From: Armatimonadota bacterium
GTDB lineage: Bacteria > Armatimonadota > Fimbriimonadia > Fimbriimonadales > ATM1
Direction of reading: 5' to 3'
Length of the DNA stretch: 64,000 nt
Assembly: GCA_003577165.1 (NCBI GenBank)
Contig: QEUM01000004.1
Location: forward strand, 124,001 to 188,000
Shown here: positions 1 to 64,000 of the stretch, one piece after another
Layout: the number at the start of each line of letters is the position of its first letter
Position numbering within the stretch: position 1 is the stretch's first letter
Notes under the pieces: model-generated
Told to the model about the DNA's origin: nothing
What the model saw: the letters and a program-made list of their open reading frames with translations, nothing else
Databases searched by the model: none
Translations under genes and position numbers: made by a program

Positions 1-174
1 CTTGTGCCCGGCTTTCGTCGCAGTGCAATCGGCAACGTCCTGCACTTCCACATTCTCGACGCCGAGCTGCACCTGCCGTACCAGACTTGGCCGATTCTCG
101 CCACCATGTATTTGGATCTCCTCCGCACCGAGGACTACTTCAAAATGAAGCGAGGAGCAGTACCGCTCGAGTGA
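1..174 (+). CDS. C-terminal fragment of an unrecognised protein (5' end outside window)
   Basis: An open frame runs from base 1 in frame 1 to TGA at 172-174, giving the last 57 residues of a protein whose start lies outside the window. The tail is rich in aromatic and hydrophobic residues (GNVLHFHILD, LPYQTWPILA) and ends in GAVPLE. I do not recognise the family. It lies directly before a hypothetical gene and an Rhs remnant, so it may belong to the same toxin-immunity island. That is only a positional argument. Confidence 0.5.
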   Translation, partial: LVPGFRRSAIGNVLHFHILDAELHLPYQTWPILATMYLDLLRTEDYFKMKRGAVPLE

Positions 175-181
175 TGGAGCG

Positions 182-787
182 GTGTTCGGAGAGGTAAGGG
201 AACTTCAAACGATGCGGATGCGAGTCAAAGCGCAGGCGAGTCAGCACGAAGACGCAGTTATCGAGGCGGATGCAGAAGCCATTCGTGCACTCGCAGCTGC
301 GCTCCAGCGGGCTCGAAACGAAAGGCACGCCCAGTGCGGGCCGTTCGATAGCGATGGGCGGAACCTCGAAATAAAGATCGTCGTCGATGATTCGCGGATA
401 TTTTCGCACAGGTGGAGAAGGGCGAAACTCCCCTACACTGATCCGGAGGCAGCATCGTGGCGTACCGGCCCTGATTCGCTCGCGCCTGAGGAACACGCGC
501 GTATGGTGCTAGCTAGCGAAGGCACAAGCGCGCACGTGACGGCCTGCAATCTTCTCGATCTTCTCCACACAGTCACCTGGCAGATCTTTTACTATGGTCC
601 GATCCTCAACTTACACGAACCCAGTCGAGACGACGGCACGGCGTGGATCGTGACGAATGGCCCGGGGTGTCAGGATCTCGTTCGGGCCCTCGAGCGAGTC
701 CTGGAGAGCGGCTCTTTCAAGCTGAGCCTTATTGCTTCCGATGACGAAGGCTTTGACCTCCGCGTTCGCTGCCTCGACTCACCGTGA
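182..787 (+). CDS. Hypothetical protein of the Rhs island
   Basis: The frame encodes up to 201 residues from GTG at 182. An ATG at 212 is an equally plausible start, and neither has a convincing ribosome site. The sequence is soluble, with no signal peptide or membrane segment. An N-terminal Ala/Arg-rich helix is followed by a mixed alpha/beta domain ending in LSLIASDDEGFDLRVRCLD. I do not recognise the family. It lies where the missing 5' part of the downstream Rhs gene would be expected, and orphan immunity proteins are common in such islands, but no immunity fold could be identified. Confidence 0.55.
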   Translation: MFGEVRELQTMRMRVKAQASQHEDAVIEADAEAIRALAAALQRARNERHAQCGPFDSDGRNLEIKIVVDDSRIFSHRWRRAKLPYTDPEAASWRTGPDSLAPEEHARMVLASEGTSAHVTACNLLDLLHTVTWQIFYYGPILNLHEPSRDDGTAWIVTNGPGCQDLVRALERVLESGSFKLSLIASDDEGFDLRVRCLDSP

Positions 788-983
788 CCAGAAACCGGCA
801 TTCTTTTCGTGGGATTGCAGTGCCGTTTACCGCGGCAGGACCCTGGCCTCTTCGGGCGCGAGCATTCGCATGGCCGCGATCGGCCAATTGCTCTCGGAGA
901 CGAAGGCCGGATATGCGGCGAGTTACACCTATGATGCCAACGGGAACCGTTTGACGAAGACCTTGAACGGCGTGGGCGGGTGA

Positions 984-1002
984 CCCCGATCTCGCATCGG
1001 GG
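984..1002. repeat. Short palindromic element, copy 1
   Basis: A perfect 7-bp inverted repeat CCCCGAT/ATCGGGG encloses the 5-nt loop CTCGC. It sits exactly where the Rhs frame changes from 3 to 1, one base after an in-frame TGA. Confidence 0.7.
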
Positions 1003-1125
1003 AGCAGTGGTCAGGTGACTTCGCTCACCTACGATTACGAGGATCGGGTGACGAGCATCACCTACCCGGGTGGGGGCGCGAACACTTTCGCGTATAGCGG
1101 GCTCGGGGCGAGAGTCTCGGAGCCT

Positions 1126-1147
1126 GTCCCGATCTTGCATCGGGGAC
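1126..1147. repeat. Short palindromic element, copy 2
   Basis: The core is CCCGAT, loop CTTGC, ATCGGG, and the arms extend through GTCCC/GGGGAC with one bulge. It lies at the second frame change of the Rhs gene (frame 1 back to 3), where flanking Rhs text reads GLGARVS before it and DSTGSYTYRR after it. Confidence 0.7.
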
Positions 1148-1232
1148 GGACAGCACGGGGTCTTACACCTACCGCCGCAACGGCTCTTCTGTCACGTCGC
1201 CCGTTCTTTCGGACGGATCGGCGGTGTACACA

Positions 1233-1251
1233 CCCCGATGCGAGATCGGGG
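1233..1251. repeat. Short palindromic element, copy 3, opposite orientation
   Basis: CCCCGAT, loop GCGAG, ATCGGGG. The loop is the reverse complement of the copy 1 loop, so this copy is inverted. Here the reading frame is kept and the element encodes RCEIG between VYTP and ERRSG. Confidence 0.7.
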
Positions 1252-2148
1252 AGAGGCGTTCGGGGGTGTCGAAGTTCTATCACTCCGACGGATACGGATC
1301 GCTGTGTACCGCTATTGACGGCGGGCAGGTTCCCATTGCGCAGTATAGATTCGACGCATGGGGAGTGCCGACGAGCACTGCTGGAGGGTTGATCACTCCT
1401 TACAGATTCCTTGGCTTAATTGGTAACGAGTCCGATCATGACTCAGGCCTGGTGACGACTCCTGTCGGACCTTACGATCCGAGTATCGGCCGCCACCTAA
1501 TTTGTGTGTCCCGTGCAGCCGGAGCTTCCCAACCCATCCAGGCTGGCCTGCAAGCGGGCTCTGGGCGCGTACTGAGACCGCGACCTAGGATCTCGGACTT
1601 CGGCGGGAGGGACTATGGCCAGTACACCGGGACGCCGGGAGAGTACACAGAAGGGCATGACCCCCTACTCGAGACACTTCCCCCGGTTGCCGCCTCAGTG
1701 TGGCTCCAGCCGACCGACATAGACAAGCTCTGGTGGCTTGAGGAGCAACTGATCCGTGGCGCAGTCGACATGGTGTTTGTCGCTGGCTTTGCGGACGACG
1801 CAGTTCGATTTGCTTCGCTGGGCAGGCTCGGAGGATCCCAACACCGGGCTGCGGTCAAAGCCTATGCGGACAAATTGGAGGCACAAGGCCATAAAATTCT
1901 AGCCGGAGGCGGCAGGAAATTCCCGTGGGGGTCGGAACGAGCCGTCAAGATCAAGGGGACCAACCGGCGCCGCGATCAGGACATCATTGCGCTGATCGAC
2001 GGTGTACTTCACTACATCAATGTTGGTAGGGTGAACAGACGCGGTGAGCCTATAGCACGGGAACTGAGAGCCCTTGAAGACTTAGCAAATGCCGAAGTCC
2101 CGGGTGTGGTGGAGTTCATTCCCCTCAATTAGCCTAAGATCAGCCGAG

Positions 2149-3267
2149 ATGAGAACACTTACCTACCTCGTCACTCTCAACGAAGAATGGAATCTATTCG
2201 CCGAGGTTGCATCGCTAAGGGGGGTCCTCTCGGCTTGCATCCACGAAGGCCAGGTCGTTACGTTCGAGAGCGTTCTCGAACGAGGGCTAGAGTCCTTCGT
2301 GCGCACTTGGAGCGCGTTTCCTGAAATCATGTTCTGGCCGCGCGCGGTCTCGGATTGGCCTGTGGGATGGGAGGCGCCAGCCCTGAAGAGCCCACTGACA
2401 GGGCGTACATCTGCATTTCGAGGGGATTTGCACGGCGGCACGATTGTTCATCCGCAAACCGTGCGCAGCGGCAAGCAGATCGCGGGCTGGGTCACTTGTG
2501 GGTCGAGACGAAACTACGAGCCTCTTGGAGATTTGGCTGCGAACGCTCACTCGTTGGCCAAGACGATATTCGAGAAATTCAAGCAGATCACGTCGCCTTC
2601 GCTCGTTCCCTTAGTTCGATACAGTGATGGCACACATGACTACTGGCCACATGTTCTGTGCTCGGAGGCACTGTGCCGAGCAGTGGAGAACGGGGTGCAG
2701 GTGGGACATCTAGACTCGATTTCGTCCACATGGTCCATCGTACGAATTCCCCGCTCTGAGGCGCGGCGCCGAATGAGGACGAAGTGGGAATCGGCGCGAT
2801 ATCAGGTCTCAATCACCGCATTGACGATGAAGTCTGGCCTAATTGGCGGTTACGAGGTCTCGCGCGACTTTGCGGCCCACGAGTCGAGAGCCATCGAGCA
2901 AGCTCGGCAGGCCATTAGGGAGTGTCTGCGCCCCCCCTATTCCTCGTCCGTCGACACGATTGAGATACGGTTTCTGGTGGGCAAGGCTCCCGAAGTGAAA
3001 CTCTCCGATTCGTTTTCTGAAAGCCTCAGCAAGAAAGAACGGACATTTCGGGTGTCGGTGTCCGTTTCGTTCGCATCTAGTATCGAGTGGACAACCGAGA
3101 GGGAAGTAACGACGTTTCTCGTCGAAGCAATCGAACAGGGTCTGCACAAGTTCGTCGAAAGACTGACAAAGGCCGGACTTGATGTGGAAGCAGACCGACT
3201 GTGGTTAGACTGGACTAGGGCCAAGCAGGCGGTTTATCCGAAACAACCTGATGCCAGCAGTCCCTGA
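2149..3267 (+). CDS. Hypothetical protein, candidate immunity protein for the Rhs toxin
   Basis: I chose the ATG at 2149, 16 bp after the toxin stop, because the upstream in-frame sequence overlaps the toxin tail in another frame. The product is 372 residues with no signal peptide or membrane segment. It may have two alpha/beta halves, the second starting near residue 220. I do not recognise the family. In polymorphic toxin loci the cognate immunity gene normally follows the toxin tip immediately, which is the only functional hint. It is long for a single immunity domain. The frame is intact although the Rhs core upstream is decayed. Confidence 0.65.
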   Translation: MRTLTYLVTLNEEWNLFAEVASLRGVLSACIHEGQVVTFESVLERGLESFVRTWSAFPEIMFWPRAVSDWPVGWEAPALKSPLTGRTSAFRGDLHGGTIVHPQTVRSGKQIAGWVTCGSRRNYEPLGDLAANAHSLAKTIFEKFKQITSPSLVPLVRYSDGTHDYWPHVLCSEALCRAVENGVQVGHLDSISSTWSIVRIPRSEARRRMRTKWESARYQVSITALTMKSGLIGGYEVSRDFAAHESRAIEQARQAIRECLRPPYSSSVDTIEIRFLVGKAPEVKLSDSFSESLSKKERTFRVSVSVSFASSIEWTTEREVTTFLVEAIEQGLHKFVERLTKAGLDVEADRLWLDWTRAKQAVYPKQPDASSP

Positions 3268-3475
3268 GTGCTATCACGGGGATCGGTAAAGGCGATCTAG
3301 GCGAGAGTCCGTTCGTCTCGCGGTGCGACGCGATCAGCCGGGACGGTGTCGTTCGAGGATCGGATACAGTGAGATCGGTCGAATAATCTGTTCGTTGCAG
3401 GGGAGGTTACGCAGGAGTCTTGATAACCCACTCGACGTTGGGATAGATTTGGCCGGCAAGCGCAGAGCTGAGTCG

Positions 3476-4121
3476 ATGGAACCGAAGATGAGCATGACCA
3501 CGATCGCAGATAGGTTTCAGAGGGTTGCCAGGGAGGGATTCCTGGCCTTATTCAAGCGTCACGGATATGAGTGCAAACGGCTACGCTGCGTGTCTCGTGG
3601 AACGGTGATGCGAGTCGCCGAACTGGAGAAGTCGCGATGGTGCGATGCGAACCACGTCCGACTTAGAGAAGCCCTTCCCCACTCTCGGGCAGGGGTCGTT
3701 CCAAGTCGGTCTGAACGCGCTAATCGGACAGCGCTATAGAGGCTCACTTGAGCTGAAATCCGACGACACTGATCCTGATGGACATGACACGGGACTGATC
3801 GCCGAGCTGATGCACGAACTCGAGCAGTTCGCTCTTCCGTTCCTCGACCGCTTCCAAACGATCGAAGACGTCATCGCGTTTCTTGAGTCTCTTCCAGAAG
3901 GTGACCGATTGCCTTCCCATCCGATGTGGGAGCACAGTCTCGCCTTCGAATTGGCCGCGCTCTATGGGTTGTCGGGACATGATACAAAGTCTCTCGAGTA
4001 TGTTAGGCGCGCAATCCGGCTTGCGGAGGAAAGAAACGTGCCGTACTTTGTTGAGCGATACAGGGACCACCTGCAACGGCTGCAGGGCTCTGCGGGTCGG
4101 TCGCCTACCGGAGGCTTCTGA
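3476..4121 (+). pseudogene. DUF4304-like gene broken by a frameshift
   Basis: Two pieces in different frames read as one protein. From ATG 3476 (or 3488) frame 2 gives DRFQRVAREGFLALFKRHGY, a Cys-containing strand and VMRVAELEKSRWCDANHVR, matching the N-terminal pattern of DUF4304 proteins as I remember it. The remainder continues in frame 3 (about 3645-4121) with a helical tail (LEYVRRAIRLAEERNVPYF). The break lies near 3650. DUF4304 proteins are often found beside polymorphic toxins, which fits this island. It could instead be two small genes or a sequencing error. Confidence 0.5.
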
Positions 4122-4477
4122 CTTGGTTTGGTGATCCCATGTATTGTGTGGTTCTCTTACGAGGCCACGCTGGGGCGCCACGACTTCACGCATTGTTAGG
4201 AGAGATGTGGCCGCGTACAGACAGCCTTCACGGCGAGGCGTGGAGTGATATCAGGCTTTGCGCGCGCGCAGTTCGGTTAGCCGTGGCACACGCCGATCGA
4301 GTTCCCTGAGATCGGAACCGTCGGTTGTTCTCGATTGGAGTCATCGGATCCGATCTCAGGGGCACAGGGCACTGAACGTTTTGGGGAACTGGGACTGCGA
4401 GTTAGTGTCGTCGGTCTGCTTATCACACACGCGTTTCGATTATCCGTGGCGCCGGGGCCCGTTGAGGTGCGCTGGGA
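4122..4477. other. Non-coding spacer at the edge of the accessory island
   Basis: I found no convincing gene in these 356 bases. The only structure is the 12-bp inverted repeat listed separately. This stretch separates the plus-strand island from the minus-strand glycosidase gene that ends at 4478. Confidence 0.5.
4305..4360. repeat. Perfect 12-bp inverted repeat
   Basis: CCTGAGATCGGA at 4305-4316 is matched by TCCGATCTCAGG at 4349-4360 with 32 bases between. There is no T-run on either side, so it is not a typical terminator. It could be a hairpin or the ends of a very small decayed element. Confidence 0.4.
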
Positions 4478-6691
4478 CTACGGGTTGGGGCCGACCCAGA
4501 TGCTGCGGTGGGAGTCGATGTCGAGGTACTCCGCCCGCAGGTCGCGGAAGAGGATTCGAAGAGTTGCGATCTGCCTGGGCGCGAGGTTGAGACTGACGCC
4601 GCGGCCCGACCAGGAGACGTCTCCGGCTGCGGGTTCGCCGAGAGGGTCGACGAGCCGCGCGGACTCGACGTCCCACGGAAAGTCGAGGGTGACCGATGCG
4701 TCCGCGCCTTCGGTTTCGAACAACCGAATTTCGAGGTCTTCGAAGACCTTGCGAACGCACGTGACGTGCGCGTTTCCGGTGAGTTCGAAGAGGTGACGTC
4801 CTCGATAGGCGAAGGGCGGATGCGCACCCCAAAGGATGCGACGGCTCAGTGTCAAGAGTTCGAGGGATGTCGGCGATCGGAGGGGGGCGAATCCGAAGTC
4901 AATCGTGGCTTGGCGATTCCAGTTGTTTCCGTCCCACGCATCGCACGAGAACAGGATTTCGTCGAATCCGTCGTCGCACGCCAATGCGAGAAAGTTCTGC
5001 GAAGAGACGAAGAGCAAACCGGAAGCGTCCCATTCCGCGGCGATGAGTTCGTTATGAACGATCGGGTTGGGGATCCACTCGTCGCGCTGCGGACTCGTGA
5101 GCCAATGGCCCTCCGGCTGCCTGTGGAGCCACTCGCCGTTCGGTTGGATGTCCACGACCGCGAACGGCGAGTCCACGCGCCATCGCTTCACGCTGCGCGG
5201 AAATCGGATGGGGAGGCGAATGCCGCCGAGGATTCCTTCCGGCAGCTTGGCGGCGAGGCGGATCGTGAGCTGCCCTTTCACTGCGGGAAGTTCGCCTTCG
5301 AGAGTCCACTTCAGCGTGCCGGTTGCGCCGTCGGGACCGACGATCTCCGTCGTGACGACGAGGGCGTCGAGAAACTCCGCGATCTTGGCGGGGCCGGAGG
5401 CCCCCCACCCGGTCGGAAGTCCAACCGGGGCCGCGAGCAGGTTCTCGCTCTCCGTTCCGAGAAAGGTGAGTGCGCCGTCTGACTCGCGAATGCGAGCGAT
5501 GGCATCTCCGACGCGCGCCTCCAAACCGTCGCCAACTGTCTGCACAGGGGGGGGCGAGGGCGCAGGAGGTTCGATTGCGAGGCGCTCGGCGAGGTGGTGT
5601 TCGCATCTTCGGGTCACGTCTTGCGCGAGCATCAGGGCCATTTGCGCATACCTGTGCCCGGCGAAGTTCGTGAGGCCCTCGCACTCGTAGGCGTCGTGGC
5701 CTTGGCTTTGCAGGAGCATTCGCCAGGCCTCTTCGAGTTGCCATTCCGGGTAGGAGTCGAACTGCGGGTAGGGCTGACCGAGGAAACTGCACCATGCGGC
5801 GAGGAAATCTGCTCGCAGAATTGCGTTCTCGCCGCGCCGCCAGAGGCGGGGGAGCATGTCGCCGTTCTTGCTCACGGAGACGCCGTGAAACGTGTTGTCA
5901 AGAGTGTACGTTTGGCGGGGGGGCGTTCGGTCGTGCTTCGCGATCTCCTCGAGGATGAGGCGCGGCTTCACTTCGATCTCATTGTGTTCCAGCAGTGAAC
6001 GAAGATAGGGAAGGACGAATTCGGTGCGCCACATCCAGTTGGGTTTGTCGAGCATCTCAAGCCAGGTGATGACGAGCGGATCGGATTGCTGGAGGTTCGC
6101 GATCGTGGAAAGCGCTGTGGGGATGCCGCGCATCAGGCATCTATCGGACAGTGGCACGGTCGGGATTTCCGATCCGTCCACGCCTGTCCAGAGCACGACC
6201 GGCTCGCTGCAGTGGGGCACGGTTGGCGTGTGCCATGTGTGCTGAGGGAACATGAGCGCCGCCTCATAATTCAGTTGCTTGAGCAATTGAGGGAGTTGCG
6301 GGAAGCAGTCGAACTCCTCCTCGCAGAAGACGCGCGGCCTTTGACCCAGCAGCCGTTCCATCGCTCGGATGCCGTAGATTCGCTGCCGCACGTTCGACTC
6401 GTGTCCGATGAGGCCGCCGTAGGGCTGCGTGTAAGTCCCCCCCCAGAGTTCGAGCGCGCGATCCTCGAGGGCCTCGCGCATCCAGGAGAGGGTTTCGGGT
6501 TCGGTGACGGCGAGATGTTCGAGACCGCGGCCGTCGAAATTGAGTCCCGCTTTGAGCTGCGTCTCGTCGAGGATGCGCTTGAGCGCCCAGGTGCTGTTGG
6601 AGAGAGTGTCTTCGCCCCATTCCCAGACCATTCCGGTCCAGTGCTTGTGGTTTCCGAACAGGAAACCTACGGCGCGCTTTTCGCTTCCCAC
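4478..6691 (-). CDS. Glycoside hydrolase family 38-like protein (alpha-mannosidase-type)
   Basis: About 737 residues from GTG at 6691. The frame can extend to TTG 6787, but that overlaps htpX by 41 bp. The N-terminal half matches the GH38 catalytic barrel pattern: GNHKHWTG near the start, then ELWGGTYTQPYGGLIGHESN, then FCEEEFDCFPQLPQLL, where the Asp in FDCF corresponds to the family nucleophile region. The C-terminal half is beta-rich, as in GH38. No signal peptide is visible, so it is probably cytoplasmic. The family hydrolyses alpha-mannosides or related glycans using zinc. The substrate cannot be told here. It is the last gene of the minus-strand run, 55 bp after htpX. Confidence 0.75.
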   Translation of the reverse strand: MGSEKRAVGFLFGNHKHWTGMVWEWGEDTLSNSTWALKRILDETQLKAGLNFDGRGLEHLAVTEPETLSWMREALEDRALELWGGTYTQPYGGLIGHESNVRQRIYGIRAMERLLGQRPRVFCEEEFDCFPQLPQLLKQLNYEAALMFPQHTWHTPTVPHCSEPVVLWTGVDGSEIPTVPLSDRCLMRGIPTALSTIANLQQSDPLVITWLEMLDKPNWMWRTEFVLPYLRSLLEHNEIEVKPRLILEEIAKHDRTPPRQTYTLDNTFHGVSVSKNGDMLPRLWRRGENAILRADFLAAWCSFLGQPYPQFDSYPEWQLEEAWRMLLQSQGHDAYECEGLTNFAGHRYAQMALMLAQDVTRRCEHHLAERLAIEPPAPSPPPVQTVGDGLEARVGDAIARIRESDGALTFLGTESENLLAAPVGLPTGWGASGPAKIAEFLDALVVTTEIVGPDGATGTLKWTLEGELPAVKGQLTIRLAAKLPEGILGGIRLPIRFPRSVKRWRVDSPFAVVDIQPNGEWLHRQPEGHWLTSPQRDEWIPNPIVHNELIAAEWDASGLLFVSSQNFLALACDDGFDEILFSCDAWDGNNWNRQATIDFGFAPLRSPTSLELLTLSRRILWGAHPPFAYRGRHLFELTGNAHVTCVRKVFEDLEIRLFETEGADASVTLDFPWDVESARLVDPLGEPAAGDVSWSGRGVSLNLAPRQIATLRILFRDLRAEYLDIDSHRSIWVGPNP

Positions 6692-6746
6692 GGGCGCGGA
6701 CTGTACCTCTTCGGGAAGCCCGCGCCCGCGAGCTTTGTGAATTGAA

Positions 6747-7574
6747 TTAGACGGCCATGGAGCGCAGCCGGCGGACCCTTTCTTCAATCGGCGGGTGCGT
6801 GCTGAAGAGCGCAGCGAGGCCGCGTCCGCTGAACGGATTGGCGATGTACATGTGCGCCACGGCCGGGTCGCCTGTGTGCGCGGGGATCGCCTGCGTTCCG
6901 CGCTCGAGCGTTTCGAGGGCGTCCGCGAGAGGGTGCGGATCGCCGAGCAACAGCGCCGCCGTCTTGTCGGCTTCGAACTCCCTGACGCGGCTCACCCAAA
7001 GTTGGATGAGCATCGCGGCGATCGGGCCGAGGATGAACAGCAGGATTTCGGCGAGGGCGTTTCCGCCTTGGCGGTCGTTCGACCCGAAGAACAGGGCGAA
7101 GCGCGAAAGGAACATGATCGCGCTCGCCATCGCGGCGATGATGGTCATGGTGAGCGTGTCGCGATTTTTGACGTGAGCGATCTCGTGAGCGAGCACGCCT
7201 ATGACCTCACGCTGGCTCATATTGTTGAGGAGGCCGGCGTTGACGCAAATCGAGGCTGCGCCTGGCCCTCGTCCACAGGCGAAGGCATTCGGCTGAGGGT
7301 CCGGCGAGAGGTAGAGGGGGACGGTGGGAATGCCGGCCTTGCGGCAGATCTCCTCGTTCGCCTGAACGAGCCAGGGAGCCTCGTGCGGTTCGAGAGGCCG
7401 CGCTCGCGCGAAACTGAGCGCGAGGTTGGCGCCGAACCAGTACATTCCGAAGTTGAAGGCGAGAGAAATGAAGAGGGCCATCACCAACCCACTCTTCCCG
7501 CCCAACAAGGCCCCGACCGCGAGGAAGATCGCGGCCATGAGCACCATGATAAGCCCAGTCTTCAGATAGTTCAT
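6747..7574 (-). CDS. htpX: HtpX family membrane zinc metalloprotease
   Basis: 275 residues, normal for HtpX (peptidase M48B). Two N-terminal membrane segments (residues ~7-55) are followed by the zinc site HEIAH near residue 130, two more hydrophobic segments, and REFEADKTAA, which supplies the third zinc ligand. The family degrades misfolded inner-membrane proteins with its active site in the cytoplasm. The ATG at 7574 is preceded by AAGGATC, a plausible ribosome site, with TATTCT 14 nt upstream of the start. It lies 56 bp after folD and may be transcribed separately. Confidence 0.93.
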   Translation of the reverse strand: MNYLKTGLIMVLMAAIFLAVGALLGGKSGLVMALFISLAFNFGMYWFGANLALSFARARPLEPHEAPWLVQANEEICRKAGIPTVPLYLSPDPQPNAFACGRGPGAASICVNAGLLNNMSQREVIGVLAHEIAHVKNRDTLTMTIIAAMASAIMFLSRFALFFGSNDRQGGNALAEILLFILGPIAAMLIQLWVSRVREFEADKTAALLLGDPHPLADALETLERGTQAIPAHTGDPAVAHMYIANPFSGRGLAALFSTHPPIEERVRRLRSMAV

Positions 7575-7630
7575 CGTGATCCTTCGTTAGAATAAACCGA
7601 GACGACGCGCCGGGGGTTCCTTACCCGGAT

Positions 7631-8500
7631 TCAGGGGGCCGAAGCCTTTTCGGCGGCGTCCACGGTGTTGGAGAGGAGCATCGCCACGGTCATCGGGCCG
7701 ACCCCGCCGGGGACAGGGGTGATGTGGGATGCTTTTTGGGAGGCGGACTCGAAGTGCACGTCCCCGACGTCGTGGGTCCGGCCTTCGACTCGGTTGTAGC
7801 CCGCGTCGAGGACGACCACTCCGGGCTTGAGCCACTCGCCGCGAATCATCTCCGGTCGCCCAACAGCGGCGACGAGGAGCTCCGCATCGGCGCAAAGCCG
7901 TTCGAGGTTCTTCGTTCGGCTGTGGGCGATGGTAACTGTCGCGTTTCTTTCAAGGAGCATTAAGGCGGCGGGCTTGCCGAGGATGACGCTTCGTCCGATG
8001 ACGAGGGCGTTCTTTCCTGTGACGTCGATTTGGTATTCGTCGAGGAATTTCATCATGCCGAGGGGCGTTGCGCAGCGAAAGCCCGGCCTGCCGGCGGTGA
8101 GGAGTCCGAGAGAGTGCGGAGTTATTCCGTCCACGTCCTTTTCTGCGCCGAGGGCTTCGAGCGCGAGGCCTTCGTCGAGGTGCTTGGGGAGGGGGTGTTG
8201 GATGAGAACGCCGTGGACGTCGGGGTTCTCGTTGAGTTCGTGGATCTTGTCGATCAGTTCATTCTGAGTCGTTTCGGACGTGATGTCGAACGCGAAACTC
8301 TCGATGCCGATTTCGGCGGCCCACTTACGCTTCATCCTGACGTAGGTGATGCTGGCCGGGTCGTCGGCTGCGACGAGCACGTCGAGTCTTGGAAACACGC
8401 CTCTGGCGCGAAGCGCATCTATTCGCGATGCGAGTTCGGCGCGCACCTTCTTGCTGAGCGCTTTTCCATCGAGCAGGGTCGGTTCAGTTCTTGTGTCCAT
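7631..8500 (-). CDS. folD: Bifunctional methylenetetrahydrofolate dehydrogenase/cyclohydrolase
   Basis: 289 residues, full length for FolD. The folate site YVRMKRKWAAEIGI (Tyr and Lys of the catalytic YxxxK pattern), the NADP-binding VIGRSVILGKPAA and the C-terminal signature PVPGGVGPMTVAML are all present. It interconverts 5,10-methylene-, 5,10-methenyl- and 10-formyl-tetrahydrofolate in the cytoplasm. Its start overlaps the end of nusB by 17 bp, so it is translated within the efp-accC-nusB-folD operon. The bifunctional methyltransferase/MTHFR at 54.6 kb uses the same one-carbon pool. Confidence 0.96.
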   Translation of the reverse strand: MDTRTEPTLLDGKALSKKVRAELASRIDALRARGVFPRLDVLVAADDPASITYVRMKRKWAAEIGIESFAFDITSETTQNELIDKIHELNENPDVHGVLIQHPLPKHLDEGLALEALGAEKDVDGITPHSLGLLTAGRPGFRCATPLGMMKFLDEYQIDVTGKNALVIGRSVILGKPAALMLLERNATVTIAHSRTKNLERLCADAELLVAAVGRPEMIRGEWLKPGVVVLDAGYNRVEGRTHDVGDVHFESASQKASHITPVPGGVGPMTVAMLLSNTVDAAEKASAP

Positions 8501-8915
8501 GGGTTTCGAGATTGGCTTCCTTTACGAACCCGCCGAGCACGCCGTTGACGAACGAGCCGCTCTGCTCGGTGCTAAATTTCTTTGCGAGTTCGACGGCTTC
8601 GTTGATCGAGACGGCGGGGGGGATTTCTCGTTCAAACAGGATTTCATAGAGTGCCAGACGGAGGAGGGCTCTGTCCACGACTGCGAGGCGGTCGAGCGCG
8701 AAGCCGCTGCTGTGCTTTGCGATGATGTCGTCGATCTCGCCTCTGTGTGCGTGAACTCCTTCGGCGACGCGGTGGATGTATTCGATCGAAGTCTGTTCGA
8801 GGTCGAGGCCTTCGAGTGCGTCCTGGCAAGCCTCGGCGGGCGGTTTCCCTGCGATATCGGAGAGGTAGAGCGCCTTGAAGGCGACTTCTCGGGCCTTCCG
8901 CCGCGATTTAGACAT
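8484..8915 (-). CDS. nusB: Transcription antitermination factor NusB
   Basis: 143 residues, all-helical. The N-terminal RRKAREVAFKALYLSDI and the central RLAVVDRALLRLALYEILFE and VSINEAVELAKKFS are diagnostic. NusB binds boxA RNA with NusE (S10) in antitermination of rRNA transcription. It overlaps accC by 8 bp upstream and folD by 17 bp downstream. Confidence 0.96.
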   Translation of the reverse strand: MSKSRRKAREVAFKALYLSDIAGKPPAEACQDALEGLDLEQTSIEYIHRVAEGVHAHRGEIDDIIAKHSSGFALDRLAVVDRALLRLALYEILFEREIPPAVSINEAVELAKKFSTEQSGSFVNGVLGGFVKEANLETHGHKN

Positions 8916-10272
8916 TGGCGGTTTCGCCTTCTTCCATCAAGGTTGCGACGTAGGTCGTGTCCACGTCTCCCGCGCGGTACTTCGCGTCATCGAGAAGCCG
9001 GATGAGGAAGGGGATGTTGGTTTTGATTCCGCCAACTTTGAATTCGCGGAGCGCGGAACTCATGCGTCGGATGGCTTCGGACCTGTCGTCTGCCGTGACG
9101 ATGAGTTTCGCGATCATGGGATCGTAGAAAGGCGTGATCGAGAAGCCTTCGTAGACGTGGGTTTCAAGCCGAACGTCATCGCCGTCGGGGGGAGTCCACT
9201 GCGTGATGGTTCCGCAACTGGGCGCGAACTTCCGTTCGGGGTCTTGCGCGGTGATGCGGGCCTCAATGCTGTGGCCTTGCCAGGTGATGTCATGCTGTGC
9301 GAAGGGGAGTTCCTCTCCTGCGGCGATCTTCAACTGGGTCTTTACGATGTCGACGCCGGTGACTTCCTCGGTGACGGGGTGTTCGACCTGCAGGCGAGTG
9401 TTCATCTCGATGAAGTAGAAGTCGCCGCTCTTGTCCATGAGGAATTCGATGGTGCCGGCGTTTTGGTAGCCGACCGATTTTGCGAGCGCGACGGCTGCGG
9501 ATCCCATTTGGTCGCGCACCTCTTCGGTGAGCATCGCAAAGGGCGCCTCTTCGATCATCTTCTGGTGTCGGAGGTTCTGCACGGAACATTCGCGTTCCCC
9601 GAGGTGGACGCAGTTGCCATATGCGTCGGCAATGATTTGGACCTCGACGTGTCGCGGCCCGACGATCATCTTCTCGAGGTAGACCTGGCCGTTTCCGAAT
9701 GCTGCATCGGCTTCGATCTGCGCTGCAGTGAGTTGGTTCTCGAGTTCGTCGGGAGATTCGACGCGGCGAATGCCGCGTCCGCCACCGCCCGCGGAGGCTT
9801 TCACGAGGAGGGGGAAGCCGATCGTTTCGGCGAGTTCCGCGGCGTCTTCGAGGCTTTCGATCGGGCCGTCGGTTCCAGGAACGACGGGGCAGCCGGCTCG
9901 CTTCGCCGCATCGCGCGCTGCCGACTTGTCGCCCATTTGCGTTATGGCTTCCACAGGCGGGCCGATGAATTTGATGCCGAGGGTTTGGAGGGCGTCTGCG
10001 AATTGGGCCTGCTCGCTGAAGTATCCGTATCCGGGATGCACGGCCTCGGCGCCGGACACGATTGCGGCCATCAGGACGTTGGGCATGTTGAGGTACGAGT
10101 CGGCGTTGGGGCCCGCGCCGATGCAGACGGCGTGGTCGGCCATCTTCACATGTAGGCTGTCTTTGTCGGGCTCGCTATAGACGGCGACGGCCTGCACTCC
10201 GAGCTCATGACATGCGCGGATTATTCTGCAGGCGATTTCGCCCCTGTTGGCAATCAGAACCTTCTTGAACAT
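8908..10272 (-). CDS. accC: Acetyl-CoA carboxylase, biotin carboxylase subunit
   Basis: 454 residues, normal for AccC. The order is an N-terminal Rossmann-like domain (ANRGEIACRIIRACHELGV), an ATP-grasp domain with the glycine loop SAGGGGRGIR, the catalytic stretch EMNTRLQVEHPVTEEVTG, and the C-terminal biotin-carboxylase domain. It carboxylates the biotin on BCCP with bicarbonate and ATP, the first step of malonyl-CoA synthesis. Its ATG follows directly after the stop of the pilin-like gene. The BCCP-like gene in the same operon lacks the biotinyl lysine, so the true carrier is probably encoded elsewhere. Confidence 0.96.
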   Translation of the reverse strand: MFKKVLIANRGEIACRIIRACHELGVQAVAVYSEPDKDSLHVKMADHAVCIGAGPNADSYLNMPNVLMAAIVSGAEAVHPGYGYFSEQAQFADALQTLGIKFIGPPVEAITQMGDKSAARDAAKRAGCPVVPGTDGPIESLEDAAELAETIGFPLLVKASAGGGGRGIRRVESPDELENQLTAAQIEADAAFGNGQVYLEKMIVGPRHVEVQIIADAYGNCVHLGERECSVQNLRHQKMIEEAPFAMLTEEVRDQMGSAAVALAKSVGYQNAGTIEFLMDKSGDFYFIEMNTRLQVEHPVTEEVTGVDIVKTQLKIAAGEELPFAQHDITWQGHSIEARITAQDPERKFAPSCGTITQWTPPDGDDVRLETHVYEGFSITPFYDPMIAKLIVTADDRSEAIRRMSSALREFKVGGIKTNIPFLIRLLDDAKYRAGDVDTTYVATLMEEGETANV

Positions 10273-10668
10273 TCAGTAACGTTCGTGACCCGGATGGGTG
10301 CAGGTTACCGCCAACCGAGGGTCCGGTTCGTTGGGATTGAAGCGATAGGGTTCTTGTCCGATGGGGCAGCGCAGCGTGCTGGGAGGAAACCCGATTTGGT
10401 CGAGCGAGGTCGGCTGTTCGTCTTCGAGGCCGAAGGAGGAGATCGCGGCTCGGACTTGCCCGAGTTGGACTTGGCACTCATGATCGCGCGCCTTGGCCGC
10501 CGACCTTCCGATGATGGTCGCGCCCTCGCCGTCCGGTCTCGATTTGACGGCCTCGGATCCTGACGCTGAGAAGTAGTTCAGGCCGCCGACGTAGACCACG
10601 CAGGCGAGCACTGCGATGACGGCCATCGTCACGAGGGTTCCAACGAGCGAGAAGGCGTGAGTGCGCAT
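10273..10668 (-). CDS. Small prepilin-like protein inside the acc operon
   Basis: 131 residues. A five-residue leader is followed by FSLVGTLVTMAVIAVLACVV, a class III-like prepilin transmembrane helix. It then has a soluble domain with paired cysteines (CQVQ, RCPIG, TCTHP). In a normal type IV pilin or pseudopilin the residue before cleavage is Gly and position +5 is Glu. Here they are Ala and Gly, so PilD-type processing and pilus assembly are doubtful. It sits 3 bp after the BCCP-like gene and abuts accC. It could be a single-pass membrane protein only loosely related to pilins. The role is unknown. Confidence 0.7.
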   Translation of the reverse strand: MRTHAFSLVGTLVTMAVIAVLACVVYVGGLNYFSASGSEAVKSRPDGEGATIIGRSAAKARDHECQVQLGQVRAAISSFGLEDEQPTSLDQIGFPPSTLRCPIGQEPYRFNPNEPDPRLAVTCTHPGHERY

Positions 10669-10671
10669 CGT

Positions 10672-11064
10672 TTACTTGACGGCGAGGGTGGCGATCTTCG
10701 TGCCGTATTCGACGACGTCGCCCTCCTCGACATAGAACTGCTCGATGATGCCAGACGCTCCGGCGAGGACTTCATGCGGCAGTCCGAGTTGTTCGACGAT
10801 GCCGAGGACGGTGTCGGGACTGACGGGTTCTCCGGGCCGAGGGCCGTCGGCGGCGGCGCGGAAGAAGCCCACGAGGTCGCTGCGAACGTCTTTCGATGTT
10901 GGGCCGGATGATTTCGCCTTTGCGGCGCCGGGCGCTGATGCCGTATCGAGGGGCAGTTCGATGACGACTCTGGTTTCTCCGTCGGTGATGTCGAGTCGCG
11001 AGATGCGCGCGCGCCGCGCCGCTTCGACCAGTTGACCGATGTGCTCCGCCGACGCGAGTTTCAT
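10672..11064 (-). CDS. BCCP-like biotinyl-domain protein lacking the biotinylation lysine
   Basis: 130 residues with the AccB layout: an N-terminal helix (residues 1-20), strands, an Ala/Pro-rich linker (~40-60) and a C-terminal biotinyl-like hammerhead (75-130). The canonical EAMKM motif is replaced by E91 Q92 L93 G94 L95, so the residue that should be the biotinylated lysine is glycine. The following PHEVLAGASGIIEQFYVEEG aligns well with normal BCCP, and the reading frame is clean, so this is not a frameshift artefact. Position between efp and accC matches accB. The protein cannot carry biotin at the usual site. It could be structural, or a paralogue. The start overlaps the upstream stop as ATGA. 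Confidence 0.85.
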   Translation of the reverse strand: MKLASAEHIGQLVEAARRARISRLDITDGETRVVIELPLDTASAPGAAKAKSSGPTSKDVRSDLVGFFRAAADGPRPGEPVSPDTVLGIVEQLGLPHEVLAGASGIIEQFYVEEGDVVEYGTKIATLAVK

Positions 11065-12191
11065 ACCTTCAATTTGAAGATAGCGAATTCGACGATTTTC
11101 ATGAGCTGCGCGAGCACGAACAGTGTGAGCAGGATCAGAACGAACTCTTCAAGGAAGCCCGGTGCAGTTCCCTTTTCGATGAGACGCGTGTACGCTTCGC
11201 CTTGGCTTGTGTAACTCACTTTCTGCATCGAGGTCTCGACATTGCCGAGCATCATCTGCGTTTTGGTGAGCAGCTCCGGTCGAAAGCCGAAGTAGATGAG
11301 TCCTACTGCAACGAAGGCGGTCGGCACTGCGAGGCGATACTTGTGCCGTTGGTGTTCGTTGTAGATGACGCACTGTCGGCAGCGTTCCGCTTTCTGCTGC
11401 GGCGTCCATGCTCGGTTGTACGGGATCAGGCGGGCGGCCGCGACCGTGTCCTTCGGAATGATGTTCCCTTCCATCGCTCCGCGGATGACTTCTTCTTCGC
11501 ACATACACCCGACGCGTTCGCGCCAGCAGGTTCGGCGCGAGTGGAAGATGGGGCACTTTTCCCGCACGAACTTGCGGCAGTAGGGCAACTGCCAACATTT
11601 GCCCATGAAGACGTTTCGGATCTCTTCGACTTCGCGAACTCCGACGCCGTATTTCATGAGGTCGCCCTTGGCGCCGAAGAGAGTCCTCGTTCTGATTCGA
11701 ACCCAGAGGTCTATGGCTTGTAGGACGATTGCGTAGAAGCCAAGCAGAAGGCCGCCGAACGAAAGGCTGCCGAGGGATTGTTCGACCAACGCCTTCGCTG
11801 TTCCGCCGGGCGTGATCTGCAGCAAGAACGGAACCCATTGCGGAGCGAAGTAGAAGAGGAGAGCGGTGAGGAAGAGAGTGACGCCGAGGGCGATGTCTCC
11901 CCAGAAGTTGACCGTCATTCCGATGCCGAAGACCAGGAGGCCGATGACGAAGATGTATTTGAAGATGTCGATGGTGCCAGACGCGTCGGCCATCACTTTG
12001 GGAACGTCGCCGCCGACCGTACTGAAGGCAAAGTTATTGAAGTGGAAACTGTAATAGATCAGGAAGGCTGCGCCTGCGAGGGCTGCGATGGACCCTGCTA
12101 CGAGGCACTTGCTACCGAGCCATTCGAGGACAGTCCCGATGTAATCGGTTTCATAACGAATTCGGCTACCGCCAGGCTGGTTCTGAGCCAT
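11061..12191 (-). CDS. Polytopic membrane protein with an eight-cysteine cytoplasmic-type domain
   Basis: 376 residues. Membrane segments are predicted near 28-48, 77-95, 100-125 and 143-163, followed by a charged hydrophilic domain (165-285), one more segment (~288-302) and a C-terminal segment (~348-370). The hydrophilic domain carries Cys at 199, 205, 213, 222, 229, 231, 271 and 274, including CMC and CRQC, consistent with a metal site or iron-sulfur cluster. I do not recognise a named family. It lies 3 bp after efp and overlaps the BCCP-like gene by 4 bp, so it is firmly part of this operon. Function unknown. Confidence 0.85.
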   Translation of the reverse strand: MAQNQPGGSRIRYETDYIGTVLEWLGSKCLVAGSIAALAGAAFLIYYSFHFNNFAFSTVGGDVPKVMADASGTIDIFKYIFVIGLLVFGIGMTVNFWGDIALGVTLFLTALLFYFAPQWVPFLLQITPGGTAKALVEQSLGSLSFGGLLLGFYAIVLQAIDLWVRIRTRTLFGAKGDLMKYGVGVREVEEIRNVFMGKCWQLPYCRKFVREKCPIFHSRRTCWRERVGCMCEEEVIRGAMEGNIIPKDTVAAARLIPYNRAWTPQQKAERCRQCVIYNEHQRHKYRLAVPTAFVAVGLIYFGFRPELLTKTQMMLGNVETSMQKVSYTSQGEAYTRLIEKGTAPGFLEEFVLILLTLFVLAQLMKIVEFAIFKLKV

Positions 12192-12194
12192 GCT

Positions 12195-12767
12195 CTACTC
12201 CGCTGATTTGACGCGCTCCAAGTAGGTGTCGGTTCGAGTATCGACCTTGAGGAGGTCGCCGACTCCGATGTGGAAGGGCACGGCGACGACCGCGCCGCCC
12301 TCGAGGGTCGCGGGTTTGCTGCCCCCGCTCACTGTGTCGCCTTTGAACGCCGGGTCGGTTTCGACGACCCTGAGTTCGACGAAGTTCGGGACTTCGAGCG
12401 CGACCACGTTTCCATCTACGGTGACGGCCGACACTTCCATTCCCTCGATGAGGTACTTGGCTCCGCCTCCGAACATCTCCTTCGAGTAGGCGACTTGATC
12501 GTAGTCGTCGAGGTCCATGAGGGTGACCTCATCGCCCTGGGCGTAGAGGAACTGCATCTTCTTCCGCTCCACGTAGGCGGGCTCGATCCGCTCTCCGGCT
12601 CGGAAGGTCTTCTCGATGTTCTGTCCGGTCTTGAGTTTGCGCAGCTTGGTGCGAACGAAGGCGCCGCCCTTGCCGGGCTTGACATGCTGGAACTCGACGA
12701 CGGTGAAGACCTCGCCGTCGAGATAGATGCTCATTCCTGTCTTGAAGTCGCTGGTGTCGATGGCCAA
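12195..12767 (-). CDS. efp: Translation elongation factor P
   Basis: 190 residues in the three-domain EF-P layout. The N-terminal KOW-like domain has the loop HVKPGKGGAFVRTKLR, whose Lys after PG is the usual modification position. The C-terminal OB domain ends TDTYLERV. EF-P relieves ribosome stalling at polyproline. The start is TTG at 12767 with GGAG six bases upstream. It heads the operon running into accC, nusB and folD. Confidence 0.95.
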   Translation of the reverse strand: MAIDTSDFKTGMSIYLDGEVFTVVEFQHVKPGKGGAFVRTKLRKLKTGQNIEKTFRAGERIEPAYVERKKMQFLYAQGDEVTLMDLDDYDQVAYSKEMFGGGAKYLIEGMEVSAVTVDGNVVALEVPNFVELRVVETDPAFKGDTVSGGSKPATLEGGAVVAVPFHIGVGDLLKVDTRTDTYLERVKSAE

Positions 12768-12799
12768 GATGTGCTCCGAAGGGGACGAAATCGGGCGAA

Positions 12800-12808
12800 A
12801 GTATAGCA
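12800..12808 (-). promoter_or_regulatory. Extended -10 promoter element upstream of efp
   Basis: The minus strand reads TGCTATACT, an extended -10 box, about 33 nt before the efp start codon. No clear -35 is seen. The leader would contain the GGAG ribosome site. Confidence 0.5.
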
Positions 12809-12827
12809 GTAAGGGGGTCCGGGCAGG

Positions 12828-14255
12828 CTAAACGTTCATGACGGTGAGGAGGGCGATGACCCCGTTGTTGAGCGCGTGCATGACGATGGGGGCGAGGAGG
12901 CCGCGAGTCTGATGGACGAGCAGGCAGGCCGATGCTCCGATCCAGGCGAGGGCGAGGAGCGCGACGCCACCCTGGGGGTGAATTGCGGCAAAGAGGACGC
13001 CGTTCAGGATCACGGCAAGGGTCACGCTCCGTAGGCGAAGAAGAAGCCCCTGGAATAGGGCGCCTCGGAAGATGATCTCCTCAACTAGTGGGGCGAGGAG
13101 AACCGCCCCGAGCAGGGCCGGCAGGACGGTTGAGGGGTCCTCGAATTGCCGGGCTGCCGGATGCTCCGCCGAGGGGATCCAGCGGCTGACGATCGCGCCC
13201 AGAAAGAGCGCAAACAGGAGGATGGGAACGTTTGCCACCCACATGGCTACACCCCAGGCGACATCCTGCTTCCACCAGTCGAACCGCAGGCCGAGGCGCG
13301 AGAGCGAGACTCGAACGCCGAGCCTCGGGATCGGGATGAAGTAGAGGGCGAAGAGCGCGGTCACAGTGAAGTAGGCCACTTGAGCCCACGGAGAGGAAGT
13401 GGGGCCGAAGAAGCCCGCAAGGAGGATGGGGATGGCGAGTTGACCCACTGCGATGACCACCAAGACCGCGGCGCCCAAGTTGTCGGCGACGGCTGGTCCC
13501 GCGCCGGAGAGCGGGGATCCGAGGGGGCGCAACTTGCCCATAAGGCGGGCGATCGCATAGGCGGCCCAAAGACAGCAGCCGAGGAAGGCGGCGAGCAGAA
13601 CGGCGACGTTCGCCCCTTGCATCTTCGACGCAGCCGCTTTGTCGTCGCCGCGCGCCCGTTCGATCGCAATCGAGTAGGGGAATCTGCCGCCCGTGATGCT
13701 CTCGATCGCGGTGGCGAGCCTCTTCTTCGTCGCTGCGTTAGGTTGGCCTGTGTAGAGTTCCTCGAGGTACGCATTCAGCCGGGTTCTCTGTTTCCGGGAT
13801 TCTTCTTTCGCCGAGGACGTGTCTTCAGGTGTTTCGACGATGTCGTCGGTGTATGCGTTTAGTTCGGAGAGGACAGGGGGCGGGGGTTCGGAGAGTTCTT
13901 GCGACAGGATCAGTTTCATGCGCGCGCGTATGCCCCCCCCGCCGCGCGTTCGAAGGGGGAGGGAGTTGAGGTCCGCGATGGTCTCTCGCAGGACCTCGTC
14001 CTTCTGCTTCGCGTCGCCCGTCGCTCTGGCGATTTCGTATCGCAGTTCTGCGCTCTCGACCGTTCGCTGAAGCAGGGACTGGTCCTTCGATGCTCCGCGC
14101 GGGTTTGCGATCGCGAAAAACTGGAACGAGATGAGAAGGAGAAAAAACGCGGCAACGAAAAGCCAAATCATGGGTGCGCCGCGGAGCGGTCGCATGGGTG
14201 GACCGATGATGGGAGGGGGGACTACCGGATGTCCAGCGCTTTCTTGTTCCGTCAT
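12828..14255 (-). CDS. CPBP family intramembrane glutamic protease
   Basis: 475 residues. An N-terminal single membrane helix (~28-48) is followed by a long helical region (50-200), then a polytopic domain. The catalytic signature LVEEIIFRGALFQG (EExxxR type) lies near residue 390, followed by AIHPQGG and MHALNN, which supply the conserved His motifs of the CPBP/Abi (CAAX-like) family. Such proteases cut in the membrane and act in peptide maturation, but no substrate can be named. The start overlaps the stop of the DUF6785 gene as ATGA, so the two are translationally coupled. Confidence 0.85.
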   Translation of the reverse strand: MTEQESAGHPVVPPPIIGPPMRPLRGAPMIWLFVAAFFLLLISFQFFAIANPRGASKDQSLLQRTVESAELRYEIARATGDAKQKDEVLRETIADLNSLPLRTRGGGGIRARMKLILSQELSEPPPPVLSELNAYTDDIVETPEDTSSAKEESRKQRTRLNAYLEELYTGQPNAATKKRLATAIESITGGRFPYSIAIERARGDDKAAASKMQGANVAVLLAAFLGCCLWAAYAIARLMGKLRPLGSPLSGAGPAVADNLGAAVLVVIAVGQLAIPILLAGFFGPTSSPWAQVAYFTVTALFALYFIPIPRLGVRVSLSRLGLRFDWWKQDVAWGVAMWVANVPILLFALFLGAIVSRWIPSAEHPAARQFEDPSTVLPALLGAVLLAPLVEEIIFRGALFQGLLLRLRSVTLAVILNGVLFAAIHPQGGVALLALAWIGASACLLVHQTRGLLAPIVMHALNNGVIALLTVMNV

Positions 14256-16213
14256 TGTTCCCCGACTCCGCGCTCGTTGAAGCCAACGGTGTAAGTGCTC
14301 TGCCGCGTGACTATCGCCATCGTCGCCCAGATCAATTCAGCGGAGTATTCCGCAATGAGGATTCCGAATGCGACGTTTCGGAGTTGTTTGTAGCCCTTGA
14401 GCCCGTAGTAGCGTTGAACGAGGGTCTTCACGAACAGCGCGATGACGAGGCCGAACCAATAGTAGTCCACTCCGAAGTTGAGGCTGAGCGCGTAGCCGAC
14501 GGGGTGCAAGGTAAATCCTGGAAAGCGAAATCGCAGAACGTCGAGGACGGTGACGACGCAGAAACCCAGGAAGACCATTGACATACCGGTGAAGTTAGGG
14601 CCGGCGTTGCTCTCCTTCACACCGCGAACGATGGCGACCGGATCCCCCCACCCGGCCTCCGCGCCCCGTACGTATCCTCGTTGAATCATGAAGATCGCGC
14701 CGAGAAACGCGCCGATAAAGAGCGCGGCGGAAAGCAGGCCGAATACTGCGCCTTGATGGAGCCTCTGCGTGTCGGCGAGCTTCATCGCCTCGAGTTGCAC
14801 CGGCATTGGGTGTGAGCGGGAGAGTCGGTTGATTCCGAGAAAGACCGTCCCGAGCAGAGTCGAGGCCTTTTCGGGGATGTTCGACGTGCCGTAGAAGTTC
14901 ATGAGGAGCTGATTGGGCCCAAAGAACGCGAATTCGTGCGTAGGGGGGCCAAGCTGCGCCCTCATGCGAGAGACGACGATGCTGAAAGCGAAGAAGACCA
15001 GGATGTAAGGAATGAGAACGACGATGGGCAGGCCGGTCGCAGATAGGAAGTAGAGAACGCCAGCGACGCATACGCACAGCAGGAGGAACGACCAGCGATG
15101 CGGGAGGCCTCCGTCTCGTGCGCGGACGCCGGAGCGAATCTCTCCCCAAACCTCACGGAGGTAAGAGCGGGAGACCCACATCGCTGTGGCGAAGAGGCCG
15201 ATGACCGCCCCCCATGTCTGTTCGGTGAAGTAGGGCTTTTCGGGGATGAGGAAGCCGCCTCCAAATGAGCCGTGTTCCAGGCCGTAGTAGGCCACGACGA
15301 CAAGTATCAGTTTGCGGACGATGAAGAAGAAGATGACGGAGAAGAGGAGATCGCTCGGCATGAAGAGTCCGAGCGCGGCGAGGAACGGATAGAGGGAGAG
15401 AGGCGTGAAGCCGATCGAGTTCCATGGCTGTTCGGGTACGAAGTCTCCGAGGTCCACCCAAATCTTCACCGGAACGGAAGGCAGGTTTGGGAACAGGTAG
15501 TTGAGTCCGTTGAGGATGTCGATGGAGAACATGATCGCAAAGGCGATCCACATGGCTCGGTTCTTCCACAGTGGCCCGCGACCGTCTTCCTCGACCATCG
15601 CGAGCGGGAGTTGGATGATCGGATAACTGAGCCGCTCCCTTCGCAGCCACGCATCGCGCATGAGGCTGTTGATGCAAAGGAGCGCGACGGTGATCATTCC
15701 GTACAGGAGCGTCCACATCGCGACTTTTGGCAGCCAGATGTCGAGGCGGGACAGGAAGTAGGTTCGGCTTTGCCCGCCCGCCACGTAGTCGCGCACGAGA
15801 TCGGGATCCTTGAAATAGAACTGCTCGGGGACGTACTTCAGGATGACGTCTTTGTAGAGCGGCTCACGTTCTTGGTAGCCTGCGAATACGTGGACGTATT
15901 GCATGTTGAGAAACGTCCACTCCGCCGAAATCGCGGAAGCGACGCTTGCGATTCCGAACGCGATGATGAGGTCTGCAGTTGTGAGTGCGAGGCGAGGCGC
16001 GAAGCGGTGCAGGAGCGCGTTGCACGCGACCAGCGCGATGAGCGCGGCCATCGTGCTGAAGAGAAGCGAGTAAAGGGTGTCGACGGGCTGCCAGGCGTTC
16101 CAATAGCAGACCGGCACGGACAAACCGAATCCCCAGAGGACTGCCCGAATGCGGACCGCGCGTGGCTTGGCGTCGAGTGCGTCTGGGGAGCCAGGCTCGG
16201 CCGCGTGCGCCAT
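14252..16213 (-). CDS. Large polytopic membrane protein, DUF6785/DUF6784 type
   Basis: 653 residues from ATG 16213. An upstream in-frame TTG would add only four residues. There are about 14 hydrophobic segments. The sequence style (ISAEWTFLNMQYVHVFAGYQ, LRRERLSYPIIQLPLAM, SHPMPVQLEAMKLA) is that of the DUF6785 proteins found in Armatimonadota, Planctomycetota and Verrucomicrobiota. Function is unknown. It is coupled by a 4-bp overlap to the CPBP protease downstream and divergent from the PhyH-like gene. Confidence 0.75.
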   Translation of the reverse strand: MAHAAEPGSPDALDAKPRAVRIRAVLWGFGLSVPVCYWNAWQPVDTLYSLLFSTMAALIALVACNALLHRFAPRLALTTADLIIAFGIASVASAISAEWTFLNMQYVHVFAGYQEREPLYKDVILKYVPEQFYFKDPDLVRDYVAGGQSRTYFLSRLDIWLPKVAMWTLLYGMITVALLCINSLMRDAWLRRERLSYPIIQLPLAMVEEDGRGPLWKNRAMWIAFAIMFSIDILNGLNYLFPNLPSVPVKIWVDLGDFVPEQPWNSIGFTPLSLYPFLAALGLFMPSDLLFSVIFFFIVRKLILVVVAYYGLEHGSFGGGFLIPEKPYFTEQTWGAVIGLFATAMWVSRSYLREVWGEIRSGVRARDGGLPHRWSFLLLCVCVAGVLYFLSATGLPIVVLIPYILVFFAFSIVVSRMRAQLGPPTHEFAFFGPNQLLMNFYGTSNIPEKASTLLGTVFLGINRLSRSHPMPVQLEAMKLADTQRLHQGAVFGLLSAALFIGAFLGAIFMIQRGYVRGAEAGWGDPVAIVRGVKESNAGPNFTGMSMVFLGFCVVTVLDVLRFRFPGFTLHPVGYALSLNFGVDYYWFGLVIALFVKTLVQRYYGLKGYKQLRNVAFGILIAEYSAELIWATMAIVTRQSTYTVGFNERGVGEQ

Positions 16214-16261
16214 GGTCGGAGACAATTTCTCATCTCAGCGGCGAATTCCTTCCGTCTCGGA

Positions 16262-16267
16262 TACAAT
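16262..16267 (+). promoter_or_regulatory. -10 box giving a leaderless PhyH-like mRNA
   Basis: TACAAT ends six bases before the ATG at 16274. A transcript starting the usual 6-7 nt after a -10 box would begin at or next to the A of the start codon, and no ribosome site is present. Confidence 0.55.
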
Positions 16268-16273
16268 TCGGGC

Positions 16274-17098
16274 ATGGGGCAGCGCCTATCCCCGTCGGAG
16301 GTCGAGTTCTATCATGAGCACGGATACCTTGCGCTGCCGAAGGCGATACCGGACGAAGACGTCGAAGTCCTTCGTCGCGAGACGACTGAGATCTTCCGGG
16401 GAAAGTACGCGGTCGAGGGCATCGTGCCGCTCAGCGAATCCGCGACCGAGGACGAGTGCCTGGGCGAATACCTTTGCATCCATCAACCGCACAAACTGAG
16501 CGCGGTCATGGAGGGTTTCCTTGCGCATCCAGGAATCGTTGGGGCCTTGAGTGACTTGATCGGTCCCAACGTGAAGTGCATGCAGAGCATGCTGTTCGTC
16601 AAGCCGCCAGGCTTTCCGGGGCAGGCGTGGCATCAGGACGAGAGATACATCCCAACGGAGGATCGAAGCCTCACAGGCGCGTGGGTGGCGATTGACGACG
16701 CGACGGTAGAGAACGGATGCCTTTGGGTGGTGCCGGGAAGCCACCGCGACGCCCTTCACGAGACGGGCAGCCAGCCCGACAATGACGAATACGACGGCAT
16801 CGGCGAGATCGCACTCGACGTCCCTACCGGTAGGGCGATCCCGCTTGAGATCGAGAAGGGAGGCGTGCTGTTCTTCAACGGTTTTCTTCTCCACGAATCG
16901 AGGCGCAACCGATCCACGCGATATCGGCGATCTTTGGTGAACCATTACATGAGCGGGGAGTCGAGGCTAAGTTGGTGTGGTTATGACGACTTTCCGGATG
17001 TGAAGATCGTGCTCGGCGTCGATCCACATCCGGAACGAGGCTTTGCGGACCTGTCGAAGCCCTGGCTCAGGCCCGCGGGCGCGGTTCGACATCAGTGA
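16274..17098 (+). CDS. Phytanoyl-CoA dioxygenase (PhyH) family protein
   Basis: 274 residues in the Fe(II)/2-oxoglutarate dioxygenase fold. The metal site reads AWHQDERYIP (HxD), with the distal His in GFLLHESRRNRS followed by Arg residues for 2-oxoglutarate. GSHRDALHE is the typical PhyH stretch between them. The family hydroxylates varied small molecules. The substrate is unknown. It lies 6 bp before gmd and probably heads the GDP-fucose operon. The start was chosen because the TACAAT box directly precedes it. Confidence 0.88.
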   Translation: MGQRLSPSEVEFYHEHGYLALPKAIPDEDVEVLRRETTEIFRGKYAVEGIVPLSESATEDECLGEYLCIHQPHKLSAVMEGFLAHPGIVGALSDLIGPNVKCMQSMLFVKPPGFPGQAWHQDERYIPTEDRSLTGAWVAIDDATVENGCLWVVPGSHRDALHETGSQPDNDEYDGIGEIALDVPTGRAIPLEIEKGGVLFFNGFLLHESRRNRSTRYRRSLVNHYMSGESRLSWCGYDDFPDVKIVLGVDPHPERGFADLSKPWLRPAGAVRHQ

Positions 17099-17104
17099 GG
17101 AGTT

Positions 17105-18163
17105 ATGAGCGATAGAGAAGGTAGCACGAACGCCGCGGTCAACTTCGATGGGCCGACGAAGCGTGCATTCGTTACGGGAGTTACGGGACAAGACGGATCG
17201 TATCTTGCGGAACTGTTGCTGTCGAAGGGCTACGAAGTTCACGGGCTGATACGGAGGTCGAGCAGTTTCAACACGGAGCGCATCGAAACGCTGTATCAGG
17301 ACCCGCACCTCGAGGGGACTCGGCTGTTCCTGCATTACGGCGATATGAGCGACGGCTCGATGCTCGCGAGGCTCCTGACGCGCGTTCAGCCGCATGAGAT
17401 CTATCACCTCGGGGCGCAAAGCCATGTGCGTGTGAGTTTCGACATGCCGGAATACACGGCGGACGTTACTGGCATCGGGACTCTGAGGCTTCTGGAAGCG
17501 ATTCGAGAGACGGAGATTCCCGTTCGCTTCTATCAGGCGGGAAGCAGCGAGATGTTCGGCGCTGCCCCCCCTCCGCAGAGCGAGCGGACACCCTTCTATC
17601 CGAGGAGTCCTTATGCGGCCGCAAAAGTGTACTCTCACTGGATCACCGTGAACTACCGCGAAAGTTACGGCCTGTTCGCGTGCAACGGCATATTGTTCAA
17701 TCACGAGTCTCCTCGCAGAGGGCAGACTTTTGTGACACGCAAGATCTCGCGTGCCGTCGCGAATATTTTGAGCGGACGGCAGGAGAAACTGTATCTCGGC
17801 AACTTGGACGCGAAGAGAGACTGGGGATACGCGCCGGAGTTTGTCGAAGCGATGTGGCTCATGCTGCAACACGACGAGCCGGGCGACTACGTGATCGCGA
17901 CGGGTGAGACTCACTCGGTGCGTGAGTTCTTAGACGAAGCGTTCGGGTTGGTCGGCCTGGACTGGCAAAGCCATGTCGAGATCGATCCGAAGTACTATCG
18001 GCCCGCCGAAGTCGACGTGCTTCTCGGCGACGCCAGCAAGGCGAGGGATGCGCTCGGTTGGGTTCCGAAGACGAAGTTCAAAGACCTCGTGCGAATCATG
18101 GTGGAGGCGGACCTGGAAGCGGTCGGACTCCGGGATAAGGTCTTGCAAGGGGTGTCGAACTGA
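17105..18163 (+). CDS. gmd: GDP-mannose 4,6-dehydratase
   Basis: 352 residues, extended SDR fold. The cofactor loop is [17 protein letters not shown], the catalytic Thr/Glu region GSSEMFG and the Tyr-Lys pair [12 protein letters not shown], followed by NHESPRRG, which is diagnostic for Gmd. It converts GDP-D-mannose to GDP-4-keto-6-deoxymannose, the precursor of GDP-L-fucose and GDP-rhamnose. A GAGG ribosome site precedes the ATG. It is coupled to fcl through a CTGA overlap. Confidence 0.97.
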
Positions 18164-19116
18164 TTTCTAAGCGACTCGTCGTCACGGGCGGTTCAGGATT
18201 CCTCGGGAAGCACCTCGCGGAGGCATGCGCGTCGCGAGGGTGGATCAATGCTCGGTTCGTCGGATCACGAGATTACAATTTGACGAAACCGGATGAATGC
18301 CGAAGGCTGGTGGAGGTCGAGCGTCCGGATGTGCTGATTCATGCGGCGGCCGTGTGCGGCGGGATCGGCGCGAACCGCGCGGAGCCGGGTCGCTTCTTCT
18401 TTGAGAACGCCGTGATGGGAGTTCACCTCATCGAAGATGCGCGGCGCGGGGGGGTGGGCAAGTTCGTGCAGATCGGCACAGTGTGCGCATACCCGAAGAA
18501 TACACCCGTGCCCTTCCATGAGGACGACTTGTGGAACGGCTATCCTGAGGAAACGAACGCTCCATACGGTCTTGCGAAGAAGGCGCTGCTTGTCCAACTA
18601 CAAGCGTATCGTCAGCAGTACGGATTCAACGGGATCTATCTCATTCCGGTCAACCTATATGGACCGCATGACAACTTCGATCTCGCATCGAGCCACGTGA
18701 TTCCTGCGATGATGCGCAAATTCATCGAGGCGAAAGAGTCCGGCCGCGATCGGGTGGATCTTTGGGGCGATGGATCGGCGTCGCGGGAGTTTTTGTACGC
18801 TGGAGACGCGGCTGAAGGCATCTTGATGGCAGCCGAGCAGTACGATGGGCCCGAACCGGTGAATCTCGGAAGCGGACAGGAGATCACGATCCGGGACCTG
18901 GCTGAGAAGGTCGCGTCGCTCGTCGGTTACCGAGGCGAAATCGCCTGGGACACGACGCAGCCCAACGGTCAGCAGCGGCGGCAGCTCGACGTGTCGCGTG
19001 CGCGAGAACTATTCGGATTCGAGGCAAGAACGACTTTGGACGACGGACTGCGCAAGACAGTCGAGTGGTACATGACATCCCGGCTCACGGAAACGTCGCA
19101 GGCGTCCCGTGGGTAG
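18160..19116 (+). CDS. fcl: GDP-L-fucose synthase, probable CTG start
   Basis: 318 residues if initiated at CTG 18160, which overlaps the gmd stop as CTGA. The Rossmann motif [18 protein letters not shown] lies immediately downstream and is needed for NADP binding. The first ATG/GTG/TTG in frame is TTG 18280, which would remove that motif, and a TAA at 18136 blocks a longer frame. AAGGGG lies 7-8 nt upstream of the CTG. ATT at 18163 is the alternative. Catalytic Ser (QIGTVCAYP region) and YGLAKKALL are present. It epimerises and reduces the Gmd product to GDP-L-fucose. Confidence 0.93.
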
Positions 19117-20323
19117 GCGCCTTCTCGTCGTCAATCAGTACTACGCTCCCGACGTCGCGGCATCGGGACAGATCGCAGCCGACCTCTGTGAGGGGCTCGT
19201 GAAGCGCGGCTTCGAGGTTCACGTCGTAGCCGGTCAGCCAAGTTACGGCGGCGATGTGAAGGAGCAGCCGGCTGAGGAGGTGCTGAACGGCGTTCACGTC
19301 TATCGAGTTGCCATGCGAACGCGTGGGCGCGCCAGCATGCGTTCAAGGATCGTCGGGTACTGGAGGTTTTTGCGGGGGGGTGCTTCGGCCGCCAGGAAGA
19401 TCGCGCGCTCGATTCGGCCCGATGTGGTCGTCACTTTGAGCAATCCACCACTCGTCGGCCGCATTGGTGCGCGAGTTGCAAGGGACCTCACCATCCCGTT
19501 CGTGTATCTGCTGCACGACATTCACCCCGACGCGCTCGTTGCTTCCGGGTGGCTGCGCGTCCCGAAGTTTCTCATCGAACTGTGGGATCGCGCGCATCGA
19601 AGGGTTCTGGGAAGGGCGACGAAGGTCGTCGTCCTCGGCGAAGGAATGAAGGAGACGCTGGTCACGAAGAAGGGCGTTGACCCAAGCCGAGTCGAAGTGA
19701 TACCGCTATGGGGTAGGCCTGAAATCGGTAGCGGAGACGGCGCTCATGATGCGCGCACGCGACTTGCGATTTCAGAAAACGAATTGGTGATTCTGCATGC
19801 AGGGAACATGGGGATCATGCATCCGATCGATCCGATTTTAGACGCGGCGAAGTCGCTTCGGGGAAGGGAAGTGCGCTTCGTATTTTTGGGTGATGGGCCT
19901 CGACGAGTTCACGTCGCGGAGCGAGTCCAGGCGGAGGGAATCTCCAACGTGATGCTGCTCGGATACCTGTCGCAGAACGAATTCCTCGACTGGGTGCGAG
20001 CGTCGGACGCATGCCTCGTCGGCCTAGAACCAGGAATGGAGGGGCTTGCCGTGCCGTCGCGCGCGTTCACATTCTTGTCTGCGGGCAAGCCGCTCATCGC
20101 GACGATGAGCCCGACAGCAGACGTTGCCAGGATCGCAGTCGAAGGTCGGTGCGGTTGGGTGGCGGGGGACGCCGAAGCGGTGCGGAAGGTCATCGAGCAC
20201 GCTATTGAGAGCAGAACCGAACTTCAGGAGATGTCAGCAAACGCTGCAAGAGTCTATCGGACTTCGTTTGCGAGAGAATCTGTGTTGGACCAGTACGCCG
20301 GTCTGTTCAACTCGCTCCGTTAG
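19109..20323 (+). CDS. Glycosyltransferase family 4 (WbuB-like)
   Basis: 404 residues, GT-B fold. The N-terminal domain starts [20 protein letters not shown] with the acceptor region [16 protein letters not shown]. The C-terminal nucleotide-sugar domain has [28 protein letters not shown] and the [20 protein letters not shown] stretch that holds the conserved Glu. It is the WbuB/WcaI style used in exopolysaccharide or O-antigen assembly, probably transferring fucose or a HexNAc. GTG start overlaps fcl by 8 bp. Its last 4 bp overlap the convergent sugar-phosphate transferase gene. Confidence 0.88.
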
Positions 20324-21093
20324 GCCGCGCGAGACGCGGGCTGAGTCTTCGTTTCCGCCTGTTGCGCAGAGCTCGCTGGAAGGGGGACGCGAATCTCCAC
20401 CGGCCGATGCACGAAGAGCGCTGTGGCCGTTTTGATGAGGACTCCGAGGTCGTACGGCAGAGTCCTGCCGTAGACGTAGGCGACGTCGGAAGCGATCTTG
20501 AGTGGCAGCAGGTCGTTTGTGTAAAAGTCGAGCGGATTGTCCTGCTTCGCAAGCAGTCTCTCTTCGTCCCGGAGCCAGAGTTGAGTCGGCCCCGTAATTC
20601 CCGGGCGAACGCTTAGGATCACGTCCAGGTCATCCTTCGGATAGAAGGGGATGTAACTGAGAGACTGGGGCCGTGGGCCGACGAGGCTCATGTCTCCTCG
20701 AACGACGTTGAACAGCTGCGGCAGTTCGTCCAATTTCGCCTTGCGGAGAAACTTCCCGACCTTTGTGATGCGGGAGTCGCTTTCGATCGTGACTTCCGGG
20801 CCCATACAGTCTGCGCCGTCCACCATGGTGCGGAATTTGAACATGTAGAACGGTTCACCGTTCTTTCCCATCCTGCGATGGCGAAAGAGCACGGGACCGG
20901 GTGATGAGACACGAATGATAAGCCCGACGAGCGCCATGATGGGGGAGAGCAGCGTTATGAGACACAAGGCGGCCACTAAATCCGCCACCCGTTTCACGGC
21001 CTGTTCCAGTGCGATCCCCATAATCCTAACGAGCGGAGCGCAAAGCCGGCGGCCGGGCCAAACTTCGAGCGCCTTCTTCGTTTTTTTCGGCAT
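20320..21093 (-). CDS. Undecaprenyl-phosphate sugar-phosphate transferase (bacterial sugar transferase family)
   Basis: 257 residues. One membrane hairpin (~38-62) precedes the conserved cytoplasmic domain: [40 protein letters not shown] and SLVGPRPQ, all diagnostic for WcaJ/RfbP/PglC-type initiating enzymes. It transfers a sugar-1-phosphate from a nucleotide sugar to undecaprenyl phosphate, starting exopolysaccharide assembly. It is convergent with the GT4 gene and probably serves the same polymer. A start at the internal Met (21021) is possible. Confidence 0.92.
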
Positions 21094-21158
21094 GCAGGCG
21101 CGACAACTGGAGGGCGCAGCCGCGCGCGCCGGGAAAATCGATGGAATTTGGGGACGCC

Positions 21159-21686
21159 TTAGCGAGCGCGGGACTGACGGCGATAACGGAGCCGTCGGGC
21201 GATCGGCACGAAGAAGATGACAATTCCCGTCGCGCCCAAGAAGAAGAGGAAGAGGGCGACGACGGGGAGCACGTAAGCGTGGAGCGAGTCTGCGAAGTAA
21301 CTTAGATCGTGGATGTCCTCAGCCAATTGATCCACTCGCTTGGCCACCTGGACCACCTTGCCGGTCGCCATGTCCACTTGGACTTCGTGGTAGTTGCGCT
21401 TGGACACGACTTTGAGAATGTTGTCTCCCGGTCTGTAGTCCATGCGGTCGATGTCGTCCACGGTCTGGAGCCCTGGGAGTCCGAGCGCGAAGGCGGCTTC
21501 GGCTGCGATCGCGAGGGAGACGAGTTCCTCGATCCCTTCGACCGGCGTCCCCTGCTGTGTTGGGGGCCTCACCCACCCGAGTGATCCCTTTGTGGCCAGG
21601 AGGAATCCGGTGCTTGAAATGACGAGCAGGAACAGACTCGCGAGGAGACCTGCCCACCTGTGGAGCGCCCTGAGACGGTGGTACAT
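21159..21686 (-). CDS. PepSY-associated transmembrane protein
   Basis: 175 residues. LRALHRWAGLLASLFLLVISSTG is the PepSY-TM helix, followed by a periplasmic PepSY-like domain (EEL to DQLAEDIHDL) and a second helix (~145-165) ending in a basic cytoplasmic tail. Such proteins occur with iron reductases or as protease inhibitors. No partner gene is adjacent. A TATTCT box lies seven bases before the ATG, so the mRNA is probably leaderless. Confidence 0.85.
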   Translation of the reverse strand: MYHRLRALHRWAGLLASLFLLVISSTGFLLATKGSLGWVRPPTQQGTPVEGIEELVSLAIAAEAAFALGLPGLQTVDDIDRMDYRPGDNILKVVSKRNYHEVQVDMATGKVVQVAKRVDQLAEDIHDLSYFADSLHAYVLPVVALFLFFLGATGIVIFFVPIARRLRYRRQSRAR

Positions 21687-21693
21687 CGAGATT

Positions 21694-21699
21694 AGAATA
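21694..21699 (-). promoter_or_regulatory. -10 box giving a leaderless PepSY mRNA
   Basis: The minus strand reads TATTCT, then seven bases, then the ATG at 21686. No Shine-Dalgarno sequence is present. Confidence 0.5.
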
Positions 21700-21736
21700 C
21701 ACGGCTAAGGGCGTGGGGAATCTTTCGACGAACCGA

Positions 21737-21766
21737 TTGCAGGGTTTCTGCGCGGTCGGGCATAAT
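21737..21766 (+). promoter_or_regulatory. Sigma-70-like promoter for the candidate RNA
   Basis: TTGCAG at 21737-21742, an 18-base spacer, and CATAAT at 21761-21766. It points into the hairpin-rich non-coding stretch, not at a start codon. Confidence 0.45.
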
Positions 21767-21772
21767 TTAGGT

Positions 21773-21940
21773 GAGGACAGTCGCCGGACTGTTCGCCGTG
21801 GGTGTTAGTCCACAAGGGAGAACGGCCGCCTGGAGGAATTGAATCGGGCGGCGAGGGGCGAAACGGCTTCGCCTGAATAAGGTGAAGGTAGGCAACAAAG
21901 GGGCTCGCGTCAGCGGGCCCCGAACTGCGTAAGACGCATC
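21773..21940 (+). ncRNA. Candidate structured non-coding RNA (unknown class)
   Basis: The gap between two divergent genes carries six consecutive stem-loops. They are ACAGTC/GACTGT (21777-21792), GTGG/CCAC (21798-21813), GCCGCC/GGCGGC (21825-21852), GGCGAA/TTCGCC (21857-21873), a 9-bp stem GGGGC-CGC with its complement (21900-21921), and TGCGT/ACGCA (21926-21938). A promoter-like pair precedes it, and the downstream gene has its own -10 box. I could not match it to RNase P, tmRNA, 6S, SRP RNA or common riboswitches. There is no T-run at the end. Confidence 0.35.
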
Positions 21941-21952
21941 GTCCCCCGGATG

Positions 21953-21958
21953 TATACT
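21953..21958 (+). promoter_or_regulatory. -10 box upstream of the DUF4434 gene
   Basis: TATACT ends nine bases before the ATG at 21968 and there is no ribosome site between them. This implies a nearly leaderless transcript. Confidence 0.5.
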
Positions 21959-21967
21959 CGTCCGCCA

Positions 21968-22885
21968 ATGGCTGTTCAGGCCCTGCCGATCTCGGGCACA
22001 TTTCTCGACGAAATCACGCACGACATACCTTCACAAAACTGGGGCGAAGCCGAATGGCGGCGTGAGTTTTCGCTGTTCCAGAAGATCGGGATCGACACGG
22101 CGATCATCATTCGCGCGGGCTATAAGAACCGCTGCATCTTCCCTTCGAAGAGCGTTCCGGGGCTGTTGCCGGTGTACGAAGACCTTGGGGAACTGTTTTT
22201 CTCGCTTGGGGACGAGTACGGGATTCGCATCTTCTTCGGGCTGTACGACAGCGGCTTTCACTGGCATCGCCGTTCGTGGTGGAAGGAAGTTGACCTCAAT
22301 CGTGCCTTTATCGACGAGGCCGTCGAGAGATATGGCCATCATGAGTCCTTCCGGGGGTGGTACCTGTGCCACGAGACGGGCAGGAACGACGCGCACATTA
22401 TCGAGTTGTTCAATCACCTTGGACGGCATTGCAAAGATCGAAAAGACGTCCCCGTGCTGATTTCGCCCTATCCGCAGGGGGCGAAACTCTTTTCGTCCGG
22501 GTCGGAACTTTCGTTGGACGAATCGTTTGACCATTGGGATCGAATCTTCGCTTCGACGCGCGGGGCGTTCGACATCTGTGCATTTCAAGATGGTCAAGTG
22601 CACTATGAGGAGTTGCCGAGATTCGCAAGTGGAATCCGTGAATTGGGAGATCGGTACGGCGTGACGATTTGGTCGAACGTCGAAACATTCGATCGCGACA
22701 TGCCGATCAAATTCCCCCCCGCCGACTGGCGCCTGCTTCGATTCAAGTTGGAGACCGCAGCGCAGTCGTCGGAGAAGGCGATCACCTTCGAGTTCTCTCA
22801 CTTCCTCTCGCCGAATTCGTGCTATCCAGCCGCTCAAAACCTGTTCCGCCGCTACTGCGAGCATTTCGGCCTGGAAGTTCTGTGA
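21968..22885 (+). CDS. DUF4434-type TIM-barrel protein (glycosidase-like)
   Basis: 305 residues, no signal peptide. The start ISGTFLDEITHDIPSQNWG and the IGIDTAIIIRAGYKN strand are typical of DUF4434, a glycosidase-like TIM barrel. Acidic candidates at barrel ends include FRGWYLCHETGRND and FEFSHFLSPNS. Enzymatic activity is not established for most members. The ATG at 21968 is preferred over 21950 because it follows the TATACT box. The stop overlaps the DinB gene start by one base. Confidence 0.72.
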   Translation: MAVQALPISGTFLDEITHDIPSQNWGEAEWRREFSLFQKIGIDTAIIIRAGYKNRCIFPSKSVPGLLPVYEDLGELFFSLGDEYGIRIFFGLYDSGFHWHRRSWWKEVDLNRAFIDEAVERYGHHESFRGWYLCHETGRNDAHIIELFNHLGRHCKDRKDVPVLISPYPQGAKLFSSGSELSLDESFDHWDRIFASTRGAFDICAFQDGQVHYEELPRFASGIRELGDRYGVTIWSNVETFDRDMPIKFPPADWRLLRFKLETAAQSSEKAITFEFSHFLSPNSCYPAAQNLFRRYCEHFGLEVL

Positions 22886-23448
22886 TGATGGACGCTGCGC
22901 AGTTCTTCGACGATTGCGCGCGGCGGGTCCGGGATCTGGTGGACCGCGCAGAGGCGGCGGTGGCTCGATTGGGCGCCGAGGGTTTGAATTGGAGGCCGAA
23001 GCCCGATTCCTGGAGCGCGGCGCAGATTCTGGATCACATGTTCGTCGCGAACCGGTTCTACATCGAGCCGCTGCGCGATGCCACCGCAAGGGCGCCGGAG
23101 GGGGCAGCCGGGGAAGTCAGGCACACGTGGTTCGGCAAGTGGCTTGCAAAGGCATCCGGGCCTTCGGGAAACGTTGCGACGCCGAAGCCGATGCTCCCGC
23201 GACAAGACACGTACGAATCGGATGTCGTGCAGACTTGGAAGGATCAGACAGAGGACCTTGCTCGCCTGATCGAGTCGGCGAAGTCGAAGAGCGTCGGGCG
23301 GATTAGGATACGAAACCCGCTGATCAAACTGTTTCGGATGACATTAGCAGACTGCTTTCTCGTGCTGACCGAGCACACGGAGAGGCACGTCCGTCAGATC
23401 GAAGATCGGGCTGGGGAGTTCGCCGGGGTTAGCGCACGAAGTGAATAA
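22885..23448 (+). CDS. DinB superfamily protein
   Basis: 187 residues, a four-helix-bundle pattern. The first His lies in WSAAQILDHMFVANRFY and the HxxxH pair in LTEHTERHVRQIED near the C-terminus, matching the DinB/DUF664 metal triad. Members are thiol-dependent transferases or stress proteins. The start overlaps the DUF4434 stop (TGATG), so they form an operon. Its last 20 bp overlap the convergent gene. Confidence 0.82.
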   Translation: MMDAAQFFDDCARRVRDLVDRAEAAVARLGAEGLNWRPKPDSWSAAQILDHMFVANRFYIEPLRDATARAPEGAAGEVRHTWFGKWLAKASGPSGNVATPKPMLPRQDTYESDVVQTWKDQTEDLARLIESAKSKSVGRIRIRNPLIKLFRMTLADCFLVLTEHTERHVRQIEDRAGEFAGVSARSE

Positions 23449-23737
23449 GAGGGCTTTCCAGATTGTCGAGCAGCATCACTGCCACTACCGGAAGTGGTCG
23501 CGCCTTTGCGATGTCGCGAGCTTCGTCGAAATTGACCTCGAGACAAGCCATTCCGGCGAGGTCGATCCACTCGGCAAATCGGAAAGCCCCGTTTTGAGTG
23601 CTGAAACAGGCCAAGCCGTGCACTCCGTCGTGCAAGTAGCATCCGTACTTGCCGGAGGCAGGATGATGAAGCACGAAGAGTACTTCCGGGAAAGTCTCAC
23701 CGAGTCCCAACAAGGGTTGAGTCAAGGCATCCGTCAT
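23429..23737 (-). CDS. Hypothetical protein, 102 residues
   Basis: The minus-strand frame has a protein-like composition with a compact alpha/beta pattern: PEVLFVLHHPASGKYGCYLH, then FRFAEWIDLAGMACLEVNFD and PVVAVMLLDN. I do not recognise a family. An overlapping plus-strand frame (23441-23749) is less protein-like and was not adopted. The 3' end overlaps the DinB gene. Confidence 0.6.
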   Translation of the reverse strand: MTDALTQPLLGLGETFPEVLFVLHHPASGKYGCYLHDGVHGLACFSTQNGAFRFAEWIDLAGMACLEVNFDEARDIAKARPLPVVAVMLLDNLESPLIHFVR

Positions 23738-23827
23738 GGCCGCTTGTGATGATTATCGGAGGGCGCCCGCGTTTGTGGAGGCTCCGGGGCGGGAATTTCG
23801 AGGCGTCGTGGGAGGAGGAAGATTGAG

Positions 23828-23917
23828 ATGTTGATGAGAGCGGTCGTGATTCTGCTGGCGGTCTTCGTGGTCGCCCTGATTTTCCGGGCGCTGTTCTATG
23901 GTCGAGGTCGGAGTTGA
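23828..23917 (+). CDS. 29-residue single-pass membrane protein
   Basis: ATG at 23828 is preceded by a strong GGAGGAGG site. The product is almost entirely one transmembrane helix (RAVVILLAVFVVALIFRALF) with a short basic tail. It overlaps the next gene by 20 bp. Small hydrophobic proteins of this type are usually missed by annotation. Function unknown. Confidence 0.5.
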   Translation: MLMRAVVILLAVFVVALIFRALFYGRGRS

Positions 23918-24356
23918 GTCGGCACGACGCATGGCGATGAGAAGGCAGGGCCCTTGCGCCTTTGCGGTGGGACTCGCTCAAGTTCCGGCATCCAGGTGGG
24001 CGACGCGGGCTTCCGTCTATCGGGCCTTGGTTCGGGCGCAGGCGATGATTGATTCGGACCTGGGACGCCGGCTCACGCTCGCCGAGATCTCTCGGGAGGT
24101 CGGGCTTTCGCCGTTCCACTTGCAGCGGGTCTTTCGGCAGACGTTCGGCGAGACGCCCTCTCAGTACCGGTCGCGGCGGCGGCTTGAAACGGCTCAGCGG
24201 CTGCTGGCGACGACGGAGATGCCTGTGAGCGAGGTGTGCGCCGCTTCGGGGTTTTCGAGTTTGGGGTCGTTTAGCGGAGGCTTCAAGGCGAGGTATGGGT
24301 TGACTCCTTCGGAGTTCCGGGAGAAGGGGTCTCGCGGCGGCGGATCGAGGCGGTGA
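23898..24356 (+). CDS. AraC-type DNA-binding protein without a sensor domain
   Basis: 152 residues. The C-terminal ~100 form the two-HTH AraC domain: LTLAEISREVGLSPFHLQRV, then FGETPSQYRSRRRLETAQRL and VSEVCAASGFSSLGSFSGGF, ending KARYGLTPSEFRE. There is no ligand-binding domain, only a ~40-residue Arg-rich N-terminus. ATG 23898 gives the longest form. ATG 23931 or 23937 is possible, and none has a clear ribosome site. It likely regulates the small membrane gene it overlaps or a distant target. Confidence 0.8.
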   Translation: MVEVGVESARRMAMRRQGPCAFAVGLAQVPASRWATRASVYRALVRAQAMIDSDLGRRLTLAEISREVGLSPFHLQRVFRQTFGETPSQYRSRRRLETAQRLLATTEMPVSEVCAASGFSSLGSFSGGFKARYGLTPSEFREKGSRGGGSRR

Positions 24357-24495
24357 TGGTATCGGCGCCCGACGAAGGGCGCAACCGGCGGATGCCGGGT
24401 TCGGTATGAGTTAGTGGGGAATGCGGTTAGAAGGCAGGACTTCGCTCGCGGGCCCCTAAGTGAGAAGGGCGATCCGACGTGGATTGCTCAAGGCT

Positions 24496-25080
24496 ATGCT
24501 AGCTCTGTACGTCGTCACGGCGATCATCGGCGGGGTGCTGATCTTGGTGTCCGCATTTGGCGGACACGGCGCCGATGGCGCGCATGACGGACACTTCGAC
24601 ATCGGGCACGGAGGCGACCACGACCTGCACGCCGGACATGACGGCGACACCCATGCGGATGTGTGGATTCCGTTCTTCAGTCTCCGGTTTTGGACGTACC
24701 TCGCCACCGGGTTCGGCGTGACCGGGCTGCTGCTCACTTGGTTCTCTTCGATTTCGGCCGGAGCAGGCGCGGCTCTCGCCGGAGCCACGGGATTGGCCGC
24801 GGGCCTTGGAGTTTCGTATGCGATGCACTACCTGCGCAACGTTGACACGTCGAGCACGGCGACTGAGAAGGATATCGTTGGCGCGGATGCGAAGGTTCTC
24901 GTAGCCCTCAAGCCCGGCGAAATGGGAAAGGTGAGGTGCAACGTGAAAGGGGAACTCATTGATCTCATCGCGTTTCCCGATGACGATCAGCCGATCGAGG
25001 TCGGCGCAGACGTGATGGTCGTCGGCATTGACAACGACCGCGCGCGAGTCGTGCGACGGTCCATGTTTTTCGGAGAATAG
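24496..25080 (+). CDS. NfeD-like membrane protein with His/Asp-rich loop
   Basis: 194 residues from ATG 24496; GTG 24460 would give 206. TM1 (LALYVVTAIIGGVLILVSAF) is followed by a loop rich in His and Asp (about residues 23-55), then TM2-TM3, and a C-terminal OB-fold (IVGADAKVLVALKPGEMGKV to NDRARVVRRS), the NfeD domain. NfeD proteins pair with SPFH/flotillin proteins in membrane microdomains, and two flotillin-like genes follow directly. The His/Asp loop suggests metal binding. Confidence 0.82.
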   Translation: MLALYVVTAIIGGVLILVSAFGGHGADGAHDGHFDIGHGGDHDLHAGHDGDTHADVWIPFFSLRFWTYLATGFGVTGLLLTWFSSISAGAGAALAGATGLAAGLGVSYAMHYLRNVDTSSTATEKDIVGADAKVLVALKPGEMGKVRCNVKGELIDLIAFPDDDQPIEVGADVMVVGIDNDRARVVRRSMFFGE

Positions 25081-25092
25081 GAATTGAACGGC

Positions 25093-26433
25093 ATGACTAA
25101 CGGGCTATCTGAGTACGCAGTGTGGGGACTGGTCGCTCTTGGGACCGTCATCGGACTGCTGGCGCTTTTCGCGTTCATTCGGAGGTTCTTGTACATCTGT
25201 CCTCCGAACACAGTGCTGATTTTCTCGGGTCGGCGGCACAGGATGCCGGACGGATCGGTGCGCGGATTCCGGGTGATTTTCGGCGGAAGGGGATTGCGGG
25301 TTCCTGTGTTCGAGACGGTGCACAAGATGGGGCTCAACGTGATGGAAGTTCCCATCGGCGTTCGCGGCGCATACTCGAAGGGAGGAATTCCTCTCAACGT
25401 CGACGCGATTGCGAACATCAAGATCTCCAGCGATGCGGTGCTCATCGGCAACGCGATCGAGCGGTTCTTGGGGCGCGACCCAGAGGAGATACGCCGAGTC
25501 GCGAAGGAGACGCTCGAAGGTCACCTGCGCGGCGTGCTGGCGAAACTCACGCCGGAAGAGGTGAACGAGGACAGGCTGAAGTTTGCCGGAGAACTCTCTC
25601 ACGAATCGGAAGAAGACCTCAGCAAGTTGGGCATCCAACTCGACACATTGAAGATCCTGCACGTCAGCGACGAGGTGCAGTATCTGAATTCGATTGGAAG
25701 GAAGGCGATCGCCCACGTGATTCGCGACGCTGAGATGGCGGAAAGCGACGCAACAAGAGACGCCGAGCAGACGGAAGCCGAGAACGCGGGGCGCGCGAGG
25801 GTGATGGAGGCGAACGTCGACGCGACGATTGCGCAGATGCAGAACGAACTGCGGAAGATCAAGGCGGACTTGGAAGCGCAGGTGCGCTCCGAGGAGGAGA
25901 GGACGCTCGCCGCGGCGAGAGAGGCGAGGGCGAAGGCGGAGCAGGAACTGCAGCGCGTCCGCGCAGAGCTCGAGGCGATTCGCTTGCAGGCGGATCGAGT
26001 GATTCCGGCAGAAGCCGAGCAGGAGGCGCAGGTTTACCTGTCGCGAGGCGAGGCTGCTGCGATTCGGGAACGGGGCCAGGCGGTCGGCCACGCGTTAGAA
26101 GTGCTTCAACAGGCGTGGGCGGACGCAGGCGAGAACGCGTTGCAGATCTATTTGATCGAGGACATCGAGAAGATCCTCTCGGCGGTGGCTGAGGGAGTGC
26201 ACAAGGTCAAGATTGACAACCTCAACATGATTGACAGCGGCACGGGACAAGTGTTGGCTTCGTACGTCGCCGCGTACCCGGCAATGCTCAGCGCGCTCTT
26301 CGATGCCATCGCTCGCACGACGGGGATTGACATCCCCAAAGTCGTGTCCGGCGGCCAGACCGCGTCGGCCGGATCGGACGGCGAGGCGCCAGCGTTGAAG
26401 CGCGAACCGGCAAAAGGGCCCAAAGGAGGTTAA
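25093..26433 (+). CDS. Flotillin-like SPFH protein 1
   Basis: 446 residues. An N-terminal membrane anchor (~10-32) is followed by the SPFH domain (FLYICPPNTVLIFSGRR, AYSKGGIPLNVDAIANIKI, IERFLGRDPEEIRRVAKETL) and a long coiled-coil (residues ~205-320), then a C-terminal helical tail. Flotillins oligomerise at the cytoplasmic face of the membrane. TTG 25084 is an alternative start, three residues longer. It lies between the NfeD-like gene and a second flotillin 37% into the same style of sequence by eye, suggesting duplication. Confidence 0.88.
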   Translation: MTNGLSEYAVWGLVALGTVIGLLALFAFIRRFLYICPPNTVLIFSGRRHRMPDGSVRGFRVIFGGRGLRVPVFETVHKMGLNVMEVPIGVRGAYSKGGIPLNVDAIANIKISSDAVLIGNAIERFLGRDPEEIRRVAKETLEGHLRGVLAKLTPEEVNEDRLKFAGELSHESEEDLSKLGIQLDTLKILHVSDEVQYLNSIGRKAIAHVIRDAEMAESDATRDAEQTEAENAGRARVMEANVDATIAQMQNELRKIKADLEAQVRSEEERTLAAAREARAKAEQELQRVRAELEAIRLQADRVIPAEAEQEAQVYLSRGEAAAIRERGQAVGHALEVLQQAWADAGENALQIYLIEDIEKILSAVAEGVHKVKIDNLNMIDSGTGQVLASYVAAYPAMLSALFDAIARTTGIDIPKVVSGGQTASAGSDGEAPALKREPAKGPKGG

Positions 26434-26436
26434 GCG

Positions 26437-27735
26437 GTGATTTCAGCAGCGATCGTCGCATTCGGCGTACTTGCGGGGCTACTCCTGCTCTTTCTCCTCA
26501 ACCTGAGGAACCTCATCTACATCTGCGCCCCGAACGAGGTGCTGATATTCTCAGGATCTCGAAGACGCGTTGGCAATCGCATATTCGGATACAAGATCGT
26601 CAAGGGGGGGCGCGGCTATCGGATTCCGCTGATGGAGCGCGTGGATCGGATGGACCTCACCAACATGGTGATTGACATCTCGATTGCGAACGCTTACTCG
26701 AAAGGCGGGGTGCCTCTGTCGGTGCATGGTGTCGCAAACGTCAAGGTCGCGGGTCATGAGCCCGTGCTGAACAACGCGATCGAGAGATTTCTTGGGAAGG
26801 CGAGGCCGGAGATTATGCAGATCGCAAAGTCCACTCTCGAAGGCAGCCTTCGCGGGATATTGGCGACCATGACTCCCGAACAGGTGAATGAAGACAAGAT
26901 TCTGTTCGCCGAGCGATTGGTTCAGGAAGTGGAAGAGGACATGACGAGGCTCGGGCTGGTCGTGGACACGTTTAAGATTCAAGCCGTCCAGGACGACGTT
27001 GGGTATCTCGACTCGATCGGCCGTCAGAAGAACGCGGAGATCGTTCGCCAGGCGCGGATTGCGGAGGCGGTCGCGAAGGCTGACTCGGCGGTGCGCACTG
27101 CTGAGAACCGAGAGCGCGAGATGAGAGCGAAGATTCACGCCGAGACGGAAGTCGCGAAAGCGGATGCAGCGAAGCGACTGAAAGACGTGTTGACCCGCCG
27201 TGATGCTTTGGTCGCAGAGGAGCAGGCCACGGTTGCTGCTGCGCTTGCGCAAGCGAACGCGGAAGTCGCGGTTCAGAAAGCACGGGTCGAGCAAGTGAGG
27301 AGGAAGTTGGACGCGGACGTCATTCAGCCCGCGAAGGCGTCCTGCGAGGCTGCCGAGGCGGCAGCAAAGGCGAAGGCTGCCCCGATCGTCGCGGACGGAG
27401 AGGCGAGGGCCGAGGTCTTGCGAACTCTGTCGGAGCGGTGGCGGCAAGCGGGGCCGAATGCGCGAGACGTATTCCTCCTGCAGAAACTGGACAAAGTCAT
27501 CAACACGATCACCCACGTGGTGGCCGACACGGAGATCAAGAACGTCACGATGATCGACGCTCGAACACCGAACGCGCTCGGAGACGGATCGCTGCCGCTG
27601 AAGGCGGCTGTGACGTTGGAGCAGATCAAGCAAGTGTTCGGCGTGGACCTGCTCAAACTGGTGCAGTCGCGGACGGAAGCGGAGGCTCGGCCGCCCCTAC
27701 GGATTCCAGACGACGTCAGCGGAAACCCGGAGTAG
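26437..27735 (+). CDS. Flotillin-like SPFH protein 2
   Basis: 432 residues with the same plan as the upstream gene: anchor (~2-24), SPFH domain (LIYICAPNEVLIFSGSRR, AYSKGGVPLSVHGVANVKV), coiled-coil (~205-310) and a C-terminal tail. It starts at GTG 26437 with a strong AGGAGG site, 3 bp after the first flotillin. The tandem pair probably forms a hetero-oligomer with the NfeD-like protein. Confidence 0.88.
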   Translation: MISAAIVAFGVLAGLLLLFLLNLRNLIYICAPNEVLIFSGSRRRVGNRIFGYKIVKGGRGYRIPLMERVDRMDLTNMVIDISIANAYSKGGVPLSVHGVANVKVAGHEPVLNNAIERFLGKARPEIMQIAKSTLEGSLRGILATMTPEQVNEDKILFAERLVQEVEEDMTRLGLVVDTFKIQAVQDDVGYLDSIGRQKNAEIVRQARIAEAVAKADSAVRTAENREREMRAKIHAETEVAKADAAKRLKDVLTRRDALVAEEQATVAAALAQANAEVAVQKARVEQVRRKLDADVIQPAKASCEAAEAAAKAKAAPIVADGEARAEVLRTLSERWRQAGPNARDVFLLQKLDKVINTITHVVADTEIKNVTMIDARTPNALGDGSLPLKAAVTLEQIKQVFGVDLLKLVQSRTEAEARPPLRIPDDVSGNPE

Positions 27736-27821
27736 TCGGTTCACCTCCTCAGCGGGGCAAATCCGCAAGGCGCGAGAAGCGCGGGGCCTGAACGACGTGA
27801 TATCGTCGGGGCAGGTCAACT

Positions 27822-28178
27822 ATGGCAGTCCACAACGTTTGTCACATTGAGTTCGAGGTCACCGACTTGGAGCGATCGCGGTCGTTCTTCGAAGCGATGT
27901 TCGGCTGGAAGTTCGAGTCGTTCGGGCCTGAGATGATGGTGTTCGGCGACGGGGAGAAGCACATCGGCGGATTGCAGAAGTGCGAATCGGTGAGCCCGGG
28001 GAGTTCTCCCTCGGTGTGGATCGAGGTCGAGGATGTGGATGCTTCTCTTGGGAAGGCGAGTCGCGTCGGAGGAAGCGTCTTCCGCGAGAAGTCCCCGATT
28101 CCCCGAGTCGGATGGAGCGCACAGGCGTGTGATCCGGATGGAAACCCAGTGGGCCTGGTGCAGTTCGAGCGCGCGTAG
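27822..28178 (+). CDS. VOC (glyoxalase/bleomycin-resistance) family protein
   Basis: 118 residues. It opens CHIEFEVTDLERSRSFFEAM and closes ACDPDGNPVGLVQFE, the start and end of the betaalphabeta-betabetabeta VOC fold. His near the N-terminus and a C-terminal Glu are plausible metal ligands. The substrate is unknown. Confidence 0.85.
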   Translation: MAVHNVCHIEFEVTDLERSRSFFEAMFGWKFESFGPEMMVFGDGEKHIGGLQKCESVSPGSSPSVWIEVEDVDASLGKASRVGGSVFREKSPIPRVGWSAQACDPDGNPVGLVQFERA

Positions 28179-28215
28179 CGACACAGATTGGCACGGCTTG
28201 TGCAACGCGGAGCGC

Positions 28216-28452
28216 GTGAAGCGTTGTCTTCGTTGCGATGCTCTGGTTGCGCGCAAGGCTGAGCGCTGTCAGCTATGCGGCCAGTCCCGGCCGCATCCAG
28301 CATCCGCCCACTGGCCCCCGTTCCATGCGATCGGGGAGCGCCCCTCCTGGCACGTCAATCGGCGCCGACGCACTGATCTGATCGCCTACGCAGCGGTCGT
28401 GCTCATCGGGACGCTCGGCGCGCTTCTCGTCGTTCGCGATCTGTTGAGTTAG
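28216..28452 (+). CDS. Small zinc-ribbon membrane protein
   Basis: 78 residues from GTG 28216 (GGAG three bases upstream). Two CxxC pairs at the N-terminus (CLRC, CQLC) form a zinc ribbon, followed by a basic linker and one transmembrane helix (LIAYAAVVLIGTLGALLVV). No named family recognised. Confidence 0.6.
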   Translation: MKRCLRCDALVARKAERCQLCGQSRPHPASAHWPPFHAIGERPSWHVNRRRRTDLIAYAAVVLIGTLGALLVVRDLLS

Positions 28453-28569
28453 GAAGACCGACGCACGCCCGAGAAATTTGCGGGCTACAATTGCCCCTGG
28501 CGAACCCGGCACTGCGGGCGACGGCGCGTGGACGCGTTCTCGTGCGGCGACGCCAGGGTACGAGGGCGA

Positions 28570-29088
28570 ATGGAACTTGCGTTTTGCCATTTCGACACGC
28601 CGCTCGGCGGAATGTGCGCCGTCGGGGGACCGCATGGCTTGACGTGCGTGGGATTCGTGGAGGCGAACCGCCTCGATTTCTTTCTCAAGACTGAGGCGTC
28701 GCGTATCGGGGCGGCCGTCACGACTCGGCCGAACGCAACTCCCGAACGGGCGAAGAAGGAACTCCTGGAGTACTTCGCCGGCACAAGGAAGCAGTTTGGA
28801 GTTGAACTCGACCTGAGGGGCACGGAGTTCCAGATGACCGTGTGGGGTGAGTTGATGAAGATCCCATTCGGCGAGACGCGTTCCTATCTTCAGATCGCGC
28901 GAGCGTTGGGCGATGAGAAGGCAACGCGCGCCGTCGGCTCGGCGAACGGAGACAACCCGATCGCGATCATCGTTCCCTGTCATCGCGTCGTGGAGTCGGG
29001 TGGGGGGTTAGGCGGGTATGGCGGTGGTCTCTGGCGTAAAGAGAGGCTGCTGGCACTGGAGCGCGGGCAGTCTGCGCTGAGGATATAG
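28570..29088 (+). CDS. ogt: Methylated-DNA--protein-cysteine methyltransferase
   Basis: 172 residues from ATG 28570. The active site is IIVPCHRVVESGGGLGGYGG, with the acceptor Cys in PCHRV. The preceding EFQMTVWGELMKIPFGETRS and ATRAVGSANGDNP match the family. It removes alkyl groups from O6-alkylguanine irreversibly. A GTG at 28528 would add 14 residues. TACAAT at 28486-28491 may be its -10 box. Confidence 0.94.
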   Translation: MELAFCHFDTPLGGMCAVGGPHGLTCVGFVEANRLDFFLKTEASRIGAAVTTRPNATPERAKKELLEYFAGTRKQFGVELDLRGTEFQMTVWGELMKIPFGETRSYLQIARALGDEKATRAVGSANGDNPIAIIVPCHRVVESGGGLGGYGGGLWRKERLLALERGQSALRI

Positions 29089-29091
29089 AAA

Positions 29092-29919
29092 GTGACGAAC
29101 TCGAACGAAACTTCGCCCACGTCGCGGCCCTTTGTAATCGGGATCGGCGGAGGATCGGGCAGTGGGAAGACGTACCTTGCAAATCGCATCAGCGAGGTTG
29201 CAACTGGGGAGCAAGTTTCTGTGCTCAGCATGGACTCGTACTTCAAGTCGCTCCAACCAGGCGACGGAGTGCCCGATCCGCGCGACGTCAATTTCGACCA
29301 TCCGGCGCACATTGATCTGAATCTGTTCCTGCAAGACTTGGATTCCCTCCGGAGGGGGGAGAAGGTTCGCAGACCGAGTTACGACTTTCGGACGCAGATA
29401 CAAACGCCTGCTTCGGTGGAGGTGGAGCCGCGCAAGGTGATCGTGGTCGAGGGCCTGTTCGTGCTTGCGAGTCCGATTGCGGATCGGCTGGATCTGTCGC
29501 TGTTTTTGGAGGTCGCTCCAGATCAGAGACTCATCGGGAGGATTCTGCGCGATGTCAAGGAGCGAGGGGCGGACATCTACTGGACCATTGACCGATATCA
29601 GAGGTTCGTGCGGCCAAGTTATGACGAATTCGTCGAGCCCACGAAGCACAACGCGGATGTCGTCGTCGACTTCACGTTCCGAAGGGCTCTATTTGTGGAG
29701 TTGCTCACTCACGTCGTTGCAGATTTCGTTTCGGATAGTTTCGACGCGCGGTCTTTCGTGCAGCGAGTGCGAGAGGACACGTTTAGGCAGGGGGCGATTG
29801 GCACGCGGTCTCGTCGCCCCGTGGATCTGAACACGCTCATCGAGCGGAGCACGGTTCGCCCCATCGGCGAGCCGGGGGAAGAGCCCGTGCTTCAGGCTTG
29901 CGACAATTCGAACTGTTAG
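29092..29919 (+). CDS. Uridine kinase-like P-loop kinase
   Basis: 275 residues. The P-loop GIGGGSGSGKTYLANRI, then SMDSYFKSL and NFDHPAHIDLNLFLQDL, and the lid region RRPSYDFRTQ match the uridine kinase/phosphoribulokinase family. VIVVEGLFVLASP is the Walker B-like strand. It would phosphorylate uridine or cytidine in pyrimidine salvage. The C-terminal ~60 residues are longer than in typical Udk, so the substrate is not certain. GTG start 3 bp after ogt. Confidence 0.8.
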   Translation: MTNSNETSPTSRPFVIGIGGGSGSGKTYLANRISEVATGEQVSVLSMDSYFKSLQPGDGVPDPRDVNFDHPAHIDLNLFLQDLDSLRRGEKVRRPSYDFRTQIQTPASVEVEPRKVIVVEGLFVLASPIADRLDLSLFLEVAPDQRLIGRILRDVKERGADIYWTIDRYQRFVRPSYDEFVEPTKHNADVVVDFTFRRALFVELLTHVVADFVSDSFDARSFVQRVREDTFRQGAIGTRSRRPVDLNTLIERSTVRPIGEPGEEPVLQACDNSNC

Positions 29920-29941
29920 GAGCGTTGGCGCGACAAGTTGG

Positions 29942-29947
29942 TATCTT
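29942..29947 (+). promoter_or_regulatory. -10 box giving a leaderless VOC mRNA
   Basis: TATCTT ends seven bases before the ATG at 29955 with no ribosome site between. Confidence 0.45.
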
Positions 29948-29954
29948 TGGGGGC

Positions 29955-30353
29955 ATGCAGCCGAAGGTGCTTTCCGTTTCGGAGGTCGCGTACTGGGTGG
30001 ATGACGTCGAGCGGGCGATGGAGTGGTACGTAAACACTCTGGGCTTCGAGGTCGAGTCGCACGATCCAGGTCACAACGCCTTCTTGAAAAGTGGCGACTT
30101 CCTGTTGGTGCTTTTCGATCGCCGTTCGCCGAACACGAAACTCGCGAACGAGTACTTGGAAGAGAATGGCGCTCCGAGAGGTGACGTGTACCACATCGCT
30201 TTCCGCGTGAGAGCAGAGGATTTTGAATCCGCATTCGAGTCTGTCTCAGCTCGGGAGAATGGCGTTCGTGGGCCGATTACGTTCGACACGGGCAGGCGCT
30301 CGTTCTTTCTCGAGGATTTGGACGACCACACCATCGAAGTCACCGACAGGTAG
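29955..30353 (+). CDS. VOC (glyoxalase-type) family protein
   Basis: 132 residues. VAYWVDDVERAMEWYVNTLG starts the first VOC module, and YHIAFRVRAEDFESAFESV plus FFLEDLDDHTIEVTD form the second. HIAFRV and the final Glu are the usual metal ligands. ATG 29955 is preferred over an upstream in-frame start because a TATCTT box precedes it. The ring-cleavage or isomerase substrate is unknown. Confidence 0.85.
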   Translation: MQPKVLSVSEVAYWVDDVERAMEWYVNTLGFEVESHDPGHNAFLKSGDFLLVLFDRRSPNTKLANEYLEENGAPRGDVYHIAFRVRAEDFESAFESVSARENGVRGPITFDTGRRSFFLEDLDDHTIEVTDR

Positions 30354-30370
30354 GAGTTCCACTCGATCTG

Positions 30371-30403
30371 AAAAATAAGGCGGGCCCGGCGATCGCCGGG
30401 CCC
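30371..30403 (-). terminator. Rho-independent terminator of groES-groEL
   Basis: A perfect 22-bp palindrome GGGCCCGGCGA/TCGCCGGGCCC (30382-30403) is followed on the minus strand by TTATTTTT. It lies 36 bp after the groEL stop. Confidence 0.85.
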
Positions 30404-30439
30404 TGGTGAAAGGGAGAGTAGGGTTTGTGTTGGGGCTAA

Positions 30440-32471
<2,032 letters not shown>

Positions 32472-32534
32472 GCTTTGACGATTCCTCCTTATCCGATAGT
32501 GTTTGGGCGTATTGTCCCTAAGGGCCGCCGAGTG

Positions 32535-32561
32535 TTAGCACTCTCGGCCCGCGACTGCTAA
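32535..32561. promoter_or_regulatory. CIRCE operator of groESL (HrcA site)
   Basis: TTAGCACTC, nine bases, GACTGCTAA. This is the CIRCE inverted repeat with one mismatch in the right arm (GAGTGCTAA is canonical). It overlaps the end of the -10 region, so HrcA binding would block initiation until heat shock. Confidence 0.9.
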
Positions 32562-32589
32562 TTATGGCATTGGCTCTTCGGGCTGTCAA
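32561..32589 (-). promoter_or_regulatory. Sigma-70 promoter of groESL
   Basis: On the minus strand TTGACA (32589-32584), a 17-base spacer and CATAAT (32566-32561). The -35 is a perfect consensus. The start point falls within the CIRCE element. Confidence 0.85.
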
Positions 32590-32683
32590 GAGGAGGGAGC
32601 GGTCAATCCGGGGCCTGCCGGTGGCCCGCTGGGCCCGGTGCCCGGGCGTGCGCGGCGTGACAGGCTGGGCGGCCGTCCGTCGG

Positions 32684-32689
32684 TAAACT
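32684..32689 (+). promoter_or_regulatory. -10 box giving a leaderless lgt mRNA
   Basis: TAAACT is followed by seven bases and the ATG at 32697. No Shine-Dalgarno sequence is present. Confidence 0.5.
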
Positions 32690-32696
32690 GCCGCCC

Positions 32697-33488
32697 ATGT
32701 GCCGGGAGTTCCTTCGGATCGGCAACTTCACCGTCTACAGTTACGGCGTGCTCCTGCTGGTCGGCTTTCTCGTCGCGCTCTGGATTGCGTCCAGGCGGGC
32801 CGAGAGGTATGGGATCTCGAAAGAGAAGATAACGGGGCTCGCGATATGGATGCTGCTCGCGGGCATCGTTGGCGCGAGGCTGCTGTTCGTCGCGCAGGAC
32901 TGGCCCAGTTACGCCAACGACTTCGGCCGCATCGCCAACCTCCGGGAAGGGGGGATGACGAGTTTCGGGGGCCTGCTGGGCGGGTTCATCGTGCTGCTGA
33001 TCTGGTGCCGCGTCACGCGGACGAAGTTCGTCACAGTGATGGACGCGATCATGCCCGCCGTGCTGATCGGGATCGGATTCGGGAGGATCGGGTGCTTCTT
33101 GAACGGCTGCTGCTACGGCTCGGAGTGCGATCTTCCGTGGGCTGTGAAGGTGCACGCCGAAGACGGCAGAACGTACTTGGGACATCCTGCGCAACTGTAC
33201 AAGACGCTGATGGTCTGGACGGCGGCGGCGCTGCTCATTGTTTGGGACCGGCGAAGCATCAAGAGAGGCGGACTGAAGCCGGGTCAAATCGGCTCCGCGG
33301 GGTTCGTGCTCTTCGGCATCGCGCGCTTCGTGTATGAGATGTTCCGAATCGGCGTGAGTTCGCAGCCGATTCAAGGGATTGGCATGACGGAGGCGCAGGT
33401 GCTGTCGCTGGCGATCACGCTCGTCGCGTCGGTCTGGTTCATCATTGCGAGCACGCGGAAGACGTCCACAGGAAGCGCCGCAGCGTGA
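32697..33488 (+). CDS. lgt: Prolipoprotein diacylglyceryl transferase
   Basis: 263 residues with seven or so membrane segments. REGGMTSFGGLLGGF and the Lgt signature GIGFGRIGCFLNGCCYGSEC are present, followed by HPAQLYKTLM. It transfers diacylglycerol from phosphatidylglycerol to the lipobox Cys of prolipoproteins at the inner membrane. It overlaps the next gene by 4 bp (GTGA). Confidence 0.95.
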   Translation: MCREFLRIGNFTVYSYGVLLLVGFLVALWIASRRAERYGISKEKITGLAIWMLLAGIVGARLLFVAQDWPSYANDFGRIANLREGGMTSFGGLLGGFIVLLIWCRVTRTKFVTVMDAIMPAVLIGIGFGRIGCFLNGCCYGSECDLPWAVKVHAEDGRTYLGHPAQLYKTLMVWTAAALLIVWDRRSIKRGGLKPGQIGSAGFVLFGIARFVYEMFRIGVSSQPIQGIGMTEAQVLSLAITLVASVWFIIASTRKTSTGSAAA

Positions 33489-34870
33489 GGGTCAGTCTTC
33501 AGTTCCTCGGGGCCGCGCGCACGGTTACCGGCTCGAAGTATCTCGTCACAGTTGGAAACCGCAAGTACCTCGTCGACTGCGGGCTCTTTCAGGGTGACGA
33601 GCGGCTTCGACGACGGAACTGGAGCAGCCTTCCCGTCGATGTCGGTGAACTGGACGCGGTCATTGTCACGCACGCTCACATCGATCACGTCGGCTATCTC
33701 CCGAAGTTGGTCGTCTCCGGTTATGACGGCCCCATTCACTGCACGCACGGCACGGCCGACGTGGCGAGATTGAGTTTGCCGGACAGCGGGCGGCTGCAAG
33801 AGGAGTATGCGAGATACGCCAACAAGAAGGGATTCAGCAAGCACAAGCCTGCGATGCCGCTCTATACGGAGAGGGACGCGGTACGAGCCACCAAACTCTT
33901 CGTCACGCACCCGTTCGATCAAGTGATTTCCCTGGAGGGGGGGGTGAAGATTCGGTTCCGGCGCGCGGGGCACATTTTAGGATCCGCATTCGTCGAGTTC
34001 TGGCTCCCGGACGGGAGGATGGTTCTGTTCGGCGGAGACCTCGGCAGACCGAACACGCCGATCATCCGCGATCCGGAAACGGTCGAGGCAGCGGATTATC
34101 TGCTCGTCGAGAGCACCTACGGAAACCGGGTTCATCCTCCGGAGCAGATCCCTGTGGAGTTTGCAAACGAGATGCGTGCGGTTTGTGAAACCGGCGGCAT
34201 GTTGGTGATTCCTGCATTCGCGATCGGGCGAACCCAAGACGTGTTGTATCACCTCGGGCAGTTGGAAAGAGCCGGCAAGTGCGGCGTCATTCCCGTCTTC
34301 GTGGATAGCCCGATGGCCGTCGATGCCACTTCGATTTACATGAGGCATCACGAGGACCACGACATCGCGATGGAGGCGCTGGAGGACGAGCAGAGGAATC
34401 CGCTTCGATCCGGCAACGTCACTTATGTTCGATCGGTGGATGAATCGAAAGCTTTAAACGCGATGAGTGGGCCGGGCATCATCATCAGTGCGAGCGGAAT
34501 GGCGAACGGCGGACGAATCCTTCACCACTTGGCGAATCGTCTGCCCGATCCGAGAAACACGATCCTATTCGTCGGGTTTCAGGCGCAGGGCACGCTGGGC
34601 CGACAACTCGTGGAGGGATCGCAAAGCGTGAGAGTCATGGGGCAGGAGGTTTCCGTTCGCGCGCGCGTGAAATCGCTGCAGGCGCTCTCCGCTCATGCAG
34701 ATTCGGAGGAGGTGCTCGGCTGGTTATCGAAGTTCAAGGTCGCGCCGAAGGAGACCTTCATCGTGCACGGCGAACCGCCGGCGCAAGAAGCGCTTGAACA
34801 GAAAATCCAGGCGCGGCTCGGTTGGAAAACTCGAATCCCCGAGTATGAAGAGATTTACGAGTTTCCCTGA
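33485..34870 (+). CDS. Metallo-beta-lactamase/beta-CASP ribonuclease-like protein
   Basis: 461 residues. The MBL zinc motif is VTHAHIDHVGYLPKL, followed by the beta-CASP insert (PAFAIGRTQDVLYHLGQLE, SASGMANGGRILHHL) and the C-terminal motifs LSAHADSEEVLGWL and FIVHGEP. This is the TTHA0252/YSH1-type single-chain RNase family without KH domains, acting in RNA processing or decay. GTG start overlaps lgt. Its 3' end overlaps the convergent GT2 gene by 16 bp. Confidence 0.92.
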   Translation: MRVSLQFLGAARTVTGSKYLVTVGNRKYLVDCGLFQGDERLRRRNWSSLPVDVGELDAVIVTHAHIDHVGYLPKLVVSGYDGPIHCTHGTADVARLSLPDSGRLQEEYARYANKKGFSKHKPAMPLYTERDAVRATKLFVTHPFDQVISLEGGVKIRFRRAGHILGSAFVEFWLPDGRMVLFGGDLGRPNTPIIRDPETVEAADYLLVESTYGNRVHPPEQIPVEFANEMRAVCETGGMLVIPAFAIGRTQDVLYHLGQLERAGKCGVIPVFVDSPMAVDATSIYMRHHEDHDIAMEALEDEQRNPLRSGNVTYVRSVDESKALNAMSGPGIIISASGMANGGRILHHLANRLPDPRNTILFVGFQAQGTLGRQLVEGSQSVRVMGQEVSVRARVKSLQALSAHADSEEVLGWLSKFKVAPKETFIVHGEPPAQEALEQKIQARLGWKTRIPEYEEIYEFP

Positions 34871-35592
34871 CGCGCGGCGCGAATCCTTCCGGGCAGGCTG
34901 ACGCGAAGTTTCACCAAGTCCCATAGCATGCGGATTCCGTCGCGGATCAGGCTCACTTTGGAGCCCTCTTGGTGGGACCAGGCGACGGGGACTTCGGCGA
35001 TTCGATAGCCGAGGGATCGGGCGATCATCAGGGCTTCGAAGTCATAGCTGAAGCCATTCATCTTGCAGAGGGAGAAGACTCGTTTGGCAGCCTCGCCCGA
35101 GAAGAGTTTGAATCCGCACTGAGTGTCCTTCAGGTCGGGGAGGGCGAGCATGCGCAGGACTGCGTTGAAGGCCCTTCCGGCGAATTCACGCCACCAGGGC
35201 TGACGATGAGTGATGCGCGTTCGGTCGAGCGCGCGACTTCCGATTGCGATCGGCACGCCCAAACCCAGCAGCGTTTCGACTTCCTCGATGGGAGTCGCAA
35301 GGTCGGCGTCGCAGAGGAGCAGCCACTCTGCCTCCAACTCGAGCATGCCTGTGCGGACGGCACACCCTTTCCCTCGGTTGGGCGTGTAGTGGGTCACTGT
35401 GATGCGGGGATCCCGCTGCGAGTGCTCGGTGGCGATTGCAACCGTTCGATCTTCGCTGCCGTCGCTGACGACGAGGACGCGCCAATCCCAGCCCGTGGAG
35501 TCCAGGTACTCCTTCAGGCGAGTCAGGGTCTTGGAAAGCCGGGATTCCTCGTTGTACGCGGGGACGACAACGCCGACGTACGGCAGGCTCAC
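34855..35592 (-). CDS. Glycosyltransferase family 2 (dolichyl-phosphate glucosyltransferase-like)
   Basis: 245 residues, GT-A fold, no C-terminal membrane helices. VGVVVPAYNEESRLSKTL opens the domain, LLLCDADLATPIEEVETLL holds the metal-binding DAD motif, and KDTQCGFKLFSGEAAKRVF plus GFSYDFEALMIARSLGYRI are diagnostic for the ALG5-like branch. It probably makes a polyprenyl-phosphate sugar. The GTG start is preceded by a TAACCT box at six bases. Confidence 0.88.
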   Translation of the reverse strand: MSLPYVGVVVPAYNEESRLSKTLTRLKEYLDSTGWDWRVLVVSDGSEDRTVAIATEHSQRDPRITVTHYTPNRGKGCAVRTGMLELEAEWLLLCDADLATPIEEVETLLGLGVPIAIGSRALDRTRITHRQPWWREFAGRAFNAVLRMLALPDLKDTQCGFKLFSGEAAKRVFSLCKMNGFSYDFEALMIARSLGYRIAEVPVAWSHQEGSKVSLIRDGIRMLWDLVKLRVSLPGRIRAARQGNS

Positions 35593-35598
35593 TCGGAC

Positions 35599-35604
35599 AG
35601 GTTA
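35599..35604 (-). promoter_or_regulatory. -10 box giving a leaderless GT2 mRNA
   Basis: The minus strand reads TAACCT, six bases, GTG (35592). No ribosome site is present. Confidence 0.45.
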
Positions 35605-35620
35605 CACCCTGGATACCGGA

Positions 35621-35652
35621 TTAAATGGGGCCGGCCCGAGGGGGGTCCGGCC
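35621..35652 (-). terminator. Possible terminator after the small Cys protein gene
   Basis: GGGCCGG (35628-35634) pairs with CCGGCCC (35646-35652). On the minus strand the stem is followed by ATTTAA, a weak U-tract. It lies about 140 bp after the 35796 stop and just upstream of the GT2 promoter. Confidence 0.4.
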
Positions 35653-35795
35653 CACAACGCGTGCGAGGAAGGGTAAGCCGCACGCTGGATGCTCGCGGAG
35701 TAAATCTCCGCGTAGGAGTGCGATGAGCCCCGCCGTATGGCTAAAGCGGCGACTCTACAAGGTCAGACTTCGCGCGCGGCGTGAGGGTTCCGATC

Positions 35796-36002
35796 CTACT
35801 GAGTCTCTTCGTCGCAGACTTCGACTCGCACAGCCGGTTCAGCGCTTTCGTAGTCCCAGTTGTCGCAATCGAGGCGGCGGCAGTACAGCATTCGCTGCAC
35901 CGATCCGTCTGCGGTTTCCACGTCGGCTTGCTGGGCAAATGCACATTCGAGACAAAGATCCGGTTCCAGCAACCGAACAACCCTCAACTGGCGCTTCGAC
36001 AT
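35796..36002 (-). CDS. Small cysteine-containing protein, 68 residues
   Basis: From ATG 36002 the product has CLEC near residue 17 and CRRLDC near 41, a likely zinc-binding pair, then an acidic tail ending VCDEETQ. A longer frame continues upstream but its sequence is not protein-like and would overlap the divergent ABC gene. No named family recognised. Confidence 0.5.
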   Translation of the reverse strand: MSKRQLRVVRLLEPDLCLECAFAQQADVETADGSVQRMLYCRRLDCDNWDYESAEPAVRVEVCDEETQ

Positions 36003-36161
36003 AGGCCATCTCGCTCCCTGAGGCGTCTTCCGCCTTGCCGGGCGAGCGGTTGCCTGCGAAGTTGCTGGGTTGGCGTCAATCCACGCATCTTCGCCGGATT
36101 CGGCGAAATCGGGCGTCGGATTTTTGTAGTTGGGAGGGATGAGTAGAATCAACAGTTTCGA

Positions 36162-38399
36162 ATGGAGGAATTCGTCCCCGAACCGGTTCTGAGGGCAGTC
36201 ACCGAGCGCACAGGTGACGCGCCCACGGTCGCGGTCGAATCGGACCTCCTGCCCAACGGGCGGTATGGGCAAGTTTGGTTGCTCGCAACGCCGACGCGAA
36301 TCCTCCGCGTCGAGATGGAGGGCGGCTCGGCGCGCGTCAGCGCGGAATGGAACCTGCACGACCTGGACAGTTTCCGGTACGAGGAGTTGGTCGATGCGGG
36401 CTGCCTGGTTGCCAACTGCAAAACGCGCGTCGTCGAGTTGATCCGAGGCTCGACGGCGCACTCCGAGCAGATCGCTGCTACTGCGAAGCGCCTGAAGAGG
36501 CTGCGGGAAGGCGAGCCTGTCGCTTCGGCGATTGCGACAAGACGCGTCTGCCCGAAATGCTTGCGTCCGCTTCCCAAAGACAGTGACGTTTGCGAAACAT
36601 GCGTCAACAAAGGCCGTACGCTGATTCGCCTCTTTCGCTTCTTAAAGCCGTATCGGCGACAGGTCGCGCTCAGCGTGTTCCTGCTGGTATCCAGCACGGT
36701 TCTTCTGCTGCTTCCGCCGTACATCAGCAAGTTGTTGGTGGATAGCGTTTTGGAACCGAAAGCGGCGGGGAGCCTCTTCCTGGTTCTCGTAGGTGCGCTG
36801 GTCGGCGCGAGCCTCCTGTACATGGTCACGCAAATCCTGAGGCTGCGGTTGAATGCGTGGCTCGGCAACAACGTGATTGTCGACGTGCGGGCTCAGCTGT
36901 TCCGTCACATGCAGGCCTTGTCGCTCTCTTACTATGATCGCAGAACGCTCGGAAGCGTGATGTCGCGGATGACGAACGACACGGGCGCGCTTTACGAGAT
37001 ATTGGTCGATGGGATTCCGATCCTCCTGACGCAGGGGCTGTTGCTGGTCGGCATTCCGGTCGTGCTGTTCGTGATCAACTGGCAAGTGGCGCTCTGGACT
37101 CTGCTGCCCGTGCCCTTTGTTCTCTGGTTGGTGAAGAGGTTCCGAACGCAGATCGAGCGAGTGTGGAGACGCTTTTGGCACAGTTGGTCGAGGCTGAGCG
37201 GCGCATTGACGGGCGTTCTCAGCGGCATGCGAGTGGTGAAGGCCTTTCATGGAGAGGAGCGAGAGACGGATCGCTTCGTTCGCCGGATTCAATCGCACGC
37301 GGACATCGGCTATGCGGCCGAGGCCGCGTGGGCGACGTTCTTCCCGCTGATTCTCTTCATCGTCAGCGTCGGCTCCGTGCTCGTCTGGTATGCGGGCGGT
37401 CGCGCGGTCCTTGCAGGTCAGATGTCGATGGGCGACCTGCTGGCTTTCATCTCGTATCTTGCGATGATGCAGGGGCCACTGCAGGTAATGACGCGAATCA
37501 TTGACTGGACAAGTCGCGCTCTCACTGCGTCTGAAAGGGTGTTCGAAGTTCTCGATACTGTGCCGGACATTCAACAGCCGAAAGACCCGGTCGTGTTAGG
37601 CGACTACAAAGGGCACATCGTCTTCGACAACGTTCACTTCGGATATGAAAAGTCGCAAGAGGTGATTCACGGCATCTCTTTCGAAGTTCGACCCGGCGAG
37701 ATGATCGGAATCGTTGGACCGAGTGGAAGCGGAAAGACAACCAGCATGAACCTTCTGCTGAGGCTGTACGACCCGACGGAAGGCAGCATTACGATGGACG
37801 GGCACGACTTGCGGACGCTCGACCTGCACGAGTTCCGCCGACTCGTTGGAGTTGTCCCTCAGGAGTCCTATCTGTTTCCCGGAAGCGTGAAAGACAACAT
37901 CGCGTACGGGCGGCCGGGAGCGATTTTGGAAGAGATCATCGCTGCGGCCAAAGCGGCGAACGCACACGACTTCATCACGAGATTCCCCGATGGATACGAT
38001 TCGTATGTTGGCGAGCGAGGTCAGAGACTCTCTGGGGGAGAGCGTCAGAGGATTTCGATCGCGCGCGCGATTCTTCACAACCCGAAAGTGCTGATTCTCG
38101 ACGAAGCGACCTCAAGCGTGGACACGGAAACGGAGAGGCAGATTCAGGAAGCGTTGGCGAACCTCGTCGAAGGTCGCACGGTGTTTGCGATCGCGCACCG
38201 GTTGAGCACGCTCAAGAACGCCGATCGCGTCTTGGTATTCGAAGAGGGTCGCGTCACGGAGTTCGGAACACATGATGAACTGATGGCTTTGAAAGGCACG
38301 TATCACAAGTTCATCAATCTGCAGATGGAAATGGCGAAGATGCGCGCGGATTACATCAACGCGGACGAACTGGCGGAAGAGGAATTCAGCATCGCGTAG
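36162..38399 (+). CDS. ABC exporter (fused permease-ATPase) with N-terminal zinc-ribbon extension
   Basis: 745 residues. Residues 1-120 form a beta-rich domain of unknown type, 125-147 a zinc ribbon (CPKCLRPL ... CETC), ~150-440 a six-helix type-1 exporter domain, and ~475-730 the ATPase with Walker A GPSGSGKTT, signature LSGGERQR, Walker B ILDEATSSVD and H-loop AHRLST. Fused exporters work as homodimers, moving lipids, peptides or drugs. The N-terminal extension is not part of standard MsbA-like proteins. TAGAAT lies 12 bases before the ATG. Confidence 0.92.
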   Translation: MEEFVPEPVLRAVTERTGDAPTVAVESDLLPNGRYGQVWLLATPTRILRVEMEGGSARVSAEWNLHDLDSFRYEELVDAGCLVANCKTRVVELIRGSTAHSEQIAATAKRLKRLREGEPVASAIATRRVCPKCLRPLPKDSDVCETCVNKGRTLIRLFRFLKPYRRQVALSVFLLVSSTVLLLLPPYISKLLVDSVLEPKAAGSLFLVLVGALVGASLLYMVTQILRLRLNAWLGNNVIVDVRAQLFRHMQALSLSYYDRRTLGSVMSRMTNDTGALYEILVDGIPILLTQGLLLVGIPVVLFVINWQVALWTLLPVPFVLWLVKRFRTQIERVWRRFWHSWSRLSGALTGVLSGMRVVKAFHGEERETDRFVRRIQSHADIGYAAEAAWATFFPLILFIVSVGSVLVWYAGGRAVLAGQMSMGDLLAFISYLAMMQGPLQVMTRIIDWTSRALTASERVFEVLDTVPDIQQPKDPVVLGDYKGHIVFDNVHFGYEKSQEVIHGISFEVRPGEMIGIVGPSGSGKTTSMNLLLRLYDPTEGSITMDGHDLRTLDLHEFRRLVGVVPQESYLFPGSVKDNIAYGRPGAILEEIIAAAKAANAHDFITRFPDGYDSYVGERGQRLSGGERQRISIARAILHNPKVLILDEATSSVDTETERQIQEALANLVEGRTVFAIAHRLSTLKNADRVLVFEEGRVTEFGTHDELMALKGTYHKFINLQMEMAKMRADYINADELAEEEFSIA

Positions 38400-38529
38400 C
38401 CGGCAAGGAGGGCCTCGGCTGAGACTGCCATCGGCTCAAGGGCGGGAGCCGTGCCACAATCCCTCCTCAGCCCCAGACGTGCGCCGAGGCGTTACTTCGA
38501 CCTGACATTCGCGCGTCGGGGTTCCTTCC

Positions 38530-39984
38530 ATGTCGGACAAGGCGAGCAACGGCGGATCGGGAGCCGTACAGCAGGACGCGGTTGACCACGAGGTGGTGGC
38601 CGGAGATTCGGACGCTTCGGCCAAGCCGAGCGCTTGGCGGATCGTTTGGGACTTGGCTTGGCCTGCGATCGCCTTGAACTCGCTTCAGGTGTTCAACGGC
38701 CTGCTCGATTCTTTCTTTCTGGGCCGTTTAGGGGACTCCGCGGTCGCCGCACACGGCGCCTCGATGAGCCTGACGTTCCTGCTGTTCAGCATCGCGTTTG
38801 CGATGGGGACGGGGGCGACTGCGCTCGTCGCCCGGTTCTACGGCGCGCGCAAACAGGACGACATGGAAAGAGCGTGCAGGCAATCGTTGATGCTCAGCCT
38901 GCTGCTGGGCGTGGCGGTCCCGCTCATCGTGTGGCTGTTCTTGCCCGCTCTCGCCGCCCTGTTCACGAGGGACAACCCCAAGGTGGAGCCGCTCGTTCGC
39001 GAATACATGACGCCGTTTTTGATGGGGATGCCGGCGGTCTACGTTTTCAACGTCGTCGCCGCCAGCCTTCGCGCGATCGGCGATACGAAGAGGCCGATGT
39101 ACGTTTCGGGGTCGCAGATTCTCGTTCACATGGTGTTGAACTACCTGCTCATCTTCCCAACGCACCAGATTTCGCCGATGGGCTTAACGCTGACGCTGCC
39201 CGGCGCGGGGATGGGAATCGCGGGAGCGGCGACCGCGTTCGCGCTCAGCGCATGGTATGCCGCGCTCGTCTACTTTCCCGTTGCGGGAGGAACGGTATTG
39301 GGCCCCGTTTGGAAGCTTCAGATGCCGCACTTCGGTTGGATGTGGAGGATTCTCCGCATCTCAATTCCCGCGTCGATCGCGTCCCTCATTCGCGTGATCA
39401 GCTTCAGCGCATTCACACTCGCCTTGTCGTGGACGAAGAACGTGAACGAGGCGCTTGCCGCGCTGAGCGTCGGCATCCGCTGCGAGTCGCTGGCGTTCAT
39501 GCCTGCGTTTGGATTCATGCTTGCGGCTTCGACGCTCGTCGGCCAGAACCTGGGGCGCAAGGACCCAAAGGAGGCTGAACGGCTCGCGTGGGCGTCGGCG
39601 CATTTGGGCGCCATCATCATGGGGACGGGATCGCTGGTGTTCCTGCTCTTTGCGGATCAGTTGGCGGGGATCTTTGTGACGGAACCTGAGACGCGCGCAA
39701 GCGCCGCTCTGTTTTTGAGGCTGATGGCCGTTACCGAGCCTTTGTTCGGCTACGCAATGGTTCTGACGGGCGCGATGCAGGGGGCGGGTGATTCGATTCG
39801 CCCGACTTGGGTCGCGGCGATTTCGCAAGTTGGCGTGCGCATCCCAGCGGTTTGGCTCTGGGCGGTTGTGGCCGGCGGCGGGAGTCCCGCTGCTTGGTGG
39901 GTCATGTCGCTCACTCAAGCAATCAACGGCGTGCTGATGATCTCCCTCTTTCGGAGGGGGGCGTGGAAGACGCAACGAGTTTAG
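38530..39984 (+). CDS. MATE family efflux transporter
   Basis: 484 residues with twelve predicted membrane helices in two repeats. LGRLGDSAVAAHGASMSLTF and FGFMLAASTLVGQNLGRKDP are typical MATE stretches of the first and second halves. It exports cationic compounds using Na+ or H+. The ~35-residue hydrophilic N-terminus is longer than usual. It is 130 bp after the ABC exporter. Confidence 0.92.
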   Translation: MSDKASNGGSGAVQQDAVDHEVVAGDSDASAKPSAWRIVWDLAWPAIALNSLQVFNGLLDSFFLGRLGDSAVAAHGASMSLTFLLFSIAFAMGTGATALVARFYGARKQDDMERACRQSLMLSLLLGVAVPLIVWLFLPALAALFTRDNPKVEPLVREYMTPFLMGMPAVYVFNVVAASLRAIGDTKRPMYVSGSQILVHMVLNYLLIFPTHQISPMGLTLTLPGAGMGIAGAATAFALSAWYAALVYFPVAGGTVLGPVWKLQMPHFGWMWRILRISIPASIASLIRVISFSAFTLALSWTKNVNEALAALSVGIRCESLAFMPAFGFMLAASTLVGQNLGRKDPKEAERLAWASAHLGAIIMGTGSLVFLLFADQLAGIFVTEPETRASAALFLRLMAVTEPLFGYAMVLTGAMQGAGDSIRPTWVAAISQVGVRIPAVWLWAVVAGGGSPAAWWVMSLTQAINGVLMISLFRRGAWKTQRV

Positions 39985-40023
39985 GAACTCGATGGTCTCC
40001 ACGCCGCGTGCGGTGTGACCGCG

Positions 40024-41457
40024 CTATCCGAGTTTGAACTGCGATCGGATCGTCCAGACGTTGTTGCGAATCTCCGTCCCCGTCTCGTCGAAGATCTCGT
40101 AACTGATCGTCACCTTTGCTCCGGGGTGGACCCAGTACGTGTATCCAAAGCCGACGCCTTGGACGGCATCGTCCGGTGACGACGTCGTATCGGGATCGAA
40201 CATTTGGTACCTGACGTGGAACTGGCTCCGGGCGTTCGCGCTGTAGGAGAGTTGCAGTTGGTAGCCGAGGACGTCCGTCTGCCTCCTGTAGAGCGGGTCG
40301 GTCTTCCCGCCGACGGGCGGCCTGTCTTCGCCGAACATGAGTTCGCCGCGCAGAGTCAGATCGGGAGCAAGGAAGTTCGACACGATTCCGTCCAGGTACA
40401 CGAGGTTGCGATCTACTTCCGGAACGGGATTGAGGGGATCAACCGTGGGCGTGAACCCGCCGCGCGTCCCGTGGAAGTAGGTCACTCCGACTTCGTAGTT
40501 GTGGTCTTTGTGGCGGAAGCCTGCAGAGTATGCGATGGTGTTGTCGGCGTCGCGGAATCCGTCGGCGGATTGCTGCGGGTCGGAGACCGTCATGCCCTGC
40601 CATAGCCCAACGTGGACGAACGACCCGGCGCCGATGGCGTGACGGTATTGCACGCCTCGATCGCGCTCGCCTGCAAAGAGGGATGTGTTGTAGAGGGCGC
40701 GCTCGGGAAATTCGCGATCCGATGCAGAGCGCTCGATTTCGTAGCCGAGAGGCAGAGGCTGTTGGCCGAGAATGAACTGCTTGACCGGACTGGTACCTGC
40801 GGGTTCGAGGTCGTAGATCAGCTGTGCGTCGCGAAGTTCGGCGGATAGCCGGTTCGACCCGGTCGCGAGATCGAAGCTGATCTTCATGCTGGTCTTGTCG
40901 TCGATCTTGTTCTTCTGACCGAAGCGGATGCGTCGCATTTGGAAGCCGTCGTTGGTCGTACGACCGCTTTGCTGCTGCGTGTCCGACCATTGGAACTGGA
41001 CGTAGTTCGTGATTCCGGGCTTTTTCAACTTCGCGATGTCACTTTGCATCTGCGGAAGGCTCTTCTTCTGCGTGTCTACCCACGCCAGAATCCCTTCCAC
41101 GTCGCCCTGCAACTTCTGCAGTTGCTGATTCACCTGCACGAGTTCCTTCAGAAGTTCCTTCAGAACCGCGGTCTCCGACTCACCTTCCGTCTTCGCGACG
41201 TTTGTTGCCGACGCTGCGAGCCTCTCCGTGATGCCGTTCGCTTTCGACTTCAGGTCGGAGAACTCTTCCATCTTCGATCCGAGGAGTCGAATCGCGTCTT
41301 CCTGGGTGAGCGACGAGAGGTCCACTGCGTGACCGAGCAGATTCGTCAATGCTCCGGGCGGGAACATTGGTGCGGTCGGCGCACCTGCCATCGCCAGAGC
41401 GCACGAGCCGAACAGGACTGCCAGAGAAATCGCAGTCCGATTTGCGAGTATCCGCAT
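40024..41457 (-). CDS. Outer-membrane porin, OprP/OprO (phosphate-selective) type
   Basis: 477 residues from ATG 41457, preceded by AAGGAGGG. A signal peptide (AISLAVLFGSCALAMAGA) is followed by a helical coiled-coil stretch (~85-145) and a beta-barrel from FVQFQW-like strands: FQMRRIRFGQKNKIDDKTSM, FDLATGSNRL and repeated aromatic strands to the end. The mature coiled-coil before the barrel is the layout of porins that reach the peptidoglycan. Solute specificity is not established. Confidence 0.85.
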   Translation of the reverse strand: MRILANRTAISLAVLFGSCALAMAGAPTAPMFPPGALTNLLGHAVDLSSLTQEDAIRLLGSKMEEFSDLKSKANGITERLAASATNVAKTEGESETAVLKELLKELVQVNQQLQKLQGDVEGILAWVDTQKKSLPQMQSDIAKLKKPGITNYVQFQWSDTQQQSGRTTNDGFQMRRIRFGQKNKIDDKTSMKISFDLATGSNRLSAELRDAQLIYDLEPAGTSPVKQFILGQQPLPLGYEIERSASDREFPERALYNTSLFAGERDRGVQYRHAIGAGSFVHVGLWQGMTVSDPQQSADGFRDADNTIAYSAGFRHKDHNYEVGVTYFHGTRGGFTPTVDPLNPVPEVDRNLVYLDGIVSNFLAPDLTLRGELMFGEDRPPVGGKTDPLYRRQTDVLGYQLQLSYSANARSQFHVRYQMFDPDTTSSPDDAVQGVGFGYTYWVHPGAKVTISYEIFDETGTEIRNNVWTIRSQFKLG

Positions 41458-41572
41458 TCTTTCCCTCCTTGCGAGCGCGCGTGAGTGCGCGCGGGCATGA
41501 TTTTGCCCGCTCCGTCGCAAGTGGGAACGCGGATATGGTTAGGGGTCTGTTAACGCCCGGCAGTCACGCCGG

Positions 41573-41947
41573 CTACCAGACGGCCTCGCTCGCCTCGACT
41601 ACTCGGTCGCGGATCGAGAACACGTACCTGGCGAGGTCCTGGCGGTCTCGACGCGTGCGCGGCTTGAACCGGAAGCCACAGGTGTGGAGGTTTCCGACTC
41701 CGTTGTTGACGTAGCGGACATCACCGGGAAGGAACAGGCTTCCCTTCTCGCCGCCAAGTTCGAGAACGACTTCGGTGTCAACTTCGACCGGGTGCGCGGT
41801 CTGGAATTGGACACCCCCCAGGCTTGCGTTGGTGATGACGACTGATGCGATAGGTTCGGAATGTTGGCCGTTTGAGCGCCACAGCATTCCGAACTCCATA
41901 ACTTCGTACCGTGGTCTGGCCCTCTGCTCTTCGTGCACTAATGACAT
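41573..41947 (-). CDS. PilZ domain protein
   Basis: 124 residues, one domain. The c-di-GMP motifs are RARPRYEV (RxxxR) near the start and TNASLGGVQFQT (in place of DxSxxG, with Asn for Asp). The ending FKPRTRRDRQDLARYVF is typical. It is a c-di-GMP effector, target unknown. Confidence 0.88.
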   Translation of the reverse strand: MSLVHEEQRARPRYEVMEFGMLWRSNGQHSEPIASVVITNASLGGVQFQTAHPVEVDTEVVLELGGEKGSLFLPGDVRYVNNGVGNLHTCGFRFKPRTRRDRQDLARYVFSIRDRVVEASEAVW

Positions 41948-42011
41948 CCTCTCGCGCCTCTTCTCCCTATGGATTTTGGAAATCCTGCGCGGCAGCGTTA
42001 GGTTTGGAGCC

Positions 42012-42053
42012 CAAAAAGGAAGCGGCCCCGGCGGTATGGACAGCCGGGGCCGC
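42012..42053 (-). terminator. Rho-independent terminator of the stalk-domain gene
   Basis: An 11-bp perfect stem GCGGCCCCGGC/GCCGGGGCCGC (42022-42053) is followed on the minus strand by TTCCTTTTT, 17 bp after the stop at 42070. Confidence 0.85.
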
Positions 42054-42069
42054 GTGCCGAGAGGATCCG

Positions 42070-43449
42070 TTAGCCGCCCGACTTCGCTTCTTTCGTCGGC
42101 GTGATTAGGACGTGCCCTGTCACAGGGTCGACTTCGACGTCGACGGCGAGGGTCTCGCGGATGAAGCTCAGGGGGACGATGGTTCGGCCCTTGTCAATGA
42201 AGGCCGGGAGTTCGAGTTGGATCGACTTGCCATTGACCTTCGCGAAGAGGTCGCCGATCTTGATCCAGACGTCGAATCCGACGCCGGCCGCCGTGCAGAC
42301 CTTTTCGTCATGCAGCCAGTCGACCGTACCGCCGGCGTGCTCGTAGAGGTGCCGGAACGGCGTCAGAGGCAGGCCGTTCTCGACTCGGGGCGAGACGTCG
42401 AACGACACTTCGACGCCGTCTATGTAGATCTTGTAGGGACCTTCAGAGTCGAGGCGCGTGCCGTAGACGATAGCCTTCTTGATCGAGGGTTCTGCTCCGG
42501 TAACGCCGGGCTCGGTCTTGCCCACGTTGGGCTGGATAGTGGCTTTCGGCGTGTCGGACGGAGTGACGAGCCTGTGACCGGAAGTTTCAGGAGCGACTTT
42601 CGGACTCGTCTTGAGGCCCGCAGTGGTTCCCGTGGGAGAGCCGACTTTGGGATTCTCGAGGGCGAGTCCGCCTTTGGGCGCGATGCCTGTGGCGGTGGGG
42701 GTCACTTCGAGCGCGCCGCCGGTGCCCTTCAGCCCTTTGGCGGCTCCCGTCGGGGACCCGACTTCAGGATTCGCGGGGGCGCCTGGCTCCGGCAGGACTC
42801 GCTCGGTGCGGCCGCCGGGGTTCTCCACGAAGACTCGGATGGCAGGCGACTTGTGGGTCTGCTGAGTCTCGTCGTAGCAGAGGACCTGGATTTCGTGCCA
42901 GCCGTTTTTCTCGCGCAGCGTGTCCCAAGCGAACTGGTAAGGCGGGAAGTTCTTCATGGCCCGGAACTGTCCATCCACGTAGAGCGAAACGTACTTTTCG
43001 TTCGATCGGACGCCGAAGCCGACCTGGATCATCGCCGTGCCCTGGACGGTGGAGCCGTGCTTCGGGAGCCTCACGTAGACGGCGAGGTCCTCGGCGCGCT
43101 CAACCTTGAGGATCGTGCGCTGCGTCTCGAGAGCCTTGCCGCTCGCGTCGTAGAGGGTCACGTCTACGACGTTGTCGCCCGTCTGTAACTTGTCGAAATC
43201 GAGCGTGTAGCCGAACTCACCCGCGGTTTTGGATGGGTCGAGTTTTTGGCTTGCGATGAAGGCACCGTTGATGAGGATGTCGGCCCGGACGGCTTTCACC
43301 TTCGCGTAACTGACGGTGATCGCAGGGCTTCCCACGGCCCGAACGACCTTCAGATCGGCGGGAGCTCCAATCGCCAGCGATGCGCTGGTCAGTGCGGCCA
43401 AGCCGGCCAGGATGAGCAACCTCCGCCCCATGTGCGCAAATACATTCAT
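42070..43449 (-). CDS. Secreted protein with copper-amine-oxidase-like stalk domain
   Basis: 459 residues. Signal peptide (LLILAGLAALTSASLAIG), one or two Ig-like beta domains (~30-205), a Pro/Gly-rich linker (~210-330) with two near-identical units (NPEVGSPTGAAKGLK and NPKVGSPTGTTAGLK), and a C-terminal stalk domain (~345-455): GLPLTPFRHLYEHAGGTVDW, FVNGKSIQLELPAFIDKG-like strand and PLSFIRETLAVDV. Despite the family name this domain is a cell-surface stalk module without catalytic copper. Probably bound to the cell surface. Confidence 0.85.
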   Translation of the reverse strand: MNVFAHMGRRLLILAGLAALTSASLAIGAPADLKVVRAVGSPAITVSYAKVKAVRADILINGAFIASQKLDPSKTAGEFGYTLDFDKLQTGDNVVDVTLYDASGKALETQRTILKVERAEDLAVYVRLPKHGSTVQGTAMIQVGFGVRSNEKYVSLYVDGQFRAMKNFPPYQFAWDTLREKNGWHEIQVLCYDETQQTHKSPAIRVFVENPGGRTERVLPEPGAPANPEVGSPTGAAKGLKGTGGALEVTPTATGIAPKGGLALENPKVGSPTGTTAGLKTSPKVAPETSGHRLVTPSDTPKATIQPNVGKTEPGVTGAEPSIKKAIVYGTRLDSEGPYKIYIDGVEVSFDVSPRVENGLPLTPFRHLYEHAGGTVDWLHDEKVCTAAGVGFDVWIKIGDLFAKVNGKSIQLELPAFIDKGRTIVPLSFIRETLAVDVEVDPVTGHVLITPTKEAKSGG

Positions 43450-43545
43450 GCCAGATTCCCTCCTCCGGGTCGTAGCCCCGACCCGTGCGCTTTCTCGGGA
43501 TGCCCGCGCCGAGCTCTCTCGGCGGGGCGCTATCGTCGGACGATG

Positions 43546-46269
43546 TTACCCCCTCGGCAAGTTCGGCCCAGTCGCGGCGCCCCGAAGGCGGTAGCCGATG
43601 ACTTTCCGGTTCGCGGTGATGATCAGGGCGTCGAGGTCGAACTCTTCGGTGCCGCTGACCTCGATTCGGAGTTCGCCGTCGGTCGGCTCGAACTCGCCGA
43701 CGAGGTACACGTCCGACGAGCCTGACCCGAAGGAAGTTGGAGCCACCTCTACTTCGCCGACACGGAAGCGAGTGAGGTACGGCTTGCCGTCCCTGAGGGC
43801 GCGAGCGAACAAGCGGACGCGCGCCGCCTCCAGCCCCGTGACTGTCGCCGTCCAGGTCTTGCCCTCTGGCACGTGGACCGCGTTCGGGCCGGCTGTCGGT
43901 GAGGCGCCCGGGAGGGAAAGTGTGGCGAGCGATCCCGGCTGAGACTCCGGCTGGATGATCCTGTCGGGCGGCGGTTTCGGCCCGAGGACGGCAACGCCAC
44001 CAGGAGGGAGCGTGATCTTGGATGAGCCGATGGACTTCTCGGTGGCAGCCGGAAGCGAGTTGAACGCTGCGACCCGTGAGCCGAGGTCGGTGACAAAGAC
44101 GCCGTCTCTCTTGTCGTCGAGGTTTCGCGCGTCGGCGCGCCCCGGCGCGATTCGGGAGAGGCGGTACACGAGGTGGCGAACCACAGATTGGAACGCCTTC
44201 CAACTGTCGCGCTTGGCGGGCATGTAAGTGACGAGGCCCTTGCCGAAGGGCTGTGTCCACGCGGCCACCTCTTCGACTGACACCGGCGCGTCGAAGTATC
44301 CGTCGAGCGGAGAGGCTTCCGCGTCCGCGCCCTCCTTCGTGGCGACCACGGATTGAAGCACGACGGCGTCCTGCTCGACCATCCCTGCGAGACCGATTCG
44401 GACCGATCCCTGCGCCGTCTCCGAGGCGGGAACGAAGATCTGAAACTCGGAAAGTCCTCCCTCCATCGAGATGCTCGCGACTTTGCGGCTCGCCAACGAG
44501 ACCTCGAGCGTCTTCGACGCAAGTTTGGTTGGCGAGAAGCGTAGGCTGATGGTGTAAGCCGATTGAGGAGACACGGGCAGTCTTAGCACGGATCCCGTCG
44601 AGCAGACTCGCCCTGCCTTGGTAGAGGCGCCCCATCGTCCCAGCAGGAAGTCCGCATCTTGATCCCCCCCCAAACGGACTTCGTAGTTTTCCGGCAGTTC
44701 GCCAATCCACGTTTCTGTGAACTTTGCTGGCGCCAACTGAGACGAGAATCCGAAGAGTTCTTGGTGGACCGCTGTCGCACCTTGGTGATCGCCGGTTTTG
44801 CCAAAGTCATACGCCGCGATGACCCCCCCCGCAGCGACCCACGACTTCAAGACGTTCAGAGTTTCAGCATCCCAAACGGTTCCCTCGAACAGAATCGCGA
44901 CGCGGTAGTTCTTGAGGGCGCCACCGCGGACCGCGGATTCTTCGAGAACGTCGAAGTCGAGGTAATCGCGCAAGTCCACGAGGCTTCGATAGAGGATGCC
45001 GGGAACGGGTTCATTGGGCCGAAGAGACGCCGCGGAAGTTGGGTGCAAAACCGCCACGTCACAGACCGGCTCAGCGACGACCAGATCGTCGCGGAGAGAG
45101 TCGAGCAGCGAAGTGCGTGTGCGAAGAATCTCCGGCCAGTCCACGTGCGCTTGTGATCCCAGCGAGAGGGCCGAGAAGATGCGCTCTGAGAAGTCGAGAC
45201 TTGTGCCGGGATTCGGCGCCTCGGTCCAGATGGGGATGTTGGCGGCGCGCGCCGCGCCACGAATCTTCGCAAGAGAGATCGCCCAATTAGCGGGGAAGTC
45301 ATAGAAGCCGACATTCGTGACTTTTAGGGCGAGCGCCGATCCCTGAACGCTTTGAGCCAACCGGAAAACGTCGAGGCCCAAATACGGGCTGTCGTTGGGG
45401 GGACCTACGGGAACGAGAATCGAAGCATCGGGGAATATCTCGCGAGAGATGCCGACCAAAGTTTGTGCGAGAGAGGGGATCGCCTCGCGATACCACGCCA
45501 TGAATTCCAAGCGGGCCGAGTATGGAAATTCGGGAGTGATCGGGATGGGCAACGCTTCCGGGGTGGGGGGCGTCATCCCCCAGGCGGTCCACGCGGCTGC
45601 CGTCGAGCCGTACTGTTGGCGAAGTCGCTTCGCCCAACTTTCTTGGGCTTTCAAATCACCGGCCCAGAAGCCCGCCTCGGGAGGTTCGGATTGGAGTTTC
45701 GCGGACCAGAGAGCGCGCTGTCGCGTGTCGCTTGCTGACAATCCGGTGAAGAAGCCCGCGTCGCCGTATTCTCCGTAGATTCCGAGGCTGACGAGTTTGA
45801 GTCGCGGAAGGGCGCGATTCACCGCTCCCAAACTGTTCGCGGAGCGCCGCACTCTCTCCGGCTCCCACACCGACCAGGCGGGAACCGTCTTTCCTGAAGG
45901 CAGAAGCGTCGCGCGCGCGCCGCCTTCCGGGAACGGTGTTGGGAAGGTGGTGTGGACCGTGACGGTCCAGATTGCGCCAAGGTCTTCGATCGCCTTTCGC
46001 TGGGCGACGAGAACGGGAAGGCTAAATGGAGTTTCACCGGATTCCGGGCTGGCGAGTTCATCGGTTTCCGAACCGAAGAGAGAGATGCCGGAGTCGATCA
46101 GGTCGCGCACATCCCAGGCTGCAGGAACGAAACTGCCCAACAGCATGCGATCTCCGGTTTGGAGGCTCAGGTCTGCGACGGGCGGATAAAGAGGCGTGAA
46201 GTCGGGCTCTGGCTGGGCGGCACCTTGCCCTGCCAGGGCGATCCACGCGACCAACCCGATGGCCAACAT
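43546..46269 (-). CDS. Large secreted GH42-like (beta-galactosidase-type) protein
   Basis: 907 residues. Signal peptide (AIGLVAWIALAGQGAAQ), then a TIM-barrel-like half (~30-450) with LVSLGIYGEYGDAGFF and FPYSARLEFMAWYREAIPSL, and a domain resembling the GH42 trimerisation/glutamine-amidotransferase fold (~420-530: LRDYLDFDVLEESAVRGGAL, AAGGVIAAYDFGK). The rest is beta-rich and may hold carbohydrate-binding modules. Catalytic Glu residues cannot be fixed with confidence. It follows the TPR gene by 36 bp, in one operon. Confidence 0.6.
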   Translation of the reverse strand: MLAIGLVAWIALAGQGAAQPEPDFTPLYPPVADLSLQTGDRMLLGSFVPAAWDVRDLIDSGISLFGSETDELASPESGETPFSLPVLVAQRKAIEDLGAIWTVTVHTTFPTPFPEGGARATLLPSGKTVPAWSVWEPERVRRSANSLGAVNRALPRLKLVSLGIYGEYGDAGFFTGLSASDTRQRALWSAKLQSEPPEAGFWAGDLKAQESWAKRLRQQYGSTAAAWTAWGMTPPTPEALPIPITPEFPYSARLEFMAWYREAIPSLAQTLVGISREIFPDASILVPVGPPNDSPYLGLDVFRLAQSVQGSALALKVTNVGFYDFPANWAISLAKIRGAARAANIPIWTEAPNPGTSLDFSERIFSALSLGSQAHVDWPEILRTRTSLLDSLRDDLVVAEPVCDVAVLHPTSAASLRPNEPVPGILYRSLVDLRDYLDFDVLEESAVRGGALKNYRVAILFEGTVWDAETLNVLKSWVAAGGVIAAYDFGKTGDHQGATAVHQELFGFSSQLAPAKFTETWIGELPENYEVRLGGDQDADFLLGRWGASTKAGRVCSTGSVLRLPVSPQSAYTISLRFSPTKLASKTLEVSLASRKVASISMEGGLSEFQIFVPASETAQGSVRIGLAGMVEQDAVVLQSVVATKEGADAEASPLDGYFDAPVSVEEVAAWTQPFGKGLVTYMPAKRDSWKAFQSVVRHLVYRLSRIAPGRADARNLDDKRDGVFVTDLGSRVAAFNSLPAATEKSIGSSKITLPPGGVAVLGPKPPPDRIIQPESQPGSLATLSLPGASPTAGPNAVHVPEGKTWTATVTGLEAARVRLFARALRDGKPYLTRFRVGEVEVAPTSFGSGSSDVYLVGEFEPTDGELRIEVSGTEEFDLDALIITANRKVIGYRLRGAATGPNLPRG

Positions 46270-46305
46270 CCGGTGACTCTGACTTGCGTCGGCGCCGCTC
46301 CGTGT

Positions 46306-48198
46306 CTATTCGGCGGCGGCGAGCGCCTTTTCTATCTCCACGTTTCCGGGGCCGACGATCTCTCGGACCTGCTTGGCGATTCTGCGAGCTTCGTCGTCGC
46401 GTCCCGTTCTCTTCGCAGCCAGGGCGAGTTGCACCGCAATGGGTATGGACTGCGACGAGTTTCGCAACGCGAAACTGAGCATCACGTACGCCTCTTCGTT
46501 TTTGTTGAGTCCGAAGAGCGCGTTGGCGAGGTCGACATATGCCGGTTCCCAACTTGGGAAGATCTCGACGGTTCGGCGGGCGGCGCGCTCGGCGTCTTCG
46601 AAGCGACCAACGCGATTGTAAAGAGATGCGAGGAGCGCCCAGGGCTTCCAGTAGTCCTGCATCCACTCGACGATCGGTTCCAGTTCTTCGATGGCCTTTG
46701 TGAACTCCTCGTTTTCGACGTGAGTCTGAGCGCGCTGAAGAGCCTCGACGCGCTTCGGCTGTTCGAGTTCGTAAAGCCACGCGAGCGTGATGGCTTTCGT
46801 GTTGGGGTCGGGGTTCGCTTGAAGAACCGTGTTGAGCACGTCGGGGATTTCGTGTTTGCGCTCCGCCCGCTCAAGCGTTCGCGCGTACTCGAGGAGCATC
46901 GTGACGTCCTGCGGTGAGACTTCGATGCAATCTTCGTAGTAGTCCATCGCGCGATCTAGTTGGCCCTTTTCGGCCAGCAACGGGGCGAAGAAGCGTTTGA
47001 CGATTGGCGAATTGTCGGTTTTTTGCAGGGCCTCTTCAAACGCCGAGACTGCATCGTCGTGGCGTCCCGCTTGAGCGAGGCTGATTGCGTACTTCGCCCA
47101 GAGGTGGGGGCTCGTCGGATTCCCTTCGACGGCCTCCTTCCATAAGCCGGGGATTTCATGGCCGCGATTCGTTTGCGCCAGCACCACTGAGAGAAGATCG
47201 AGCGAAGGTTTGTCCGGGCCCTCCAATTCGACCGCTTTTTTCAGAGATCGCTCTGCGTTGACTACCATGCCGACGGCGGCCTGCGCGAGGCCGAGCCGAG
47301 AGTACAGAGCGGGTTCGGGAGAAGGCACTTCGACGTCCTCTCCGGTTTCCTTGCGCTTTTGCGCGTCGCGGATATCGGCATCGAGAACCGAAATGGATTT
47401 GTCGAGAGCGTTGACGGCGTCGTTCGCGCGTCCCGCCGAGAACTGCAGTTCACCGAGAGCGAAGTAGGCTCGCCAGTCTTTCGGCGCGAGAGCGATGAGT
47501 TTCTGGACCCGCGCTTCGATCTGTTCAAAGTTGCCGAGGCGGTACTGCGCGCAGAGGCGGGCCATGTGCACGGCGGCTTCGTATGGCGCGAGGTAATCGG
47601 GATCCTTCTCGAGTGAGGAGATCAAACTGTCGAACGCCGCGACGGGATCGAATTCATCGGCGACTCTTCCTTGAGTGCCTTGAATGTAATTCATTCCATC
47701 GAAGCCGATCAGGAATTCGATGAAGGCGTCGCCGCTGTCTGTGGCAACCTGAAGCATCGCCTTTGCTTCTTCTGTCACCGAGGCCTGCGTTTCCGCAGCG
47801 ACGATGTTCAGCATCCAGCCGACCGAGTCCGCGAGGTCGTTTTGCGCAAAGCGCTGCTGGTGCGCTTGCGGCACGTCAGCGAATCCATGTTGGAAGACGC
47901 GAATCGAGATGTCGTAATGTCCAACCTCTCCCTGGAGCAGCCCTTCGACGATGTAGTCGGCGCCTGATTGGAGAAAAAACTGCCGGATCATGTCGGGGTC
48001 GTTGAGTTCGCTTCCGAGGTTGGCATACGCGGCTTTTGGGTTCTCTTGCGTGCCGACTTGAACGAGATAGGTAGCAAACTGGACTTCGAAGTCGGGGATT
48101 GCGCGCAGGGCTTCACTCAGGAAGTGCATGAGTTGACGCCCGAGGCCGGGTCGAAGGCCTTCCGAGACGTTAAGTGGAAGTACGGCTATTTTTGTCAT
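46306..48198 (-). CDS. TPR protein with TolB-N/CsgG-like N-terminal domain
   Basis: 630 residues from ATG 48198. The first ~130 residues (IAVLPLNVSEGLRPGLGRQL, DYIVEGLLQGEVGHYDISIR) look like the short alpha/beta domain found before TPRs in surface-system proteins. From ~200 onward there are about ten tetratricopeptide repeats (YFALGELQFSAGRANDAVNA, KYAISLAQAGRHDDAVSAFE). There is no signal peptide. It is a scaffold of unknown partner, upstream of the GH42-like gene. Confidence 0.85.
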   Translation of the reverse strand: MTKIAVLPLNVSEGLRPGLGRQLMHFLSEALRAIPDFEVQFATYLVQVGTQENPKAAYANLGSELNDPDMIRQFFLQSGADYIVEGLLQGEVGHYDISIRVFQHGFADVPQAHQQRFAQNDLADSVGWMLNIVAAETQASVTEEAKAMLQVATDSGDAFIEFLIGFDGMNYIQGTQGRVADEFDPVAAFDSLISSLEKDPDYLAPYEAAVHMARLCAQYRLGNFEQIEARVQKLIALAPKDWRAYFALGELQFSAGRANDAVNALDKSISVLDADIRDAQKRKETGEDVEVPSPEPALYSRLGLAQAAVGMVVNAERSLKKAVELEGPDKPSLDLLSVVLAQTNRGHEIPGLWKEAVEGNPTSPHLWAKYAISLAQAGRHDDAVSAFEEALQKTDNSPIVKRFFAPLLAEKGQLDRAMDYYEDCIEVSPQDVTMLLEYARTLERAERKHEIPDVLNTVLQANPDPNTKAITLAWLYELEQPKRVEALQRAQTHVENEEFTKAIEELEPIVEWMQDYWKPWALLASLYNRVGRFEDAERAARRTVEIFPSWEPAYVDLANALFGLNKNEEAYVMLSFALRNSSQSIPIAVQLALAAKRTGRDDEARRIAKQVREIVGPGNVEIEKALAAAE

Positions 48199-48262
48199 TG
48201 GTAGGGGGTACCCGGAGGGCTGAATTTTAGCATCTGAACCGAATCGCGGCCAAAATGCGGCC

Positions 48263-48667
48263 GTGCGTATCCACTCTCCCGAGGCGATGGAGGACCTCGG
48301 AGGGAACCTTGCAGGAGATTTGAAGGCCGGCGACTTGGTGTTTCTGTCGGGGCCGCTGGGAGCCGGAAAGACCACTTTAGTGCGCGGCGTCCTGCGCGCG
48401 CTCGGTCACACCGGGCCCGTCCGGTCACCGACCTTTTCTCTCGTCCACCTCTTCGCGACGGAGCCTCCCGTGTGTCACGTGGACCTGTACCGCATCGAGG
48501 CCGGACATGAGGTCGAGGACCTCGGTCTGGAGGACTACTTGGAGACTCACGCGGTGCTGATCGAGTGGCCAGAGAGGTTGGAGGGTCGGCTCGGTGAGCC
48601 TGATTTGCGTGTGGAGATCGACTTCGCGCCCGACGGGAGAGAGGTGAAGATATCGACGCTCAAGTGA
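48263..48667 (+). CDS. tsaE: tRNA threonylcarbamoyladenosine biosynthesis ATPase TsaE
   Basis: 134 residues, normal. The P-loop LSGPLGAGKTTLVRG, SPTFSLVHLF and HVDLYRIEAGHEVEDLGLED, then VLIEWPERL are diagnostic. TsaE works with TsaB and TsaD to make t6A37 in ANN-decoding tRNAs. GTG start, coupled to tsaB by a 4-bp overlap. Confidence 0.96.
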   Translation: MRIHSPEAMEDLGGNLAGDLKAGDLVFLSGPLGAGKTTLVRGVLRALGHTGPVRSPTFSLVHLFATEPPVCHVDLYRIEAGHEVEDLGLEDYLETHAVLIEWPERLEGRLGEPDLRVEIDFAPDGREVKISTLK

Positions 48668-49239
48668 GATCCGTGGTGGTCTCGACGAGTTCGCCCGTCG
48701 CGTCGGTCGGCCTCTACGAAGGGACCGTGCTGGTGTCGGCGAGGGAGGAGAGGGCCGAGTGGGCGGCTTCGCGGGCGTCGCTCCACGCGCTGGATGAGGT
48801 CCTCGAGGAGGCGGGTTGGGCAGCGCGAGACGTCGGCTGCTGGATCGCGGACATCGGCCCGGGTTCGTTCACCGGCGTTCGCGTCGGCGTCATGCTCGTC
48901 AAGGCAATCGCCTTCGCTCTGGGCAAGCCGGTGAGCGGCTTGTCTGCGTTCGACCTGATCGGCCCGACGGCGGCCGCCATCCCCGTGCGCCGAGCGCAGT
49001 ACCTGCTGCGGGAACTGCCGGGTGAGGAGCCGAGCTTGGTGGGCGAAGACGACCCGAGGCTGGCGGCCGCGAGCGGGTACGGAGAACGATTCGAGGAGCC
49101 GGTCTACCCATCTGCGGCGCGGGCGGGGCAAGTGTTGGCGAAGGCCGTCACGGTGCGCCCGGAGGAACTTGCGCCGGCGTACATGCTCGAGCCTTCGATC
49201 TCGAAACCGAAGGTCCCGTACCCGGAGCGAAGGACGTAG
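48664..49239 (+). CDS. tsaB: tRNA threonylcarbamoyladenosine biosynthesis protein TsaB
   Basis: 191 residues, shorter than the ~230 of many TsaB. It keeps the actin-like N-terminus VVVSTSSPVASVGLYEGTVL, DIGPGSFTGVRVGVMLVKAI and KPVSGLSAFDL. The second subdomain is reduced. It scaffolds TsaD and TsaE. GTG start at 48664. Confidence 0.92.
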   Translation: MRSVVVSTSSPVASVGLYEGTVLVSAREERAEWAASRASLHALDEVLEEAGWAARDVGCWIADIGPGSFTGVRVGVMLVKAIAFALGKPVSGLSAFDLIGPTAAAIPVRRAQYLLRELPGEEPSLVGEDDPRLAAASGYGERFEEPVYPSAARAGQVLAKAVTVRPEELAPAYMLEPSISKPKVPYPERRT

Positions 49240-49255
49240 GGCTCGGGGGAGCATA

Positions 49256-50248
49256 GTGCCAGAATGTCGGGCCGTGGAGTCGCTCATCGCCGAGTTCGCA
49301 TCGAGTCTCGGCGTCGAAGTGAAGCTGCGTGAACAGGTTTCGCTCGTTCCGTACACAACGCTGCAGGCAGGCGGACGCGCGAGATGGCTCCTCGAAGTTC
49401 GCAACACGTCCGAGTTTGCGTCTGCGGCGGCCAAAGCGCAAGAACTCGGTTTAAGGGTTCTCATTCTCGGTTCCGGAAGCAACGTGTTGCCCTCGGAGGA
49501 CGGGGTCGACGAACTTGTTCTTGTGAATCTCTGCCGGCGAGTCGAAATACGCGGCACCACCTACGCCGAAACGGGAGCCGCCTTTCAAGATGTGTTTCTC
49601 AAATGCGCACAAGCGGGCTTGACGGGGTTGGAGTTCGCGGTCGGAATTCCCGGCACGCTCGGCGGCGCGCTCGTCAGCAACGCAGGGGCCTACCGCTCCA
49701 ATCTGTCGGAGTGTCTTTCCGAAGTCGAGATCGTGCAGGACGCGGAACGAAAATGGGTGCCGCCGGCGCACTTGGAATTTAAGTATAGGGACTCCGTTCT
49801 TCGGCGGCCGAATCCGCCCGCCATCGCGCTTCTCGCGGTGCGATTGGACTTGAAGCGAGATGCTCCGCGGGCGATCTACGAAAGAGCGAGGGACTATCAG
49901 AGGCAGAGAATCGGGAAGCAGCCTCCGCAAGCCAGCGCTGGTTCGTTCTTCAAGAACGTGTTGGACAAGTCGTTGGCGCGATCGCTCGACGGACTCAGCG
50001 TGAGCATGCAGGAAGCAGGCGTCGTTCCTGCGGGATACTTGATCGAGGCGTGCGGGCTGAAGGGATATCGGATTGGGCGCGCTGTCATTTCCACGAAGCA
50101 CGCGAACTTCATCTGCAATTTGGGGGGGGCGACAGCGACCCACATCCGCCAACTTGCTGAAGAGGCGAAGCGGCGCGTTCAGGATAGGTTTGGCGTCACG
50201 CTTGAGGAAGAGGTCTTGTACATCGGCAACTGGGGCGCACAGGAATGA
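49256..50248 (+). CDS. murB: UDP-N-acetylenolpyruvoylglucosamine reductase
   Basis: 330 residues from GTG 49256 (GGGGGAG five bases upstream). The FAD domain TLQAGGRARWLLEV, LILGSGSNVLPSE and the stretch FAVGIPGTLGGALVSNAGAY are diagnostic. SAGSFFKN holds the catalytic Ser, and the final EEEVLYIGNW is typical. It reduces the enolpyruvyl group to give UDP-MurNAc for peptidoglycan. It overlaps the next gene by 4 bp. Confidence 0.95.
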   Translation: MPECRAVESLIAEFASSLGVEVKLREQVSLVPYTTLQAGGRARWLLEVRNTSEFASAAAKAQELGLRVLILGSGSNVLPSEDGVDELVLVNLCRRVEIRGTTYAETGAAFQDVFLKCAQAGLTGLEFAVGIPGTLGGALVSNAGAYRSNLSECLSEVEIVQDAERKWVPPAHLEFKYRDSVLRRPNPPAIALLAVRLDLKRDAPRAIYERARDYQRQRIGKQPPQASAGSFFKNVLDKSLARSLDGLSVSMQEAGVVPAGYLIEACGLKGYRIGRAVISTKHANFICNLGGATATHIRQLAEEAKRRVQDRFGVTLEEEVLYIGNWGAQE

Positions 50249-51207
50249 ACGGTGCGACCGCAGTCGGCTTCTGGCAAGCCGTCGGTTGCTCCGTCTTCTT
50301 CGCCGCATACATCCTGCCGAGGAAACTGAGCAGGCTTTCCGTTCACGAGTATCAGTTCTGGCTCGGCATGATGGTGCCGATCGTCGCCATCTTGGTAGCG
50401 GCTTCGATGGGCGCGCCGTTTGCGACGGGGGCTTCCAACACTCTGCTCGCCTTTTCGTGCGGGATCATCTGGACGTTCGGTTCGCTTTGCTACAGCAGCG
50501 CGGTGGACTGCATCGGAGTGGCGCGCAGCACGCCAGTTAAGAACCTCGCGCCGATGTTTGCATCGCTCTACGGCATCTTCATCTTCCACGAGTATTCGAT
50601 ACGCGATCCGCAGAGTTTTGCGATGGCCTTGGGGGGGGTGGCGGCTATGGTGGGTGCGGCGTTCGTCATTGGCCGGGCATCTGCGCCCGAAAACGAAACG
50701 GCGGCCGCTTACGACGCTGCTCTTTCCACGGAAGCGCGCCGACGCGCTTTTCTTATGGGATGGGTGTTCAGCGTCGGGGCCGCGTTCTTTTATGGGCTCT
50801 ATTCAATCCCGCTCAAGACGGCCGTCGTGAAAGGCGAGATGAACCCTTACTCTGCAAACGTGTTCTTAGGACTCGGCATTTTCGTCACGTCGTGGCTCTG
50901 GTTCGTTCTCCGGGAGCGGAGGGCGACGCCCGCATGGCCCGGCCGCAAGGAAGCGGCGATCTCGCAATTGGCGGCAGTTCTCTGGACTCCCGGTCAAATC
51001 CTCGGAACTGTCGCTATGGCAAACGTCGCGATGTCCATCAGTTGGCCCGTGTCGAACCTGAGCACGCTTCTCACCGTCGCATGGGGAGTGTGGGTCTTCC
51101 ACGAGGTTCACCTGGAACGTCACATTCGAGAAGTGATCGCCGCGTTGGCTCTGTACGCCGGTGGATTGGCGCTTCTCTTCTTCGCTGCGCCGCACGGCAA
51201 GGTGTAG
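50245..51207 (+). CDS. DMT-type sugar permease (RhaT/GRP-like)
   Basis: 320 residues, ten predicted membrane helices in two repeats. GIIWTFGSLCYSSAVDCIGV and SISWPVSNLSTLLTVAWGVW are the paired helices of the drug/metabolite superfamily, in the style of rhamnose or glucose uptake proteins. FPRKLSR-like basic turns follow helix 1. Substrate unknown. ATGA overlap with murB. Confidence 0.82.
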   Translation: MNGATAVGFWQAVGCSVFFAAYILPRKLSRLSVHEYQFWLGMMVPIVAILVAASMGAPFATGASNTLLAFSCGIIWTFGSLCYSSAVDCIGVARSTPVKNLAPMFASLYGIFIFHEYSIRDPQSFAMALGGVAAMVGAAFVIGRASAPENETAAAYDAALSTEARRRAFLMGWVFSVGAAFFYGLYSIPLKTAVVKGEMNPYSANVFLGLGIFVTSWLWFVLRERRATPAWPGRKEAAISQLAAVLWTPGQILGTVAMANVAMSISWPVSNLSTLLTVAWGVWVFHEVHLERHIREVIAALALYAGGLALLFFAAPHGKV

Positions 51208-51229
51208 CCGGGCGATTCTCGCGCGCAGG

Positions 51230-51235
51230 TAAGAT
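51230..51235 (+). promoter_or_regulatory. -10 box giving a leaderless TMEM14-like mRNA
   Basis: TAAGAT is followed by eight bases and the ATG at 51244, with no ribosome site. Confidence 0.45.
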
Positions 51236-51243
51236 TTCAGCCG

Positions 51244-51588
51244 ATGCTGTGGCTTAACGTCGTGCTCGTCCTTTACGCGCTTGCGCTCGAAGCCGGCGGA
51301 GTGTTCGGTTTCTTGCAGGCGAAGAGCCTCCCATCTCTCATCATTTCGAGCATCGCGAGCACGGTTATCCTTGCGATGGTCATCATCTCCGGGAAGAAGC
51401 CGTCCCTCGCCTACACGATCTGCTTAGCGATTGCGGTGACCCTCGCTGCCTTCTTTGGCTATCGAGTCGCTAACGGATCCGTGATGCCGGGAATCCCTGC
51501 GCTTGCGATGTCCTTGATCGTGATCGCGTGCATCGCTGTGGCTCATCAGAAGGTGAAGCAAGAGAGGCGGGAGCGGCAATCGCAATGA
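51244..51588 (+). CDS. TMEM14-like small membrane protein
   Basis: 114 residues with four membrane helices: VVLVLYALALEAGGVFGFLQ, SLPSLIISSIASTVILAMVI, ICLAIAVTLAAFFGYRVANG and IPALAMSLIVIACIAV, a match to the TMEM14/UPF0136 pattern. The role is not established in bacteria. Its stop overlaps the SDR start as ATGA. Confidence 0.75.
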   Translation: MLWLNVVLVLYALALEAGGVFGFLQAKSLPSLIISSIASTVILAMVIISGKKPSLAYTICLAIAVTLAAFFGYRVANGSVMPGIPALAMSLIVIACIAVAHQKVKQERRERQSQ

Positions 51589-52247
51589 ATCCCATTGCAG
51601 TCGTTACCGGCGGGACGGGCGCGCTCGGAGCGGCGGTCGCTCAGTCGTTGCACGATGCGGGATACGACGTGCATGTGACTGCTCATCCGCACCACGCGCC
51701 ACCGTCGTTCAACGGCCCGGGACACTTGTCACTCGTTGACTTGGCGGATTTTCGGGCGACTCTTCTTTGGGGTGAGAACCTGCCTGGGCCCGTTCATGCA
51801 GCGGCGCTCATCGCCGGCGGATTCGACATGCAGCCTCTCCACGAGTGCGCGGAGCATCACTTCGATCATCTGTTCGACATGAACGCACGAAGCGCAACGA
51901 ACAGCCTCCGCGCTCTCGCGCCCAAGCTGTTCGAGGCGAAGCGTTCTTCCGTGGTGCTTGTCGGGGCTCGCGTGATGGAGGGCGCGCCGGGTATGGCGCT
52001 GTACGGAGCGTCAAAGGCCGCCGTGATCAATTTGACCAAGAGCGCAGCGAAAGAGTGGGCGGACCGGGGAGTTCGGGTCAATGCGATCCTCCCGGACATC
52101 ATCGACACTCCGGCGAACCGGGCGGCTATGCCGGGCGCGGACTTCGAGAAGTGGGCGAAGCCGGGGGAAGTCGCTTCGGTCATCCGGTTCCTCTGTTCGG
52201 ATGCGGCGTCCATCGTCACGGGGAACACGATTTACGTGAACCGATGA
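51585..52247 (+). CDS. Short-chain dehydrogenase/reductase
   Basis: 220 residues from ATG 51585. The cofactor loop is [20 protein letters not shown] (TGxxxGxG type), catalytic Tyr-Lys in [20 protein letters not shown], then [19 protein letters not shown]. Substrate unknown. It is coupled to the TMEM14-like gene. Confidence 0.88.
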
Positions 52248-52278
52248 AACGCGCGAGCCGGGTCGGGTAAAAGAGCGT

Positions 52279-53760
52279 ATGGCATCGCTTCAACTTCAGG
52301 AACGGCTATCGTTCGACGATGTCCTCCTCCTCCCGAAGCGGACCGAGGTCATGCCCCACGAGGTGGACACGGCGACCGAGTTAGTCCCCGGTGTCAAACT
52401 TCGAATTCCCTTCGTTTCCGCTCCCATGGACACGGTTACGGAGGCGCGATTAGCGATCGCGATGGCCCGCGAGGGTGGCGTCGGCGTCATCCACCGCAAC
52501 CTCTCCATCGGCGAACAGGCCGAGCAAGTGGACAGGGTGAAGCGATCGGAGCACGGCATCATTCACGATCCCATCAGCCTGCGTCCTGACCAAACGATCC
52601 AAGAGGCGCTCACAATCATGGAGCGCTATCACATCAGCGGTGTGCCAGTTACCGACGAATCCGGGAAGTTGGTTGGAATTCTCACGAACCGCGACATCCG
52701 TTTTGAGACTGAATTCAACCGCCCGATTCGAGACAGGATGACGGCGGCGAACTTAGTGACAGGCCCCGTAGGAACGACTCTCGAACAGGCGCAAAGCAAA
52801 CTGCAAGAGCACAGAATCGAGAAGTTGCCTCTCGTAGATGACGAGGGTCATCTCAAGGGACTGATTACGATCAAGGATATTCAGAAGGTCAAACAGTTCC
52901 CCTATGCGACGAAGGATGCGAAAGGGCGTCTCGTCGTCGGCGCCGCAATCGGCGCGCTCCGGGAGCCGTATGAGCGCGCCAAGGCCCTTCAGGATGCGGG
53001 CGCGGACTTCGTCGTCATCGATGCGGCGCATGGACACAGCCGCGGAGTGATGGAGTGTGTGAAACTGCTGAAGAGCAAACTCCCGGACCTTCGGGTCGTC
53101 GCAGGGAACGTCGTCGATAGAGCTGGAGTCTGCGAGTTAATCTCGTTGGGCGCCGACGCGCTGCGCGTGGGAATTGGAGCAGGTTCGATTTGTACGACTC
53201 GCGTGGTCGCCGGAGTCGGGGTGCCGCAGTTCTCGGCCGTTCTCGAGTGCGCGGAAGCAGCGAAAGATGCTGGAGTTCCGACAATCGCCGACGGAGGGAT
53301 TCGTTCGAGCGGAGACATCGTCAAAGCGCTCGCCGCTGGGGCTTCGGCGGTGATGATGGGCAACATGCTCGCGGGTTGCGATGAGAGTCCGGGAGAAACG
53401 GAGATCTACCGCAACCGCGCTTACAAGGTCTATCGAGGCATGGGCTCGATCAGCGCGATGCGCAGGGGAAGCAGCGATCGCTATTTCGCAATGAAGGACA
53501 GCGGCAGCCTCGTGCCGGAGGGGGTCGAAGGCAGGGTCCCCTATCGGGGCCAACTCCACGACACCATCGCGCAACTGATCGGAGGCTTGCGATCCGGCAT
53601 GGGTTATGTCGGCGCGAGCTCGCTCACCGAACTCCGAGAGAAGGCGGAATTCGTGAAAATCACGAACGCGGGTTTGAGGGAGTCGCATCCACACGACGTT
53701 TGGATCACGAAAGAGCCACCGAACTATACGAGCCCTTCCTTCGGGGGGGAATCGGATTAG
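52279..53760 (+). CDS. guaB: Inosine-5'-monophosphate dehydrogenase
   Basis: 493 residues, full length. [17 protein letters not shown] opens the barrel, two CBS domains occupy about 95-205, and the catalytic Cys is in [36 protein letters not shown] and [11 protein letters not shown] follow. It oxidises IMP to XMP, the committed step to GMP. A TAAAAG sequence five bases before the ATG may be a weak leaderless -10 box. Confidence 0.97.
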
Positions 53761-53873
53761 GTTAGCCAGAGCTGCAGGCTCAATCACCGGGTAAAGGCCT
53801 TCCGCCTCCGGCCCGATAATCACGAAGGTAATGGGCAGGGCGGAGCCACGTCCGCGCCCAGGGAGGAAAAAAA

Positions 53874-54530
53874 TTGGCTAACAAATTCGCGTTTCCCAAG
53901 TCGGAAGCAGGATTCAACAAGTGGTTCACGAGTTTTCATCGAACTTTCACCACTCATTCGAAGAAGCACAAGTTCAGCGCAAGCCAGATGAAGGCGTACA
54001 AGAGCGCCTGGAACAACTGGAACAAGTGGTACACGGCGTGGCAGAAGGCCCATGCTGCGGAGCGCAAAGCGTGGAAGCACGCGATGGAGAGCAGGTCTCA
54101 ATTCGAGTCGTTCTTCCGCAAGTTCTTCGCGACAGCCGGTAAGAGCGCTTGGAACAGCGGCCAGTTCGCCAAGTGGGGCATTCCAGCCCACAAGAGCAAC
54201 GGCACTTCGAAGAAGCGAACCTCTTCTCCGAACACCAACACCGCGACCCCGTGGATCAAGACCGAGTGGTCTCGCGGCAAGGTATTCGTCTGGGTCGGCT
54301 ACGGTCGGACCTCGAAGTGGCCCACCTGGGCGACGGGCGCGACCGTTCAGTTCCGCACTCCGGGCGGACGGTGGAAGAACCTCGCTAGCGGCAAGACGTG
54401 GCCGTTCACGCACGTCGTCGGCGCTTGGAAAGGCGGCCCGATCGAGTACCGCGCGGCGTTCACCTACGCTCGCGGCAAGACCGGCCCCTGGAGCAAGCCC
54501 TTCGCTTCCTCTTGGAAGAAGGCGGCTTAG
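53874..54530 (+). CDS. Trp/Lys-rich basic protein with fibronectin-like C-terminus
   Basis: 218 residues from TTG 53874, with a strong GGGAGG site and a terminator after it. By eye it has 18 Trp, about 30 Lys, no Asp, no Cys and a single Leu. The N-terminal ~90 residues (FNKWFTSFHRTFTTHSKKHK, YTAWQKAHAAERKAWKHAME) resemble the helical N-terminus of a widespread family that usually has Ala where this has Trp and Lys. The C-terminal ~95 (WIKTEWSRGKVFVWVGYGRT, YRAAFTYARGKTGPWSKPFA) resembles a fibronectin type III-like domain. No signal peptide. Function unknown; a nucleic-acid, lipid or polysaccharide binder is conceivable. Confidence 0.8.
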   Translation: MANKFAFPKSEAGFNKWFTSFHRTFTTHSKKHKFSASQMKAYKSAWNNWNKWYTAWQKAHAAERKAWKHAMESRSQFESFFRKFFATAGKSAWNSGQFAKWGIPAHKSNGTSKKRTSSPNTNTATPWIKTEWSRGKVFVWVGYGRTSKWPTWATGATVQFRTPGGRWKNLASGKTWPFTHVVGAWKGGPIEYRAAFTYARGKTGPWSKPFASSWKKAA

Positions 54531-54552
54531 CGCCGACCTGTAAGCAGGTCTA

Positions 54553-54590
54553 CGGGCCCCGAAGGCGATTAGCCTCGGGGCCCGTTCGCT
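54553..54590 (+). terminator. Rho-independent terminator after the Trp/Lys-rich gene
   Basis: CGGGCCCCGA (54553-54562) pairs with TCGGGGCCCG (54575-54584), with AGGC/GCC extending the stem toward the loop. A GTTCGCTTTGTTT tract follows. Confidence 0.85.
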
Positions 54591-54624
54591 TTGTTTGGCC
54601 CGAGAGCAATCCGGCATCGGGATA

Positions 54625-56442
54625 ATGCTCGAAGTGACTTTGCTCGAGGCGCTCCGCGAAAGGGTGTTAGTCCTGGACGGGGCGATGGGCACTCAACTTA
54701 CGGCGCTTGGCTACGAGGGGGCGCCCCTTGCCTTGGCCAATCTCGAACGGCCCGACATCGTCCGCCGAATTCACGACGACTACCTGACCGCCGGCGCGGA
54801 CGTCATCGAGACGAACACGTTTTGGCTCAACTCGTTTCGGCTTTCGGAGATGGGATGCATCGCCGATCCAGTCGAGATCTGCGCGGCGGGAGCGCGCATC
54901 GCGCGCGAAGCCGCGGGCGATCGTTTCGTCTTGGGGAGCATCGGCCCGTGCGGAAAGCCCCTGATCCCTCTCGGCCCGATTGACCTGGAGGCCGCAAAGC
55001 GCGAGTTCGTCGTTCAAGCGGAGGCGCTGCTGTCCGGCGGGGTTGACGGCATTCTGTTGGAGTCGTTCAGCGATCTCGAGGAACTTCTCATCGCGATCCG
55101 CGTGGTGCGGCCGGTGTGCCAACTGCCGCTTTTCGCGACGAAGAGTTTCATCGAGGATGGGGAAACGCTTGCAGAGGGGTTTCCGCTGAGAGCGGCGCAG
55201 CGAATTCTAGACGCGGGAGCGGACGGAACCGGCGCAAACTGCGTCGTCGGACCTCAGAGAATGTTCGACATCGTGCGATGGATGGCGGAGGTTGGAGACG
55301 CGCCCATCATCGCGATGCCGACGCCTGGGATGCCTCAACTGGTGAAAGGCGAGCCGGTTTATGACGTGACGCCGGCGTATTTCGGGGAGGCGTGCGCGCG
55401 GCTTGCGGAGGCGGGAGCGAACATCATCGGAGGCTGCTGCGGAACCACGCCGGAACACATCCGAGCGACGGTCGCGTCGCTAAGGGATCGAAGGCCGAGG
55501 AAGCGCGTGCATCAATTGACGGCGGAGGCCGAGAGCCGCCGTCCGATTCCGGAGAGCGAGCCAAGCCGGTTTTCACAGAAACTCGGCAAAGAGTTCGTCA
55601 TCACCGTAGAACTCGACCTGCCGCGTGGACTCGACACCGACAAGGTGCTGCACAGTTCCGCTGTGCTGCATGAGCGAGGAGCAGACCTGATCGATATCAG
55701 CGATGGCGCACGCGCGCGACTGCGAATGACTCCCGTCGCGATCTGCGCGCTGATACAGAACGCCGTCGGCATCGAAGCGATGATGCACGTCGCTTGTCGC
55801 GACAGGAACCTGCTCGCCCTGCAGGCCGACCTGCTGGGAGCGCACGCTCTCGGCATCCGAAACGTGCTCGCGGTCACTGGGGATCCCGCGAACATCGGGG
55901 ACTTTCCGAGCGCGACCAGCGTGTTCGACATCGACTCCGTGGGATTGGTTCGCATTCTCTCAAGATTCAACGAAGGGCGAGATATGGCCGGGAACACGGT
56001 GGGGCGCAAGTGCGCATTCACCATCGCGATCGCCTTCAACCCGCTCGCCCGCGACATGGCATTGGAGACGGACCGGCTCACGCGGAAAGCGGACGCGGGT
56101 GCGCACGTGATCTACACCCAGCCGATTTTTGAGAAGGCGCATCTGGATGCTGCGTGCGAGGCGGCGCGTCGAGTGGGGCTTCCAATCCTCATCGGCGTGA
56201 TGCCGCTGCGAAACAGGAGGCATGCCGAGTTCATGCACAACGAGGTGCCCGGGATCGAGATTCCGGACTGGGTGCGTGCACGGATGGGCGAGGTGTCCGA
56301 GGAAGCGGCGCCCGAAGTTGGAATCGAAATCGCGCAGGAATTCGCTCAGTGTCTGCCGGGACGGGCGAACGGAATGTACGTAATGCCGCCCTTCGGGAAC
56401 CCTACCGTCGCGATTCGCGTGATGGAAGCAATAGGAAGGTAG
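54625..56442 (+). CDS. Bifunctional homocysteine S-methyltransferase/methylenetetrahydrofolate reductase
   Basis: 605 residues from ATG 54625. Residues 1-300 are the homocysteine methyltransferase barrel with LVLDGAMGTQL, zinc Cys in TGANCVVGP and IGGCCGTTPEHI. Residues ~315-600 are the MTHFR barrel (VTVELDLPRG, LAVTGDPANIGDFPSATSVF, TQPIFEKAHL). The YitJ-like fusion reduces methylene-THF and methylates homocysteine. It fits with folD in the same one-carbon cycle. XdhC follows 4 bp after it. Confidence 0.94.
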   Translation: MLEVTLLEALRERVLVLDGAMGTQLTALGYEGAPLALANLERPDIVRRIHDDYLTAGADVIETNTFWLNSFRLSEMGCIADPVEICAAGARIAREAAGDRFVLGSIGPCGKPLIPLGPIDLEAAKREFVVQAEALLSGGVDGILLESFSDLEELLIAIRVVRPVCQLPLFATKSFIEDGETLAEGFPLRAAQRILDAGADGTGANCVVGPQRMFDIVRWMAEVGDAPIIAMPTPGMPQLVKGEPVYDVTPAYFGEACARLAEAGANIIGGCCGTTPEHIRATVASLRDRRPRKRVHQLTAEAESRRPIPESEPSRFSQKLGKEFVITVELDLPRGLDTDKVLHSSAVLHERGADLIDISDGARARLRMTPVAICALIQNAVGIEAMMHVACRDRNLLALQADLLGAHALGIRNVLAVTGDPANIGDFPSATSVFDIDSVGLVRILSRFNEGRDMAGNTVGRKCAFTIAIAFNPLARDMALETDRLTRKADAGAHVIYTQPIFEKAHLDAACEAARRVGLPILIGVMPLRNRRHAEFMHNEVPGIEIPDWVRARMGEVSEEAAPEVGIEIAQEFAQCLPGRANGMYVMPPFGNPTVAIRVMEAIGR

Positions 56443-56446
56443 CGAT

Positions 56447-57469
56447 ATGCGCGACACGATGGCTCAAGCGGTCGAACTTGCGGAATCCGGCAAGCGGTTT
56501 TGCCTCGCCGTCGTGGTTGGCAAAAGCGGAAGCGCTCCGCAAATCCCCGGTGCGAAGGGGCTGTTTCTCGAGGACGGACAGGTCATCGGAACGATCGGGG
56601 GCGGGTGCTTGGAGATGGAAGCAAGGCGGCTGGGTCTGCTCGCGATTCACACCGGACAGCCCGCGGTCCATGAGTTTCGACTCAACGACGATTTCGGTTG
56701 GGACGACGGTTTGATCTGCGGTGGCCGCGTGGAAGTGCTCCTCGCGCCGCGTCCTGAAGACTACGTCGACGCGTTTCGCCAGGCGGTGCGTGATCGAGCG
56801 CGGGGAGTGCTTTGTTTCGACCTGGAATCGGGCAAGGCCATGTTCCATGCGGACGACACTCAGCAAGAACATGTCGACGGATTCGCGACGGCGCTTCGAA
56901 CGAAGAGGCAGGTGCGAAGCGAGCACCGATACGTCGAGCCGGTGCTCCCACCTGAGCGCCTCATCGTATTTGGCGCAGGGCACATCGGGCGACAAATCGC
57001 GCAACAGGGCTCCTTGCTCGGATTTCACGTGACGATCGTCGACGATCGCCCTGAGTTCGTGACGGAGGAGCGAGTTCCGTTCGCCCATGAGCGAGTGTGT
57101 GAAATTCCGCAGAGCTATGCGGCGAGCCTCGAGACTGACCAGGACACTTACGTGTGCTTAGTGACTCGTGGACATCGAAACGACGCGCGCTGCTTGCGGG
57201 AACTGATCGGCAAACCCGTCGCCTACTTGGGGATGATCGGAAGCAAGCGGAAGAGGGAGGTCGTTCGGCAAGAGATGATCGCCGAGGGGTTGTGTTCCGA
57301 AGCGCAATTCGAGCGCGTGAAGTGCCCGATGGGCTTGGACGTCGGCGCCGAAACCGTGGACGAGATCGCGGTCAGCATCGCTGCAGAGCTGGTCCAGATT
57401 CGAGCGTCGAGAAGGGGGCCGATACTTGCTCGCTGCACGCCGCGGGCAGTCGCCGCTACTTCAGATTGA
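56447..57469 (+). CDS. XdhC/CoxI family molybdenum-hydroxylase maturation protein
   Basis: 340 residues. The N-terminal XdhC-CoxI domain (GSAPQIPGAKGLFLEDGQVI, GTIGGGCLEMEARRL, DDGLICGGRVEVLL) and the C-terminal Rossmann domain (LIVFGAGHIGRQIAQQGSLL, VTRGHRNDARCLRELIGKPV, AYLGMIGSKRKREVV) are both complete. XdhC inserts the sulfurated Mo cofactor into xanthine-dehydrogenase-type enzymes. No target enzyme is in the window. Its 3' end overlaps the convergent nitroreductase by 14 bp. Confidence 0.92.
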   Translation: MRDTMAQAVELAESGKRFCLAVVVGKSGSAPQIPGAKGLFLEDGQVIGTIGGGCLEMEARRLGLLAIHTGQPAVHEFRLNDDFGWDDGLICGGRVEVLLAPRPEDYVDAFRQAVRDRARGVLCFDLESGKAMFHADDTQQEHVDGFATALRTKRQVRSEHRYVEPVLPPERLIVFGAGHIGRQIAQQGSLLGFHVTIVDDRPEFVTEERVPFAHERVCEIPQSYAASLETDQDTYVCLVTRGHRNDARCLRELIGKPVAYLGMIGSKRKREVVRQEMIAEGLCSEAQFERVKCPMGLDVGAETVDEIAVSIAAELVQIRASRRGPILARCTPRAVAATSD

Positions 57470-58253
57470 AGCCCTGCTTCCTCAGCCACTCCTGGATCAC
57501 TTCTCGCCCCGTAAGAAGAGACGTTCGTCTTGCAGATCGCATAGACCATGTGAACTCCCCCTTCATTCCTTCCGACACATAGAAGTCGCGCATGCGTTCG
57601 TCGTACTCCGAGACTGAGACGTCCTTGTCGTAGCGTTCGCGAAACCAGATCGAACTTTGCGGAAGTCTGGGCTTGATCGGGAACGATGCGCCTTCTTCGG
57701 GCCAACCGATGCAGAGGCCAAAGAGCGCGAACACTCCGTCGGGCAGTTCGAGAAGTTCCTTCACGGCAGGGGGGTCGTTGCGCAGGGCGCCGATGTAGCA
57801 GATGCCGAGGCCGAGAGATTCGGCGGCGCAGACCATTCGTTCCGCGGCGAGAGCCGCGTCGATGGAAGCCATGACGAAGAACTCCATGAATCCGAGGCCT
57901 GAGGTGTCTTGCTCCACCCGCTTTCCGGCCTCGCGGAGCCTGTAGTGATCCGCGAGGAACGCGAAGAACCAAGCGGCCTCTCGTATCTGATGCTGATCCG
58001 CTGCGATCTTCGCGATCTGTTCGCGACGCGCGGCGTCTTGGATCGAGACGATGGACCAGAGTTGAAGATTGCTGCTGGTCGCCGCGCTTTGGGCCGAGGC
58101 GACCAGTGCGGAGACCGTGCTTTCGGGAACGGGCTCCTTCGAGAACCGGCGAACGCTTCTGTGGGCGAGGAAGCGCGACAGTTCACGCATCTCCTCGATG
58201 GGCTTGGAGCCGTAGCGCCTCTCCCACGCTTCTGCAAACGACTCGTCAAACAT
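57456..58253 (-). CDS. Nitroreductase family NAD(P)H:FMN oxidoreductase (NfrA-like)
   Basis: 265 residues. HRSVRRFSKEPVPESTVSAL is the FMN phosphate site, ATSSNLQLWSIVSIQD the dimer strand, and GLGICYIGALRNDPPAVKEL plus FGLCIGWPEE complete the family pattern. It reduces nitro compounds, quinones or flavins. It follows the degenerate HD-GYP gene with an 8-bp overlap. Confidence 0.9.
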   Translation of the reverse strand: MFDESFAEAWERRYGSKPIEEMRELSRFLAHRSVRRFSKEPVPESTVSALVASAQSAATSSNLQLWSIVSIQDAARREQIAKIAADQHQIREAAWFFAFLADHYRLREAGKRVEQDTSGLGFMEFFVMASIDAALAAERMVCAAESLGLGICYIGALRNDPPAVKELLELPDGVFALFGLCIGWPEEGASFPIKPRLPQSSIWFRERYDKDVSVSEYDERMRDFYVSEGMKGEFTWSMRSARRTSLLTGREVIQEWLRKQGFNLK

Positions 58254-58788
58254 CGCGAATAGGCTGCAAGAGCGGTTGAACCCTGAGAAACGCCTCGACG
58301 ACGGCGGCGTCGAATTGCCTTCCGGAGAGAGATCGGATCTCCTTCAACGCTTCATCTTCCGACTTTGCTGTTCTCCAGGGCTGGTCAGACGTGATGCAGT
58401 CGAACGCAGTGCAGAGCTGTATGATCTTGGTCTCTAACGGCACGTCGCGTTCGCCTTGCGGATGATATTGTTGGCGAAGCCAGTATGTGATTTCGTCGCT
58501 GATCGGCCACTCGAAATCTCGTGCAGCGTCGCGAATCGAGGCGAGTTCCACTTCCGCGAGAGGGCGCGGCGCTTCTAAGAGGTCCGAAGGCAGGAGCGTC
58601 TTGTGCAAGTCGTGGAGCGCCGAAGCCGCTCTCAAGAGGACGAGACGGTCGTCTCGCAATCCGAGTTCAAATCCGACGGCGACGGACAGGGGGGCGACGC
58701 GTTCGCCGTGTCCGCGGCGCGACGGATTGTGCGCTTCGAGACGCGCAAGTCCGGCTCGGACCGCGCGCTGAACCTCGGTTAGCTCCAT
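58246..58788 (-). CDS. Degenerate HD-GYP-like protein
   Basis: 180 residues. HGERVAPLSVAVGFELGLRD and ALHDLHKTLLPSDLL match the HD-GYP helices, but HDIGKI is HDLHKT and the HHExxDGxGYP loop is replaced by YHPQGERDVPLETKIIQLCT. KEIRSLSGRQFDAAVVEAFL closes the domain. Loss of the GYP residues makes c-di-GMP hydrolysis unlikely. It may bind nucleotide or act as an adaptor. It lies between selA and the nitroreductase. Confidence 0.7.
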   Translation of the reverse strand: MELTEVQRAVRAGLARLEAHNPSRRGHGERVAPLSVAVGFELGLRDDRLVLLRAASALHDLHKTLLPSDLLEAPRPLAEVELASIRDAARDFEWPISDEITYWLRQQYHPQGERDVPLETKIIQLCTAFDCITSDQPWRTAKSEDEALKEIRSLSGRQFDAAVVEAFLRVQPLLQPIRDV

Positions 58789-60122
58789 GCCTCCGCAACT
58801 GCGCGTTCGACGATTGGGATCTCTTCGGGTTCGACGGTTCGCATGTCAAGATGGTGAGCCCCCCCCTCTGTGTATCCGATGACGGGATGCGGGCCCAGTC
58901 GAAGTTTCTTGGCGAAATCGTCCACGTGCTTGGCGCGGAGGGTGACTCTCCGGCTTGGGAGACGTACTCCAGGCAGAGAGCCCCCACCCGGCTCGCACCA
59001 TCCCTCCGTCACTTCGGCGGCGACGCCGGCTCGCTTGAGTTTCTGAGCCAGTTTTGAGGCGAGGGAGCTGATTTCCGCTTCGGTTCGAGCGAGGTAGCGA
59101 ATCGTCGGGATTTCAGATTCCCTTCCGGATTGATAGAGTTTCAGAGTTGCTTCGAGCGCGGCGCAGGTCACCTTGTCCACGCGGAGCACGCGAGCGAGGG
59201 GGTTTCTCGCGATTCGCGAGATGAGTTCGAGGTTTCCGAGAATGATGCCCGCTTGAGGTCCGCCGAGGAGTTTGTCTCCGCTCGCGGTGACGAGGTGCGC
59301 CCCCCCGCGAAGGGAGTCGATCAGGGTCGGTTCGTGCGGCAGACCAAACTTCGTTGTGTCGATCAGGCATCCGCTTCCGACGTCGTCGACGAGGGCGAGG
59401 CCATGTCGGGCCGCCACGTCGGCCAGTTCTTCCACCGTCGGCTCTTCGACGAAGCCAACGAGAGCGAAGTTGCTCGGATGGCACCGAAGGAGAACGGCAG
59501 TGTTCGTGCTGCAAGCCACTTCGTAGTCGGTCGTGCGCGTCTTGTTTGTGCACCCGACGTCCACGAGTGTCGCGCCTGCAGCGCGCACGACGTCGGGCAT
59601 CCGGAACGATCCGCCGATCTCGACGCTCTGGCCTCGGGAAAGCAGCACCTCGCGGCCCTGCGCCAGTGTGTGGATCGCGAGGAGCACTGCCGCCGCGTTG
59701 TTGTTCACGACGTATGCGCTTTCGGCTCCCGTAAGGTCGCAAAGCAGTCTTCGAAGGGCCTTTTGTCGGTCGCCGCGAGTTCCCGACTCAAGGTCGATCT
59801 CCAGCGTCGTGTGTTCTCCAGCGGCGCGGGCCGCCGCTTCGGCCGCCGATTTGGCGAGCCGGGCACGGCCGAGTCCGGTGTTGAGGATCGTGCCTGTGGC
59901 GTTGACGGCGGATTGGAAAGACGGCTTCAGCAGGCTGGCAGCGCGCTCGGCGGCGATCTCGACGATCTCCTCGTCCTTTGGGGGCGCACCGTCGTTCTTC
60001 CTTAGCCGGTCGAGGGTCTCTCGGACGGCCCGCAAGGCGATCGGGCGGGGGAGGTCCGTGAGAGCCGCGTGCTCCAGCAGAGCGTGAACGCTCGGAAGGC
60101 GACGCCGTTCGGATTGAGCCAC
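58779..60122 (-). CDS. selA: L-seryl-tRNA(Sec) selenium transferase
   Basis: 447 residues from GTG 60122. The long N-terminal extension in some frames is not protein-like. The SelA domain order is clear: VNATGTILNTGLGRARL, YVVNNNAAAVLLAIHTL, GQSVEIGGSFRMPDVVRAAG, then the PLP lysine in VTASGDKLLGGPQAGIILGN. It converts seryl-tRNA(Sec) to selenocysteyl-tRNA(Sec). TAGAAT seven bases before the GTG implies a leaderless mRNA. selB, selD and selC are not in this window. Confidence 0.93.
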   Translation of the reverse strand: MAQSERRRLPSVHALLEHAALTDLPRPIALRAVRETLDRLRKNDGAPPKDEEIVEIAAERAASLLKPSFQSAVNATGTILNTGLGRARLAKSAAEAAARAAGEHTTLEIDLESGTRGDRQKALRRLLCDLTGAESAYVVNNNAAAVLLAIHTLAQGREVLLSRGQSVEIGGSFRMPDVVRAAGATLVDVGCTNKTRTTDYEVACSTNTAVLLRCHPSNFALVGFVEEPTVEELADVAARHGLALVDDVGSGCLIDTTKFGLPHEPTLIDSLRGGAHLVTASGDKLLGGPQAGIILGNLELISRIARNPLARVLRVDKVTCAALEATLKLYQSGRESEIPTIRYLARTEAEISSLASKLAQKLKRAGVAAEVTEGWCEPGGGSLPGVRLPSRRVTLRAKHVDDFAKKLRLGPHPVIGYTEGGAHHLDMRTVEPEEIPIVERAVAEAWS

Positions 60123-60129
60123 TGCGCCT

Positions 60130-60135
60130 ATTCTA
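60130..60135 (-). promoter_or_regulatory. -10 box giving a leaderless selA mRNA
   Basis: The minus strand reads TAGAAT, seven bases, GTG (60122). It faces away from the tatA promoter 60 bp off. Confidence 0.5.
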
Positions 60136-60194
60136 CGTTGCTCCCCTGCAGGTTTTCCCTCGGCCCGGGGTGAGCGACCGCAGGGCCCGGCGCG

Positions 60195-60200
60195 TATAAT
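60195..60200 (+). promoter_or_regulatory. -10 box giving a leaderless tatA mRNA
   Basis: A perfect TATAAT is followed by GGGGAT and the GTG at 60207. The six-base spacing leaves almost no leader. Confidence 0.6.
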
Positions 60201-60206
60201 GGGGAT

Positions 60207-60461
60207 GTGAGTCTTCCTTGGAGCCCCCTCGACCAGCTCCTCGCCTTCAGCCTGGGCGGCCCGGAACTGATTGTCATCATCATCATCATCCTGCTCCTCT
60301 TTGGAGGAACGAAGATCCCGCAACTGATGCGCGGAGTCGGGCGAGGCATGGGTGAGTTCCAGAAGGGTGTCGAAGAAGGGAAGCACGCTCTCCAGAAATT
60401 CAAGGACGAAGCGAATCGCGCCGGAACCTCGACTGAGGCTGACGAGACGAACAAAGAATAA
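60207..60461 (+). CDS. tatA: Twin-arginine translocase subunit TatA
   Basis: 84 residues. GGPELIVIIIIILLLFGGTK is the short membrane helix with the conserved FGxxK/P hinge, followed by an amphipathic helix (IPQLMRGVGRGMGEFQKGVE) and a charged tail. TatA polymerises to export folded proteins. tatC is not present here. It heads a run of genes with an unknown protein, PqqD-like protein and ABC transporter. Confidence 0.93.
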   Translation: MSLPWSPLDQLLAFSLGGPELIVIIIIILLLFGGTKIPQLMRGVGRGMGEFQKGVEEGKHALQKFKDEANRAGTSTEADETNKE

Positions 60462-60482
60462 GCCAGAAGGGGTGATGTTCGA

Positions 60483-61268
60483 CTGGAGAGCGATTTCGCC
60501 TGGCAAGGCTTTTCCTTTCCCGTCGGAGACGACTGGCGACCCCTCACTTTAGCAGGGACGTTCCGCGACGGATACGCGCGGTTCGAGACGAGCGGCGGCC
60601 TTCTCATCCAAGTCAAGTGGAAGTCAGCCCGAACGGGCGACCATTTGAATCGTAAGGTCCTCGAGTATTTCTCCAAGTTGGAGTCGGGCGCGAAGAAGCG
60701 TCGGCTTGGGTTTCAGGGCGACTTCGATCTCGGCGATTCCTTCGTTGACTTTTCTTGGCACGCTGGAGTGAAAGGCTACGGGCGGCTGCTTTGGGACTCG
60801 GAGACGCGTAGGACAGTCCTCGTCGAGCAATCCGGTGACGCCAAGAAGAGTTTCAAGCGCGAAGCGCGAGAGTGGTGCCAAGCGGTGAAGACTTACGGCG
60901 GCCCGACGCTCCCGTGGAGTCTCCTCGGGCTGCGGCTTCAAATCCCGGATCGCTTCACGATTCGAGACTGGAAGCTGTTCAGTGGCAGAATCACGCTCAA
61001 CTTCCTTACCCGAGGATCGCGGATGATCGTCGATCGATGGAGTTTCGCGGAGCAACTCACGGCGTCGAAGGGCTTGCGAGGTTGGGGGGAGTCCGCCACC
61101 GGGCTGGCTGCATCGGCGACCAACAACGGAATCGTGACGCTGGAAGGCGGAAGGTGGCCGAAACGAGCGAGGGCGATTGTGGTCCATCAAGAAGATAGGA
61201 ACCAACTCGTGGTGCTTCGAAGCGAAGGACGAAGGCCGGAGTTGCCGGAGCCTGCATGGGTTTTGTGA
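60483..61268 (+). CDS. Hypothetical protein of the PqqD-ABC cluster, probable CTG start
   Basis: 261 residues if started at CTG 60483. Protein-like text (FAWQGFSFPVGDDWRPLTLA, DGYARFETSGGLLIQVKWKS) begins right after it. The first ATG/GTG/TTG in frame is TTG 60645, which would cut 54 residues. Alternatively an ATG at 60475 in another frame is joined to it by a frameshift. AAGGGG lies ~10 nt before the CTG. The fold appears beta-rich in the first half, and I do not recognise the family. It overlaps the PqqD-like gene by 13 bp. Confidence 0.7.
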   Translation: MESDFAWQGFSFPVGDDWRPLTLAGTFRDGYARFETSGGLLIQVKWKSARTGDHLNRKVLEYFSKLESGAKKRRLGFQGDFDLGDSFVDFSWHAGVKGYGRLLWDSETRRTVLVEQSGDAKKSFKREAREWCQAVKTYGGPTLPWSLLGLRLQIPDRFTIRDWKLFSGRITLNFLTRGSRMIVDRWSFAEQLTASKGLRGWGESATGLAASATNNGIVTLEGGRWPKRARAIVVHQEDRNQLVVLRSEGRRPELPEPAWVL

Positions 61269-61642
61269 ATCTGAAGAACAAGCGAAAGGTCCCCAACCGC
61301 AACCAGATTCTCAAGGCGCGGCCGGTCCGCAGCGAACGGCTCCAGTTCGCCGAGGAGGAGGATGGCCGGGTGATCTTGAGCATTCCCGTCGAGATTCGCG
61401 GTCGCGCGGTTCGCTGGCTCTCGAAGGTCGGCCGTTGGCCGTCGGTCAAAGAGGTGGAATTGGAGCCGGTCGGAGCATTCGTCTGGAAACTTTGCGATGG
61501 AAAGCACACGTGCGAAGGAATCGCGCGCCTGCTGTCGGGCGAATACAAACTTAGCAAGGTGGAAGCGGAGGCTTCCCTGGTCTCCTTTCTCGAGACTCTT
61601 CTTAAGAGGCAATATATTCGCTTGGAGTTGACGTCGAAGTGA
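61256..61642 (+). CDS. PqqD-like (RRE-type) protein
   Basis: 128 residues. A basic N-terminal ~35-residue stretch (NLKNKRKVPNRNQILKARPV) and a strand region precede the PqqD-like winged domain (about 70-125): VGAFVWKLCDGKHTCEGIAR, LLSGEYKLSKVEAEASLVSF and FLETLLKRQYIRLEL. PqqD domains bind the leader of ribosomally made peptides (RRE). No radical-SAM enzyme or precursor gene is visible nearby. A 13-bp overlap with the upstream gene and 4 bp with the permease. Confidence 0.8.
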   Translation: MGFVNLKNKRKVPNRNQILKARPVRSERLQFAEEEDGRVILSIPVEIRGRAVRWLSKVGRWPSVKEVELEPVGAFVWKLCDGKHTCEGIARLLSGEYKLSKVEAEASLVSFLETLLKRQYIRLELTSK

Positions 61643-62235
61643 GTTCTACGAAGCGCAAGCCGACGATGCTCGAGATCGCTTTCGCCCAAGCGGTCAAGAG
61701 CATCTACGTTCGCTTTTGGCGGCAGGTGGCTGCTGCGCTCGGCGTCGTTCTGGGGATCGCGTTTTTCGCGAGCGTTCGAACGAGTCAGGCGTTGACGCAC
61801 CTTGCGCCGTCAGGCACGGCCGACGCGGAGTGGGCGACTCGGCTCAATTGGCTCTCTGCGCTGTCGTTGGTGATGTGCCTTGTTGGGATTTCGAACTCGA
61901 TGCTCATGAGCGTAACGGAGCGGTACCGCGAAATCGGGACTCTCAAGTGTTTGGGAGCGAGCGATCGGTTCGTCGTTTTCGTGTTCTTTCTTGAAGCGCT
62001 CGTGCTCGGAGTTCTCGCTTCTCTCGTAGGGACGATTCTCGGAATCGGCGTCGCCATCGGAGCGCGAGCCATATCGGACTCGGTTCCGGATGCGCCCGAC
62101 GTGATTTTGGCGGCGCTTCGAGTCGGTGGAATTTCGATGTTGGTCGGAGTGGCCTTGACGGTCGTCGCCTCCGTGCTGCCTGCGATGCAGGCTGCTCGAA
62201 TGCCTGCCGCGGCTGCGCTGCGAGTGGAAGTGTGA
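61639..62235 (+). CDS. Minimal FtsX/MacB-type ABC permease
   Basis: 198 residues. It has only the FtsX core: one N-terminal helix (~30-45) and three C-terminal helices (LNWLSALSLVMCLVGISNSM, FFLEALVLGVLASLVGTILG, ISMLVGVALTVVASVLP). The signature SVTERYREIGTLKCLGASDR couples to the ATPase. The large periplasmic domain of MacB is replaced by a ~20-residue loop. GTG start. Confidence 0.88.
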   Translation: MSSTKRKPTMLEIAFAQAVKSIYVRFWRQVAAALGVVLGIAFFASVRTSQALTHLAPSGTADAEWATRLNWLSALSLVMCLVGISNSMLMSVTERYREIGTLKCLGASDRFVVFVFFLEALVLGVLASLVGTILGIGVAIGARAISDSVPDAPDVILAALRVGGISMLVGVALTVVASVLPAMQAARMPAAAALRVEV

Positions 62236-63026
62236 GTGAAGTTATGAACTCTGCTGCTGCCGACGGTCAGGTTCCGCACCACGAGTCCGAACTGATTGTG
62301 CGAACGCGCGACGTCGCGAAAACTTACGTGTTGGGAGAGCACGTGGTTCGCGCTTTAGACGGAGTATCGCTCGACGTTCACCGAGGCGAGTATGTGAGCA
62401 TCATGGGGCCGAGCGGGAGTGGAAAGAGCACTCTGTTCAACGTGATCGGCGGACTGGACAAGCCGGACAAGGGAAGCGTTTACATCAACGAGGTGGACAT
62501 CGCGCAACTCACGCCTTCCGAACTTGCGTTCCTACGGTGCCACACAATCGGATACATCTTTCAAACCTTCAACCTCATTCAAGTGCGGACGGCGCTGGAG
62601 AACGTGACTCTGCCGATGCTGTTCGCCGGAATGAACGCCGAGGAAGCGGACGAGAAGGGCGCGCAACTTCTCGACGCGGTCGGCCTTGGAGAGCGGCTTC
62701 ATCACCGGCCGACCGAACTCTCGGGGGGTCAGCAGCAGAGGGTGGCGATCGCCCGGGCACTCGCGAACGCCCCGGCAATTTTGTTAGCTGACGAGCCCAC
62801 TGGCAACCTCGACCTGAGGACGGGAAAGGAGATCATCGAACTGCTGCGAAGGCTCAATGACGAGCGCGGCGTCACAATAATTTCCGCCACGCACGATTTG
62901 AAGATGCTGGATGTGTCGGACAGAATCGTCTACATACGTGACGGACAGATCGCAAAGATCGAGACGCGAGGCGACCTCGAACTCAGCTTGGGTTCCGTCG
63001 AAGGCATCGGCGAAGAGAAGTGGTGA
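62232..63026 (+). CDS. LolD/MacB-type ABC transporter ATPase
   Basis: 264 residues. Walker A GPSGSGKSTLFNVIGGLDKP, Q-loop FQTFNL, signature LSGGQQQRVAIARALAN, Walker B LLADEPTGNLD and H-loop ATHD. This is the MacB/LolD (extrusion) class that pairs with FtsX-like permeases. Coupled to the minimal permease by a 4-bp GTGA overlap. Confidence 0.94.
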   Translation: MSEVMNSAAADGQVPHHESELIVRTRDVAKTYVLGEHVVRALDGVSLDVHRGEYVSIMGPSGSGKSTLFNVIGGLDKPDKGSVYINEVDIAQLTPSELAFLRCHTIGYIFQTFNLIQVRTALENVTLPMLFAGMNAEEADEKGAQLLDAVGLGERLHHRPTELSGGQQQRVAIARALANAPAILLADEPTGNLDLRTGKEIIELLRRLNDERGVTIISATHDLKMLDVSDRIVYIRDGQIAKIETRGDLELSLGSVEGIGEEKW

Positions 63027-63051
63027 CACGAAAGCACAAGGAGGCCGCGGA

Positions 63052-63807
63052 GTGACCGGTGGTCGCCCGCCTCTGCTGGACACGGCCACCAAGGTGGCGG
63101 TGATCGGAGCGGGGAGTCTTCGGTGCTCTCCGACCATTCTCGGGGCCGTCTTCAGTCGGCCCTGGCCCCAAGGGTCACGTTTGCACCTTTGCGACGTGCA
63201 TGGCGAGGCGCTCGATCTGTTCAGCCGGATGGCGACTCTGTACGCGGCGGAGTCCAATTCCGGATTGGAGATCTGGTCGGGGTCGTCTCTCGAATCCGCC
63301 CTCGAGGGCGCGGATTTCATCGTGCTCTGCTTCGGATTGGGACCGCTGCAGGCGAGGTTTGAGAGCGTGCTGGAGCGGTTCGGGATCTTGCCGCAGGCGG
63401 AAGAAGCCGACAAGATTCGCGCAGTCCTCCTCAACCCACTGTTCGAAAGGGTCAATGATCTTCTGTCAGGACTGCACGACCCGATCGTCGTGAACATGGT
63501 GAGACCAACGCGATTGACTTCTCAACTCCTTGCGGCAACAGCTGTCGACATCGATGCGCCGGAGACACTTGACTCAGCGTCCCGAGTCACGGCGGCGCAC
63601 TACGCTCTTCGCGTGGTTCAGGGAGATTTGTACGCGTCGCTCGAACTCAAGAAGCACGAGGCGACGCCGTTGGCGGAGTTCCTGAGGGGAACGCGCGGGG
63701 GCGGCGCGCTCCGATTCGATGCGAAGGCGTTGACCAGTTGGCTCGCAGAACTGGAGCGAGGGCACAGCGGCATCTCGGATGCGCTATTGCGCGACGAGCC
63801 TTATTGA
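63052..63807 (+). CDS. GH4-like Rossmann protein, about half the usual length
   Basis: 251 residues from GTG 63052 with AAGGAGG seven bases upstream. VAVIGAGSLRCSPTILGAVF and LHLCDVHGEALDLFSRMATL are the NAD-binding start, and ALEGADFIVLCFGLGPLQAR is the second strand in the manner of family 4 glycosidases. The C-terminal catalytic and metal-binding part of GH4 is short or absent, so it may be a dehydrogenase-like relative. It follows the ABC ATPase by 25 bp. Confidence 0.6.
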   Translation: MTGGRPPLLDTATKVAVIGAGSLRCSPTILGAVFSRPWPQGSRLHLCDVHGEALDLFSRMATLYAAESNSGLEIWSGSSLESALEGADFIVLCFGLGPLQARFESVLERFGILPQAEEADKIRAVLLNPLFERVNDLLSGLHDPIVVNMVRPTRLTSQLLAATAVDIDAPETLDSASRVTAAHYALRVVQGDLYASLELKKHEATPLAEFLRGTRGGGALRFDAKALTSWLAELERGHSGISDALLRDEPY

Positions 63808-64000
63808 CCCAGAAGCGATTGGATCACTTCGTAGTCCGCGTGCCACTGCGTGTAGGTGCGGAGTACGACGACGGACGTCAAGGTCATCAGCCCGAAGGCG
63901 AGGAACGCACCAAGACGAGCGAGGCTGAGCGCAGAATCTGCGGCCGCGACCTCTTCCATGTCTAACGTGAGTTTCTTCCCAATCTTCGGAAGCAACACGA
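63801..64000 (-). CDS. C-terminal part of an unknown single-pass membrane protein (5' end outside window)
   Basis: The frame is open from the window edge to the stop at 63801-63803. It encodes SLARLGAFLAFGLMTLTSVV, one membrane helix, and a short tail ending QSLLGQ. A GTG at 63998 could be a start, but the frame may continue outside. I do not recognise it. Confidence 0.4.
   Translation of the reverse strand, partial: VLLPKIGKKLTLDMEEVAAADSALSLARLGAFLAFGLMTLTSVVVLRTYTQWHADYEVIQSLLGQ

Follow-up and report, generated by a model that had tools for sequence, protein, structure and literature searches.

In this study, we propose that a small and extremely basic protein, encoded in a 64,000-nucleotide stretch of DNA from an Armatimonadota bacterium (hereafter the window), is a putative abundant, non-specific nucleoid DNA-binding protein that acts in the manner of histone H1. 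We assign this reading a probability of roughly 55%. It is supported by the positive charge of the protein, its predicted fold, the single copy of its gene, the conserved start codon, a ribosomal type of codon usage, the H1-like linker of its orthologues and the missing HU. According to this model, an aromatic helical hairpin would join molecules into dimers or larger assemblies. DNA would be coated and neutralised by the basic surfaces of both domains in the family of the window protein (f1) or by an H1-like tail in its sister family (f2), while a fibronectin-like domain would give a second contact by which DNA is bridged or condensed.

Reading frame, composition and expression signals

The open reading frame encodes 218 amino acids of highly unusual composition. 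The earlier note had counted 18 Trp, about 30 Lys, no Asp and a single Leu, which is borne out except that the number of Lys is slightly lower (W 18, F 18, K 28, R 11, E 6, D 0, L 1); the Lys richness itself stands. The sole Leu is residue 170, and the computed pI and net charge are 11.1 and approximately +33. When ranked against the 55 non-overlapping open reading frames of the window, the protein comes out top in Trp (8.3% versus a mean of 1.5%) and in Lys (12.8% versus a mean of 3.4%), and lowest in Asp and Leu.

The signals around the gene are consistent with efficient expression (Table 1). A GGGAGG ribosome site precedes AAAAAAATTG, as the earlier note had seen. Downstream of the stop codon the segment 54531–54605 folds into a strong hairpin (-42.6 kcal/mol, z -4.7), yet its U-tract is poor and a strict terminator scan lists no terminator 3' of the gene. 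The codon adaptation index of 0.672 lies within the range of ribosomal genes of the same genome (0.54–0.77) and ranks sixth among 50 open reading frames of the window. Judged from codon usage and these signals, the gene is probably well expressed. It is present in one copy only in its own genome and stands alone between an upstream gene that we take, from its translation, to be IMP-dehydrogenase-like and a downstream gene that is presumably, again from its translation, homocysteine methyltransferase/methylenetetrahydrofolate-reductase-like, with no evident link to either. The leader contains GTTAGCCA at 53761–53768, complementary to the start region TTGGCTAAC at 53874–53882, which makes sequestration of the start codon conceivable; since this pairing is not kept in the orthologues, we do not claim it.

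Table 1. Features of the gene and its product, with positions in the window.
Feature	Position	Strand	Basis
Ribosome-binding site around GGGAGG, 7 nt 5' of TTG	53860..53867 (approximate span)	+	Sequence; similar sites 5' of orthologue TTGs
Gene of basic Trp/Phe/Lys-rich 218-aa protein, TTG start, TAG stop	53874..54530	+	Frame, composition, full-length homologues
N-terminal helical hairpin, residues 11-28 and 36-90	53904..54143	+	AlphaFold2; heptad and moment analysis
Short disordered basic linker, residues 106-125	54189..54248	+	pLDDT <50 at 116-121; alignment; charge by domain
Fibronectin-III-like beta-sandwich, residues 127-212	54252..54509	+	AlphaFold2; Foldseek
C-terminal basic tail, ends KKAA	54510..54527	+	Alignment of homologues
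GC-rich hairpin 3' of stop, probable intrinsic terminator, weak U-tract	54551..54585 (approximate span)	+	Fold z -4.7

Predicted fold and the basic clade

The plan of Ala-rich N-terminal helices followed by a fibronectin-like end, which had been read from the letters, proves correct by homology and by predicted fold. AlphaFold2 models the protein as a helical hairpin and a beta-sandwich with a mean pLDDT of 90, whereas the low pTM of 0.54 leaves the relative placement of the two domains unfixed. The same plan is predicted for an acidic relative. In Foldseek comparisons with the PDB, the best matches of the C-terminal domain are mostly fibronectin-III (FnIII) domains (best E 3e-4), and the acidic relative yields 31 matches at E <= 0.001. 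By sequence, the Pfam models give no match with the window protein even at E 10, and against PDB sequences there is weak similarity to FN3con only. Weak PDB sequence matches to colicin E7 (E 0.38) and to Inclusion membrane protein A (E 0.09) were taken as chance, and those of TIGR03425 to one family member (E 0.008) and of the HIND motif to another as compositional.

The long helix carries a stripe of aromatic residues at heptad positions a and d (W46, W49, Y53, W56, W67, F77, F81 and F84). Nine of its 13 hydrophobic residues occupy these positions (permutation p 0.003), and its Lys and Arg residues point approximately 146 degrees away from the stripe, mostly on the opposite face. Together, stripe and opposite charge suggest, on the predicted model, that the hairpin self-associates through the aromatic residues and exposes a basic outer face. 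F14, F21, F25 and W49 are invariant in the alignment of 14 basic proteins described below. The linker between both domains lies where the f2 orthologues have their long H1-like tail.

Full-length homologues occur in several other genera of the same taxonomic family (29–43% identity, E down to 2e-49), and a profile search finds relatives in 36 of the 113 genomes of the order and a few more elsewhere in the phylum. A spurious frame or compositional accident, the outcome that the earlier note had named as refuting, would fit the odd composition and the lack of any match of the window protein in Pfam (even at E 10), NCBIfam and PHROGs. Its probability is nevertheless negligible, because the whole reading frame, including start, stop and fold, is conserved in other genera; by its sequence the frame is a real gene. 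Both the full-length homology and the two-domain fold place the protein in a helical hairpin plus FnIII family of Armatimonadota, and the profile of the acidic family finds it at E 7.8e-21. A search of a genome collection with the window protein alone gave no match, while the f2 sub-alignment retrieved four named relatives (Fimbriimonadaceae bacterium Bin_61_3, Armatimonadota bacterium JPNG_metabat.53, Armatimonadetes bacterium SZAS-3 and a MAG labelled Chthonomonadaceae). A phage origin was rejected, as tblastn found no match among 50,697 phage records.

The basic form is restricted to 14 of the 113 genomes of the order (Fimbriimonadales-like Armatimonadota), with one protein per genome and the window's genome included. 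In the tree a single branch, supported at 100/98, separates the 14 proteins from all others. Its model makes no correction for their unusual composition, and the majority of the basic rows fail the composition test; the clade therefore rests also on the start codon, the linker and the one-per-genome distribution. Its members are rich in Trp and Phe and poor in Leu, Asp and Glu. Thirteen of the 14 genes start with TTG (12 of 13 besides that of the window), followed by an Ala codon or, in one case, Gly, whereas nearly all non-basic relatives start with ATG. Most C-termini read KAA, KKAA, RRAA or KAAA. The earliest branch (G001) is intermediate, with an ATG start, a charge of +22 and the C-terminus AAA; one f1 member (G002) is without the FnIII domain but still has the basic helices and ends in RRAA. 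No shared neighbourhood was found between f1 and f2 genomes; the neighbours of the gene in four f2 genomes include two genes of approximately 430 and 506 amino acids.

The non-basic relatives, of approximately 215 amino acids and with the same predicted fold, have an aliphatic core, are without the basic linker and are often present in multiple copies, with up to 13 matches per genome (G041, G044). Many of them (L036–L081) have the C-terminal residues -LAA or -VAA, reminiscent of ssrA-type ends. Where the start is safe, full-length relatives have charges of about -13 to +11 and are thus not strictly acidic; L081 (+18) and L035 (+10) have long, uncertain N-termini. The basic proteins, in contrast, range from +22 to +75 in all 14 cases. 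Likewise, their N-terminal domains contain 4–14 aliphatic and 19–31 aromatic residues, compared to 17–30 and 5–11, respectively, in the relatives. Read from these sequences, the basic clade has made two linked changes: it has become strongly positive and has exchanged aliphatic for aromatic residues.

The location of the charge differs between both families. In f1 it resides in the domains, the window protein having +15 in its N-domain, +14 in its C-domain and +4 in its linker. The f2 domains are less charged (+2 to +8 in the N-domain, +9 to +13 in the C-domain), and their linker has grown into a Lys/Thr/Ala tail of 65–185 residues with a net charge of +15 to +56, reading for example KKTTAKKTATKKTAAKKTT or KKTTAKKTATKK.... 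Three of the 14 proteins match the Pfam family HC2 'Histone H1-like nucleoprotein' (PF07382; best E 3e-9), a largely compositional match that the window protein, with its linker of 18–20 residues, does not share. Since the location moves while the sign stays, and since G002 keeps its basic part, the comparison suggests that polyanion binding is the selected function of the clade. Of the selection for binding proposed in the earlier note, selection on charge stands as far as it can be judged at the sequence level, because all 14 orthologues are strongly basic, unlike the other family members.

HU and the rival functions

HU/IHF (PF00216) was detected in three of the 113 genomes of the order, of which only one is convincing; it was undetectable in the other 110, and none was found in the genome of the window. 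This search does detect HU in numerous other families of the phylum. YbaB, another small DNA-binding family, is found in all 14 genomes with the basic protein, so that small DNA-binding proteins could be found in those genomes. The window protein itself has no match to PF00216. Most HU-less genomes of the order are without the basic protein, which is therefore not a universal replacement of HU. Some of the HU-less genomes without it carry unrelated H1-like open reading frames rich in Lys and Ala. Other H1-like proteins rich in Lys, Ala, Thr and Arg occur in HU-less genomes of the order (L154 in G006, L153 in G007, L144 in G037); L153 combines a globular N-terminal part with a long H1-like tail, and its genome encodes the basic FnIII protein as well.

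From the nucleic acids, lipids, polymers and structural roles that had been listed as possible targets, nucleic acid is favoured, because the orthologues carry H1- or Hc2-like tails. Several observations speak against a nucleoid role: the HC2 match excludes the window's own protein, most HU-less relatives manage without the basic form, no known DNA-binding fold is present, FnIII domains usually bind protein and the gene neighbourhood has no link to DNA metabolism. Moreover, the charge would also fit RNA, ribosome or polyphosphate binding. A highly expressed protein that assists translation or acts as an RNA chaperone, and whose aromatic residues stack on bases, would explain the pI, the pairing of Trp and Phe with Lys and Arg and the ribosomal-like codon usage. 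We consider it unlikely, as the long KKTTAKK linkers of the orthologues resemble H1/Hc2 and not ribosomal tails, the neighbourhood shows no link to translation genes and most relatives do without a basic protein.

A composition of aromatic residues and Lys is typical of condensate-forming proteins. An organiser of polyphosphate or condensates, which would hold polyphosphate or another polyanion by its basic parts and self-associate through its aromatic helices, would share this composition and has a precedent in AlgP, a protein of net charge +55 with an alpha-helical N-terminus and an H1-like tail that is found on polyphosphate granules (PMC9239181) and spaces them on the nucleoid. AlgP keeps this explanation alive, but no direct link to polyphosphate was found for the window protein and we regard it as rather improbable. 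The FnIII fold, common among extracellular proteins, and the Lys/Trp richness might also point to an extracytoplasmic structural or adhesive protein of a surface polymer or matrix. Inspection by eye revealed no signal peptide or membrane segment in the 14 sequences and no lipobox is evident in any of them, and the gene is single-copy without secretion neighbours, which makes such a location very unlikely. Least plausible among the binding roles is a phasin-like protein of PHA granules with an H1-like tail, as in PhaF. The helical, Ala-containing N-terminus and the basic region would suit it, but PHA synthase (PF07167) is found in none of the 14 carrier genomes, with a positive control in Caulobacter.

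Known H1-like systems and chromosome organisation without HU

The proposed nucleoid role has parallels in several known systems. Like Hc2 (PF07382), the f2 orthologues have a repetitive Lys/Ala/Thr-rich tail of variable length; in chlamydial Hc2, too, the length varies by Lys-rich units (PMC2848022). In f2, however, this tail connects two folded domains, and the long disordered Lys/Ala/Pro/Thr-rich tail of the HC2/histone H1-like class is absent from the window protein. The heparin-binding hemagglutinin HbhA of Mycobacterium tuberculosis, for which sequence-independent DNA binding and nucleoid association are shown (PMC10665949), combines an alpha-helical coiled-coil part with Lys-rich AKKA repeats, akin to the helical part and Lys-rich region of the basic clade. 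It differs in its C-terminal basic tail and in having no fibronectin domain, and no homology to the window protein was detected. AlgP and PhaF of Pseudomonas likewise have their tail at the C-terminus and no fibronectin domain; in them a helical N-terminus is followed by KPAA repeats of H1 type, through which DNA is bound (PMC9239181), and both have granule roles. With HU the likeness is limited to the proposed role as an abundant architectural DNA binder, without sequence similarity.

The family is named in none of the libraries searched, Pfam, NCBIfam and PHROGs among them, and in the open-access literature searched we found no protein of non-basic ancestry in which an aromatic helical hairpin is joined to an FnIII domain by an H1-like or short basic linker. 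Bacterial H1-like proteins as such are already known. Tentatively, and with less confidence than for DNA binding as such, we suggest that this lineage of HU-less bacteria has a chromatin protein of its own: an ordinary acidic hairpin/FnIII protein may, on one occasion, have become an architectural protein that condenses DNA by exchanging acidic for basic and aliphatic for aromatic residues throughout, and may then have gained an H1-like tail between its domains in one family. Intermediates survive, from acidic relatives over the mildly basic, ATG-started G001 to short-linker and finally H1-tailed forms.

This work documents the near absence of HU across an entire bacterial order. Chromosome organisation in HU-less bacteria is little explored, and the basic family is a candidate for a part in it. 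If the proposal is true, the family would show clearly that a nucleoid protein can be made from two domains whose pairing has no known DNA-binding role.
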